Assembly (NCBI GenBank): GCA_947650285.1
Contig: CANTFL010001468.1
Location: forward strand, 124,001-188,000
Direction: 5' to 3'
Length of the DNA stretch: 64,000 bases
Source of the DNA: Hyaloperonospora brassicae
Lineage: Eukaryota; Oomycota; Peronosporomycetes; Peronosporales; Peronosporaceae
Position 1 is the first letter of the stretch. Each line of letters begins with the position of its first letter. The position numbers and the translations under genes are program-made. Shown piece by piece: positions 1-64,000 of this stretch. The notes beneath the pieces were generated by a model. The model searched no databases. It was not told the origin of the DNA and saw only the letters and a program-made list of their open reading frames with translations.

Positions 1-3000
1 TACGAGTGTATACAAGATAAGGTCAATAATTATTTACAATTTAAAATAGCGGTTGACCAATATCAAATCATCTTGCTTTCACCGTATCGCTGTGTGCAAA
101 TTATCGCGCATTGATTACTTAAAATACAACTCAACCTCAACAGACTATAAGAACAAGGTGAACGACAATCTGAGAGATGTAACACCAATCCCTTTGTCGG
201 CAAAACTAAGTAAGATGGCTGATAGCTCTTCGGATAAGCAGGTTGCGATGACGCAAGTAAACACGATAAATTTTATGAGTATAAATGGATTAATTACATA
301 AAAAGCTTCGCTTTCACATCTAGATACTTCTAAATTTAATGAGTTCTACAATATAAATGCAATACTCGTCACATCATCATTTGTCAGCTGCTCATACTTT
401 AGGGCATCTATGAGCTAAAACAACCAAATGGCAATAATTTGAGTTTCTTGATTTTTTAGGGACATATAATGATAAATGGAATTTTAAATTTGTATATTGA
501 TGCATAACCATAACATCAATTTTAAATTAGTGTCAGTTCATGTGCCTTATTTTATATCAATAAGGCTCGATTATTTAGTCATTTCCTTTCGTCCATTTGA
601 TCAAATCTCACTCTGATATTATTAACTACGCCTCATGGGACGAATCCAACAAGGCACATATTCCATTCGTGGTGCTCTTCTGTTGGTAATCGGCGTACGT
701 ATGTTAAATATATAAAACATTATTTATTCATTGTGTTGTCTACCATAAAAGATGAAAAATCTAGGTTAATAGGGCTTCTGGGAAATATATGGGTGAACGC
801 TATTCAAATAATGCTAAAATTGCCATCGACAATTACGATATTTTGCTGACGATACGCAATCGAGCTACAATTAGATATTGGCAGTTGCGGCATCTTATCT
901 CTCATGTACATGTAATCTTAAGTTTAGCTCAGCACGCCAGGGGATATAGCTTGCAATATATCGACCACAGATTGCTTTGACCCACCATTTTGTTTATCCT
1001 TGTCGACTCTGTTTTAATATACTTTTCCATACGTATTTATTGCTCGCATGCATGCGTGTGTACTTGTCAAGCCCATAGATTTCTGCCGTTTTTCGCTCAC
1101 CCATCTTTCTCGTGAATGATATAAAGACCGTGTACATATGCATTTCTTTAGCCGTGTCAAATTTGAGAATAAGGAGTTCATTAACAATGATTATTATAGC
1201 GCTAGCTCATATATCGATTTGTTGTATATCGTCAATTCTTATCTAACATGGTCCGTCTATACAAAACTAATGTACATGATCACCATTTATTGGTCATAGC
1301 AAATTTTGTGCGATTTTCATCCCTGTAATTAAATAAAAATTGCCATAAATTACGAAGTCGTTGCCTATAATCGATGAATAAATGTAGCATTTTCGAATTA
1401 TTCCCGTACAGATATTTCACACCTCCGCGTCTTTCGTATTTATAAAACGTTAAACCCTTTTCTTTATGGTCTGACTACGAGATTACAACGTAACCGTTTA
1501 TGTTCTGTCTTTGTAGTAGCTTTTTCTTGTTCACGTTAAAATTGGTCTAGAGCAGTTATGTTTCAGCAAATTGGAGCCAAGAAATGCAAACAGATACGAT
1601 TACATTTTTTGTGAAACTTATTTTGTACCTTCTATCAATGTCAGAAACACGATCGTTCCGACCATCAACTTACTACGCAGGTTGACAATATTGCGTTAGA
1701 TATATCACAAATAGGATAACTTAGCTTATCCATTTCTCGGATTGAAAGAGGCCTCAGTTATAGATGTTCACAACATCTATTACCTACGTTCGCATACGTG
1801 CGTGAAGTATTGGTATCGCTCCATTACTACATTATCAGCGCGTTTACAGTATGACCTAGACTAGTTAACGTAGGGTAAGGCAATGTTAAAAAATTGTTCT
1901 TCCCGAAGACGGCGTCTTGACTTCTTCGGTCGATGTAACTATATCATGTTTTCCAGCGACTTGACTTGGAACACTCCCTCAAGATATATACTGGCAATTT
2001 CTACACGATCCAAGCGATACTGTGATTTTGTTCATCATTTGATTGATTCTTATATGTTAATTCTATCCTTGTAATCAGGTCGACGATATCGCTACAAAAG
2101 GCATAGCTCTGAAAGCTATATTTAGCGGACATTATGGCACGATCCGTGCAATAGATGAACATTCTTACCCCACATTTGATCATGTATTTAATTGTCTTAA
2201 ATATTAATTATATGTGCGTGTACCTCATGATCTCGTCGTAATACGACATCGTGTGCCACAAGTTGAATTGCACGTGGTGCTTAAATCGGAAGAGTTGCGT
2301 TACATCGTGCGAGAAGTCGTTATTTATAAAGTGAGGCACTAACAAATACTACGTAGTGCGCAGATTATTTAAATCAAGCTATCGTTTCTCACCACGCCTA
2401 TATGTTATATAAAGTCGCATAAATTTATATGATAAAGCAGTGCGATGCGTATAATCCTATAAAGAAAGTGATTCATGAGAACAAGTCAAGATGAATTTCT
2501 CATAAATACTCTATTTACGCCTCCTCGGTCGGCGACACATATATACTTGCCGAATGAACGTTCCATGATTGGATGACGAAGCTATTATTAGTTACACATG
2601 TAAATTTTGAATGACTCATTTAGTAACTCGATTTTGATAGGCCTAGCTACATGATGTAAACCTTATTATTGCGCTAGAACTTACCATTTCGATGTATATC
2701 CACTCACGTCCGGTACGATGCATGCATGTTTCTTGCACATATAACTGCATAACAATATCGCGTATCCTAGGTAATACTTTAATCCTCTAGGTATTCATCA
2801 CGCAAACAATTTCGAAAGGGAACAAGAAGATAATATACGACAAGGGTAGACAAGAGTTTAAATGTACCATTACTTTACAACATTAAAAAAACTCAATCCA
2901 GAAGTACATTGTACATTTCTGTAAATACATGCCTGATACTCATGTCAAAATAGATATATCCAGCTCGTTGCCATAGAAATTATAACACAAATCTTATGTC

Positions 3001-5436
3001 ATTTTACGTCGTCATATTTTGGCAGAAAAGTGGTGGTTGAGGCTGTAAGCGCAATTAAAATAAACTTTTTGGCGTCCGGAAATGAAATTAAAGTGTACAA
3101 TTGTTTCCAGTTTGTATTATTTATTGATTCAATAGTAATTTGCAGCTGTAGTTATAACAATGTTGTTTTGAGGGACCGAAATTATCATTACCGAGCCATA
3201 AAGGCGCACACACAATGCTGCGAAAGAATTTTTGAGATCGGATTGCCTAAGCATGGTATCTTACAGTCTAAAAAGATGTTATAAATGAAGAATTATGAAT
3301 GGCGCATGTACTTTTGGTCTTTCAGATACCTGCAGTTGTACCAGGTGAATGCATTGCTTATGGATCACGAAATAAAAGGTAATGTTGTGACCACCAAAAC
3401 AAATCTGCTGATGGTTGTAGTATAGTTATGTTGATCTAATGACAACGGTAACGATGAAATGAAGACACATGAAATTAGATGCACACAAGTGTGGTGTATC
3501 GGCCGTTTCATTTCGAATTGAACGTGTAGCACAATATATCAGAGCTGCAGTGGGATAACTTTTCAACACTGATGCTCTGGCACCTACTTAAATAATCTTA
3601 TCACCTTGGTGCTACTGAAGGTGCGTATTATAGGCAGCTGTATTCGTGTGTCGTTATCTTTCATATCATAGTTGAATAATAATGAGGATATTGAACCTTT
3701 TGTTGCTCCTGAAGTAGCGAAATTGACGTTCTATACAATTGTGATCGCCATACTAATTTTATGATCAAAAAAGCGATACACGTTGATATATTCAAACTTT
3801 TTTATAGCAAAGTGTGCATATGTCGTGCAATATATGTATTCACTATGATAACATTTTTGGCTACGCGCTTCAAAAAATTATGAAATCGAATGCATTTTTA
3901 AGCTCCAGAGACTACAAGTGATGCTTAAGACATGATATGAAGATGGATCCATAGTTTTATATGTATTAATTCTGACTAAAAGTATTGCGATTACAAAAGA
4001 ATTTTAATCAAAAGGTAGCGATCAGTTGTCTTCACGAGAGCAGGTTACAGTCACCAGTTTAATGATAGTCATATGCGTGCCACGTCAAAAGAAAGTCCAA
4101 TATATCGTAATTGCCTACAAGGTGTTTAAATTGCCATTTCATTTAGCACTGACGTAGTATATAAGGATCGCATAGCTATTATCACATTCTGACGAGCACT
4201 ATGCAAAACAAGTAACATGGCTTGGTGTCGAGTAGCAAGCAGGTTATCCTGATATTATTATTACGTTGCATGTCAACTCAGACTTTTGAATGGCATACAA
4301 ACATTTGATTTTGTTGCGAAAGTTTCAGAAGATCTGCGTACTACGATATTTTACGTTGATTTAGCATTATTAGCAATTTATATTGCGAAGGATGACGTAA
4401 AAATATATCGATGTTTATATATCTCGCGCCATTTTCTAAAGGATCTGTAAAGGTACAATATTTCACAGAATTTGCGGTCACAATGTTGAACAGTAAAGGA
4501 TTGATGAGGTTTTCATTTGCGCAAACAGAGATAAGTATAATATTATTTGTTCTTGTCTTGAGCTACAGTAAGATCGTATCTGCTCGTACTAAAAACTGGA
4601 TGTACTCGAGATTGGGACGAGATAATACTTTTGTTTATAAAATTAAAACAAATACGCACGGTAAGTATAAGAAACAAACTAGAGCTAGGCATTTGATCAG
4701 CAAATGCGCTAAAATGTAAATATTGTGCCGAATTCTTCAATCTTAATGATAATCTATAGATGAAAGTGGGGTATATAAAACTTATCGTCAAAACGATGAG
4801 CATACGACCAAGGGCCATGAATCGTTAATAGCATTTTCACTGCATCAAAGTGATCAAATTTACATAAAATCTAATTTATATAGACATGGTATCAGTAATT
4901 TTAATCGTTCCATCACTACGCAAAGCAATTTTTATCTTGTGCAGGTTTTCTTTGTGAAAGCGTTGTCATTTAGTTCTTATGATGCGTTTTCGTCCGTCAG
5001 TAAGGGTTGCAGATGTCCGGGCAGACCCAATCTTCTTTACAAATTATATTTTAAATTTTAGGCCAATGATATATCATCACTAATGCAATTTCGCTTTAAA
5101 TGTGGATTGAAATAATGAAATTGAGCTGTGTTGCTGTTTGTATATGCAAAAGTTTTGGCCAGAACATTGAATTGGAATTTTTTTATCAATTTCGGCATTA
5201 AATTGCTCATAATTGGACGGATACTCACAGCCTGACAAATTTATATCTCCATACTTACAGGAACCCAGTCGATAATTCAATAATTCACACAACTAAAGAA
5301 CGTACCTATGCAAACCCGTCACAAAAATTTATGGCGTGATGCCTACACCAAGTCTAACAATGATGTCAATATCCGTTCTATTAAATAACATTTATAAAGC
5401 GCGGGTATCGCATTTAATTAAGGATATATATAGGTA
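1..5436. other. AT-rich stretch without supported genes
   Basis: All reading frames are short and many lack an ATG. Overlapping frames are equally open, with no recognisable domain, so none looks selected. CpG dinucleotides remain common despite the AT richness. By analogy with the decayed Gypsy copy further right, this may be old transposon sequence, but I found no alignable family here. Confidence 0.6.
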
Positions 5437-5682
5437 CATACCCACCCTTTAATACGTACTCACACATTTGAAACAGAGGCCCTTTCGAGTACCGTAATCT
5501 TGCTAACAAGGTTTTGCGCACTTATTCGTACAAAATATTATACAAATAATCAATGCTTTGTACACACCCCTCCTTAATACAGGACTTTCTTGTGTCAGCA
5601 CATAGCTTTGAGCACGATTTCCGCTATCAGTATCCGGTACACTCCCCTATAAATACACCTAAAACTACCATTTCCCTTTTTT
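5437..5682 (+). repeat. Left terminal inverted repeat, 246 bp
   Basis: Reads CATACCCACCCTTTAATACG at its outer end and matches the reverse complement of 6,583-6,828. The inner end lies directly against the ATG at 5,683, so any transcription of that frame would have to start inside the repeat. Confidence 0.7.
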
Positions 5683-6033
5683 ATGGATAATTCTAATGCT
5701 GAAGATTCACACCGCGATCCGTCAAATGTTCATTCGACTTTAGATATAATTATGGCGATCGGATTCTCGATTAATCCTCATCACACAATGATATTTTCGG
5801 TTCTTTCGTGCATCAGTGGGCCCTTCAACCGCATCCGGTCAAACTCAAACTCTATAGCAGCAGCGAGTGAGTCAACATCCGCCACCAATAAAAAAATACC
5901 AGGCCCCTCGATGATTGACCGTCGCAATGATAAGCGTCTATCTGACATGACACAAGTTTTGCGCGGTGACAGTCGTCTTCCCCAACGAGATCACAAATAC
6001 GTCGTCGCACGAGCGCTCGTTTTTGCAGGATAA
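5683..6033 (+). CDS. Hypothetical ORF inside the inverted-repeat element
   Basis: An ATG-initiated frame of 116 codons begins at the exact inner edge of the left inverted repeat. The product is Ser/Asn-rich with no recognised domain, signal peptide or clear membrane segment. The opposite strand is also open (5,852-6,145 and 6,164-6,364), so I cannot tell which strand, if any, is coding. It could be a fragment of a transposase, an accessory frame, or chance. It is listed only because of its position within a mobile unit. Confidence 0.2.
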   Translation: MDNSNAEDSHRDPSNVHSTLDIIMAIGFSINPHHTMIFSVLSCISGPFNRIRSNSNSIAAASESTSATNKKIPGPSMIDRRNDKRLSDMTQVLRGDSRLPQRDHKYVVARALVFAG

Positions 6034-6582
6034 ATCTCATTATAAATGCTAAATTTGAAATTGTCCTGCGCTGCTTCACTGTCGGAGACCGACCGCAGCG
6101 ACTTCGAGCACCTGAGCAGGTCGAAGACACATTTCGCATCCACAAAAAGTCAGCAAATAATCACTAGAGGTCGACTTTAAACAGACACAAGGACCTCATT
6201 GTGCATATGTGGCAACTGCTCATCTGATCAAGTCGCGGTAATTGGCCACCAAAAAGATTGTGCACATTCATTGACAATCGGCCGAGTAGCTTCAAGTGGA
6301 TGTAACAGAGAAGTGACAGCTGCTGCGTTGTCGTCCGTGCACTAGCGCCGATCTGATCAGCCACAAGACGGTCTCCTGCGACCGTGCAGGGAGTTTACTC
6401 TAGTAAATAGATAACCTCGAACATACCATAGCATGACAAATAGCGGGTACGACAATAAGCAGAGCAACGCGCAGGTCACATGCTGCTCCTATTTGCTTCT
6501 CGCCGAGGGAGATCACGCGGACTCACGGCTAATTTGCTGCTCGTATCTCAGGCGTTGTTGACGTTGTATTTCTGCTGTTAAG

Positions 6583-6828
6583 AGTAGGGGATTGGTAGTA
6601 TCAGTGGTGCTTATAGAAGAGTGTACTGGATACTGATAGCGGAAGTTATGCGCAAGGCTGTTTGCTGACCCAAAATAGGCCCTTATTACGGAGGGGTTTG
6701 TTCAATGCAAATATTATTTATATGGCATTTTGTATGGATAAGTGCGCAAAACCTAGTTAGAGCGGTTTCGGTACTTGAAGAGGGGTCTCAAATTCAAGGG
6801 TGTGTGTACGTATTAAAGGGTCGGTGTG
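6583..6828 (-). repeat. Right terminal inverted repeat, 246 bp
   Basis: Inverted partner of 5,437-5,682. The outer end reads GGGTCGGTGTG on the plus strand. The flanking bases do not show a clear direct duplication, which may reflect age. Confidence 0.7.
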
Positions 6829-9800
6829 AAACTTTAAAGCTCCTTTATTAATTGTAAAAATGCCACATTCTGTCAGTAAAAAGTATTTTTAGATCGATAG
6901 TTTGTCCATTAGTCCTAGCTACCAACAAGTAGTAAGCTGATTCATTTCGGTTGAGACCGAAAAAACTTATATTTGGTGCGTGGTATGTCTAGAATAAGTT
7001 ATGCCATTTTTAAACGTGAAAGAAGTTATTGACGGAATTGGAAACTGACCCCAGGCGAAGTATCATCTCAGTCGTTCAAATTGCAGCTTGAGTAATGTTA
7101 ACAGAGATCTGATTTATAGATATTGTTTGTTATGAAATCCTGACAGTGAGGATTGCAGGTTCAAGTGTATGATCTTGCGCGTCCAAGACGGTAGCACTCC
7201 CACATGTCATATAAATTAAGTCAATCACTTTGATCAAATGCATTCTCCAAGTAGACCTATAAATAATGTGTAATCGCCTTTTGTTGTTAAATTTGCTTGG
7301 CGTATACCAATCAGACAAATGTGTACGTTATCCAATGTATTTTATTTTTAAATATTGATACAGACGTGCTACCACTTATCCTAAATCTTTGATTTTATCT
7401 TTTAAATCATACATGTAAGGATATGCGGGGATAAAGGCTTGGTGTCAGCGTATTATAGCAATCCTATATTCAGGTCTGCAGCCGATATAAACTGTCCAGA
7501 CCTACTCCATCAAATACGGGCGACTAACAAATCGATGTTAAGAGCTTGTGTAGTGTCACAGTCAATTAAAAAATACATTACTCTAATCTTAAAACAATCT
7601 TGTATGCTACATTTACGTATTTGGTAATAGAATCTCGCACCAACACATTACTATACACGTAGATTCAACAGTGTGAGAAAATCGAAAGTAATAATTGAAT
7701 GATATTGATAGATCATTTGACATGGGTATCGATATGTTTTGTATATAAGACATAGATAACCGCCAAGTGGAGATAACTAAGGTTCTGTCATCTTGGGATA
7801 TCAATGCGTTAAATATGCTACAAAATGGACGTCATTTTATTTATCGCAATCACATATTCATAGATACGGAATATAGTGAAACTTATCGAGTACATTATCC
7901 TCAGAAATGCCCTCATGTCGCATAAATCTTGAATCTTTTCGATGTCACTTTTTCGGTTTACGCTTTGGGAAATCATGATCTCGATATACGTTTTAAATAG
8001 GACTCGAAGTAAAGAAACAGAAAAAATATTTTGAAATATTGATCAGTATAAGCCAAACTTCAGCGTTTATTCATGTGTGTGTTTGTAAGTAGGACAGGTA
8101 ATGCTGTTGTAAATCCTAGATCGACAAACCTTGCACAATTGGTGGACTAGAAGAAGATCAAACAGGTTTGATGTCACGGAGTATTACATGCTTGTAGCTT
8201 TAAAAATGATAATACCCATACGGATTCTGACCAAGTAAAGGGGACTTAACAATTATCGGCGATATAAGTACCTGTAAATTCGAAGAAGGTATACTTCAAG
8301 TCTAAGAGTATACTTGTTAAATATTCGAAAATAACGAGAACTTTGATGCCTTGTCTGGAAAAAGGTCGGTTGTATTGTTCAAAGGTAACATAAATCCAAT
8401 GTTAGACGTATTCTACGCCTGCGACATACAAATGCGTGTATAGAGTCGGTGTCCACGCTTTGGTTTTAGGTCGAATAGGTTGTAAATGGAAAGTGTTGAG
8501 CTTGAGCTGAGATCAAAATCTAGTACATGGGGGCTATTAGAGTATTGAATATTCACACCTATATTCGAAAACGCAAGCAGCCAAATCCTTCAATTTATTT
8601 CTCAGGGCCAACATTTTTTTATTGCTGGGGATAGCATGTAGTATTTGTGTGTCGCTCATGTATCACTACATATATAGCCAAAAAATATTCCACATTATGG
8701 ACAATAAAAGCATAAATATACAACTAAACGTTCTAACAAGAAAAAAAACGTAATAAATTGATGAAGACGACAAATTATTGATTCACGGTTGTATACCACC
8801 CAAATACCTGGATGTATTCGATATTAGTTCATTAGCGTATTATAATTCCTTTTGATAATTGACGTTTGATCAATTTTAATACGTTGCAAAAGAATTTTAC
8901 TAAAAGATACTTTTGCATTTGCACATAAATAAATATTAATGTATATATGTTTGTTGACGTGAGAAGAATTATAGTAATTCGAAATTGTAGCAAAAGTTCT
9001 GATGGATAAGGAGCATCGCTCTTATCTCCATGATTTTCAAAGGGAATGGTGAACTTTGGCGTTATCTCTTTTTGTCGCCTCGACATAAAAAGCTTTTATA
9101 TGAAAGAGACATCACATTGTCAACAAATACTAGACAATGATGCAAAGGGTTGAATAAGTTATGACTTTAGGCACTAAAATGATACAATTGGATAAAGCTG
9201 TTAAGAGAATACATGTTACTATATAGCCCACACATTCATCAGATTACAATATGCGTATATGCGCATTGATGCATTATAGAAAACGAAAAGTATACTGATC
9301 TAACGCGCAATCTCATTTATTTTCTTACGTCTTCCCGAAATAGTAATACTTCCGTTGTATGAAATGGTTGAATGGAATAGCGTAAATGTAACTTGTAGAT
9401 ATCGACTTAATGTGCGAGTTTGATTCCGGAAGCCATGAAGATAATATACACACATTCGTATATATCTTGAACCATAGGTCCATCACAAATCTGCAGCATA
9501 ACATACCTTCACTTCCCAATACTCGAGTCATATCAATTTACTCTACGAGTTTTAGATGACAGAAATAGTCTTTTGCGTCGTCGAATATATATATCCTTCC
9601 ACAAAATTTAATGAACGTCACTTTTTTTAGTATAAATAGGTTAAATGGACCTCTACAATCTTTGTTATTAGAATTGATGAATTTGATCGATAACTGTATA
9701 ATTATGCAGAAGTTCGATTACGTGATGCCAGAAACCGACGGCAGGTAGCTATAATGATGTCTTATATCGACCTAGTGTAGCTGACACCTCTATAGCTTAC

Positions 9801-12800
9801 TTCAAGCATTCATGGAGAAAGAGATGAAATGCGCTGTAATTATTTTGGTAATGAAATCAAATTGCCGACATGATAGAATTCATGACAGCTTAATAAATAT
9901 ATTGATGATAATAGACACTGCAATCATCATGCAAAATCATTAAGCCATCTCCCATATGCTTAGCATGTGATATGTATGGTGATAAATGAAGACGTACGAC
10001 GTATATTCTCCCCGAACCCGCGCAACCATATCGCAGCTTCAGGCTGGTAGACAGCTATACATACAGATCATATTTGGTGTAATGATATTTTAGCTCAACA
10101 TAACGGATGAACTGCATTTCTACAATTCATGATAACGACATAATATAACCATAAGAAGTTTCCGATTGCGATCAAAGATGATCGTATCGCCATGTTGTAA
10201 TAAAATTGTGAACCGCAAGGAATTGGTACCAGAGTAAAATGATAAAAATATAAATCGGAACCATGATTCCTTAAAAACAGCCAAGTATTTCCACCGATTA
10301 AATATATATCAGGAATTGAAGAAGCTGTGATATCATTTCGTACAAGGTCGACTATACAGAGCCGGTGGAAGGTGCACAACTTGCTTCTAATAAAGGTTTA
10401 TTGGACACGTATAAACGGCATTTGATATATCGTCTAGTGATGATAGCATTTACAGCAAAGTTGAATCTATGTACAAGTTGCATAAATATATACAAAAAAA
10501 AACTATCTACACAATTTATTATAGTGCTAATGCAATTTATGGCCTATTGACGATAAATCTAAACTGCTTGCATTATCGCTAGCACAATGGTAACGGATTT
10601 AAAATCGAAAGTGGGTACACAAATTGATGTAGCAATAATTTGATATCATCCTTACATATAATCCGTATAGTAAGTATCCATTTTAGGAGGGCAGCTTCTA
10701 ATTGTGTGGTGTACATTTATTTTTATATATTGTTCGAAGGCGCCACCAACAAAATTTCCGGGCAGGATACGTCAAGATTAATGATCCCTTGACCACCCTA
10801 AAGATTGGGCCTAATATTGGAATGTTAATTGTATTATAGCTTTTTTCGATATTTGTTAACTAAAAAATCCTTATTAATTATTAGTGTAAATTTAAAGATA
10901 GTTTTATCAAATTAAAAAGACGTTTATTACATTGAAATTGCAATATTATAAAAAATAGGTTAGGTTAATTTCCCCTAGGAGACCTTTTAATGGAAAAAAA
11001 TACACGATTTAATTGAATAAACTAAATCTGAAAGAGGTATTGAAGATTTTTAGAGCTTTAACATCAATGGACGTTAAGTTTAAAATATTGCTCATACTGG
11101 GTACGACGCCGATAAATTACTTCTAATATGATTGCGATCAAACGCATCAACCAACAAATTGGACTTTGTAGCCATGATCGATGAACGTATTTTTGTACCT
11201 TAGTGGCAAGTTCTACACGTAAAAAGGTCATCTAAGGAAAAATAAAGGACTGAACACCATCGGCATGGAAAAAGCACAAACACAAACAGATCCGGCTATT
11301 TTCCACGAATCCCAAATGACAAACTCTTGTCAAGATCGACACACAACTAGTCTAATTTACAAATACCTGTACAAAAATAAACTGAAGTTGGCATTAAAGC
11401 AGTCAATTTCTACATCTTGCAAGGCTTCTAGGTATAGCTTAAGTCCTTTTTAACGAAGGCTGTGTAAAGCAGTCACAAGCCTTATATAATAATATGTTTT
11501 GACCTTAAACTCCGTAAATCAATTATTCTAGGTTAGTAGGAAGAGCACGTTAATTAATCGATTTCTAAAATACTAATCATTCACACACAATCTCTGAAAA
11601 ACATATAATGGTAATAAGGAGGTTTCATTAAGTGCAAAAATTCTGCAAAACATCAATTGACAGACAAGTATAAAATAATCATCGATGCCATCTACCCGTA
11701 TAGCCTTTAGCGCATGAATATTCGATATTTAAACATATCTGTGACCTGCTTAGGCTCTATTGATTTTGTTCGGCGTATTAATCTTTACTCACGGACAACA
11801 TTTTTTATAATAACATTGGATGCATCTCTATATCGTTATGACCTGAAGCATTGATGAATTCCAAAACTCCCATAAATATAGAAAAAACGGGTTAAGACGA
11901 ATTCAATTTAGATAGTTCAGTTTTCCTTGTTTTAAGTGTGTGGGACCTGGTCCGCATGTAACAGGGCATTTAGCAAATGCACTGCAAGAATACAATCAAA
12001 TTGTCACCACATTTACGGATAGATAGTAATCATATGGAGAGGAAGAGTGACAACCGATCTTCAATTTGAAAAATGATTAGACTTTAAACCATTTCATTTC
12101 ACTTTTATTCGAAGCGCATTGTTAACAAGATGAAAAGGTGTGTGAACAAATTGATAAAATTGCGGCTGCGCACATGCCTATAGCTGCAGATTCAGCAATA
12201 AGCTGGGCAAAGTAGCTGATAAATATATGGTTGTTGTCGCTATCGAGAAGAATTGAACGTCAACCGGTGTATGAGCATGCGTTAAGTCACCACGTGTAGG
12301 TATGCAATCTTTTTATCCGTCACAGTAGCGGCTGCCACGTTAAAAGAAGAACAAAACCTAAAGACATGCATCTAATGAGTCGATTCGATCAACCCAATAG
12401 AACCAATTTCTATCCCCAATAATGATTAGAGACTGCGGAAATGAGCACATAAGCTTGCCGAAGTGACTTTGTCAGCAAGGCGGATGATCTAGCAAAATAC
12501 GGGCAGTCAGACTGGTCATTCGGTACGTCTACTGAGTTTAGTTTGCCGCATTCGCATTCTCTTTTGCAAGACCATTGTAATTGAAACATAATATTAAACC
12601 TAGTGGTGTTAATAAAGAACTGGAGTCGGATACATTTAAACCGAAGCGATCGGATAGATTAGACAATTGATATGCCGGTACTTCAAATGACATTCCGCGG
12701 GAGGAAGAAGACATCAGCATTAATGTATTCTCGTGAGAACGAGCCGTGGATGTCATCATAAACCTTTTTAATTTGTGATCAAAAGTGAACGCTGAAGGGG

Positions 12801-14249
12801 TCAATGGTTGAGCTCAATTTGACAAGAAAATTTTGATTGAACTTCTTATCAACTATTTATCGCACAGAATGAAAATATTGTTTGAAAAGATTCTTATGTC
12901 ATCGATGGCAAATAAATTCTTTAGCGTGGTGGTAAATGATTGATTTTTTATGAGATGCATACATTGATCATGTTAGATGTATCGACCGAAAATCGAAAGT
13001 AACAACTCCCTTCAGCTCGCTTAAGGTTGTCAAAATATGCTTATCATCGCTAATAAATCCCAAATGCTATAATAAAGACATGCTTATCTGATCTCTACGG
13101 GAAATACTGGCAAATATGTATCTTGATGAGCATTTTGGTACCCACTAATATGCCTTCCTAATTAATCGTCTGTATTGTGCGTATTACATAAAATTTGTAA
13201 ATTTTCTCAAAAGCGTGGGCGTCGTTGTCAGCGATTTTCTTTATAGATTATTGTGTGGAAGTGGTCGTACTGATGTAGGAGTCCAAGCTAGTCAAGTGAT
13301 GGTTTGTAGCGAGTCTACAAAATGAAAGTGGCGTTCTAACGGAGGCGGAGAACCGAGCCACCGAATGATATGTATACTCCAAAAAATTTATTGTCGCGAT
13401 GTTTCTAATCGCTCTCTATGACAATTTGATCCCACGCAAATTCACCAGCGGTTGTCGTAATGGAGTAAAGATATGAAGCGGCTCACCGGCCGAACCAGAT
13501 TGAGAATACTTATATGTGGAGTAATTAAAATGAAATGAGAGGCGTTTTATTGCGCAAATGTAAAGAGCGTACGCATTATGCTTGTATTCGTGTATGCGTT
13601 GCCTAGGCGAAATAGCTGGCGAATACGGCCGTTCTATATGGGACCGTAGTTTATTGCTAATCGCGTCAGTCACTGCATTTGTCGGTATGGAGACCTAAAA
13701 TGTGATTGTTGAATGTAGCCTTTGATATAGTATTACAACGTATAATTCAAAAAAGGCTACATACAATATCCATTTCCTTTGTGTAATCACTTCGTTTTAG
13801 CGATTGACAGCTTAAAAGGTAGAGCTACTTACAAAAGGTGCTAGTAAGAATTAGACAATTTCTACGTCCAATTATTATTCTGTGCCCCTTATGCGCACTT
13901 CATGGGGGTATATCTCTTCTACAGCAACATGATCATTGACCTCACTGGTTTAGTCCTTGAAGACACATAATGTACCAGACTTGTAGAAAAATACCAGACA
14001 AACGATAAACTGTGTTTGTCGCCTTCGATGTCAATAACTTTGACATTAGTGTCTTTTGCGTCGATTTTAACATATGTGCAAGATGCAAAAACTTCGATCA
14101 GTATGTACTTGATAGTAAGCCACCCGCACTTATAGTAAAGAAAAAATGAAAATGTAGAGTGATGATGCGTTGATCAGTAAATAATATTCCCACATGTGTA
14201 TTTATTAATTGCCGTGAAAATTTTTGACTTTAATTACAGCAGATTCGTT
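6829..14249. other. AT-rich stretch without supported genes
   Basis: Only short frames are present. The longest (for example 10,095-10,379 minus and 12,538-12,804 minus) are under 100 codons, lack recognisable domains and are not better than their shadows. The right-hand part may be the continuation of the decayed Gypsy copy (its integrase-distal end), but I could not align it by eye. Confidence 0.5.
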
Positions 14250-17200
14250 CATCGTAAAGAGTCTACCTTAATCCATTCACGCGTAGCCTTATACTCGAAG
14301 TATTGTTTCGAAGTCCGAATTGGAACTTCCTGTCTGATCAGCTGTTCATGGATGTTCCTAAGTTAAAACTTCGACATTAATTGAAGATACAGAACACAAA
14401 TGGGTAAAACGCCACCCTGAAATCAGGGTCTTTTACCGAAAACAAATCCAGAGGGCAAATCGTGGCGTCTTAGGCTGTGTCACAAAAATACGAGCACAAC
14501 CTTCGTATTAAATTAATCACAAGACATCAATATGAAAGCCCGTCGTTATAAACCGATCTACACCACAAGAATATGACATTTTTTGCGTTCTTCTACAACT
14601 TTCCGAAGCCATGTTTAGGCGAAATAAAATAATAGCATTCTGTTATAGCCAGAAGCGTATGTGGTAAGGAGCTATCTAATTACGCAAGAACGTGTGTGCT
14701 TTGTTGCAAACTGATCCTAACGGGGTCAGTAATAGTCTCTCAAGAATGCGAAGTAAGTTTTCACATGGCCACGACGTTCCCTTTTTGACGCTTCTTGACA
14801 ATCGTACATGATACAACTGCCTCTTAAAAAGGCAGCACTCTATCTCGGATGGCATATCAGATCTATGAATACCGTTACGTCGATAGTAATACCTATAATT
14901 TTAGCACGACGGATACGAGAGGTATCCCGTCATCCGCACAAGTTCTTGGTATGGTTCAAACACCAGTACATCAAGTACTTCCTATGACAGAACGCTACTA
15001 ATTAGCGTCCTTTTAGTGTGTGGAACTCCGTGTTGGACTGCGCAGTCGTTGCGATATCCGGCCGTTGCGAAAACGCATCAGCGAAGACATTTCTTCTTCC
15101 TAAATATACTCTTCGACAAATTTTACTACTCAAAGCACGGCAACTACTTCAACATTCTTTGCGAATAGTGTATGCTTGTGTAAGCCGTACGTATCGGTGC
15201 GTGGTTTGTTTTAAGATAAAAGTGCTATTTTAGACGAGGTTGACGCAAAAACTTACCGGTTCACATTCATAGCAAAACATCACTCATCATGCGCTAAGAA
15301 ACTGCCTATATAAGGGTGACTTGTCTCAAAATATAATATGCACTATGGGCTGTTGAAGTCGTATTGCATGCATCTCATTGCCTGTCAGCAATCGCTATCG
15401 TCACAGGCCACGTAAAATTATGTGTTTGGTCGGCTACCGCTCACCAACCAAAACCAATAACACTGGCCCTTAATGCTGGCAATTGTATCAGTACCTGCTT
15501 GTTTGATCATAGGGAGACTATTAAATAAAAATACAATGTAATTTTATGAAATTATTGCAGGGTTTAAATATAGAAATAATAGTCTCGGAGTATGATGCGA
15601 ACACCAACCTAAGTACACTGCTGATTTAAGTAGCTCACAAATACCCTTTTAAGATGATCGGTGAATCTTATTTTTATCTTAATCGGGGCGTACTCCAATC
15701 TTGACGACGTTTCAACGAAACTGTGTTACCTCTCGAGCAACAAAACTTTACAACAAAATTAAGCGTACAAAATATGCTCGCGCGTAATAGAAGAGCCATC
15801 CGTACGCGAAGTTGGTGGTCTTACACGTTCTTCTTACCATCCAGGCTTTGCTACGGAAGAAAGCATCGTTGGAGTAGCTTAGTGAAGAATCCCACACCAA
15901 TCTTAGAAGCTTTTCGTTACACACATATCAAATATTCCAGGAGGGATAGTAGCACAAGTGGCTTAGTATCCACTCTAAGAGCTTCATAATGATATGCTCG
16001 ATGCTGTGTACGTGATTTACCCGATCACAGATTATTTTCGATAGAAGCAATAATTCCATGGATAAAGGAAAGTTTGTTCGTTTACTTGCAAAATTTTACT
16101 GATGGGGCTTCCTGCCTCGGTATTGTTTTTCAGGTCTGTACTTATACACCATTTATTCTTATGTATACGTGCACTATCCGCCATCCATGTGTTGTTACGC
16201 CCAGAGCCGGTCGAATAGTGAGTGGAAGTTATTAAATCTATGGCAGGTTACAAAGCGATTGGAAAAAATGTTGTCCGTCGCAAAGACTAGTACATACGGT
16301 GACCAATAATAATAGATGTCACAATACTTTGGATTGAGTCCAGATCAACTTCTTGACGAGTTATTAAATCCTTTGGCTAATTGTTTAAGATGGATCAGGG
16401 AATTCTTAAATTTATATCAATTTCAGAAATTGTCTCACCGACCCTTATAATGACGACTTGTATCGATGAATCTTAGTATTTTATTTCGTTACATTCGCAT
16501 CCATCGATGAGGTATTTATAATTGTTTTATTTCCAGCATTTTTATAGGCCGGTCAAATATCGTAACGTTTGCGTTCTCTGCGACGATTAAGCACATCTAA
16601 TTAACCTTGCCGATACGTGATCCAACAAGAACAAATTAGTTTTGAGCGGTTAAACCGAGTTATCTCCAAAGTAAAGTTTGGAGGGGATATCACATCAAGT
16701 GTACAGTGGTCCACACTAAATGCGCCATCATCCAATACCATAAGTATATGTTTTATATCATGAAATTGTACTTCCTCAGGTTGCAGAAGATTTTTGATGG
16801 TTTCTAGCTGTGTTAGATCTACCCCAACCACTTCCTCTACTCCTAACTTTATCGTCTACTCGGATATGATTGCCGTATTAAAACATCTTTCTTAAAATTC
16901 TGCATCTTCAAATGGTGCTTGCTAAGCATGCATATATGTATCGGTGTACTCGACTTATTCAACAGGAAGACCCTCAGCACTTCATGTATTTCGACACAGT
17001 TTCTGGTATCTCTCTAAGCAGTGTAGTGCCCAGCTATGCTGAGGCCTTGTTCATTATTGCGAACGCACGAACTACAAGCGCGGCTATCGCACTCGCTCGT
17101 GTAACATTTGCAAATTTGTTATCGCTTCAATGTGTTAAACACATTGCCATTTAATATAACTGTGACAGCCATCTTCAAGAATAGATCATATCCTAAGATC

Positions 17201-17550
17201 TATAGCTCGTATATAACATACGAATATTGTGAACAAATAGAACGACATCATACACACGAATAGGTAGAGCAATATGAAGCCTCAAAGTAAACGAGATCAT
17301 CAATGATATGAATTGTTTACATCATTTTGCAAAGTACTATACAATATATGATGACCGGTAGAAGTGGTACACATGTACTGAATAATACAATCTTTACATA
17401 CGCATTTTCTTGTATTTACGTTGCGAAATTAACAGGGCACATCGCCCATGCTGACTTGACCATTTTTTAACGTCAAGCTAGACTACGGCGAATTAAAACA
17501 CTTCGGATCCGCATTTATACCCTTCTGTAATACTGACGGTCTTTAGGTAT
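14250..17550 (-). mobile_element. Highly decayed Ty3/Gypsy copy (fossil)
   Basis: This AT-rich segment is colinear and in the same orientation as the young Gypsy element at 22,099-30,085. Anchors: ACGAGCACAACCTT at 14,490 (equivalent 25,181, integrase); GCGCATCAGCGA-like sequence at about 15,067 (25,842, RNase H); GCGTACAA...GCGCGTAA at 15,762 (26,535, RT); GAGTTATCTCC at 16,657 (27,455, spacer between protease and RT); GACCATTTTTT at about 17,450 (28,503, gag-protease). Spacings agree closely (695 versus 693 bp between the second and third anchors). Peptide traces persist, for example TLDVISPPN around 16,700 on the minus strand against TLDLIVPPK in the young copy. No open frame survives. Confidence 0.8.
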
Positions 17551-20500
17551 TGTCTTACGTGCAAATATTTCAATTGTCACAGTTTATACGCGTGAGTGTC
17601 CTGATTTTGTACATCGATCATAACCCTGCATGTGTGTTTGTAAATTAAGAAGAAAATGTATATTTTTTACACGTATTAGATTTTTACCGTGCTAAACCTT
17701 CGCTATGCTATCGTATGTGTTGTGGGTAGGTCATTTTAATTTTGGATCGTATGTAATTGATTATGAAAAGTTCTTGGATATGCTAGTATAAATAACAAGT
17801 TCTTACAGTTAATCAATCACCTTAACATGTTCATAAAAATCACAATATACAAGTATATTGTGATTTAAATAACGTTTTGGGGAGAAGGATGGGTATCAGA
17901 GTGCCACGAGTATCAAAAAACTAAGCTAGAACTAGGAAAGATGTGGGCTACATTATCATTGAAGGAAGCGTACCTGGATCTGCTTATCATCCGATCCTTC
18001 ATTCAAATGGGTTTGATATATCGTCTTGTGGTGTCTTGAACAAGTTCATGCCATCGAATTTACGTGATCGAGTTGCGCGACAGGGTGATCCGGTCGCGGT
18101 CACGTGATTGAGTCACAAGATCGTTGTCGCTTGAACAAGTTACGCGATCAAGGTACGTGATCGGGATACGCAATCGTGGCCAATCTAGTCGATGACAAGT
18201 ATGAACCACATAAGAAGAGATACATCGTGAAACAAAAGACGCTTGGGATTACTACCTCTACATACAGATAGACATTATCGTCGGTAAAGATAGAATATCG
18301 TTTATCACTAAACACATTTTGTTTGCTTCAGTGCACGTGCGCATCCATCTTTTACACGCAATATCTGAACTGAAAGATACAAAGCGTTTATAGCACAACT
18401 ACTCAAGTCAAATTCCTTTATTGTTTGGCGAAAGTACAATAACAGTTGGTATAACTTCTCCCAAAATCGGATGCAATAATGCAAATAGTATTAAATACAA
18501 GATCGCGAGACGGATCAAGTGGATAAAAGATCAAGTATATAAAGTATCTAAATTTTGCACAAGGTGATCATATAACAGATTAGAGCAACTGAAATCGAGC
18601 GCTCTTAAAAAAATTTGGTCGCTCGAAGATCGTCGCGATCGACTCTCGACTAAAGATGAAAACATTTATATTCAGCACTGGCTCAATCATGGCCAAAAAG
18701 TGCAACCGCCTTGCCGATAGGCCGCCTTATTGATACATGCAGTAAATACTAAACATAATATCATTTTGACAGTTGGTCTTCTGGGTGCCGTTAAACACAC
18801 CGAATCACACAAGCAAATGCTGGAGCGCAAAATTACGACATATAAGTCGATATGAACATGAGGTGACATTAGCGTGATTTGAGCTAATTTCTCTTCCTCC
18901 GCCTCCTATACGGTTTGTATAATTGTATCATATTGCAGAAGAAGAAGATGAGGATTTTCGAGATACCTAGAGAGCTGTATAATATTGTATCATCACAAAA
19001 TTCATGGACCGGATTTGTCGTGGTGTAAATCAAGAGATGATGTTTGTAATGGGACCAATTTTGCGCATCAGGCAAAATACCTCATACTCCTTCGGATCTA
19101 AGATTGGTCCACAATTCATATATTGGTTGTATTTTTTGTTCGAGCTAACTGTTATAAACCTCTGACGAACCCATCGCAAATGAGTCCTAATGCTTGAGCT
19201 ATACGCTTCCATTATGTCACACCCCCAAATATACAACTGGGCTACTACAACTTACATCGCGCTGTCGACGATATGACTGTCCCTCATGGCGTCGATTTAC
19301 TCTATGAGCCAACAGAGTACTGAGAAGACTCGAAATACACGTATGATGTGCTTGCAGTGAAAGGTGAGCCGGCTAAACTAACACGCTTGGTAATAGGGTC
19401 AGGTGCAACTATATATAATTCATACTTAAAGCTTTCCCGATGTAATTGCTTTGATCCAATTATGACTGTATTAAATGCAAGATCTCTACGTATTTTCTTA
19501 CCAACCGTTATGCGCATTTTAAAGAGATATGTGGTCTAATTATTTGATATAGGTGCATGCATCAATAGACGAATGTAGCACTTACTCTCCAGATAACTTC
19601 GGTATTCCTTCAATTTTACTTAAAAAATGGGATAAATATTGACGAAGATAATATTTCATTCACCCGATTTGAATTTAGTATCATGGAACGGCCTCATTCC
19701 GTTACATGTGCATCGACAAGGAATTTGTAGCGCGACAGTTGTTACAAGAAGGTAGTCGAGACACCTAATATGCAATATGATATTCTGCTAAACCAAGCAC
19801 ATGATGTGATGATGTCCATCTTAATCAAGTCTCGCGGTAGAGATTAGCAGCTTACATTTGCTACTGGAAACGAGGCGTATCGAGGTTGATAATCCCGCAA
19901 CATCTGCCATGCTTAAAATTGCAACATACACTGACATGGTGATCAAATGGGCGACTTTATGTACATTCAAAGTATAATGTTGATATAGCTAAGTCGGTAT
20001 CTGGTGCAAGTGATAAATAGGCGCTACGATCGATGGATAGTAGATAGATCGAGTCGAGCAAACCAACATGTTTTTTTCAATAATTTGGCGTAGGAACAAA
20101 TTCGTATAAACAAAACTTTAGATTGTGTACAAATTCGGGTCTTACAGGCGTCCACCTTAAATGTAACGGATCAGAATCGCACATCGTTTCAAATCTACCT
20201 TGACATTAAGAGAAAATGCTTCACAAATGCTTTCGTTGTGACTTGACATTGACAAAGAGACATGTACGTTGTACAATCATCAATAGCAATATATGGAACG
20301 AGAAAGAGGACAGCTGCTTCGACTATCCTGAAGAAAGAGCTATTTGTAACTTCATGTGTCAAGTCTGATTAAATAAATCTACGGAAGTACGGAATGTAGA
20401 TTTTTAGATGGTTGTCACTGTCTATTTGTGTTATGCCTACGCACTAAGTAGCGGAACGAATGATATAAACACAAATTCAAGAGTTGCAGATTATATAAAT

Positions 20501-20589
20501 ATCAGCTAGTGGTACCTGCTTTGTATGACGTCGGTAAATGGCATCGGTCACTTGGTTACGACACACTCCAGAAATGATTAAAATTAGCC
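17551..20589. other. Gene-free stretch with GATC/CG-rich cluster
   Basis: No supportable coding region. At about 18,055-18,185 an irregular series of ACGTGATC / ACGCGATC-like words stands out from the AT-rich background. At 18,498-18,522 a 25-nt string matches 41,639-41,663 with two differences, suggesting an interspersed repeat. The frame at 19,302-19,517 is not recognisable. Confidence 0.5.
17837..17866. repeat. Perfect 14-bp palindrome
   Basis: AAATCACAATATAC and its exact reverse complement are separated by two bases, forming a perfect stem in AT-rich sequence. It could be a chance palindrome, a cruciform or a terminator-like hairpin. No gene is placed to use it. Confidence 0.7.
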
Positions 20590-21495
20590 ACTGCCACTAC
20601 AGCTCGTCGCGACCTCCATTACAGCTTATAATAAGTGACAACGGTTGTCGCATCTGTTGAAGACGAAGACGACATGTGTTTGGACAAGTTCCACTACCCA
20701 TTTCATCTGCGTACAGATGACAATCTGGTACAATATACAATTGCACAGGCCAATTTTTACAACGCCATAACAATCCGGCTATCGCGCAAGCTTTGAGGGA
20801 CCTTGTAACGGGGCACCGATCGCTACGTAATGGGCTACCAGTACGGAGCCAACTCATTCTGACAACAGTGAAGGTCAGTGACCTGCTAGGTATATGCACT
20901 ATACAGAGGAAGGGTAAACAACTAAGGCAAAGAATCTAGTTATCGAACAAGTAAAATTGTTATCTCATTTAATCAAGCCCAATATCTCCTGTTCTCTGAT
21001 TTGTTCTAGATCAATTATATTGATTAAACGAAATGTATGATGACGTCTATTCACCACCCATTGCGCGCGTCCAGCAGCGATTATAGGTTCATTGTAAACA
21101 TAATATTAACCCATGAGTAGAATCTTGGGTCATCTGAACAATATCGCTGTATTTAGCGATATTGTTAAAATAATATTCAGCCTGATATTCTTTATGACCA
21201 TTTCTCACAATGATAATATCATGTAACGGGCTACCCGGTTACAGACCTGATACAACTGATTGCTTTACATGTTTTCAAACACCGCTTGATGGCTTGCGTG
21301 CGACGACAGGTGACGTTTCGAAGCGTTACAAAGAAAGTCGCAACCATAGATGAGTTCCCCTCGCGCTTATATTTTACTTCCAGTGACATCTTGATCGGTC
21401 AGACGTCTACAGTCGATGGACACTACAATTGTTTCATGGTCAAGAGAAGTAAACGAATTGCTTGGCATATCACGGACAAATGTGCTCAGTCGTAA
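20590..21495 (+). pseudogene. Coding remnant interrupted by a solo LTR
   Basis: When the solo LTR (20,814-21,243) and one copy of its GACCT duplication are ignored, one frame runs across the site: upstream it reads ...NNPAIAQALRDL and downstream it resumes IQLIALHVFKHR and stays open to a stop at about 21,495. At least one in-frame stop lies upstream (near 20,718). No domain is recognised. It may be a relic of a host gene or of another transposon. The frame continuity supports real ancestral coding sequence, but the function is unknown. Confidence 0.35.
20814..21243 (-). mobile_element. Solo LTR of the Gypsy family, with target duplication
   Basis: A 430-bp sequence starting TGTAACGGGGCACCGAT and ending CTACCCGGTTACA is flanked on both sides by GACCT, a 5-bp target-site duplication. 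Internally it matches the LTRs of the young Gypsy element (shared GACGTCT, CATTGCGCGCGTCC, ATATTCA and the terminal hairpin) but is clearly diverged. A solo LTR is the usual product of recombination between the two LTRs of a full copy. The strand is assigned to match the young element, whose coding strand is minus. Confidence 0.9.
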
Positions 21496-21994
21496 ATAAT
21501 ATACCAACGATGACGTCAGGCCAAAATAAATTTGATGCTCTTCAGCACCATAAAAGATCACTTGCATGTGTTGCATAAGCAGTGCACATGTATTTAGTTG
21601 GCTATCGTCTCAGACCAATGTACGAATGCTTGATAAAAGACAATTTTCTTTCGTCAAAGTCGCACGCTGCACATAATCGATTTATGTTAGTAGTACTTTC
21701 TCATCGTTGACTTCTGGACCACAGTCTGTGTCCTAGTGCCCCTCACCAGTTGTCAATTGTGCGTTATGTATCTCGATGTAAGTGTAGGTTTCCTCAGCGA
21801 GGCAAATAATCTCGTGGAGAATGCTGTAAACCAGGGAGGCATGACTTGCATTAAGCTCGCGTGCTTATGATACAATGCTTCGCCAGCGTATGCTGTGAGC
21901 AAAATGTCCCCAAATTAAGCAATCGCTCAAAAATTCAGGCATGACACGTAAATGTAGACATTGCGTAGTTGTAAATGACACACTAAGCTCCAAT

Positions 21995-22099
21995 GTAACA
22001 AGCAGCACTATACAAGTAACAAGCATCACCATGCAAGTAATAAGCAACACCATGCAAGTAACAAGCATCACCATGCAAGTAACAAGCAACACTATATAT
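21995..22099. repeat. 21-bp minisatellite, five units, abutting an LTR
   Basis: Five units of the form GTAACAAGCATCACCATGCAA recur with an exact 21-bp period (GTAA at 21,995, 22,016, 22,037, 22,058, 22,079). The period falls next at 22,100, which is the GTAAC of the LTR terminus itself. So the tandem array runs in register into the LTR end. Confidence 0.9.
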
Positions 22100-22490
22100 G
22101 TAACGGGGCACACCCTTGCGTGAACTTAACGCAAGGGTATCGGTGCCCCGACAGACGTACACGAGGCGACGAGGAAGCGTAGGATAAGGAGAAAGCAGAA
22201 CTGTTATATAATTACAATTAAGTCTTTTAACTACTGTCTCTCTGTTTGACTTAACTTTATTATGTCAATATAACTGAGTGTATGGTGACGTCTCGTCACC
22301 ACTCATTGCGCGCGTCCTGTGGCGAGTGGTGGGTTGATATCATCACGATATCAACCAATGAGCAGATCCTTTGGTCGCTTCACCAATATCACCATTATCG
22401 GTGATATTGTTCAAAGAATATTCACTTAATATTCTTTGTTGTCACTTTCTTTTAAAGTGACACTTCCATGTAACGGGCTGCCCCGTTACA
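22099..22490 (-). repeat. 3' LTR of the Gypsy element
   Basis: 392 bp, TGTAACGGGG...CCCCGTTACA. It is almost a string of hairpins: a long two-part stem at 22,104-22,150 (CGGGGCAC/GTGCCCCG outside ACCCTTGCGT/ACGCAAGGGT), GGTTGATATC with its complement (22,332-22,356), CAATATCACC (22,384-22,409), CAAAGAATATT (22,412-22,438), TGTCACTTT (22,440-22,462), and the terminal TGTAACGGG/CCCGTTACA stem. Confidence 0.95.
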
Positions 22491-22504
22491 TCACCCCCCC
22501 TTAA
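22491..22504 (-). other. Polypurine tract
   Basis: On the minus strand AAGGGGGGGTGA lies directly before the first base of the 3' LTR, the expected place for the plus-strand primer of reverse transcription. Confidence 0.8.
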
Positions 22505-22623
22505 CCGATAGTCACCGTGTGACTATCGGAAATTATGGCGGCCACCCGTTGGGCCCCATTAGGACAGGGAGCACTTGTTGGGTCAGTTCCGTTCATGACT
22601 CAACCTGACCTCGCATACTTAAC

Positions 22624-24139
22624 ATGTCTATGAGGGGTGACTCTAGGCACACAGAGTCTGTGCCTGTGCCAGCTTCTGAGGCAGACGATTTGTCGTCTGC
22701 TGCTCGTTCTTGCCTGCAGCAAGAGGTGCTGCAGGTGCACGCGGTACAACACCGCGTGCGCATGATGACCCCGACATTGAGGTCATCTACTCTGGCGAGT
22801 CAGACGTGTCTGACTCGGGCAATGCTGCAGAGGTGTCTCGCTCACCGGCGACGCCTCAGTATTCGCCAAGGCCAATGCCGAACGAACGGACTCGTGAGTT
22901 GCAACACAGTCTGTTCGGCAGTGATGATGAATCTGATGATGAGTATGTTTGCTCATCACCGAAATCAGCTCGTGCTCCTTCGCACGAGCGACCTGACGAT
23001 GGTGCAACCCATCGTAATACTGACAACTGTAATACCAACAAAGGTACCACCGTGAATCGTGATGAGTTGAAGCCGTGGCGTTTGCCCGAACGGCTCATCA
23101 ATGGCTTCTTTAAAGAGACAAGCCAACACCATAAAATACCCTTATTCGATGCGACTCAGCTTCACGGCTTGACTCCCAGCGCGAGCAACTTTCGCGCTGA
23201 AGAAGACTTTTATCTCGATGTCTTCCTTAGACATCGATGGTACAACGGCAACTAAAAGCGTGACAGAAACTCTCTTTTGGCTGCGTGGAACGCGTTCGTC
23301 TAAAACGTCAAGAATTATGGACGAGAAGGGTGGCTCAAGAAACTTGAGGCGACACGCCTCAGATTCGAAAAGCGAACGCCAACCGGTGCCAGGTACCGGT
23401 TGCACTGTTTGTCGAGTGAGGCAGACATTCCTTGCCTCACATGGGGAGACCCTTGTGCGAGTTGTGTTGACTACTCGCAGCGTGCACATAGGAACGTGTA
23501 TTCCCTAAGTTCGCCCTGGGAAGGGCACACATCTCGGAGGAGATGCGTGACGCGATTGCAAACTTGCGATCCGTCTACAAGCGCCAAAAGCGCGTGTTTA
23601 CCGATGGGTCCGAGGACTCATCGGATGGGTCTCGTCATACTAGCGGACGAGACCTTCAACATCCATCAACAGCTAAGAGCAGGGCTCCCAGCTGTTCCAA
23701 GAGGGTGGATACCCCCGCCACTGGACGAGGTAGCTCGTCCTTGATCCTGAATCGTCACGGTGATTCAAGATACGCTTCACTAGGAAGCGTTGATCACCGT
23801 GAGCATCCACCAAAGGATGTGGTGGATGAGGAAAGACCTCCTCTAGATGATTCGGTTCACCATCTCGACCCTTACGAGATGGATCGCGCAATCGATGAAT
23901 TGCGCGATGACTTGAAGCACGAGCGCGATTGGCGCTACGCTTTGACTGATACCGTGCGGAAGAACCACAAGGATCACGAGGCTGATCGGGCGAGGGATCG
24001 CGCCGATTATGCCACGGCGCAGCTTCAGGTCGAGCGGGATGTCCGCTCCCTATTCGGCGAGCTGGCGACAGCTCGCGGGGAGATATCTCGGTTGAGTTCC
24101 GAGGTATCGTATCTGCGCGACCAGACGGATCGTCTGTAG
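22624..24139 (+). pseudogene. Convergent accessory ORF of the Gypsy element, coiled-coil C-terminus
   Basis: Plus-strand coding sequence between pol and the 3' LTR, tail to tail with pol. It opens at ATG 22,624, shifts frame near 22,710, and runs with an acidic/Ser-rich N-terminal part and then ordered sequence (FRAEEDFYLDVFLRHRWYNG). It continues in the same frame through stops at 23,253 and 23,301 (AAWNAFV, NYGREGWLKKLEATRLRFEK, CLTWGDPCASCVDYSQRAHR), then shifts near 23,545 into IANLRSVYKRQKRVF. It ends in a charged heptad-like helix (about 23,890-24,139: DELRDDLKHERDWR ... ISRLSSEVSYLRDQ). The last 0.5 kb overlaps the chromodomain-coding strand of pol. Function unknown; a nucleic-acid or Gag partner role would be a guess. 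The residue patterns look selected, but this copy is broken. Confidence 0.65.
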
Positions 24140-24310
24140 CGAGAACGCAAGAACTTGATAAATGTTCTTGAACGTGGGGGCTATCTTCATCGGAAGAAGA
24201 AGGCTCGTACTGACAGTACGGCCTGAGTTGCCCCACGTAAAACGTAGGATGCGTGCGCATCTTACGTGGCAATTCGAGTGTGTATGCATTGCCCTTGCGA
24301 TGCAACACTC
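23625..24310 (-). pseudogene. Pol C-terminus: spacer and chromodomain
   Basis: Minus-strand end of pol. It begins with the typical post-integrase segment (HPTFYVGQLRPYCQYE), passes through a low-complexity spacer rich in Ser, Pro and Arg, and ends in a chromodomain (GDQRFLVKRILNHR ... YLVQWRGYPPSWNSWEP). Stops fall inside the chromodomain at 23,673-23,675 and 23,640-23,642; the homologous sequence continues after each (DVEGLV, YDETH). Chromodomains of this class direct integration to particular chromatin. The aromatic cage-type residues in YLVQW and WEP are present. Confidence 0.85.
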
Positions 24311-24397
24311 GAAATGGCCCAATATACTTCGGCAGTAGTTTAATACTGCCGACACTAGTGACTGTATATCTAGGTAACTTTACCGTAGACAGTAGTA

Positions 24398-25702
24398 CTA
24401 GGTCATTAACTTTAAATGAAAGAACATTTGCTCTTCCATTCTTGTCTGCGTTCCATTCTGACGGTCCACCGCATTTGCGATGGCGTCCTGAACGAAACGG
24501 ACTACCGATTCTCGAGTCAGCAGGAAGTTCTCTGCTGACTCTTTGTTTTGTCTTTCAGTGCGCTTCGTGCGCACTGCTAAGAGATTGCCCTCTTCTTCAG
24601 AGAGGTTGTCTTCTTCCTCGCTGGAATAATCGTTGACGATGCTGAATATACCAGCATCTTCATCATCATCCAAGTCATTAATAGCGTCGCCGCTATTACT
24701 GATGTGATCTTCTTCATCAATGTCGACTTGATCGACATCGGCATCATACGTGACGAAGTTAGCGTCGACACGTAATGAGCAAGAGCCAAAACGGTTTTTG
24801 CTTGAGCGAGTCCCTCCCCCCTTAATCCAAGAGTCATACTCTAGAAGGGTGTGCACACGTGGATGGCGTAGGCCATTTACGTAAAACGGTGTGTGCTATG
24901 TGGAAGCATGCACCGAATTATTGATGGCGAATTCCACCATGGGTAGGAATTCGCTCGAACTCGGAAACGAGTGGACATATCCTCGAAGGATCTCTTCGAG
25001 GACACGGTTTGCACGTTCCGTCTGACCATCTGTTTCGGGATGGTCAGAAGTGGACATCTTCAATTGTGTTCCAAGAGTACGGAACACGGTTTGCCAAAAT
25101 GCCGCCGTGAACCGAGGGTCACGGTCGGATACGAGTTCACGGGGTAACCCGTGGAGTCTAAAGACCGTGTCTAGAAAGACACGAGCACAACCTTGAGCCT
25201 TGATCGACTCAGGGACAGCAGCAAGATGCACCATCTTGCTGAATCGGTCAACAAACACAAGAATACCATTATTCTTGTGAGCATCTTCGGGAAAACCGAA
25301 GACGAAGTCCATTGAAACGGACTGCCAGCACTCTATCGGAACAGGCAGAGGCTGCAATGGCGCACGGGATGAAGGACTAGGCTTCACCCGTTGACAAACC
25401 TCGCAAGCACATATGTACTTGCGGACAACTTGATACTGGCGTGGCCAGTAAAAGTCACGACTTACCGTGAGTTAAGTCTTTTCTCTACCACGATGGCCAC
25501 CTATTGGGGCATCGTGACACTCATACATGATGAGTAAACGCAAATCATGATGAGCGAGTACGACGACACGAGTCGTGTCGTCGGCAACAGCTGTATAGTA
25601 CAGCAATCCGTTGCGTGTACTATACCGATCCGATGAGGATCGGTACAAAGCCGGTAAATCCCTCATGGATTTACTGGATGGATTCACCAGATGATCCATC
25701 AA
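24398..25702 (-). pseudogene. Integrase region of Gypsy pol
   Basis: Catalyses insertion of the cDNA. An N-terminal zinc-binding part (HHDLRLLIMYECHDAPIGGH at about 25,500, then CACEVCQ near 25,400) leads to the catalytic core at 25,387-24,896: MDFVFGFP (first Asp), SDRDPRF (second Asp), HPETDGQTERANRVLEE (Glu). All three catalytic acids are present. Between core and chromodomain (24,856-24,398) is an Asp/Glu-rich spacer, unusual in its acidity. Stops separate the zinc part, the core and the spacer. Confidence 0.88.
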
Positions 25703-27430
25703 TCGCAGAAGATCCTTATCTTCTGCGTATGCCTTTGTACGTCGTCAAGTAAACTTGACGAAGGGACACTGACTGACAGTGTCGCAACAGTGGGCCTATC
25801 CTCACTGTTGATTTGTGCGTCCGGCTCGAAATCGGGCCGGCGCGAAAGCGCATCAGCGACGATATTGAGTCGTCCTGGTTTATACTCCACGGAGAAGTTA
25901 TACTCCGCGAATAAATACAGCCACCTCGCCATCCTTTGCGAGAGGTGTGGGCTGTTTAAAGCCGTGCGTAGCGACGCATGGTCCGTATAGACAACAAACG
26001 ATCTATCTCCCAAAAAATGGACGCGAAACTTAGCCAGTGCGTACTTCATGGCAAGGATTTTCTTGTCATGCACTGGGTAATTACTCTCATCTGCTTGCAG
26101 CTGACGCGACTGATAACAGATGACGCGCTCCGCGCCATCTGCATCGAACTGCATTAACGAACAGCCGATTGCAAAATCGCTGGCGTCACAGACCACATGA
26201 AATGGTCTGTCCTGATCTGCAATCGCCAAAATAAGCGATCGCATCAAGCTTTTCTTGATGCCTTCAAAGGAAAGCTGACAGTCAGCGTTCCATGACCACT
26301 TGACATTTTTCTTGAGCAAGCAAGAAAGATGAACAGTCATCTCGGCGTACTTGTGCGAGTACTTGTGCAAGTACGCCGCTAGACCAAGGAACTTCCTTAG
26401 TCCCTTGACATCGACTGGCACTGGTCAGTCGGTGATCGCCTTGATCTTTTCGGGATCAGGGCGTACGCCGTGTTTACCCACGATGCACCCAAGAAGTGGT
26501 ATTTCGCTAGCCGCGAATATACATTTCTTGAGTTTGGCGTACAACTTATGCTTGCGCGTAAGTTGAAGGACTTGACGAACGTGGGTTCTGTGAACTTTAA
26601 CGTCCGTCTTTCCGTCCATATCCCGGCTATGGACGAACACATCGTCGAAGTAACTCGGTGCTAAATCGCGCACTGGTATCAACAGATTTGTGACACATCT
26701 GTTGAATGTTGCAGGGGCATTGCTCAGCCCCTGTGGCATAACTAGCTACTCCCACGCATCCCGCTGGGGGTACTCACTGCCGTGAACGGGATGTCCTGTT
26801 CACGCATGAGGATCTGATAAAATCCATCCATCAGATCCATGGACGAAAAGATGGTACTCTTTGACATACCATCTACGATTACGTCCTTCCTCGGTATCGG
26901 TGTCTGAGCCGGTACCGTTGCAGCATTCAATTTGTTGAATGCGTGCACTATCCGACACCCTCCTGTGGCCTTTCGCACACAGAAGGTCGGAGAGCTGTGA
27001 GGGGATGTCGATTTCCTCACATGGCTCGCTGCTAAGCGATCGGCAAAGAACTTGTCGATCGCTAGTACTTGTTCACGAGGCGGTGGCCACTGCTTCATGA
27101 CACAATACTTCGAGCCCGGTCTGAGCTCGATCTCGTGTCGAGTGCCTTTGTCCTTAGGCAACTCGCACGGTACGGATTCAGGGAACACATCCTTGAATTC
27201 GATCAAATCCTTATACAAAGTATTTGCCCTGAAGTGACTCCCAGAATTGGGACGCGTATCGCTCAATCCGAGTCTTCTCATCGAGGACACTTTCGTCCAT
27301 CGATGAGCTGCTGAGAACCCGTTCGTTCTCAGCAAATACTGTGGCCGACCGAATATCGGCCACATACTTATCCTCTGTGACGAGTATGCAGATCTGCTTG
27401 ACTTTGCCACTACGCAGATCACGCAAGAAC
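25699..27430 (-). pseudogene. Reverse transcriptase and RNase H of Gypsy pol
   Basis: RT copies the element RNA into DNA; RNase H removes the RNA strand. The frame carries FKDVFPESVP, the finger-palm segments (CRIVHAFNKLNAATV, IFSSMDLMDGFYQI), LSNAPATFNRC and the YFDD active site (SYFDDVFVHSR). After a shift it continues into RNase H (KFLGLAAYLHKY, VCDASDFAIGCSL, YTDHASL, VADALSRRP). Breaks: a stop near 26,742 with a frameshift inside the segment joining TPSGM to MPQGLSNAP, and another change near 26,423. Catalytic residues are preserved, so the lesions look recent. Confidence 0.92.
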
Positions 27431-28440
27431 CGTTTCGGTTCTAGCGTTGGCAACTGAGTTATCTCCGAAGTTATCTTAGGAGGCACAATCAGATCAAGCG
27501 TATAAGCGCCTACGCTTGATCCGTCATTAACCAAGACGTTCAACGTTTCGGTTACTTCCTGGGAACTTGTTTCCACAGGTTGCTGAAGGCCTAATCCTTC
27601 AGCAAGCTACTCTTGAGAAATTCCTCTCTCAAGTACGTGGGGACTTATTCCCTCGACGTCTTCTGACTGTGGCTGTGCAACCACAGTCAGGGACCGATAC
27701 TCTACGGTCGACTCTCCAGTCGAACTAGGATTTCCATGTTGCCCTTTGGAGGCAACAGGTTTTTTACTTCTAAGATTCTGCCCGCTAGGCATGCATTCAT
27801 GTCCCGGTCCACTCGACTTAATCAAGTGGTGGACCTTCGGCGTAGCCTGTACTTCTGTACAGCCGCCGGGAGCTTGCTCCACAGTGTAGTGATCAACTAC
27901 AATGTGATCTTGTCCAGTCATGCTAACGACCGAACCGCAAGTGAGGCCATCGCACTCACTCGCAGAACATCCACACGCTTGTGGACGCTCCAAGATGTTC
28001 ATCTGATGGCCATCTGATGAACGAGCAGCAGGCATCTTCACGGATCGATGCTGCCAGCTCACCCTTGGCTCGTACTTTCTGAGCCAAGGTAATCCCAGGA
28101 TGACATCAAATTTGTCATCCAGATCCAGTACGATGAAGTCATCATCTTACTGTTCGTCCTCCAACGTGTAGTAGATTCCTACTACACGTTTCTCAACGGT
28201 TATCGATGCGCCTGTTGCAAGGCGCACCGTCATCCTCGTGAGGGGAATGTCGCGCTCAACAAACTTGAGCCTACCACCCTCTAGTGACTGGCGACGAACA
28301 AAGTTGTTCGACGCCCCACAGTCTACTAGGGCACGAAGCGACAAACCATTTGTCGCTTCCAACTTCAAGGTGATGAGCGAAACGTCATCAACAGGTGCAG
28401 AGACACACACTGATTGTGTACCTGGAGCAACTTTCGTCAA
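27211..28440 (-). pseudogene. Aspartic protease and following spacer of Gypsy pol
   Basis: Processes the polyprotein. The domain at 28,440-28,147 contains ALVDCGASNNFVRR, where the usual D-[ST]-G triad is DCG, so the flap-side residue is Cys. This may reduce activity or be a family trait. A stop at 28,147 is followed in the same frame by LDLDDKFDVILGLPWL, a typical late protease strand, so this is a nonsense mutation and not the end of the domain. The frame then continues as a long spacer to 27,211 with another stop at 27,607. Confidence 0.85.
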
Positions 28441-28479
28441 GAGATTTGCAAATTCTCTTGAGATTGCTGGATCAGTAGG

Positions 28480-29660
28480 GCGCTCCGCCCCTACTGACCC
28501 CGACCATTTTTTGATGGTCCGTCTCGCTGTTGCGGCTTCGCAACAGCGCTGGAACCACGCCCATTTCCCTTCTTGGCGAATGGTCGTCCATTTCGCTCAA
28601 TACTGCTTGGTACTGGGCGTGAAGCACTACACTCATGTGCGAAGTGCCCTAACTTCTGACAGCGATTGCACTTCAGCAATCGCTTGTTATTTGAAGAGCG
28701 AGGTCTCTCGCTCTCAACATATCAGAGGTCCATTGGTTCTGGACCTCCCATCTCTTGTCGTCTCGGTGGATGGTAAGAGTTTGAGCTAGCATGAGCCTGT
28801 CTCATGCTAAAGTCTTCCTGTTCCGCGGCTGATATCGCTTCTTCAAGCGTATTCAGCTCAAGGCGGAATGGGTGGCTCCTGACGGGCCCTTCTGCGAGCC
28901 CTTGCATGAACACCAAAATCAACGTGTATTCATGAACTGGGTTAGAAGTTATACTACTCGCTAGGAGTCGTATATGTTGTGCGTAAGCGTGCACATATCG
29001 CTTACCCTGCTTGAGTTTCAGAAGCTCAGAACGATCCCTGAAATCAGCTCGTGGTAGCTCAAACGTTTGTCTGAGCCGGTACTTGAAGTCATCTAGCGAC
29101 CTAAACACATGTGGGTCGCTACTCTCGAGTCCCAGGGACCAAGGTTTTGGCACGACCTGCCAATTGGGTCTGAGCGAATGTGAGTTTCATTTGCTCATCT
29201 TCGACGCGACGAGCCCTTAAAGCTCTGTCGAGCTCGACAAACCATCGTAACAGGGAGTCCTTCGACACTCCACTGTACTTGGAGATGTCAACCTTCATGA
29301 CCTCGGGACGACGCGCATGCGCCTTCCCGCCCACAGCAGCATGGGATTGCTGCTGTCTCAACAGCTCTGTCTGATGAACACCGAGTTCTCTCAACTGCTC
29401 GGCCTGTTGAGAGCCTTGCTGGTGGAGCAAGGATACTTTCTTCCTTTCGGCGACAAGTTTACTTTGGATGAACTTGGCGATAGCGCGGCATGTTGTTGGT
29501 CTCTGTCTAGAGACTCCAACATGGCGCTAATGGCGAACTCGCCTACGGTAGAACTCATTCATTCTACCGCACCCCATTCGATGTCACTCAAATGGGTAAA
29601 CCCTTCACTCGTGGCGTTAAAGGTCCCTTTATCATCCAACATGTTCATGTTGGATGTTGT
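28480..29660 (-). pseudogene. Gag: capsid-like domain and CCHC zinc knuckle
   Basis: Structural protein of the virus-like particle. The N-terminal part (29,430-29,119) is Gln-rich, then VDISKYSGVSKDSLLRWF. A frameshift near 29,130 leads to the capsid core (FRSLDDFKYRLRQTF, LKQGKRYVHAYAQHIRLL). After an in-frame TGA at about 28,722 the same frame holds the RNA-binding knuckle CNRCQKLGHFAHEC (C-x2-C-x4-H-x4-C). So gag has one frameshift and at least one stop. Confidence 0.88.
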
Positions 29661-29672
29661 GGTCCTTGGAAG

Positions 29673-29690
29673 GACTACAAAGTGCTACCA
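29673..29690 (-). other. Primer-binding site of the Gypsy element
   Basis: On the minus strand the sequence two bases after the 5' LTR reads TGGTAGCACTTTGTAGTC. It begins with the TGG expected to pair with the CCA end of a tRNA. The tRNA species cannot be named from this window. Confidence 0.65.
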
Positions 29691-29692
29691 GG

Positions 29693-30085
29693 TGTAACGG
29701 GGCATACCCTTGCGTGAACTTAACGCAAGGGTATCGGTGCCCCGACAGACGTACACGAGGCGACGAGGAAGCGTAGGATAAGGAGAAAGCAGAACTGTTA
29801 TATTAATTACAATTAAGTCTTTTAACTACTGTCTCTCTGTTTGACTTAACTTTATTATGTCAATATAACTGAGTGTATGGTGACGTCTCGTCACCACTCA
29901 TTGCGCGCGTCCTGTGGCGAGTGGTGGGTTGATATCATCACGATATCAACCAATGAGCAGATCCTTTGGTCGCTTCACCAATATCACCATTATCGGTGAT
30001 ATTGTTCGAAGAATATTCACTTAATATTCTTTGTTGTCACTTTCTTTTAAAGTGACACTTCCATGTAACGGGCTGCCCCGTTACA
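29693..30085 (-). repeat. 5' LTR of the Gypsy element
   Basis: 393 bp. It differs from the 3' LTR by one inserted base in the ATATTAATTAC region, one C/T change near the start and one A/G change in a hairpin stem (near 30,008). It drives transcription on the minus strand. It carries the same series of hairpins. Confidence 0.95.
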
Positions 30086-30806
30086 GTTTAAGTAAAAGCA
30101 TAGAACTAAATCTTTCATTCATTTAATCACGCCCGGGGAATCACCCTTTCGGCACGCCAGTCAATAGTGGCCGTTCTTATTCGTGTTTCCATTAGTTCGC
30201 AACGAAACACTCGAGAAGCACGGAATACTACGTAGTAGCAGCTCTTTCGATGGCGATACATTGAAGCTGCTGCCCGACTACCTGTTCCAGGTGTTAATAA
30301 TCAATCGTAGCAGCATTAAAGTAGTATTGTAGACGAATTGGGTGTACACGGCTCGAGTACATCGTGTCTCTGCTTACAACACGTTTGGAAGTGGTGTACG
30401 CGACGCCGCGTTTAGTCAGCCAAACAGACGCTGCATAACATCAGCATGGGCTTTTTGTAGCACAGTTCGCCGAAAGATTCTACTCCGGCGCCTCAATTTT
30501 TTTGTTGTGTCAGACCCGTGCTGAGCTAGCGGTGCGCGCGTCCCTCGATGCTTGTGATCGAAAAATTACACCGTTATGTTCGATTTGGTCATGTGAATAT
30601 GCGTGAATCCAAGCTGACGTTTTTTTGTTTCCAGTAAATCCACAGCTACAAATAGTGCTAGTTGTATACATTAGTGACATTGATAGTTGGGATTAAGTAC
30701 TTGGAAAAGCGAGACCCGCCATGGGCTAGAAGCGAGGTCGTGGATTTTATGACATCAAATGCATGGCGTTCTATGTGTTCTCAGCGGTATCATCGGGATT
30801 GATTTT

Positions 30807-31325
30807 ATGGTACCTACGCTATTGCGGATGTTCTTTTCGTTGTTGGACGATTCACCTTCTGCAGGCATCAACAATGAAAGAAAAGGTACGTGATGATTTA
30901 ATTATACAGGTGCTGTGCATTGACTCATTTACCACCACCCATTCCACACAGTCTTCGGATTGGACAGTATCAACTCGTGACCGTTCAGCCAATCAAATGG
31001 CGCTTAGCAACGGCACCAGGGATAGTCTTTCTCTATCTGCACCGGCTACTTATGCGTACAGATCACGCAAGAGAGGCCAATGCAGCAGCTCGTACGTAGA
31101 AAAAGTACCCAAACTTGTCACATGCAGCTGCTTATGCAGCACGAACCGCCACTTAAGCCTTACTTGCCGCAGCTAATGGCACCGCTACAGCAGCAACATC
31201 AGCGACAGCCGATGATGAGCGCAGAATTGTTTGGAATGGGCCCACCGCCTTCACCCGCGCGAGTTCTCGAAGGCGTCTCGCCAGCTGTTTATATCGATCC
31301 TTCTACAGTACAATGCCAGACGTAA
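30807..31325 (+). pseudogene. Possible host gene remnant, Gln/Met/Pro-rich
   Basis: An ATG at 30,807 opens a short frame (RMFFSLLDDSPSAGINNER) ending at a good donor (AAAAG|GTACGTG at 30,886). An acceptor (CACACAG) ends at 30,951. Downstream, 31,080-31,325 reads as a Gln- and Met-rich segment (LMAPLQQQHQRQPMMSAELF, GMGPPPSPARVLEG) such as is seen in transcriptional regulators. The joined frame hits a stop soon after the acceptor, and I could not find a combination that keeps it open. It is either a decayed gene or an intron model I cannot resolve. Confidence 0.3.
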
Positions 31326-31626
31326 TTAAAGCTGCAAAACAAGACGATTCAATAGAGGCACGGTGGAAGCTGGTAGCTATTTAGTAAGTAGATATATGTT
31401 GGATACAAAAGGGTCAGAAGTGTATATTTAACACACTTGCCGCCTCACTTGCTGCCTCTGTCTGTTTTATTGCTGCCGTCTCGCCTCTCCCCAACTCCGC
31501 GCCCTTAAATCATGTAACAAATTGGGTTATCTGGTCCAGCACTTTATCTCCGCCAGACAGCGCAACTGGTGTGCAAAGACTCTGCTCGTGGTGACACGAA
31601 CCTCCGTCCATTGATTTTTAACACCC

Positions 31627-31642
31627 ACTCACTTCCCAATTT
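31627..31642 (+). promoter_or_regulatory. Oomycete-type initiator (Inr-FPR)
   Basis: ACTCACTTCCCAATTT matches the oomycete core promoter pattern (GCTCATTYYNCAWTTT) closely and lies 63 bp before the ATG at 31,705. This spacing is normal for these genes and supports that start codon. Confidence 0.65.
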
Positions 31643-31704
31643 GCTTGGTTCCCTACTATTTGTCCGGCCCCATTCTCGCCACGACTCGTTTACGGAAAGC
31701 TCCA

Positions 31705-32757
31705 ATGACGAGAAGCTTCTTCCTTCTTGTGCTCACGCCTGTCGTCGTTGCTAGCGGCGACGCTTTGCTGGATCACACGGCCGGCATACGACCCGACTTT
31801 GCATCCTCGGATCAAGATCAAGTAATTGAGTCTAACGTGACCGGCACGTTGGCATTTCGATCAACCGAAGGAACGACTAATGCTGCCAGTGATGAGAGAA
31901 TGCTGCATTCTTTCGAATCGTCAGCAGAAACGATTGGAGCCCTTGCGAGCGGGAGTGAAAGCTGGATTCCACAGATAGAGGAGGGGATTCCCTGGAGGGA
32001 GCTACTGATCAATGCAGCATCCGATGCTGAACGTGCCTGGGAGAATTATGCGACAGCCTGGAGAGACAAGAATAGTGGCTTGAGTAAATCGGTGGCTGAC
32101 TGGAGGATGGATCTCGACGATGCTATAAGGGCAGAGGATGATGCTTGGGTGGAGTATGAGGCTGACTGTGCGAAGGCGGAGGCCACCTATCGTAAACTGC
32201 ATGAAGTGTGGGGGAAGAAGAGAGCAGCCCGAAAAAAGCGTCAAGCAGCTTGGAATAAGTTCAACGCAGCATCAAAGAGCAAGAGGTTACCTGGAGCTGC
32301 CTGGGCAAAGGACCCGGTTGCCTACAGGAAACGATCACAGGCTTGGAAGATCAAGATGAACGCTTGGAAAAAAGACAAGGCTGTGCGGAAAGCGGACATA
32401 GCTTATCGACAAAGTAGCATGGCAAACGTGAAGGTTGAAGCTGTTCGTCGGATGATCGATGCGTTGGTAAGGGAGATCAAGACGTACCTGAGGGAATTCG
32501 AGGACCTGGAGGCAATGGGTGTTACGGTGGAGGGCTACCAAAAACGATTCGATTTGGACCCGTTGATCGTGAATCAGTATGTTGGCGGCGAAGTCACTCG
32601 CGAGATTCTTTACCGTAATGGGCCGGCGTACACGAAGTATTTGTGTTACAAGATATTCATCGAGAGTGGGAAGGATGCGCTACTGCTCTTACCCTATCAG
32701 TTGCTTTCATCAATGAGTCGGCAGGTGTATCGAAGTTCGCGGGCAAGCCATCGATAG
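31705..32757 (+). CDS. Secreted RXLR-like effector candidate, Trp-rich helical body
   Basis: A single-exon 350-aa protein. The first 20 residues form a signal peptide (basic start, then FFLLVLTPVVVA). At residues 48-53 (TLAFRS) there is no exact RXLR, but SDER at 62-65 sits where the acidic dEER element normally follows it, so I read this as a degenerate RXLR-dEER leader like those of many downy mildew effectors. Residues about 105-240 are Ala/Lys/Glu-rich with recurring AW pairs (AERAWENYATAW, EDDAWVEY, RQAAWNKF, AGAAW-like, SQAWKIKMNAWKK), predicting helices with regularly placed tryptophans. The C-terminal 100 residues are less biased. No membrane anchor follows. The start is chosen from the initiator at 31,627 and the signal peptide. 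Host target unknown; it could instead be a non-effector secreted protein. Confidence 0.7.
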   Translation: MTRSFFLLVLTPVVVASGDALLDHTAGIRPDFASSDQDQVIESNVTGTLAFRSTEGTTNAASDERMLHSFESSAETIGALASGSESWIPQIEEGIPWRELLINAASDAERAWENYATAWRDKNSGLSKSVADWRMDLDDAIRAEDDAWVEYEADCAKAEATYRKLHEVWGKKRAARKKRQAAWNKFNAASKSKRLPGAAWAKDPVAYRKRSQAWKIKMNAWKKDKAVRKADIAYRQSSMANVKVEAVRRMIDALVREIKTYLREFEDLEAMGVTVEGYQKRFDLDPLIVNQYVGGEVTREILYRNGPAYTKYLCYKIFIESGKDALLLLPYQLLSSMSRQVYRSSRASHR

Positions 32758-35700
32758 TTGGGGGACGACTTGCATCTTAGCTATGTGAAATGTAGAAATA
32801 CGCTAACGTGACCATTTCACTTTAATATACGTATGTGTTGACATCTCCATGAAACCTATTAGTTTTGACCGGATCAGCTATCGGTCAGCGGCAGCTAATT
32901 GTAAATTTTAGGTCGGTCATCGCTGACTACAATCAGCTTTGCAGCGACGGTTAATGCTTTAAATACGACTATGAGCGGTTCCATATCGGCGGGCAGATAA
33001 GTAAGACGCCAATCAAATACCTGATGCCCATTCGACAAAATATTGGATCCCAAGAAAGATGAGAACCAGGACGCTGCTGGTTAAGCAGCTTCAATTGTAA
33101 CAAGGTGACTTAGTCGTTCATCTAAAGCAAGAGTCTCAACGCCAACATGAATACCATCTCAGCACACGATGTTGCGGACACGCACATGAACGCGGCTTCC
33201 AATGCACAAACATATCTTTCGGAGATACTAGTCGGCGACACTTAACAAAGTATGGCTCTTTTAGATGATACAGTTGAAAAACCTTAGAGCACAAAATGCA
33301 CTCGCATGTTTAGACTTACATTGACACATAGTTCGTTTCCGAGGATTAATGAAGATCTAGTAGGGCTCTTACACGAAACTGTACCTAATAATTACGATAC
33401 CAGCAAGAATTTCTTAACGCTTGACGGGAATGGACGAACCGTGAAGCCTATATAGATGTATAAGCGCATCTATAACGCAGAGTATGTACAATTCTCTCCT
33501 GGTCAGATTATGGTATTACGAATTGACAAAAAAGGTAAGTCAGACTGCCACAATGCTGTAGTAAAGCGCGATGATGAGTCATATATACCTGCACGGCATA
33601 ATGGCCAAAGCCCTAAATATCAAACGCTGATCATGATGACACAAGCCCAGCCATACGATTTTGATATTAATTACCAAAATGTACAGTCTTGATGACGCAA
33701 ATGGTTACAGGTCCTATAATTTGTGTCTTTATTATGCTTTCAGCCGCATGAGTTATGCATTTTTAAGCTGTATCATTTTACAGAACCGAATTATTTGCTG
33801 AACGTACGCGTATCATTGTGACCAGAAAAAACGTAATCGACGATGGAGTTTATGTGCCATATATGGTGGTAAAATTTGCAATAGTTAATATAGGATGTAG
33901 TGATGTTTTGAGGTTTCGCTAAGCATCAATTGTCGACACAACTAGAAACACACACGCACTTAAGATTAAATTACGCTACTTTCAACCGATTATCTGACAG
34001 ACGATGACGTGATTTTTCTCATGGCCATGATGCTGACGTAAAAACGTCTCAAAACACTTAATTTTAGTCTGCATTTGCAGATCCAAATGTGTGGGAACAA
34101 CGACAAGGGTCTTTTTGCTTGCAACTATCGATTATGAATCCATACCTACGAGTAGGCTTATATTCCTTTAAAATTCATGTAAACTATCCGAAAATCATTG
34201 CTTTGCTTGCCGATGCTTTCACCATATATGAACAATAGCTTTTTAGCTCTGGATTCTGGTACCTCCTTGGGATTGCTTGGAGACAAAGCTACTAAATTAC
34301 AATGTCGACGTTGATGATATAAGCATTGTCTTAAAATATATTACCTGACGAATATACTTCAATGATTTTTGTTGTCGAAGATTAATTGCCCCGGAACTAT
34401 TAGGAATATTAGATGGATTGCGCGACATCCAGCAACCATGAATATCTATATCAGATAATTACGCACTTTTACGGTTTCGAAGAATGACAATCACTAATAC
34501 AAAAATATATCCATAGGTCATAGAGTTCAACTATCGTGCGTTGCTTTTTAGTGATGCATTAAAAAATTTCGCTTGATGAATTATCAAAATTTTCTTTTGC
34601 TAATCTCGTTGACAGAAAGTAGGTTCATTTACACCGTCAACGTTGACAGGATACTTGCATATAGAAGATAGAGACTGGCTGCATTCCAAGTGCATTATGA
34701 TGTCTGTCTTAGTCTCACTAATACTGAATAATATGGTTTACGTTCTCAACGCCACTATTCATATACTACGATAGTCGAGACACGCGTTCAAAATGGTGTT
34801 GCGGCAAATGATCACGTTCATCCATCTCCTTTTGACAAAAATTCAATGACTCGACAATGACTGACAAATGCTAGTAAATATTTTACTAGCATTATTAGGA
34901 TCAGATATTTACAACGCGTGGGTCCATGGACCGCCTGAATTTAGCTTTCGAGTACAAGGGACATTTTACCTGCGCGTGGACCTATATATCTTATGCTTTG
35001 TCACCCTTTGGCAAATATGGTATCCATCCACGCGAGGCGGCCACCCATTTTGGTTTTCTAGTCTGCTATATTGGACTATCTTCGTCGATTAGATATCGTA
35101 GCACAAGTAGCGGATGTCAATCGAGCACCATATCTCTACAGCCATTGCTCAGCCACTCGTTTGCCAAAGTCGATTATCTAACATTATTCGCAATAAACAT
35201 TATATACCCGGTGCAAACGACGTACCCAAATATGACCATCCGATAAATGCAATTAGGTTTTTTACTGGTTCAAACAGAATGTGTAACAGATGTGATATTT
35301 TAAACCCATTTGTCCAGGATTTCATCAATAGTCTGTCCATAAACAATTTTACAGATATATATTATTTGAAAGCGATGATTGATTTTCGAGCTTACATTAC
35401 ACAATTATTAGCCGTGCACGACTATTGCTATGCACTTGCAGCATACGTAGCCTACTTCTTAACATACAATTGAAGGCATTAATGTGGCAGAGTGTAACAT
35501 TATAAATTTTGCCAACATAAACCCCGGTGATTGATGCTGATACATATGGTCAAATCCACTTGGTCTGATTTGTAGACCTATTCAAAACCGAATGTTCCTA
35601 CAAAGATGAGGTCTGAAATCATGTGAATTTTTGAATATCTCAGGTTCAACACGTCTACCTACGACGATGTACTGGATCAGTCGATCTGCTACATTTATTA

Positions 35701-38700
35701 GGTCAGTGTTTACCTCATCGAATAAGATGTATGGGTCATAACAGACAGGTCCTCCCGACCCCGGAATAGTAATGATCGATTATTGATGGAGTCGTACTCG
35801 TTTTAAATCACCATAACCCTCTGGGACCCATTAAGAGTAAAACAATGGCTAAAATGTCGGGATACGACTGTGGCATAACTACGTTCCGATAACATTCTCA
35901 ATGACACTGTGATCTTTCACTTGAATATGATATTATAGAATCTTGGTTACATATGACCAATCTGGTGGTATTGAAATTGACAAGAAGCTTAGGGATCGAT
36001 CACATATGGTATAGATATGTCGATAGACATATATCTATGCTTCGTAGATTTCAGAAAAAATGTTTGCGCATACAACTACCATCTAAATGCTTATTCTAGA
36101 ATGATATATCCGCAATACAGTGTCACCCGAATAGAGGTTACACGCCAAAGTGTCTACTTAACCTCTTACATAGCTGTGAAGGTATTAGACCGGTCACGCT
36201 TCCTATCGAAAAAGAGACGTAAATGAAGAAATGTTTTGTTGATAACGGATGTACCTAATAATAACTGTATATAGTATCTTTTGCATCGAAATAAATGGGC
36301 CATACGTATATCGTAATTGTTGCCGTAAATTGGATCAGACACAATATAAAATGGGGCACCATTGTAAGTTACATACCCAAATATAGGCACTATTTGTTAT
36401 CGGCGTCGATAATGAGATTCGAGATTCGATTGTTTGACATGTGGCTTAAAGAAGCGGTCTTTGCAAACACTTCTACAATACGGATGATAATTCTGGATCT
36501 AATTTAAGCTAAGGCAGTGTTCCGCAGAATACCGAGAGCATAATCACAGGCACATTATTATGCAATAAGCTGCTACACAGCGTTCACGTATATCCGACAC
36601 ATTTATTAACTTCTTCAGAGCAAGCGAGAGATATGAAAACAACGCAGAACTGCGGATTCTACGCCGGTAGAAGTACTTGACGACCACGACAGTCAGGTCG
36701 ATCTCGCTGACGCGGGACATCGCGAGACCTATCTCAAATATTAGGATCGAGAGAAGAGTTTAGAAGCCAAAATATTGTGTCAAGTATGTAAAAACCCATT
36801 GTGATGGGAATCATAGCTTACAAGTTATTTTGGTCAGATATGAACGAAAATATCAAGCTACAATTCTTACTTAAATTTTCTTGGGGTCGCAAGACGTCTT
36901 AATTGACCATAAGATCGTTACAAGTGAAAAATCACATTATCGAGTGGAATCAAGTCGTTACGGTATCAGATTAACCGATAGACAATCCAAATTTCTAAAA
37001 CAGATCGTAATTTAAAAATTCTGGCATAGCGCATTCCCATTATGATGTTTACTTTCGAGAGAGACCGATATTCCTAGGAATGATACAAAGGGCTGACGAA
37101 GGCTTCACCACGGGTAATCAAGCTAAGCACAATAGGGCGATGATGCGCCAGTATATATATAAACGATTGTCACTCTTTAAATTTAATGTTAGCTTCCAAG
37201 GTGATTCCACGGTAGTGCCAATCAGAATCATATATTAGTTCAAGTTGGTCATTGTCTTGTAGCCTTGCGTAACTAAATGTTTTTGATTACTTTGCGAAGC
37301 ATTATTCTTTATCACGTGGATCCGATATTACAACTGGATCCGAAAATGTTGATGAAAAGAAGCTACAAAATAAATATGGTCCTAATTACATGAGGCAGCG
37401 TCGTAACTAACGTTAGGTACATTTTGTGACTTGTGCCAGTATTGTTCTACCGATAATACGCTTCGGAGGTGGGCATAAATTCAGTATTTGACCATATTAC
37501 ATAGATATAATATTCTTAATGCGACACCCTGAATCAATGCATGCATTATATTGTCGTATTACTTGTATCGACTAAACAGAATGTTGTCAATGTGCTGCTA
37601 CAAAATTAGTTTTCTCTCTGCTATTACTATTGACTACAAAATAATAGAACGCGCTCGCCTATACGATTTGTATAAAAAATATCTGATTATTTAGAGGCAG
37701 TACTTTCAATAGAACTTTACTATTGAGTGGTGTTTGATAACATTGTCCTTATTGCTACGTCCTTTATGTAAACGAGGTTATCGACCGTAATGTTGGTGTT
37801 TGGTCATGGCCACTTCGATATATTTATTGGATATAACCGATCTGTGGCTGGCAGTAGAGCCTAAGTCTGTACAAGAGAATTGAAAAATGAACAATTGGGT
37901 TAGTAAAGTGTGTTAGATAGACTAGTATGGTGCTAAATCATAAAAGCGATCTATCGCAATATAATTCGGGTAGACATGAGATGACATCCTTTCGATCACA
38001 GTGGTGTCTGCTTATACAATTGAAACGATGCTATCATACGGCATTCTGGTACCATCATAAAAGTCCGTATGGGCTGTAAACCAAGAAAGAATTTGCGGCA
38101 TATATGGCGCGCTGGGCTGTTTGCTCTTATCGGTGGTGACGGAGCCGCTGTCATAAAATTAATTTATATCGAATTACTGTAAGTATTTTTGGTAGCACTA
38201 AACTTTTAATTTGCTTATTAACGACACGCGACAATTTTTTTTCGATTGAAAATATTTGGCCGAGCGTCGTTTTTACGGACCAACGCTCCAAATTTTGCTT
38301 TAACTTTGTCAGGCAGGCGTGTGTCTAAGACGCTAAGGACAACAGTAAGATGAGATTATGTTGCTACGGTATGTAGTTATAATGTGATTAAATTAGCGGC
38401 TCTAGGCATCACGTAGTATATAGAATTGTAGAATTACCGAATGCTTTTGCTATCCTTCCATATATTGTCTGATTAAAAAGCACCAAATAATATCGTCAAG
38501 ATGAAGCTACAATTATTGTATTATAGCAGACGGGTTCTTATATCTTGTATGAAAAGAAAATGAGCTGGCGATGCATTTGACATGCTGTCAGAAATATCGC
38601 GCATTCGACGACAATATAGCTCTATACAAGTGAGCTTCATCGTGAAAACAGATAAAAGTCAAATTAATAAGATGTAGGAGCTCACAGATTGCATAATCTT

Positions 38701-41200
38701 AAGAGTTTGCTTGTGCGTTTTAATCCAAATCTGTACGAATTTCGATTATCTCGCAAAATTTTGTACAGATATACAGCGTATTTTCATTGTGTACAACTTT
38801 CATGGAATAAGGGCTGGTGTATCGACTTCAACGACCAAAGGTCGGCTTTGTCCAGAAAAAATTTACCAGACTAGAAAATTTACATACATCCAGTGCGTGG
38901 TGTCGTCGATAATGCTAATGCCGAATTAAGTATATTGGTAGGTTGTAATAAGTCCGACCTGAGCAGTTTATATATTAAGTATTGTATTAGGTGTGCCAGG
39001 TAAAAATTATTTATAATTTCGGACTTCGCCATGGATCTCTGCATAATTGAAGACGTATCGCTTTATGTCAAATTTGTGATCGCTAATTTCAAAAAATTAC
39101 ATACATTAAATCAACGAAAGCGTTGGATTTATGGTACCTCTAGGTGTAGGTATTCTTAAACTAATGGCCTATAAAATTACACATTTAACCAGACGTTTAA
39201 TCCTACGGTATTCATGAATTCAAGCTTTTGACAGTGATTAAGTAATATGCAAATTATAGGTAATTTGTGATCAACTGCTTAGACATATGTATGTATGAAA
39301 TTAAGTTATCGTTTTGTGATATTCTAACAGTAAAAATCGGTTTAATATGATCAATCATTAATATCACAACAAAAAATGTTTAATTATTATCATCTAGGTC
39401 TTTAGCAACAAAAATATTGCTATTATTCCATTGCAATTATAGCTTTTATGATTCGATTCAATTACACTATCGTAATATAATGACTTTCGATAAAATACAT
39501 AAGGATTTAATTAGATCTTCGCGCTCGTCATCGGGCACGATGACGTGCTTTGCATACGCGTGTGCTAGTAGTAGAGAAGCGCTTAAATCAGGGTAGCGAT
39601 ATTGTTGCTGCCTCTATATCAAGCTGTACTGTTCTTACGAATCATGGCTTCTCCTTCTGATTGTTGTGACGCACAGGATCACACTTGACACAGTCTGGCT
39701 GATCAATCGCAGTATAATGTTTCCTTTAAGAGGTCTGGAGTGGGCTTAGTGTCGATGACGTCGTAGTTTACCCGCAATACGCGTCAGAACCCGAATCCTT
39801 GTACCTCTTGATACAGTGTATAAATTATGGTATTCTGCATACAGACTCTTTCAGGTCTTGTCGAGAATGTTGGTATGTTTCAATAAGTAATTGTTTAGAA
39901 TTGGCTCTTAACTAGCCACCCTACATATCGAGTATCAAATCGCGATATGCGCGCAGAAGTCTAACAAAATAATGAAGCTGAAGGTTTAATTTTCGAGCAC
40001 TTCTCTTGACGTTTATTAATAATTCGAAAGTATATACGAAAACATATTTGGTTTGCATAACGATTACAATGATTTGCTTACCGCAAGTGTTGATGCGAAG
40101 ATGTTGCTTGAAGCTGAGAAACGCGAGCGAGGCCACTCAACCGCTTCTTTCCGGGATCTACTAATTTGGTCTTCTTACCAAGCAATGATCCATCGGAACG
40201 TTAAGGTCATGCAGCGATTTGGTGGCTGAGAAATTCTGTCTGGTTTAACAACATATCATAAAAAGAGCTTTTCATTCTGAGGGACCACTGTAAATTATTC
40301 TCGTCCCTTGAGGTAAAACATATGCTGATTAATCAAAATGTATGTGTACTTGAACTATATATCTGAGGTTATACTGAACAACCACGAAATTCGACATACT
40401 AGCGTAGAATATGGCATTTTTATTGGAACCACCGAATTCGTATTTACTTTCTTGAGCACAAAATCCAGGTGCTTGTGATGTGTTGTTCATAACCACGAAG
40501 AAAAAAATCATTTTATGCAAATTAAGGAAACCAAAGTTAAGAACTTCGAATATTTTATTCATGATATCTTGATATCATCAGGGGTCGTACAAATGATATG
40601 TGGGCGTTGCTTGTACTGAACAAATTCATAAAAAGGGCTAGGAAGCCCTGTAACCCCAATGTTTTGGATAATCGAAACCAAATCGAAACAAAGGTTTACA
40701 TATTTTGAGAAACACCTAAATTTGGCAAGATGGAACTGGATCTCGCGAATACAAGAAACATACCATGATTTGCGCTACATGTACCAATAAAGAAAACGAA
40801 AGTCGATCTAGAGATGAAATTGAACATTTAGATTTCTCCAGAAAAATATGTCATCTATTATACAAATCTTTTCTAGCACGTCGATGTTAGTAAGGGTTTA
40901 AATCAGCTCCTTATATTTGCTTTCGACGCTACAGGAATACTTAAGGCTTGGCGTACATAGACTTAAATTCAGTAGATAAAGGAAGAATTTATTCGTGTGG
41001 AGAAGCGCGAATGTAGAATGACGGAAGTGTGGATCGCGCGATTCACCTTAAGTGCCCTACCAGTTTGATTGGTGGAGCGCGTACGGAGATGGTCCTGTTG
41101 GGATGAGGATGGTGATCAAACGACTGATTGAAGGAAAACGACTGTCCTAGTCGCGCAGGATGATCCACATTCTAAACTGGATACCGCTGGGTGGTGTGGA
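32758..41200. other. AT-rich stretch without supported genes
   Basis: No recognisable gene. The longest frames (34,868-35,473, up to 119 codons) overlap one another in different frames with no domain, so they are probably chance. A weak resemblance to the Gypsy integrase region near 37,100-37,250 was not strong enough to call. Confidence 0.5.
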
Positions 41201-41229
41201 TCACATAATTGGTGTGGATCATATACCGC

Positions 41230-41348
41230 GATCCACTACGCCGCGATCCACTGTGGGGCTATGCGCTGTGGAGCGATCCGCTGTGGATCGATCCGCTGTG
41301 GAGCGATCAGCTGTGGATCGATCCATTACGGAGCATCCGCTATGAACC
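41230..41348. repeat. 15-bp minisatellite (GATCCGCTGTGGAGC type)
   Basis: About eight units of 15 bp, variants of GATCCGCTGTGGATC/AGC, run without gaps. Because 15 is divisible by three, one frame reads a DPLW(S/I) pentapeptide array, but the frame (41,209-41,628) has no other support as a gene. Confidence 0.85.
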
Positions 41349-41949
41349 ACATGATGTAAGAGACAAACGACATAGACAGGCGGTGCACAACAGTCAACCT
41401 AGCGAACCGTTAGCTATAGCCATAGGGTTTGGATTTGGTTGGTTTATATTAAACATAATTGAATATGCATTGAATGACACGCGTCGACTTCTCCCGGGCA
41501 GAGTCTTTGGCCTCCTGTTGAATAGAGAGTCACCCACGTATCAGCGGACTTTGCCCTTATATTGTTTGGCCAGGCGAAAAGTCAATTCTCACGCCCCCTC
41601 TACTGCGATAGGACGCACTGAACCCTAAGGTTCGGATTCAAGATCGCGAGACGGCTCGAGTGGTCAGAAAGATCGCGCATCAAGCATCACCCCTGGCAAA
41701 GACGACTCTGAGAGATCACTCGCGTTACAAGCGATCAAGTGAAGAATTTCACGCGATTCGCACCTACGTTTGGCCGGGTGTAGCATTTCCACCTTATCAA
41801 CACCTATCCCTAAGACGGTCAAGTTCAGCTTCAGCTCAAGTCCACCAAGAAGAGCGCAACCCGTCCCACCGACAGGTACACAAGGTGAGCAAGAACATTC
41901 ATAACACGGAATTAGGGTATCCCTCCGTTAGTCGGTAGTCCGGGCGCCA

Positions 41950-41995
41950 GTGGAGAGCCGGGATCACAAGAAAAATGTGATCACCGCTCCTCCAC
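41950..41995. repeat. Imperfect 20-bp hairpin
   Basis: GTGGAGAGCCGGGATCACA pairs, with small bulges, with TGTGATCACCGCTCCTCCAC across a seven-base A-rich loop. No gene is adjacent. Confidence 0.65.
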
Positions 41996-41999
41996 ATTT

Positions 42000-44900
42000 G
42001 CCGCACTGCATTATCCCCAAATGAACATCGTAAAGGATATCTATTTCACGTAAATATGTTTCGTTTAAGAAGTTCTATATCGTGTCGGTAATGTTATCTT
42101 CTGATCGCACTGCTTGTTAAGCAAATTTCTATCTGTAGTTGTAAAATTTATGATCAGTTAGCTCGATAAGCTTCATCTCACTCGCGTAAGAGTGAGAGAA
42201 GTTCCCAACATCATGACTCAGATATGAATAGCGAATAAGAATTATATACAATAGGTAATTGATATCGCGGCCATTCACTCAAAATATTGGCTCTGCGGAA
42301 GAATATCAGTTTGTGAGTGATTTTGGTCAAGGCCTTAGTGGCTGATAATCGATAAGTTACCATGTTGCTAACTCACTGACGATCCCGTCACGAGATTTCT
42401 GAAATACTGTCACCGACTCAATTTGGTTTATTATGATTCAAGCCAAACCGCATTCAAGTATTATTGAACTTGTCATGTACTCAATTAGATGTAACCTCGA
42501 TGTGTAAGGAAAAGATCCTAAACCTGGATTGCCTATCGATAAAGAAGCCGACGAGCAAAATTAATTCTGAGACTTCCGCTTTAATCGTCACCGTATCCTG
42601 ATTAATTCCTTGCTCTCGGTCTAATGACTTTGTCTCGTCAGGCTAGCACTCATCCCGCCAATTCTTCAGGGAGACGCATTCGCTGGGCCTGTTAGCTTTT
42701 GTCGAAGTTAAAGTAACTATTTCGTGTTATCTTTATGCCCCGACCTATTAATTTTGTTTTACTCTTTTAATAAGCAACATTCTAGTGTTGCAGTTGTCCT
42801 CGTGAGCTTCGCGCTAATTGCATCAATCTTTGCGGTAATACGACGTGCCGTGTTGTTCAATCCGATCTGGATCCTTTTCTTCATGAGACCTATAAAATTA
42901 GGTTGTTAGGGACAGTATACTTCTCGCGCCTTTTGATGCAGTCACAATTTATTGTGAAATTATCTATTTGGCCGATCTACATTCTACAAACTGGTCCTTT
43001 TCTCGCTATTTACGCAGTATACATCGGTCGAGTTATCGGCGTCGCCAAAATCCAAATTTTTTTGCTAGTTCTGGATAAGTACAGCGTACTTTTCTGCAAT
43101 ATGTCGCAGATTTGTGGGTCAGCTTTAAATATTCTCGACTTTAGCATTGGTCAGTGTCCGTAATATGTATGATTTCATATTTAAATCTGAGCATTTGCTT
43201 ACAATTAATGCGCTATTATAATTATAATCGACATGTCTCACATCTTAGATACTATTAGGAAATGTTTCCTTCTTATCGAACTTTAAACTTTTTTTTCGTG
43301 TGGGAATATTTTACTCCATTTCAGCATAGATGCAGCACCTGCGCAAGCAGCTACATTTTTAGGATCGAAAATACTATTTTATGAATCTAGGAACATAGTG
43401 TGAAAGTAACAGCCAAGCCGATCTGTACTTCTGCCATGATTACTACCCTACAAGCAAGCTATCGTAATGATATTTTAATAATAATATATAATGATGATCC
43501 TTGTGCGCAATGGGTTATGTACCGACATCAACATCCTACCTGATCGTATAGATCAACCAAATTAGCTCTTTTACAGTCATTTAACGACGGAAACATAAAT
43601 ATGGATATCAAATTCAAACGCTAGATCCACATATCGTACATTATATTCCATTAAAAATCCCGGAGTGACGTGGCCTTTCCATAAATATCCAACACGATAA
43701 AGGCATCATCGTGCTGATCTTTTCATTGTAAATTGAAATTTGATCAAAAGCAAGTCATTGTTCGATATTCTTTAGTCGCAGAGCGCACTGTAGCTATCGT
43801 CGAATAAACTTTTCATATAATCTCACTCAAGATGACAAATTGCCCGTGATACAGGCGTTGCGCAGAGTCATTGTACACCCCTCATTCGACAAGGAATTGC
43901 CACATTATATTTATCTTCGATATACTGGTGAATTAATCGGATGTTATTGCGAGGTGAATCAATGACTGGGGTTGACGTGGTGGTAGGTACCCTTATCAAT
44001 TATTTATCAGCTTAAACAGATGTTGCTGCATCAGTATGTCGTTCATGATTACCAAATGTGGCAAACCTCATCTTTCGTTACTATATGACGACTTCGACAT
44101 AGCGTCTGGAGTGCAATCTTGGAATGTCCTGAAACGTCTGATGACTTTTTTCCCAGTAAATTGACACACTAGGCGAAGAGCAATACACCTTTCAGCGTTT
44201 CACTGTTTACCTTATCAGTGTGAAGTGTCTAAATTTTGTGTAACATAAGTGCTAGGAACCTCCTGAGTAATGAAGGGTACATTTATAGGATCAAGACCCC
44301 CATCGATCCCTTAGCTACAAGAAAGTAAGGTGTCCCAAAGAAAGTGAGCTTTTTGACATATACACATTCTTCTTACATCGATCATCAAGCTTGACTAATA
44401 GATCCGTCTCCGATCGTAACACTTGGCTCTAGCTGAGGCTCTTCGAAAGTCCCTTAATGTATTACATGGATCGATCTCGAGCCTGCATTTGACTTAAGTC
44501 CTCGCATTTTAAGGCGGGAATTGGTATACATAGCACAACAATACAAGCGCATCGATCACAATATATCGGCCTCCCTAATGACTTTCAAGCAACACAGTGA
44601 AAAAATAGTATTAATCGGTCTTGTTTGAAAAGGGTAGATATCTCAAGATATGGGGTATGAGCATGAATCGATATTACTCTGTTATGATCTTAGGAGTTTC
44701 CTTAAGCCGAAAAGGGCTTGTTCGATATATTAAAACCTGAGGTATTGAGGCTGGTAGACACACACCCTCATTTTTACGGCCATATTCTTCATTATGTTTG
44801 GGGGAAGACATAGTAGTAATTGTTGTTGTGAAACACGTCGCACTTACACTAGGTACAGCGTAATATTGTGCCCTTAACAATACAAGGTCAATATACGTAT

Positions 44901-45138
44901 GGACGGATTGGCGAAAAGGCAGCTTGTCGGAACGCGAAAGGGACCTATGCGATACGGGTGCGCCAATGTAACGGTACCAGACTTTGGTTGTGCAATAAAG
45001 GTATGGGTACGTCTAACCTGTGGTGTACCGATTGTTTAGATTAGGTAGTACTAAATCCGGTGGTGAAGGGTTCCAGATACATAAAAACACACGTTTCGAG
45101 TACTTTAGTAGATAAAAGAGATTAGAACATTACAGGTT
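42000..45138. other. AT-rich stretch without supported genes
   Basis: Frames at 42,724-42,909 and 42,903-43,163 translate into hydrophobic peptides, as AT-rich sequence often does. They lack a recognisable family and are not linked by obvious splice sites. The rest shows only short frames. Confidence 0.5.
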
Positions 45139-45310
45139 AAAGATTGCTATTTCTAACACACTGTTTGTTATTTCGACCATAATTTTAGCAAGCTACACAC
45201 GCCAAAACTTCAACAATTTCCGCCACACCACACTTTAATAAGTTCCACCACACCACACTTTATTAAGTGCCACCACACCACAACTTTTGTTTAAAAAAAG
45301 CACCACAGCA
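45139..45310 (+). repeat. Left terminal inverted repeat of the MULE
   Basis: Starts AAAGATTGCTATTTC and aligns with the reverse complement of the right end (GGGACTTGCTATTTC). It contains repeated CCACACCACACTTT words with AAGTTCC / AAGTGCC spacers. Confidence 0.75.
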
Positions 45311-45399
45311 TTAAACTATCGTACCAAACCACCACCTCATAGCCAAACGCAACCCACAAACCGTCTTTGCAGATCGAGACGCGCTTATAGATCATGTCA

Positions 45400-45995
45400 A
45401 GTAGCTTGTACTGGAGGTAAGTTTCGCATTCACAATCAAACGATTGGACAACGCGCGCACCCATCCACTTGCAAAACTAGATTGTGAGTTTGGCGGCTCA
45501 TTTCAAAAGCGAAAGTCAGTCTTGTGATGGAAAAGGACCACCGAGAAAGCGGGACGCGTTTGATCGTCTACAGGTGGAAAGCAACTAGAAGCCAGCGGAA
45601 TGATGGATGTCATCTTCAAGTAAATTGTGGTGGGAACAACGATGCCCTAGCCTTGTTGGACATCCGAGTAGTCGGCGCCTGATAAAAATGCATTTGAGTC
45701 TATCCAGAAGATGATAGCAGCTGGTGTGCCTGTGCGTCAAGTGCTGACATCGCTGCGTCAATAGGACTCAGCATCAGCCGACGATCGCAAAAACAATAAA
45801 AAAACGCCATAGCAAACCTCGTCGCGTTGTATTGTACGGTAGATGGCCAATTTAAGAGCAAATGAACGAGCCTGAATCCGAAAGTTTCTATAGCGCGCTC
45901 GAATGCAGCAATGATGGCAAGTGAAAAATACGCTTTTTTACGCATGTGGAATCTGCGGCGATCGCCCAATAGTTCAGTTCAGTGCTTTTGTAGAC
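45400..45995 (+). pseudogene. MULE transposase, N-terminal half (broken)
   Basis: Traces of the FAR1/WRKY-GCM1-like N-terminus: CEFGGSFQKRK near 45,490, then HPSSRRL at about 45,660, then the helical region ESIQKMIAAGVPVRQVLTSLRQ. Sequence around 45,930-45,995 corresponds to the stretch running into the first catalytic Asp and ends FVD at the Copia border. Several stops and frame changes are present. The opposite strand also shows an open frame (45,700-45,969), which I regard as a shadow. Confidence 0.65.
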
Positions 45996-46307
45996 TGTGT
46001 AATTTGAATTTGCAGCGACAGGTGCCAAGTAGCAACAGTTGTCAAAAATGTAATGGGTGCGGAGCGACAGGGTCAGTGCGACGTTGCCATGTCTTGGTGG
46101 ATAAGGAGTGAAGGGGTCTGAATGACAACAAAATCGGTTGGTCTAGAAGCGTGCGGAAAAGAGAAGATATGAGACCATGCACAGCACCTGCAAGAGTAGT
46201 AGTAGTGTGCACTAGGAATAGCCAAGTGCGCAAGTATATGTAAATGTCAGTTCCAAAAACACCATCCCGTGCTAACATCTCCATTGAGCAAACCGTAATC
46301 TTCAACA
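45996..46307 (+). repeat. 5' LTR of the Copia element
   Basis: 312 bp, ending CTTCAACA. Contains the ATG at 46,244 from which gag can be read straight through the LTR end and the primer site. Confidence 0.9.
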
Positions 46308-46910
46308 GGGTTATGAGCCCGAAAGACGCCGTGAGCTTAATGAAGAAGATGGGTAAGCAGAAGTACTTGAGTGGAGGAGTTCCGATTGAGTGGGATGGGC
46401 GTGATTGGCAGTTTTACAAGCTGGTCATGCGAAATGTATTCGATGAGCAGAAGATGAGTGACATGATTGACGAGCGGTATGATAAGGCCAAGCTTACCAC
46501 TGCGGAAGGCCAAGAAGCATACGATCAACTTCAGCTCCGGGCGAAGCGCTACATCTTTACTAGCCTATCGCGAGATCTGCTACATCAGGTGCGCGAGCAC
46601 ACAACAGCACCAGAGCTATGGAAAGCTTTGGTGGCTTTATACGAGGACAAGTCGTACCCCACACATCGAGGAAACCGTGTAAGACAGATGGTTCATGAGC
46701 TTTGGAATGCAAAGCTGGAGGTAGGTGAAGATGTGAATGCGCATTTTGCAATGATGTTTAATCTCAGGACGGATCTGGCTGATCCACAATACACCGTGAA
46801 CGAACTTGATATGCGTGAAGCTTTGTTATCTAGTTTGCCGACAACGACTCAATTCAACCAACTGCGACACACAGTATGATTTGCGGGTGACGCGGCGATC
46901 TATACACCAG
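46244..46910 (+). pseudogene. Copia Gag
   Basis: An ATG at 46,244 inside the LTR opens a 211-codon frame that crosses the LTR end and primer site (SIEQTVIFNRVMSPKDAV) into a Copia-type Gag (VPIEWDGRDWQFYKL, SRDLLHQVREHTTAPELW, LVALYEDKS). A stop at 46,877-46,879 is followed by homologous sequence, and the frame shifts near 46,911 to join the zinc-knuckle part. An internal start at the Met of VMSPKDAV is the alternative if transcription begins downstream of the first ATG. Confidence 0.85.
46308..46321 (+). other. Primer-binding site, initiator-tRNA-Met half molecule type
   Basis: GGGTTATGAGCCC follows the LTR directly. It is complementary to the anticodon stem-loop of initiator tRNA-Met (GGGCTCATAACCC), not to the tRNA 3' end. 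Priming by a 5' half of this tRNA is established for Drosophila copia and some relatives. Confidence 0.75.
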
Positions 46911-47760
46911 AAAAATTCGAAAGCTGATTCGAACAGGTGCTGCCCTGCAAGAAGAGGCCAAGAGCGGATTGGGCATTGCCGCTCTGATGAGCACAAGGCG
47001 CAGGGACGTGGAAAATCAGCGTGAACATAAGAAAGGTGTTCATGGTGGTAATAGCAAAGGGTTTAACGCTATTAACATAGCGAAAGGGCTGGGTAGAGCG
47101 AAGGACAAACAGAAGAAGTGCTACACGTGCAGCAGTTACGAGCATATGAAGAGAGATTGTCCTCATCGTGCAAAATATGACGATGCGTCGACACCAGCCA
47201 GAGATAAAGGCGGCGATCGTGATAAAGGTAAACGCAATGCGAAGACAAACTTCACGCGACGTGACGTGCTTGGTATCTTTGTTGAGGATCAAGACGTAGA
47301 AACCAGTGAAATGGGGCATGTGGACGATGTCGAATGCATTGTTGAAACACAGAAAGAGACCAATTCCGTCGAGATGCAGGAGTGGTACATCGACACTGCA
47401 TCAAACACTCATGTGGTCGGTGACAAACGATACTATATTCGATATAGGGAGCTTTCGATCGACGAAGCGATTGTGCGTGGCGTTGCACCAAGCTTCCAGG
47501 AACAACCAGTTGGTGTTGGAACGATCGTTCTTGAGACACTTGTCGAAGGAAAGACAGTCCATACTGTGATCGACGACGTGCTCTTAGTTCCTGGTGCGAT
47601 CAACCCGCTTTTGTCGATGGGACGTGCACTCGACGATGGATTTAAATTCGGGTGGGACTCGAACACGCACCGATTTACTATGATAAAGAGCAACGAAGCA
47701 GTGGCACAAGCTGACAAAGTAGGAGCAGTTTGGGTGTTCGAGGGGGAAATCGCAGCTTGA
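46911..47760 (+). pseudogene. Copia zinc knuckle and aspartic protease
   Basis: Contains the nucleocapsid knuckle CYTCSSYEHMKRDC (C-x2-C-x4-H-x4-C) near 47,120 and a Copia-type protease (WYIDTASNTHVVG; DTA in the place of the catalytic D-[ST]-[AG]), followed by VIDDVLLVPG and LLSMGRALDDGF. It ends at a TGA (47,758) that is followed in the same frame by the integrase, so Pol is interrupted by nonsense mutations here and about 55 bases on. Confidence 0.88.
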
Positions 47761-48780
47761 GATACGGTTGGCAAAAGTATAGAGACGCGCGTGATAAACT
47801 TTACAGCTTAAGATGGTGTCACTGATCTGCAGTTGTGGCATAAGCGCTTGGGTCATGTGTGCCCACAGTACATCAAGCTGATGGTGAATAAGAAGCTTGT
47901 CGATGGTATGATGCTCTCAGGACGAGATGTACATGACTGTGAGACATGTCACTTGGCAAAGCAAGTACGAAAGTCATTCAGGAAGTCGCTGGACCGCAAA
48001 ATTGTCATGCCAAATCAACTTGTTTATGCAGAGATGCTAGTGCCGGGCATCTCTTGCGGCACAAGAGTTGGAGCAATTTTGGTCATCATGGATGCATTCA
48101 GCAAGTTTGTGACGACCTACATGCTGCGCACGAAAGCAGCAAGTGCAGCGGCCGCTACTTTGAAGCAGTACTTTGCTTGGGCTGAACGACAAGCTCGTCG
48201 TCATACAAGCGAAAACATCGGCTATACAAGGGCTGCATATCCGGTACGACAACTACTTACGGACAAAGGTGGTGAGCTCGCGAGTTCCGAATTCAAGCAA
48301 TGGTTATATATTCGAGGCATAAAACATGTACAAGTTGGACCAGCCAGTTCGCAGCAGAACCCATGCGAACGGGTTCACAGGACATTAACGGAGATGACGC
48401 GAACGATGTTGCAACACTCGGGCATGTCTAAAATATTTTGGACGGATGCATTTCAATAAGCTGTCTATATTAAGAACCGCATATTTTCTCGTGGATGCGC
48501 AAGCACACCGTACGAAACAATGTTTGGAATGCGACCAGACATCCATCATCTTCGAACTTTTGGCTCACTGTCGTATGCGCACGTCAAAGCTAACGCACGT
48601 CGTCACAAGCTGCACCGTAACGCAAAGATCGGGTATGTTTTGGGTTACGCAGAAGATATCGTGGGTTGAAAACTCTACTTTCCGGATGAACGCACGCGGA
48701 AATACGTGCCTGACATTCGGGTGAACGAGAACGTTCTCTACCGCCGCCGACATACCAAGGCATATGTTGCAACCGACACC
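47761..48780 (+). pseudogene. Copia integrase
   Basis: The frame continues with the GAG-pre-integrase zinc site (WHKRLGHV ... CETCHLAK) and catalytic core: VIMDAFSKFV, LTDKGGELASSEFK (second Asp) and QQNPCERVHRTLTEM (Glu). The usual glycine-rich NGxxER form is altered to NPCER. Stops interrupt at 48,457 and about 48,669, each followed by conserved sequence in the same frame (NRIFSRGCASTPYETMFG; KLYFPDERTRKYV). Confidence 0.88.
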
Positions 48781-48792
48781 GTGGATTTTTGC

Positions 48793-48978
48793 GATGTAAC
48801 CATCGACGAGGGCGACAGCGGTGTCGATGCAGACGAAGACGTGACCAATATGTGCTACGACGTATGTGACAGCGATGACGTACGTGATGTAACCATCGAC
48901 GAGGGCGACAGCGGTGTTGATAAAAATGGAGACGTGACCAGTATGTTCAACGTGGTCTATGGGGTGAAGACCAACGAG
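48793..48978 (+). repeat. Imperfect 93-bp tandem repeat in Copia pol spacer
   Basis: GATGTAACCATCGACGAGGG starts at 48,793 and again at 48,886. The two units encode VTIDEGDSGVD with acidic continuation. It lies in the linker between integrase and RT, a region usually tolerant of length change. Confidence 0.8.
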
Positions 48979-49551
48979 CAAGGAGGAGTGATTCGATTTG
49001 AAGCTCGACTCGTTGCGCGTGGTGACAGGCAACGCGCAGGTGTTGATTTTGTCGACACGTTTGCACCAGTCGCTCGCATGGCGTCGTTTCGATTGTTTGT
49101 CGCATTGTCGGCGATGTTAAATCTGGAAATCTACAGTTGTGACGTATACACAGCCTATCTCAATGCGGACTTACAAATTCCACAGTACGTAAATTGAATT
49201 CAAGGTCACGTGAATGATAGCAGCAAAGCGTATATAGTGAGGAAAGCGGTATATGGATTGCGTCAAGCTGGACGAGCGTGGAACACGGAATTAGATCAAT
49301 TTCCAAAGGCACAAGATTTTGAACATGGATAAAGAGAGCCGTGCTTATACGTACGTTGGCAAAATGGAGAAGTCTTTCTAACGCTGGTATACGTCGACGA
49401 TGTACTCACAGCAACAAAATCAGTAGAGCAGAAGGATGAATTGTTCGAGTTGCTTAATAAGCAGTATGGCATTAAAGATCACGGGCGAGCAACACAGTAT
49501 CTTGGTGTTGAGATTGATCGCAGTGACTCCAGCTACTGCTTGCAGCAGACT

Positions 49552-49821
49552 CAGTATACACGTGAAATTCTTGAGCGGTTTGGATTCACAGAAGCTCGCA
49601 AAGTCGGCAACTCAGTGGATTGCACCACGCGACTTGTGCATGAAGAACCAGAGACAAGTACTGAAATGGTTTCTTATCGGTACCGTCAGTATACACGTGA
49701 AATTCTTGAGCGGTTTGGATTCACAGAAGCTCGCAAAGTCGGCAACTCAGTGGATTGCACCACGCGACTTGTGCATGAAGAACCAGAGACAAGTACTGAA
49801 ATGGTTTCTTATCGGTACCGT
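49552..49821 (+). repeat. Exact 135-bp tandem duplication in Copia RT
   Basis: 49,552-49,686 and 49,687-49,821 are identical. Each encodes the 45 residues from QYTREILERFG to EMVSYRYR, in frame. Identity of the copies indicates a very recent event. Confidence 0.97.
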
Positions 49822-50569
49822 GAGGCACTAGAGGCGCTCATGTAATTGGCAAAGTCAACGCGACCAGACATCGCGTTTGAAATTGGGTTGCTCAGCCGGT
49901 TTGCCAGTAATCCGAGTAGCAAGCATGTTGGAGCAGTGAAGCGAGTATTTCGCTATTTGTCAAGTACGTTGGCGTACCGATTAAGCTACAAGCGCCAAGA
50001 TGGAAGTGCAAGTCAAATTGATGTCGAAGGATATAGTGACAGCGATTGGGGCGGTGATCCAGATTCGAGACGCAGTGTTACTGGAGTCGTATTTACTATT
50101 GCGGCCGGTGCGGTGTCATGGCTATCACGGCTTCAGAGCGTAGTTGCACTGAGCACTGCAGAAGCGGAGTACATAGCATCGTGTGAAGCAGTATGTAATC
50201 AGCGTCTATTCGAAACGTCATTGAAGAAACATTAGGCGTGACGAAGCAGGGCATCGCAGTGAAGCTCGGCGTCGACAACTCGAGCGCGATGACACTGGCG
50301 ATGGATCCGACATTCAGTCGTCGGACACGACACATTGAATTGCGCTGGCACTATGTGCGCGAGCAAGTGAAGAAGAGAAAAATTATACTTTACAAGGTCA
50401 CGACGGCTGAAAATGCTGCAGATCTTCTTACGAAAGCAACCAGTGCAGACAGGATTCAGCACTTGATGCGACTCATCGGACTTACGGATGGAGCCATATA
50501 AGTCAGTGAAATTGATTGAAGCTCGGCAGTCTACGACTAAGTGGATCGACTGCGCATATCGAGTGATTG

Positions 50570-50585
50570 CAAGTAGAGGAGGGCG
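50570..50585 (+). other. Polypurine tract of the Copia element
   Basis: AAGTAGAGGAGGGCG directly precedes the 3' LTR (TGTTGTAATTTG). Confidence 0.75.
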
Positions 50586-50898
50586 TGTTGTAATTTGAAT
50601 TTGCAGCGACAGGTGCCAAGTAGCAACAGTTGTCAAAAATGTAATGGGTGCGGAGCGACAGGGTCAGTGCGACGTTGCCAGGTCTTGGTGGATAAGGAGT
50701 GAAGGGGTCTGAATGACAACAAAATCGGTTGGTCTAGAAGCGTGCGGAAAAGAGAAGATATGAGACCATGCACAGCACCTGCAAGAGTAGTAGTAGTGTG
50801 CACTAGGAATAGCCAAGTGCGCAAGTATATGTAAATGTCAGTTCCAAAAACACCATCCCGTGCTAACATCTCCATTGAGAAAACCTTAACCTTCAACA
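50586..50898 (+). repeat. 3' LTR of the Copia element
   Basis: 313 bp, TGTTG...CAACA. It matches the 5' LTR except for one missing T, one G/T change in the middle and three changes close to the 3' end. Confidence 0.9.
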
Positions 50899-52137
50899 AT
50901 GTATAGTACTAATCGGTTCCAAATGCCGTTGCTGCACTTCGTTAATTGCACAACCCCTAACGCCAGCTTTTCGATTGTATGCGCCTTTCCTAGCGGAGAA
51001 GCTATATTTGATTATGTGTGGCCTTTGAAGAAGGTTGGCTAGCTGTATGTCAATGGCGACTTTCGGCTATTGTAGTTTCTGATGCATACGCGTCATTGGC
51101 AGCAGCCTTGGCATATGTAGCTCCTGGCTCCCGCCACCTTTTGTGCTTATGACACATAAAGAATTGTTGTCACAAAACAATGGCGCATTTCAAGAAAAAC
51201 GAACATCATAAGGCACTTCTGCAGATGTGGACCGGTTTCTGTCAGGCCCACACACCTAACGAGTTTCAAGCACGCAAGAATCACATTTTTACCGATTTAT
51301 CTGATTAGCCGGCACTGTGCACGTATCTCGGCAAAACATGACTTGTACACAACCAAAAAATTGTCACAGCATGGACTATCTATTGCCAACATCTCGGAAA
51401 TGCATCAACATTGACAGCAGAGGGTGTTCATGCATCACTAAAGCGATACTTGCAGGTTAGCACCGGCGACCTGCACCGAGTTAAGGAGCGCATCGATCAG
51501 GTTTTGACGCATCAAGTTAACGAAACCCGCGCCGCTGTTGAGACGCAGCAAATAGAATGCCGTATTTTTTGCAAAAGGTGCAGGTATATGCAAATTGAAC
51601 GTCGCCACGACACAGCACGCGTTAATGTTGACCAATAATCATCTTGATTTGAGCAACTGTAACGCCGCGACCAACCAGCCATTACAGGAATGTAGTGAAG
51701 TATTTCGCACAACGCTGGGTCTACCCTGTGATCGTAAAATCGGCAAATTGTGCGGAAACGAACCAATCGATCTTGTTCGCATTCCACAGCATTGGCACCT
51801 GCATATTCAACAACCGGGTGAAAATGGTCAGACTCGCATCACGGAGCTGAGACGAGCGGTGGTTTGGCTACAGGAGGCATCCAGATCATGGTCCACAGCC
51901 AAATTCGCGATCGCTTGCGCGCTGACAAAGAAGTTGCTAGATGCCCATATCCCATCCCCCGACGATATTCCTGTGGCAAAAAACGAAAGGCAGGCCTATC
52001 GGGACAAAAAAACAAGCCGAAGTCATCGACAAAACGAGATCCATCCGGATTGAGCTTTCGCCGTTATTGCAAATACTGCGGTAAGCCTACCATGAGAGAA
52101 TGTAATGCCCGCAGAAGCCGAATGAGAAAGAGATGAT
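50899..52137 (+). pseudogene. MULE transposase, C-terminal half (broken)
   Basis: Resumes directly after the Copia LTR with YSTNRFQMPLLHFVNCTT, the strand after the first catalytic Asp of MULE transposases. Next come FLSGEAIFDYVWPLKK, VVVSDAYASLAAAL (second Asp; stop nearby at 51,158), GVHASLKRYLQVSTGDL (Glu-helix region, 51,425 on), a SWIM-like end (TTLGLPCDRKIGKLC ... RIPQHWHL) and the C-terminal tail STKRDPSGLSFRRYCKYCG with Cys-rich end. Several stops and frame changes separate these parts. With 45,400-45,995 it makes one split gene. Confidence 0.75.
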
Positions 52138-53249
52138 GATAGATGCAGGAGGAGAAGATGTGTCTAGAGAAGGAAAGCAACCCACGGTCAAGCCGCCGAA
52201 CATTATATTCTGCTGTGGAGAAGACGTGGCGGACCTGATTGGTGAATATAAATTACGATACCTGGTTTGACTACAGTAAATGAATCAATTATATTGGGCA
52301 TCGGTCAAGATGGTGAGCGGGTTTACCAAATTCGTATTCGCATGAATCAGCTCGCCACTTGCGCTACAAATTTTTTTATCGCATCAAAAGATTTGGCCAA
52401 ATGAATTATAAGTTTTGACCCTCTTCCTCCAAACCATTTTTATTTCCTTCTAGATCATGTTTTTGCTCTTCATCTTGTTCTCCATTTTGCTCTTCATCTC
52501 GCACATCATGAGGCACTTGTATTTGCTCTTGTTATTGGTATTGCTCTCGGTCTTGTTCTTGCTCTTCTTGGCCTTTGTTAAGAAGTTAAGGATGATAATT
52601 TTGCCAAGAATGTTATGAAAGGTACCTCACAGTCATGCAATACGTCAGGAGAGCCTGATGGTACTCTACAGCACTATCAATTGTTCGAATGGCTTTCGCT
52701 TGAGTGTCGGAAGGTTATATCGGTTACCGTGTTGATATTACTCTTCTGTTGCTACAAATGCACTAACTACCTGCTATCTTCAGCTGCAACTCACTTTCCA
52801 GATCCGCTGCTAGCCACGACAACGCATTTTCTCTATCTCTCTCTACACATGAATGTGGTTATGCTTGTGCACGCGAATCGGCGCGCCTTTTCATGCGTCT
52901 TGGAATGCCACATGACCACATACCAATTTCTAATAGCATTTTTAGCGCAACAGATTGATTGCGCCAATCTATCAAACTTTTACAGCAGCTCCTGTAACAA
53001 ACGCTGTAATTCTTCCCGAAATCTTTAGCCTGTGTAGCAGTGCCATATTTGGAAACGTTCGTAAGTTTGCGCTATAAGATACAAAGAAACCGATACGCAC
53101 CGCAACACCCATATGAGCACACCAGACCTCAAGTTTTCGCTTGTATTCCGCCATACTCCTATTTAGGTCCTATACGTAGAAAGCGCATCAAGTTTATCAT
53201 AACACAACCAGTGCAGAGCTGGTGTAGTGAGGTAAGGTTAATAAACGTG
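52138..53249 (+). other. MULE interior beyond the transposase
   Basis: No recognised gene. On the minus strand about 52,432-52,570 reads as a Gln/Glu/Asp-rich low-complexity peptide with one stop. On the plus strand 52,615-53,028 is open for 137 codons without a recognisable domain. Either could be relics of a second MULE gene or chance. Confidence 0.4.
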
Positions 53250-53454
53250 CTGTGGTGGTAAATTGTGCTGTGGCGGTAAATTGTGCTGTGGTGGTAAAGA
53301 GTGCTGTGCTGGTAAAGTGTGCTACGGTGGTGTAGTGTGATGTGGCGGAACTTGTAAAGTGTGGTGTGGCTGAACTTGTCAAAAGTGTGGTGTGGTACGC
53401 TTTGCTAAAAGTGTGGTGGAAAGAGCAAAAAGTGTGGCGGAAATAGCAAGTCCC
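53250..53454 (-). repeat. Right terminal inverted repeat of the MULE
   Basis: A series of TGTGGTGGTAAA / AAAGTGTGGTGTGG words ends in GAAATAGCAAGTCCC. The outer 110 bases align inverted with the left end. The inner part is a variable tandem array of 15- to 20-bp units. Confidence 0.75.
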
Positions 53455-54382
53455 TTCGAAGTACTTAGACGGGTCAATTTTCCGTGAGAAATGAACTAAA
53501 CATTAGATTAGATTACGATCACTTAAAGACGCGTGCTTTGCTAAGGCGTCGATATCGTTGAGAGTTTACTAGCCTTCTTCAGGCATATACTATCGAACAC
53601 CTTGTGCAATTTGATTGTTTAAATCGTCATTATTGTATGACAGGAATAAAAGCTCCGTGAGCTAGTAGACGCGTGAGTCGCTCCTTAAAGAGCTAGTTGA
53701 CTCGTTGAGTCGTTTTTCTTACTACGAACCAAGTGGCTCTTTGAGTCGTAGCTTTCCTTAGCTGTGATAGCTCCGCTTCTGCTCATTGGTGCAAATTTAA
53801 TCAAAATGTTGTCTCCCCGTTCTAGTACAGCTACTGAACATCTGCTTTACTGATTGTTGTGTGGCGATTGGTGATGAGTGGAACATGTTTGATGCCATGG
53901 TCGATGTCAATCCTTGTGCCGAATGTGATCAGTCCTCTATCAAAAATTGCCTACGGAGGCGATATCCACGCAAACAAATTGAATGTACCCTTTCATATAA
54001 TTATCACAAATGGCAATGGTTGATTAACATGTCATGTAAAGTAGCGAATAATTCTTCTTGTAGTCCTATTGCAGCACTCCTATTGGAAAAGATGCGAGTA
54101 GAATTTTCTCGGCACGTACGAGTCAGTGATACATATTTACCCAATCGAAATTGGTCCCTCTGACCATTGTTACCAAACCATAATCGTTTCCGTCCGCTTC
54201 GAGAAATCACATCATTATGACCTGCAATTGTCGGTAATCAATCATATATTGGACCATCTGACACAGATCTAGTCATATTTACGGGCAGACTCAACAGTAC
54301 GAACATTAGCCAGCAACTCAGTAGCCCCTGATCATATCGTCCTGTCGTGGACTCTTCTTGGTTGGTCAATACACCACCACTC
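53455..54382. other. Region upstream of the methyltransferase gene
   Basis: At 53,781-53,798 GCTCATTGGTGCAAATTT resembles the oomycete initiator, but only a 15-codon frame follows (53,806). The frame at 53,861-54,163 (starts GTG, Cys/Arg-rich) has no recognised domain. Imperfect GAGTCG/GAGCTAG-type direct and inverted repeats occur at 53,650-53,770. No clear promoter for the methyltransferase was recognised nearer its ATG. Confidence 0.4.
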
Positions 54383-56960
54383 ATGACCACAGCCACGACA
54401 GCCACGGCCAAGTCGTCTCTAGCGGTCCACAAACAGAGCTTCCGCGAGTACCTGGTACTGCCTGAACGCGCCGCTTCCAGTCCACGCATACAGTGTACAC
54501 ACACAACCCTTGATTCTCACTCATTGCGACGGTCAACTGATGTTCTGTAGCGCGAGACGGATGCAGTGCAAGACGAGACAGAGCTCGACAAGCTGATGCA
54601 GCTGCTGCACGAACCTCTGCCCGTCTCGTTCCGTCTCAATTTGCACCGTCCAGACGCTGCGAGGTTCGTGTTTGTCGCCGCGCCGTAAGACGCTTCGGAA
54701 TCCACTTGTAACTTCACTGTGCACGTGTCGCAGGCTGAAGACACTGCTGGCTACGGAGCATCAATTTCCGAGTCAGAAGAACTTTTACGGTACAATTTCT
54801 GTGAACCCGCCAAAGTGAGTGTGTGCTTGTTGCAAGGTATTGGACGACTGTGTCGTTGCTTCTCGATGATTTATATATAATCTGTGCAGGCCGATTGCAT
54901 GGTATCCGCTGAAGAATGTGGCGTGGCAAATGGATTGTGGGCGTGTTGCGCTGTCGAAAAGTGGTACGTGTTATTCATGGCTTTCGAGATGAGGTCAAGG
55001 AAGCTCTTCTGGTCATTTTGTGGGAATTGTTGACCAGCGCCGAAGCACGCGGACGTGCGTGCATTCCACACGTGTTTGTTGGAGCATACGGATCGTGGAA
55101 ACATCGACCGCCAGGAGGCAGTGAGTATGCTGCCAGTGCTTTTCCTGGACGTGCAATGCGGTCACCGGGTGCTTGACATGTGCGCGTCTCCTGGCTCGAA
55201 GACGACGCAGGTCATTGACTGTTTGTTGTCGTCAGAAGATAGCAACGGTAAGAAACAGAGCGGCCTTGTCGTTGCTAATGACCTTGACAAGAAACGGGCG
55301 TATATGCTTGTGCACCGCCTTTCGAGGAACACGCTTCGTCGTGCTGTGGTGACCTGCGGTCCAGGTGACACGTTCCCAGGTCTGTACGACGCTGAAACAG
55401 AGACTTTGGAGTCGACAAATGTGTTCGACCGTGTGCTGTGTGACGTTCCTTGCAGTGGTGACGGAACACTGCGCAAAAACCAGTCGATATGGAAGGACTG
55501 GCATATTGGCCAAGGTCTCACGTTACATCCGGTTCAGCTAGCGTTGGCTCTTCGCGGGGCAGCTCTGCTGAAGGTAAACGGCACCATGGTCTACTCAACG
55601 TGTTCCTTCAATCCCGTGGAAAACGAGGCTGTTGTGGCGGAACTGCTACGCCGTGCCGGAGGATCGCTTGAGCTGCTGGACGTTTCGAAAAAGATGCCTG
55701 CGCTTGTCACCCGTCCAGGTCGGTCGAAATGGCGTGTAGGCTGGCGCTCAAAGTCGAAGTCTACCAACAAAGGCTACCTGTTTAAGGGTGCGGAGAATGA
55801 CAATGATAACGTAGGTTCAGGGCTCCATGATTGGTTTGACGAATACGACAAGGTGGTAGAAAGCCTTCGTGGTAAGCGGATAACACGATCAATGTTTCCG
55901 CCGGAACATTGTGTTGCCAAGGAGCTGCGCAAGACACTTCGTCTCATCCCAACCGATCAGAACTCTGGTGGGTTTTTCATCGCTGTGCTGCGCAAATTGC
56001 GCGACTTGCCTGGTGTAGAGGGACGTCAGGAAGGCTTTGCCGCACTAGAAGAATCGGAAGCGTTGCCACCTGCTGACTATATCTGCAAGTTGTGTGGCAC
56101 GGGGGGCCATTTCTTAAGAAGCTGCCAGAATTTCTTATCGGACACAGAATTCGCTGCTTCGAACGCATCACTGAAGCCACGGAAGAATCGCGGAGAGGCG
56201 TCGACTGATGCAACAATTGGTGCAACGAAACAGTTCGATAAGAAGCGTGAGACGGTCTACCGTGCTGTTGGGGATGATGTGTGGCAGCAATTGCAAGAGT
56301 TTTATGGCATTGAGGATAAAACGCTAAAGGTGAGTGTACAATGAGCTTATGGGGGTGCTCTGGTATGTGTTTACATGTTTGCGTGTGATTCAGGAGCACT
56401 TATGGTGTCGCTCTGACACTGCGGTGACCGTGAATTACGTGGACAAGGAAATCGCTGATGCCTGCTTAAGTGGTGACGCACTTGATGTGAGTGATCTTCT
56501 TGCTCACGTTGCGGTCAAGGTTCTGACACAATGAGTGCTATGTGCGCAGATCATCAATACGGGCTTGAAGGTGTTCACTAAGACGACAGAACGAGGCGAG
56601 GTGTTTTACCGCCCCTCGGAGGAAAGTCTCGGCTTCCTCGACGGCTTTTTCACCAAGCGTCGCTTTGACATATCGATTGCCGACTTCTCCAATCTCCTCG
56701 GGAACGCAGATAATCACGTAGCCTTCGACTCGCTGTCGTCAGGTCTGCGCAAGTCACTCGGCGATATGCCAATGGGCCCTGCAGTTGTCCGAGTTCAGGA
56801 AAATGAACAACTCTGCATGAACATATGGGTCGGTAAGGGATCAATTTTGCCTCGCGTGTCCAAGGCCATGCGCGAAGAGGTCAAAGACGCGCTGACGCAG
56901 TACACGGAAAATGGTAAACACGCCTTTGCTGATCCCGATGCTGACCTCACTTCGCGCTAA
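54383..56960 (+). CDS. tRNA (cytosine-5) methyltransferase, NSUN2/Trm4 type, seven exons
   Basis: Methylates cytosine C5 in tRNA using S-adenosylmethionine; family members act in the nucleus. My model joins 54383-54454, 54551-54663, 54734-54814, 54890-54963, 55038-56329, 56394-56486 and 56550-56960. All introns are GT-AG, 63-96 bp. The sum is 2,136 nt, 711 aa plus stop, in frame, close to yeast Trm4 (684) and human NSUN2 (767). Landmarks: LHEPLPVSFRL (exon 2), PIAWYPLKNVAWQ (exon 4), NIDRQEAVSMLP, SAM site VLDMCASPGSKTT (158-170), release cysteine in DVPCSGDGT (Cys252), nucleophile in YSTCSFNP (Cys302), C-terminal IINTGLKVF. A CCHC zinc knuckle (C463, C466, H471, C476) lies in the C-terminal half. 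The first exon is the least certain; the ATG at 54,383 is the first in frame after a non-ATG stretch. The gene looks intact. Confidence 0.9.
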
Positions 56961-56973
56961 GCTCATTAGCGTG

Positions 56974-57063
56974 TCATTCCTCGAACAAGAAGATTGGTCT
57001 TCCGTCTTTGCTACCAACTTGGTCCTCTATGTCGACTTCGTCATTTGTCGTTGACTCTGACTC
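56974..57063 (-). CDS. Possible 3' exon of a convergent gene
   Basis: On the minus strand, after an acceptor (TTACAG, 57,069-57,064), 29 codons read an acidic tail (NDEVDIEDQVGSKDGRPIFL) and stop at 56,976-56,974, only 13 bp from the methyltransferase stop. Tight convergent spacing is common in oomycetes. Upstream exons could not be built: minus-strand frames at 57,027-57,212 and 57,228-57,422 are separated by stops and not recognised. It may be a relic or chance. Confidence 0.25.
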   Translation of the reverse strand, partial: ESESTTNDEVDIEDQVGSKDGRPIFLFEE

Positions 57064-57668
57064 CTGTAACTTGTGCGAAGATATAATAAACCCATTTCAT
57101 CTCCAAGCGGTCTTTGCGTTAGCGCTGTGAATGTCAACGAAACGCCTACATGCTTCCGCAACAAAGAGTTTTCGATGCTACTACCATTCTTCTTGATCCC
57201 TATGCAGCACATCTAGCACTGGCTGCGTCACATTACCACAACATTGACGACTATACGTCGAAACGGCACGTCAAACAGAATGTCATTAGGCTCTACGTTG
57301 TCGTTTATATTATTCAACAAGCGCAAAAAACGCGTCTTCATTACCGGCCAGGGCTGTAAAAAGATCTTAGGAACGTTGTTTCTTTTGGTGTACGGCAAGC
57401 TGGCAGTATACGTGTGAGTCAACCTCTTTGTATTCGAGCAAGAAAATTGTGTTTACATATTGTCATATTTTTCTCTTGGTGCGTTCTATTCTACCGCGAT
57501 CGCGCTAGTAAGATATACTTCATCCTGGTGCGTTCTCATGCAGTGCGACCGGGGCTTGGCGCTGATTGATGTGCGAGGTAAAGGTAGTAGCTACTGGTGT
57601 CAGTATTTCTATTTCTCTTTATTGATCGGTGCATTTCTGCAATGCATTCACGGAAAAACATATCGGCA
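57064..57668. other. Intergenic, nothing certain
   Basis: Transition from GC-balanced to AT-rich sequence. Short frames on both strands; none recognised. Confidence 0.4.
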
Positions 57669-58121
57669 TGTAACGGGGTGAGCCCGTTGCAGGATGTTGA
57701 CACTAAATTGGGTCAATGAGAATAACATGTCAGCTGGTAATATTTTACAGTATTTACGTTGCTGAGTGAATATTGAAGGAATATGATCCGTGGTACTGAT
57801 GTATTCAGCCCCGCTCCACTTCTTGGTTGGTATTGACCAGCATGTCGACTTATTTGACCAACAATCGCTGCTAGAAGCGCGCAATCAGTGGTGAATGAGT
57901 AGCTGCTACATTACGTATTTGTAGGTTGCTTTACTAAAGGCGAATTCAACGAGATTGAATTTGAAAGGCTTTTACTGTTAATTCGGTACAATTCAGCTTT
58001 TAACCTTTACTAAGTACCTTTGATTAGTCGATAAATCATTCTCTGCACGTTCGTGTCGTGATATTTCGGGACACCAACTCACACTGTAGTCAGCGTGAAT
58101 ATCTTATACTGACACCTTACA
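57669..58121 (+). mobile_element. Decayed LTR of the Gypsy family, opposite orientation
   Basis: Starts TGTAACGGGGTGAGCCCGTT and aligns in order with the reverse complement of the young LTR: GACACT, GTGAATATT, GGTTGGTAT, GCGCGCAATCAGTGGTGA, CGGGACACC and a terminal CTTACA. So the element it came from was coded on the plus strand. The 5-bp flanks do not match. No internal element sequence was recognised beside it, so a solo LTR is likely. Confidence 0.6.
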
Positions 58122-61100
58122 AGCGTTCCTTGTCCATCAGATCCGTACCGTATATAAAAGCGTGGGTCATAATGCATTGCCCTGCAACGGACTTGAAGCT
58201 TAATCCATAATATTTTATTACCGAACAGCGGTCTCTAATTAGAAAGGATCTCTACTAGTTATATGTGTCATATGGCAAAAGCATAGTAGAATACTTAGAT
58301 GTCGAGCTGTAATATTGACATCCGGACTTCAGGTCATTTTGGAGCAGATTGTCATATCAATAGCGTCTGTGATATGCGGTGACTAAGTGCGAATATAATT
58401 ATAGTGGTATACATTATCAACAGCCTCGTATACCAGACATCTTAGATGCAGTCTCATATGGTCAAAAGATTGGCCGACGCAGCGGCAGTGAAACCGCGAA
58501 ATCATTGTAGAAAAGTGAGAAAATTAGCAAACAATCGTCCATCTAGCTGATTTTAAATTTTACAGTGTCTTGGACATAGCACGCGTAAAGGTTCGAGGTG
58601 TTTCGTTTGCATCTGTTTAATACAGAGTATAATAATGATGGTATCGGCAGGCATAAACATGTGGATATGATCGCCGGTCTACTGATCCCGGGACTAATTT
58701 AATGGATGTAGTGGGTTGGGGGGGGTAAATATTTTAAGATCCAATGTGATCCCGACTCTTCTCTGGATTCCATCCATACGGACAATGGGATGTCTACTCC
58801 ACTTTGCGTATCAAGCCTGTATCACCTTGTGATACCATCAGCGACGCGGGCTGCACTATCCTCGGTAAATAGAGTAAATGCTGAACGTAACGGAATGTAG
58901 TTTGTTCGGGATGTCGATCACTTTATATAATCATAAGATCTCGTTGCTTCTCTGGATGCTCTCGATAAAAGTTATGATGATCTTCGATGATGTCTATTAT
59001 TCCAATACTCCATAATTGTTACACCAGCCTCCTGACCAATTTAGCCGTCTCGAGATCTTAATTAGTAATATGTGGTGCTCATCTGCGTCGTAAGGCTATC
59101 TGGGAGGCGGATTATAGGCGTCTCCCTCCAGCTAAAACATTCTTAGTTTTCTTGCTGACGAACCTGTCCGCGATTCCCTGACTACGATGGGTTGAATATT
59201 TATTACTAAAGAGAAGAAAGAATACGTGTTGCTAAAAAAATCCACTATGCAGTATGTAAAAATCATTCCAAACATTGTAATTGGGTCTGTCTGTACCTTT
59301 TAATCAAAACCTAATCGTCGTTGTGTCCCTATCATCCCCATGATTTATGTGATCTACATCCATTTCCAAAAATATCCGGATCACATGTTGGGTAACGATC
59401 GAGAACTGCATCGCGGAAGCAAGAATCGCGGAAGACTGGATCGCGGTATTAGATCAGATTACACCGCATCGCGATCACATATTTCGTCACGATGGAGTAC
59501 TGGATCTCTACATAGAAATCATATCGCATCGTGGGGTCCGCATTTATTCTGAATTCTCACATACTATTTATTCCGCAATAACTAGTCACGATTGAGTAAT
59601 ATACGATCAAGGTCTACATTTATTAATCTTGTGGTCGCAATTCCTTCCTCAGTTCTCGGGTCTTCCCCTCTTACATTTACTATTCTTCTCAAGTATGTGT
59701 GACGCCCTCGTAGCGGATCTATTTTTGTGCGATCAATACGTAATTTTATAGCTTACGATTCCTCTTCTAAATCGTGGACCTTGGATCGCTATCTTGTATC
59801 CACCCCGCCATCGAATTGATTTGTATCAAACGACTTGGGTTTCACTCATACAATCTATATTCCCTTCCCTTTCCGTCGCATTGTTCTACAATATGATTTT
59901 CAATTTGTACATCACCGATCAAACATATTCTCGGAAATTGACATAACACGCGACGCATTCGTTCAAAATTTTATCTTCTTCTTTTCTCCCTATGATTGGT
60001 GCTTTTATAATTTGCATCAAATACGCACATTATCAAAGATCTACTAATTAGGGCTAACAACAATCCAGCTTTGCAAACCGGAAAAGCGCTAGATTCGCCG
60101 ACAGTTGTGCGATCCGTCTAGAACGGTGTGCAGGTCATGGGGTGAGTTCAGGCTGCCGACAACGCTTGCTATAAATATGATGTCCGCTGATGCTGTAGCG
60201 CTGTTTGTCAGTGTGTAGACACACTGTGGCTGCTTCATCCATGCTTGAGAGAGACTAGACATGCAGACCAAATCTACGCGCACTCGATATTTTCATGCGT
60301 CATGTACGTCTTGCCAATGAAGTCGCTTTCGAGACGGGTTGCTCTTGTTGGCTATCATGAACAGCAAATGAGATGCCGCAGCGTTCTGCAGAAGTGAGAT
60401 GTTGTATTGACAACAATCCCATCATCGAAGATCCATCATATGTCAAGCACGTCTTACTTGACCTGGTCAATTTGTGCTCCATGCGCACCGCCCGTGACAA
60501 TGTTGACATTCGACATCATTAGATTTGAATGTCACGGGTTGTTCTCGCGGGCGGGGTACATTTGTGTGTTGTGTTCAATCCAGGGCTAGTCAGATGTCTG
60601 ATGCAGCTGAGTTCTACCAAGCCATCATGCGAACGTAGTCACTCGAATACGCAGTCAGTCTACAGGGCAACGAGTTTCGCTAGCAGGTCGACTAGCTATT
60701 ATAGAAAGAATGATTTTGTTTCCATTATATGCCATAGAGTGACTATCATAAGTTTCAGGGTTTATGTAAATTCAAGACGTCGAGATGATAATCTCATGTC
60801 TATATATAATGTCATTTTGGCCTGCGTAATCGACGACTGAGATATGTTTTGTAACTACACCGTCACAGCGTCAATATTAAGTGAAAATGGTGACGACGAG
60901 TATGAGTGCCGTAGGTGTAACGTCTGTTCAAGAATCGTCACGAACATGTTATCTTTTTTTGTTATTCGCGTACTTTAACAAGTACTATTTATATTATCTA
61001 TCGTGTTGGACGTTGGCGTTTCGGATGTAGCCGGGCACTGAGCGTACGCCGGTGAAGTCTGCTAGGTAGTGCTGATTTAGTCTTAAGGTGAGGTAGATCT

Positions 61101-61198
61101 AAAAGTTTTTCTTACCATCGTTAAACGTGTGGTTGCGGCAGGGGCTGCAGTACTGAGGTGGATCAGTTTGTGATCGGTAAGCTACTGTGGAGGCTCCT
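58122..61198. other. AT-rich stretch, no supported genes
   Basis: At 59,395-59,545 a cluster of ATCGCG/GATC words (GCATCGCGGAAG, GAATCGCGGAAG, GGATCGCGG) stands out. At 60,050-60,700 the base composition is more balanced and minus-strand frames (60,089-60,283, 60,300-60,509) are open, but I could not recognise a family. Confidence 0.5.
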
Positions 61199-61214
61199 GG
61201 CGGAGGGGGGGGGC

Positions 61215-62061
61215 GAAATACGTCTGGCCACGCGTCCGAATACAAGGTTTTTGTTATTCATTCGTTTGTTTCTAATAGGTTATGAGCCCAATCCTCACCT
61301 CAAGTTATCACCCCAAGGATCCACCAGTGCAACGGATGCTCCGCCGGTGAAGGCGCGTCAGGCATAAGTAGGCGCCGAAGGTCCCGTCTGAAGATTGACG
61401 AAGACGGCGCACGTGCTGACGACAAGAGAGAAGCGCAAGATGGAAGACGCGAAGATGAATTGGCTGTGCAATTGCTACACAAGAAGTCGGGGAGTTGGTG
61501 GCGGAGGAATATGCTAGAGGGAATTAAAGAAGAAGGAGGCTCTTATCAAGGTGACCGGATGTTATTTGTGGCGCGAAAGGTCCGCACGCAAGGGATTCGA
61601 GAGGTTTCGCAAGACTGCAAGATACGACCAATACACTAGATCTCAAGATCGGCTGGCCCGGGGGAGCGCAGGAGTCGCTCGACAACAAGACGTCAAACGA
61701 CCGCAAAAAGCTCTCGCGAAAGGGTGCTCAGCGTCAGGGGAGTCGCAGTCATGATTTCTGGAGAGAATCGACAGGCCGATAACTTGGACGTCGAAGGGTA
61801 GTGTTGGAAGTGGAGACGTCATAGCGGAAACTCTTATCCGGGGCGACGCCCCGGCTGCCAGGTTTGGTAGTTCTAATGGGTGATTTGTGTGGGTAAACTA
61901 ATTTGAGAAGGTTATTAGTCGTTGAGAACAGGATAGATAAAGATCTCACTTTTCGATTGATAAAGCCACTGACGAGCGCCCCCCGGCAGGGGGGGGCTGA
62001 AATGCGTATGGCGCGCGTTTTATTATAGAGTTTATTAATTATACTTAATTTATTTCCTACA
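61215..62061 (+). mobile_element. Miniature LTR-element-like unit (TRIM-like), decayed
   Basis: Two related 63-64 bp repeats, 61,215-61,277 (GAAATACGTCTGGC...) and 61,998-62,061 (TGAAATGCGTATGGC...CCTACA), are each preceded by a G-run of polypurine-tract type (GGCGGAGGGGGGGGG and GGCAGGGGGGGG). Directly after the first is GGTTATGAGCCC, the same initiator-tRNA-Met half-molecule primer site seen in the Copia element. The 720-bp centre has GC-rich sequence with broken frames and no RT. The presence of a purine tract before both repeats suggests a tandem arrangement sharing an LTR. The repeats are well diverged. Confidence 0.45.
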
Positions 62062-64000
62062 TGTCGAGTACTGAGAGATTTAGTCCGTGGATTCCTTCGG
62101 AGTACCCGGGGTACTCCGCGAGTACGCTGGGCTCGTAGTATTTGAGGAACCACACCCCTCATTACACTATGGAGCTTTTCGGCCTACTGGGGCTTCCAGT
62201 CCACCCAACTATCCTTACCCGGGGTGCGGGTTGGTAGGGCGGCCATCTCATTAAATGGTTGCTCGTCGACATATCGGCCTACCTCCGGCCTCGGTAATCA
62301 AACCTACCCCTAGGGTGTCGATCCAGGAACCTCCCGATCCCAGATTCGGTGCTCTGTCGAGTACTGAGCACGTACATTTCGAAAGTGAGACGTGTGATCC
62401 ACAAATATGGTTACATATTTACCACAATTGACGTATATTCTTACGCTTTCCTGCTTCCAAAACGATTTTACCACCGTCTGCCATATTACTTCAGTGTGGA
62501 GTGCTAGGCTACTGAAATTTTCGTCCATAGAAGGCTTCTCCGCTATTTATTCGTCGACTCCGATCCCCGAGCCAACGCGTTTGTCCGAGAGGCTTCATGT
62601 TTCCTTCAATAAAGCTGAAAAGCGATGCTTTTTCCATAAATACCTCTCACATTGCAATATAATCAGCTATTGACATGGTAGTACCCGTCCGCCGATAAGA
62701 CACACCACTTTATCTATCCTTTTGATACGGCGTAATTCATTCATTCCGAGGCGACGAGCCTGGCGAAAACTTGAATCAATCATTTTCTGATTTTGCGCAG
62801 GCTTGCCCAAATGAAGCGTTCCAACAACTAGATCTTCGATTAACAAAGCCGATCAATTTGAATTCGCTGCAACGTCGATCCTTGTACGCATACCATTCGT
62901 CAAGGCGCACGTGCAGTCGCGAGCGCTTTCCGCCACCCCTTGTGCATCAAAACGTTCCTTGCTTCATAACTTTAACCGGAAGTAGACGAAGCTTGTCAAA
63001 TAAGAATATTGACGGATAAAGATACACAGTATCATTAATGATTGACGTCATTTTACCGAGATGACAATATTTTGCTTGTCAAGGTATCAGGTGTAGATTG
63101 GACCTTCCACCACATTGTTCATTACATGAACCGAAACACTTTGCTACAAACAATGACTCGGACCACACGTAGCGTTAATTGGATATTAAATATTGTGTAC
63201 CATGCTGAAATATTCAGCGGCGAAGGATACATAGGTCATGCGAACGATGGCGAACCACAAATCTGAGTTGAGTCGGGCTACCGCGTTTCATTTCATTGAT
63301 TATATATGCTATCGCACGAGTAGTGATACGTTAGAGCTCTTTCTTTCATATATCAACGCAAACAGATGCCATAAGAGGTACGACGAGGCTCGCGAGAATG
63401 CGGATGACTATGCAGTCGATATGGACTGCGAGGTCAAATACAATAAGCAAAAGCCTCACTGATCCGTCTCGCGTTCGATCGCATTGTGCTAGACCCCCCA
63501 CAGATTTCTACGAGATACTGCCCTTGTAGCGACCGATGCCATATTTTCATACGTTTGGTTTTCTATACGCGAGAACTGGTACTGGTTCATTTAGTATTCC
63601 GGATGAGATATACGTAGATCACTTGCCTCTCATCCATCCGGATGTGGACGTAGCACATAGGGCTACTCACTACGCGGTATATGACAAAGACGTCAGTACA
63701 TGTATCGACGTTGGCCCACGATTTGGGTGTTCCGTTGAAAACGAGTGTCGTTGTAAGTTCGATCGTGCGGGAAGCGCGCTGGACGATGACCATAAATGCC
63801 GCCGTTAAATTGAGATTCGTACTGTAAATACATTGACCGACATATTCAGCATTTGCGAATCTATTTGACAGGAAGGATCGCAAGTTAAAAGTGAGTAAAG
63901 GTTTAGCACAGTATAAATGGCAGAAACCATTACCACAGTGATATCGACTGCTTCTTTACCTATTGCGAACGTGACCCCATGAGCTTTTCAGGCCATGACG
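62062..64000. other. No supported genes
   Basis: 62,062-62,350 is GC-balanced with short inverted words (GGAGTACCCGGGGTACTCC is a near-perfect palindrome at about 62,098) and may be repeat sequence. Beyond that only short frames occur (for example 63,238-63,462 and 63,536-63,808), without recognisable domains. Confidence 0.45.

What the first reader, a model, noticed from the sequence alone, without database searches (positions are those of the whole stretch)
22099..30085. A Gypsy element saturated with short perfect hairpins, including its coding sequence
Perfect inverted repeats of 7-12 bp with small loops recur every few tens of bases through the LTRs and the coding regions of gag, protease, RNase H, integrase and the antisense ORF. 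Examples (stem length): 22505-22529 (10), 22737-22759 (9), 22797-22816 (9), 23628-23654 (9), 23883-23908 (10), 24514-24541 (10), 24980-25002 (9), 25021-25048 (10), 25219-25241 (10), 25256-25279 (10), 25561-25583 (11, one-base centre), 25704-25727 (10), 26241-26261 (8), 28163-28190 (12), 29633-29656 (11). I did not notice the same density in the Copia element or the methyltransferase gene of similar composition. Possible causes: a mutational process that perfects quasi-palindromes by template switching during reverse transcription, selection for structured RNA, or a role in packaging, translation or small-RNA production. I know of no description of this property, but could not search.
Basis: seen in the sequence. 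Interest (0 to 1): 0.8.

Follow-up and report, generated by a model that had tools for sequence, protein, structure and literature searches.

The report
Retrotransposon built from tiny perfect hairpins
A recently active jumping element in a downy mildew (an oomycete that infects cabbage-family plants) has perfect short inverted repeats packed along its whole length, genes included, and its evolution suggests that the base pairing is being kept by selection, for a reason not yet known.

Summary
All 15 of 15 listed hairpins are at the stated coordinates. The 8-kb element has 72 perfect hairpins (stem >=8, loop 0-12) against a mean of 1.5 (maximum 5) in 100 dinucleotide shuffles; eight other 8-kb pieces of the window have 0-3. 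The host is almost certainly Hyaloperonospora brassicae. The element is a chromodomain Gypsy family; 10 of 10 (nearly) full-length copies and 30 of 30 pol pieces read are hairpin-rich. A sister family with 54% identical RT has none. Synonymous shuffles do not explain it (pol 53 against 1.0). Two subfamilies differ at 6% of stem sites, 18% of loop sites and 14% of outside sites, with 13 compensated pairs against 1.2 expected. So pairing is maintained as the family spreads, but private mutations ignore it. Wobble mismatches are not consistently better tolerated than others, which argues against ordinary genomic-RNA structure; template switching explains maintenance poorly. The function is unproven. 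My best guess is interference with the host's two-stranded 25-26-nt small-RNA silencing; DNA- or cDNA-level pairing is a close rival.

The parts
22099..30085 (-). Full-length LTR retrotransposon (Ty3/Gypsy, chromodomain-bearing), reading on the minus strand, saturated with perfect short inverted repeats (72 with stem >=8, loop 0-12)
29693..30085 (-). 5' LTR; hairpins present
   Evidence: the two LTRs differ at 2 of 391 positions
22099..22490 (-). 3' LTR; hairpin density in the LTRs of intact copy L049 is 17.6/kb
28491..29526 (-). gag, broken into several frames in this copy; intact 396-aa ORF in L049 matches Retrotrans_gag, Ty3_capsid and, below Pfam's cut-off, zinc knuckles
28147..28596 (-). 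Aspartic protease stretch (RVP_2 in the intact ORF of L049)
26425..27440 (-). Reverse transcriptase region, broken frames in this copy
25699..26424 (-). RNase H
   Evidence: RT_RNaseH 1.3e-30
24896..25744 (-). Integrase region, in two frames in this copy
23673..24554 (-). C-terminal pol ORF; SH3_Tf2-1 and Chromo are detected in the corresponding ORF of intact copy L049 (the window ORF itself was not scanned)
22680..24139 (+). Antisense ORF (broken here into several frames; intact 426 aa in L049), antiparallel to and partly overlapping the chromodomain ORF; itself hairpin-rich (17 against 0.27 expected in L049)
22505..22529 (.). Example hairpin, stem 11, loop 3
25561..25583 (.). Example hairpin, stem 11, one-base centre
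28163..28190 (.). Example hairpin, stem 12, loop 4
25704..25727 (.). Example hairpin, stem 10, loop 4, in coding sequence; perfect in 6 of 37 pol copies, the commonest state having one mismatch

Best explanation
This is a recently active, high-copy chromodomain Gypsy family of Hyaloperonospora brassicae in which a third (stem >=8) to nearly half (stem >=6) of the sequence of intact copies is organised as short perfect inverted repeats (stems mostly 6-10 bp, loops mostly 3-10, whole span mostly 20-29 nt), in the LTRs, gag, pol and the antisense gene alike. SHOWN: far above chance and above protein-preserving shuffles; absent from the other families sampled in this genome; placed where synonymous freedom allows, without cost to conserved residues; low stem divergence and compensatory pairs between spreading lineages, but private mutations blind to stems. 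INFERRED: selection at the level of the element keeps the pairing, and it shows no consistent strand preference. INFERRED, weakly (about 0.3): the selective agent is the host's small-RNA silencing, which in a related oomycete uses 25-26-nt RNAs from both strands of repeats. A segment of that length that folds on itself would yield guides of either strand that fold instead of pairing, and hidden target sites. A role in the element's single-stranded cDNA or DNA is the closest alternative (about 0.25).
For: Excess. Copies. Other families. Coding compatibility: pol hairpins avoid the frame register with 3rd-3rd and 1st-2nd pairing (25:6:24, p=0.002; antisense ORF 12:1:6, p=0.008); departures from conserved residues are 5 of 108 in stems, 17 of 321 outside. 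Maintenance: subfamily B against main, stem 109/1704, loop 97/538, outside 599/4260, stem against outside p=4e-18; third codon positions stem 20/217, loop 20/67, outside 113/599, p=0.0008; third-position variants shared by >=3 of 37 copies: stem 29/253, loop 23/74, outside 124/610, while private ones are equal (0.44, 0.50, 0.46 per site; p=0.011). Compensation: 13 of 825 pairs against a re-dealt mean of 1.24, maximum 7 in 2000; 37 both-sided Watson-Crick states against 16 both-sided others among 1041 pairs of the full-length alignment (2 and 4 poorly aligned ones left out). Span: 104 of 112 hairpins are 20-29 nt; the excess fades beyond loops of about 17. Of 25-nt windows, 36% fold at <=-4 kcal/mol on both strands, against 14% in three shuffles and 9-16% in six other retroelement loci. 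25-26-nt small RNAs from both strands and from repeats in Phytophthora parasitica: PMC5411455, passages.
Against: If RNA pairing of either strand were selected, transition mismatches (wobble on one strand) should be tolerated better than transversions; they are not (31:28 in stems, 344:255 outside). This counts against the small-RNA reading too. About two thirds of 25-nt windows remain unlocked. The stem-loop length correlation that suggested a fixed span is largely an effect of chance inward pairing. One-sided breaks (59) outnumber compensated pairs (13), so hairpins also decay in spreading lineages. At first and second codon positions shared variants are not depleted in stems (p=0.74 and 0.41; all positions together p=0.054), and second positions diverge alike between subfamilies (5/200 and 15/610). 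In the 40-copy pol alignment alone both-sided Watson-Crick states number 19 against 13 others, with 5-14 in slid controls. Hairpins sit in slightly less conserved protein columns (0.69 against 0.74). Some copies with near-identical LTRs have broken genes and fewer hairpins, so no single hairpin is essential in cis. I have no small-RNA data for this element.
Confidence: 0.6

Rival explanations
1. Mutational origin: the reverse transcriptase switches template within the nascent strand and copies one arm onto the other, perfecting quasi-palindromes; the array is a by-product filtered by the proteins' needs.
For: Pairing shows no consistent strand or wobble preference; private mutations ignore stems, so whatever keeps them acts in spreading lineages; frame registers fit protein filtering. 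More differences from the P. effusa protein in sense 5' arms (0.161 of 112 codons) than 3' arms (0.074 of 121) would fit directional copying, but this is weak and was not tested further.
Against: Unbiased copying keeps divergence at the neutral rate with changes compensated (inference); stems diverge at less than half the outside rate, with 59 one-sided changes against 13 compensated. Of 37 compensated states 31 are transitions: more than copying of single mutations predicts (p=0.0006 at the outside transition fraction of 0.57) and in line with two separate mutations (p=0.29). One hairpin shows stepwise change. Of 16 hairpins seen in one copy of 37, 13 differ from the commonest state by 1-3 bases; the others by 4, 11 and 25, the last two in gapped stretches. 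A sister family with 54% identical RT has none.
Confidence: 0.15
2. Genomic-RNA structure (packaging signals for Gag, compaction, translation control, or GORS-like persistence): selection on the sense transcript's fold.
For: Sense MFE is -132.7 per 300 nt against -88.8 in five shuffles and -79 to -83 in four other Gypsy loci; compensatory evolution. Stem variants shared by exactly two copies are 27 GU against 12 AC, more GU than the mutation spectrum predicts (p=0.003).
Against: Other classes do not show it: one-mismatch stems 14 GU and 17 AC in L049, 5 and 11 in the window copy, 14 and 14, 13 and 14 in L011 and L010; variants shared by >=3 copies 9 and 19; private 71 and 75; subfamily differences 11 and 20; all variants in >=2 copies 36 and 31 (p=0.14). 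The antisense strand folds equally well. Loops share no evident motif.
Confidence: 0.2
3. DNA-level pairing: hairpins in single-stranded minus-strand cDNA, or inverted repeats in double-stranded DNA, matter for reverse transcription, cDNA stability or integration.
For: Transitions and transversions equally depleted in stems; LTRs as dense as genes.
Against: No such role in retroelements is known to me (recalled); no shared loop motif seen; copies with degraded hairpins were still inserted recently.
Confidence: 0.25
4. Artefact of composition, of codon usage or of the reader's eye.
For: None found.
Against: Dinucleotide, synonymous and codon-order shuffles and sister families.
Confidence: 0.01

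Closest known systems
Ty3/Gypsy chromoviruses (LTR retrotransposons with a chromodomain); nearest protein listed: Peronospora effusa, 88% over RT-RH-IN
   Same: LTRs, Ty3-type capsid, protease-RT-RNase H-integrase order, SH3_Tf2-1 plus chromodomain
   Different: Hairpin-saturated sequence; an antisense gene opposite the chromodomain end
Genome-scale ordered RNA structure (GORS) of some RNA viruses (recalled)
   Same: Pervasive folding through coding regions, kept through synonymous sites
   Different: Here separate, perfect short hairpins; both strands equal; no consistent G-U tolerance; in a retrotransposon
Dispersed packaging-signal stem-loops of ssRNA viruses (recalled)
   Same: Many small stem-loops along the genome
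   Different: No common loop motif seen; also in LTRs and the antisense gene
Quasi-palindrome template-switch mutations (recalled)
   Same: Product would be perfect short inverted repeats
   Different: Stem conservation and single-pair compensation rather than conversion

Membership tests
Ty3/Gypsy chromovirus | Two LTRs flanking gag-pol | tested here: met
Ty3/Gypsy chromovirus | Domain order PR-RT-RH-IN | tested here: met
   (L049, 1339-aa ORF)
Ty3/Gypsy chromovirus | Chromodomain C-terminal to integrase | tested here: met
   Chromo 1.3e-13 in the separate C-terminal ORF of L049; how it is joined to pol was not tested
Ty3/Gypsy chromovirus | Placement in the RT tree of known clades | not tested
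   Only a homologue search by identity
Genome-scale ordered RNA structure | Folding energy below shuffles along the genome | tested here: met
   (mean over 300-nt pieces of L049, five shuffles)
Genome-scale ordered RNA structure | Signature of RNA-level selection (G-U tolerated on the selected strand) | tested here: not met
   one of the classes (variants in exactly two copies, 27:12) points the other way
Genome-scale ordered RNA structure | Structure present in the RNA in cells | not testable with these tools
   needs chemical probing
Template-switch quasi-palindromes | Arm-to-arm templated multi-base changes | tested here: inconclusive
   mostly changes of 1-3 bases; sample small
Template-switch quasi-palindromes | Stem divergence at the neutral rate with changes compensated | tested here: not met

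The most novel reading that the evidence does not exclude
A retrotransposon has recoded its entire genome, inside and outside its genes, into self-complementary segments of small-RNA length, so that silencing RNAs made from either strand fold on themselves and their target sites are hidden: a silencing defence written into the sequence itself and kept by selection.
Probability: 0.25. Interest if true: 0.95.

Novelty: new variant of a known kind. Interest (0 to 1): 0.8.

Why it matters
If confirmed, a mobile element can carry a second layer of information (in intact copy L049 a palindrome every 51 bp at the median, 72 on average) on top of its protein code, and selection keeps it. That would be an unusual constraint on coding sequence. 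The family offers a natural experiment on how retroelements escape small-RNA silencing or use nucleic-acid structure: a hairpin-free sister family and many decayed copies sit in the same genome.

Tried and rejected
Chance, composition, codon usage: rejected by three kinds of shuffle and by sister families. Stem cap at 10 bp as avoidance of longer stems: looked sharp in one count, but over ten copies the numbers mostly fit chance extension of stems of up to about 10 bp; dropped. Regulated total span: partly an effect of definition; kept only as a weak pointer. Excess in L051 and in Copia loci L061-L064: the first lies next to a copy of this family, the second comes largely from a tandem TGACGTCA array (3 of 5 hairpins in L061-L063, 2 of 3 in L064). 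Supposed diverged relative L068: same family. Compensation among the 37 pol copies alone was modest (33 of 513 pairs against 13-18 in slid controls); it became clear with subfamily B. L022 (aligned poorly) was left out and the later alignments (52, 53, 64). DNA of relatives outside this genome: none found in IMG/VR or GTDB contigs. Rfam: no match at gathering threshold. Papers: nine searches for such an element or its parts and one on oomycete small RNAs; only listings were seen, some capped (12 of 29, 12 of 172, 10 of 16), and none of the listed titles or abstract starts describes this property; subscription papers are mostly not in that library. One paper was opened, PMC5411455 (passages).
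Full report
WHAT WAS CHECKED. The window copy (22099-30085) was scanned for perfect inverted repeats. With stem >=8 and loop 0-12 the element holds 72; 100 dinucleotide shuffles give a mean of 1.48 and a maximum of 5; eight other 8-kb pieces of the window, partly overlapping, give 0-3. In 2-kb bins the four element bins hold 68 against about 0.8; the other 28 bins hold 15 against about 9.5.

THE HOST AND THE FAMILY. The window's methyltransferase frame is identical over 99% of its length to a Hyaloperonospora brassicae protein (P0121), so the 100.6-Mb genome behind the window is that species or one extremely close. The element is a Ty3/Gypsy chromovirus reading on the minus strand. An intact copy (L049) has gag (396 aa, Ty3_capsid; zinc knuckles below cut-off), pol (1339 aa: protease, RT, RNase H, integrase), a C-terminal ORF with SH3_Tf2-1 and chromodomain, and an antisense ORF of 426 aa. 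Among the 120 homologues listed of 3232, pol is nearest to Peronospora effusa (88%), then unnamed metagenome proteins, Phytophthora and Globisporangium. The family is large: first-look candidates number 2004 for the LTR and 3630 for RNase H (the latter may include other Gypsy families, and only 40 and 150 were scored).

THE COPIES READ HAVE IT; OTHER FAMILIES SAMPLED DO NOT. Nine full-length copies (window copy, L009-L015, L049) and one nearly full-length (L068, cut inside one LTR) were read: 68-99 hairpins (stem >=8) in the first eight, 107 in L049 with flanks, 90 in L068. All 30 of 30 pol-region loci read, of 150 scored matches, have 5.4-13.0 per kb. Of 10 loci taken from 150 matches to a Gypsy protease model, nine have 0-2 and the tenth (L051) lies next to a copy of this family. 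Of 8 Copia loci taken from 151 matches, four have 0-1 and four have 3-5, largely from one tandem array. Two other Gypsy RT loci found by a motif pattern, L074 (54-55% identical to this pol) and L075 (33% over most of its match), have no stem of 7 or more, where this family has 13-18 stems of 8 or more per 1.2 kb of pol.

ANATOMY. In L049: stems of 8, 9 and 10 bp about equally common and few longer; over ten copies the longer ones mostly fit chance extension. Loops mostly 3-10; of 112 hairpins with stem >=8, 104 have a span (2 x stem + loop) of 20-29 nt, mode 23-24. The excess of inverted repeats (stem >=8) is 106 against about 1.3 for loops 0-14 and fades after about 17, with a small remainder at loops 21-60 (19 against about 4.3). 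Coverage: 34% of L049 for stem >=8, 46% of the L027 pol stretch for stem >=6. Density: LTR 17.6/kb, antisense ORF alone 19.8/kb, pol 13.7/kb, gag 12.6/kb, the stretch shared by antisense and chromodomain ORFs 9.6/kb; flanking DNA 0. Loops share no evident motif.

COMPATIBILITY WITH THE PROTEINS. Shuffles that keep the protein and the codon counts give 1.00 hairpin in pol (maximum 5 of 100) against 53. The arms of pol hairpins lie in three possible frame registers; the one in which third positions face third positions, and which offers least synonymous freedom, is rare (25:6:24, p=0.002). The antisense ORF, in its own frame, shows the same (12:1:6, p=0.008), which also supports its being a real gene; gag and the chromodomain ORF do not (6:4:5 and 4:4:5). 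Against the 120 listed homologues, the element departs from conserved residues in 5 of 108 stem codons and 17 of 321 outside codons; hairpins sit in slightly less conserved columns (0.69 against 0.74). So the pattern lies within the limits set by the proteins.

EVIDENCE THAT PAIRING IS KEPT. Among 37 pol copies, variants private to one copy are as common in stems as elsewhere at third codon positions (0.44, 0.50 and 0.46 per site for stem, loop, outside), but variants shared by three or more copies are not: 29 of 253 stem sites, 23 of 74 loop sites, 124 of 610 outside sites (shared against private, stem against the rest, p=0.011). At first and second positions there is no such difference (p=0.74 and 0.41), and over all positions p=0.054. 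A tree of 40 copies shows a separate subfamily B (L017, L071-L073). Comparing young B copy L017 and its flanks with intact main-family copies: stems differ at 109 of 1704 sites, loops at 97 of 538, outside at 599 of 4260 (stem against outside p about 4e-18; stems defined on one main copy only, stretches below 70% local identity left out). At third positions of pol: 20 of 217, 20 of 67, 113 of 599 (p=0.0008); at second positions stem and outside are alike (5 of 200, 15 of 610). Of 825 pairs, 19 changed on both sides, 13 of these to another Watson-Crick pair; re-dealing partners gives 1.24 on average and 7 at most in 2000 trials. Across the full-length alignment, 37 distinct both-sided Watson-Crick states against 16 both-sided others; in the 40-copy pol alignment 19 against 13, with 5-14 in slid controls. 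Of the 37, 31 are transitions, in line with two separate point mutations (p=0.29) and more than copying of single mutations predicts (p=0.0006). One hairpin shows steps: four copies have one pair replaced, L014 and L017 four.

WHICH MOLECULE. If the genomic RNA's fold were selected, G-U should be tolerated better than A-C on the sense strand. Mostly it is not: one-mismatch stems in L049 14 GU and 17 AC; variants shared by >=3 copies 9 and 19; private 71 and 75; subfamily differences 11 and 20. The class of variants in exactly two copies goes the other way, 27 and 12 (p=0.003); all variants in two or more copies together are 36 and 31 (p=0.14). The mutation spectrum outside stems predicts about 45:55 (my arithmetic). 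Nor are transitions favoured over transversions among one-sided changes (31:28 in stems, 344:255 outside), which would be expected if RNA hairpins of both strands were selected. What is kept looks like exact complementarity regardless of strand. That favours a DNA or cDNA reading and weighs against any RNA reading, mine included.

MECHANISM. Unbiased copying of one arm onto the other by the reverse transcriptase would make compensated changes but leave stem divergence at the neutral rate (inference); the observed rate is less than half, so removal of broken pairs, that is selection, is the better account of maintenance. The agent is unknown. I commit, at about 0.3, to small-RNA silencing: in Phytophthora parasitica the main small RNAs are 25-26 nt, are associated with repeats, come from both strands, and go with silencing (PMC5411455, passages). 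The hairpin span has that scale, and 36% of 25-nt windows of the element fold at -4 kcal/mol or below on both strands against 14% in three shuffles and 9-16% in six other retroelement loci. Against it: most windows are not locked, wobble is not consistently tolerated, and I know of no demonstration that such self-folding guides fail in oomycetes.

LIMITS. No DNA of the family from another species was reachable, so age and conservation beyond this genome are unknown. Subfamily B rests mainly on one young copy. Pairs in one stem are not independent, so p-values are approximate. Private variants need not all be later than insertion: several copies have LTRs more alike than their interiors suggest.

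Noticed in passing
window 22680-24139 (+); intact in L049:1629-2906: Antisense ORF of 426 aa, antiparallel to and partly overlapping the chromodomain end of pol. 81 database proteins match; those with a named organism are from Peronospora matthiolae and Hyaloperonospora, two of them carrying effector-candidate names there. Only weak Pfam matches, below cut-off, to coiled-coil-type families.
   Followed up: partly
window 22099-30085: The two LTRs differ at only 2 of 391 positions, yet gag and pol are broken and the interior differs by 4% from an intact copy: a recent copy of an already decayed element (moved in trans), or LTR conversion. Conversely L049 has intact genes but LTRs 3% apart.
   Followed up: partly
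L049:2906-3516 (-), window about 24398-24895: A strongly acidic stretch lies between integrase and the SH3/chromodomain part, where the reading frame changes between the long pol ORF and the C-terminal ORF; possibly a frameshift site.
   Followed up: no
L061-L064: A Copia family carries a tandem array of TGACGTCA palindromes.
   Followed up: no
window 22094-22098 and 30086-30090: No matching target-site duplication flanks the element, by eye.
   Followed up: no
window 29680-29692 (-): The sequence just inside the 5' LTR (sense TGGTAGCACTT) resembles an initiator-tRNA primer site (recalled, not tested).
   Followed up: no
window 55034-56344 (+): The host gene is an RsmB/NOP-type RNA methyltransferase with a zinc knuckle; no hairpin excess.
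   Followed up: no
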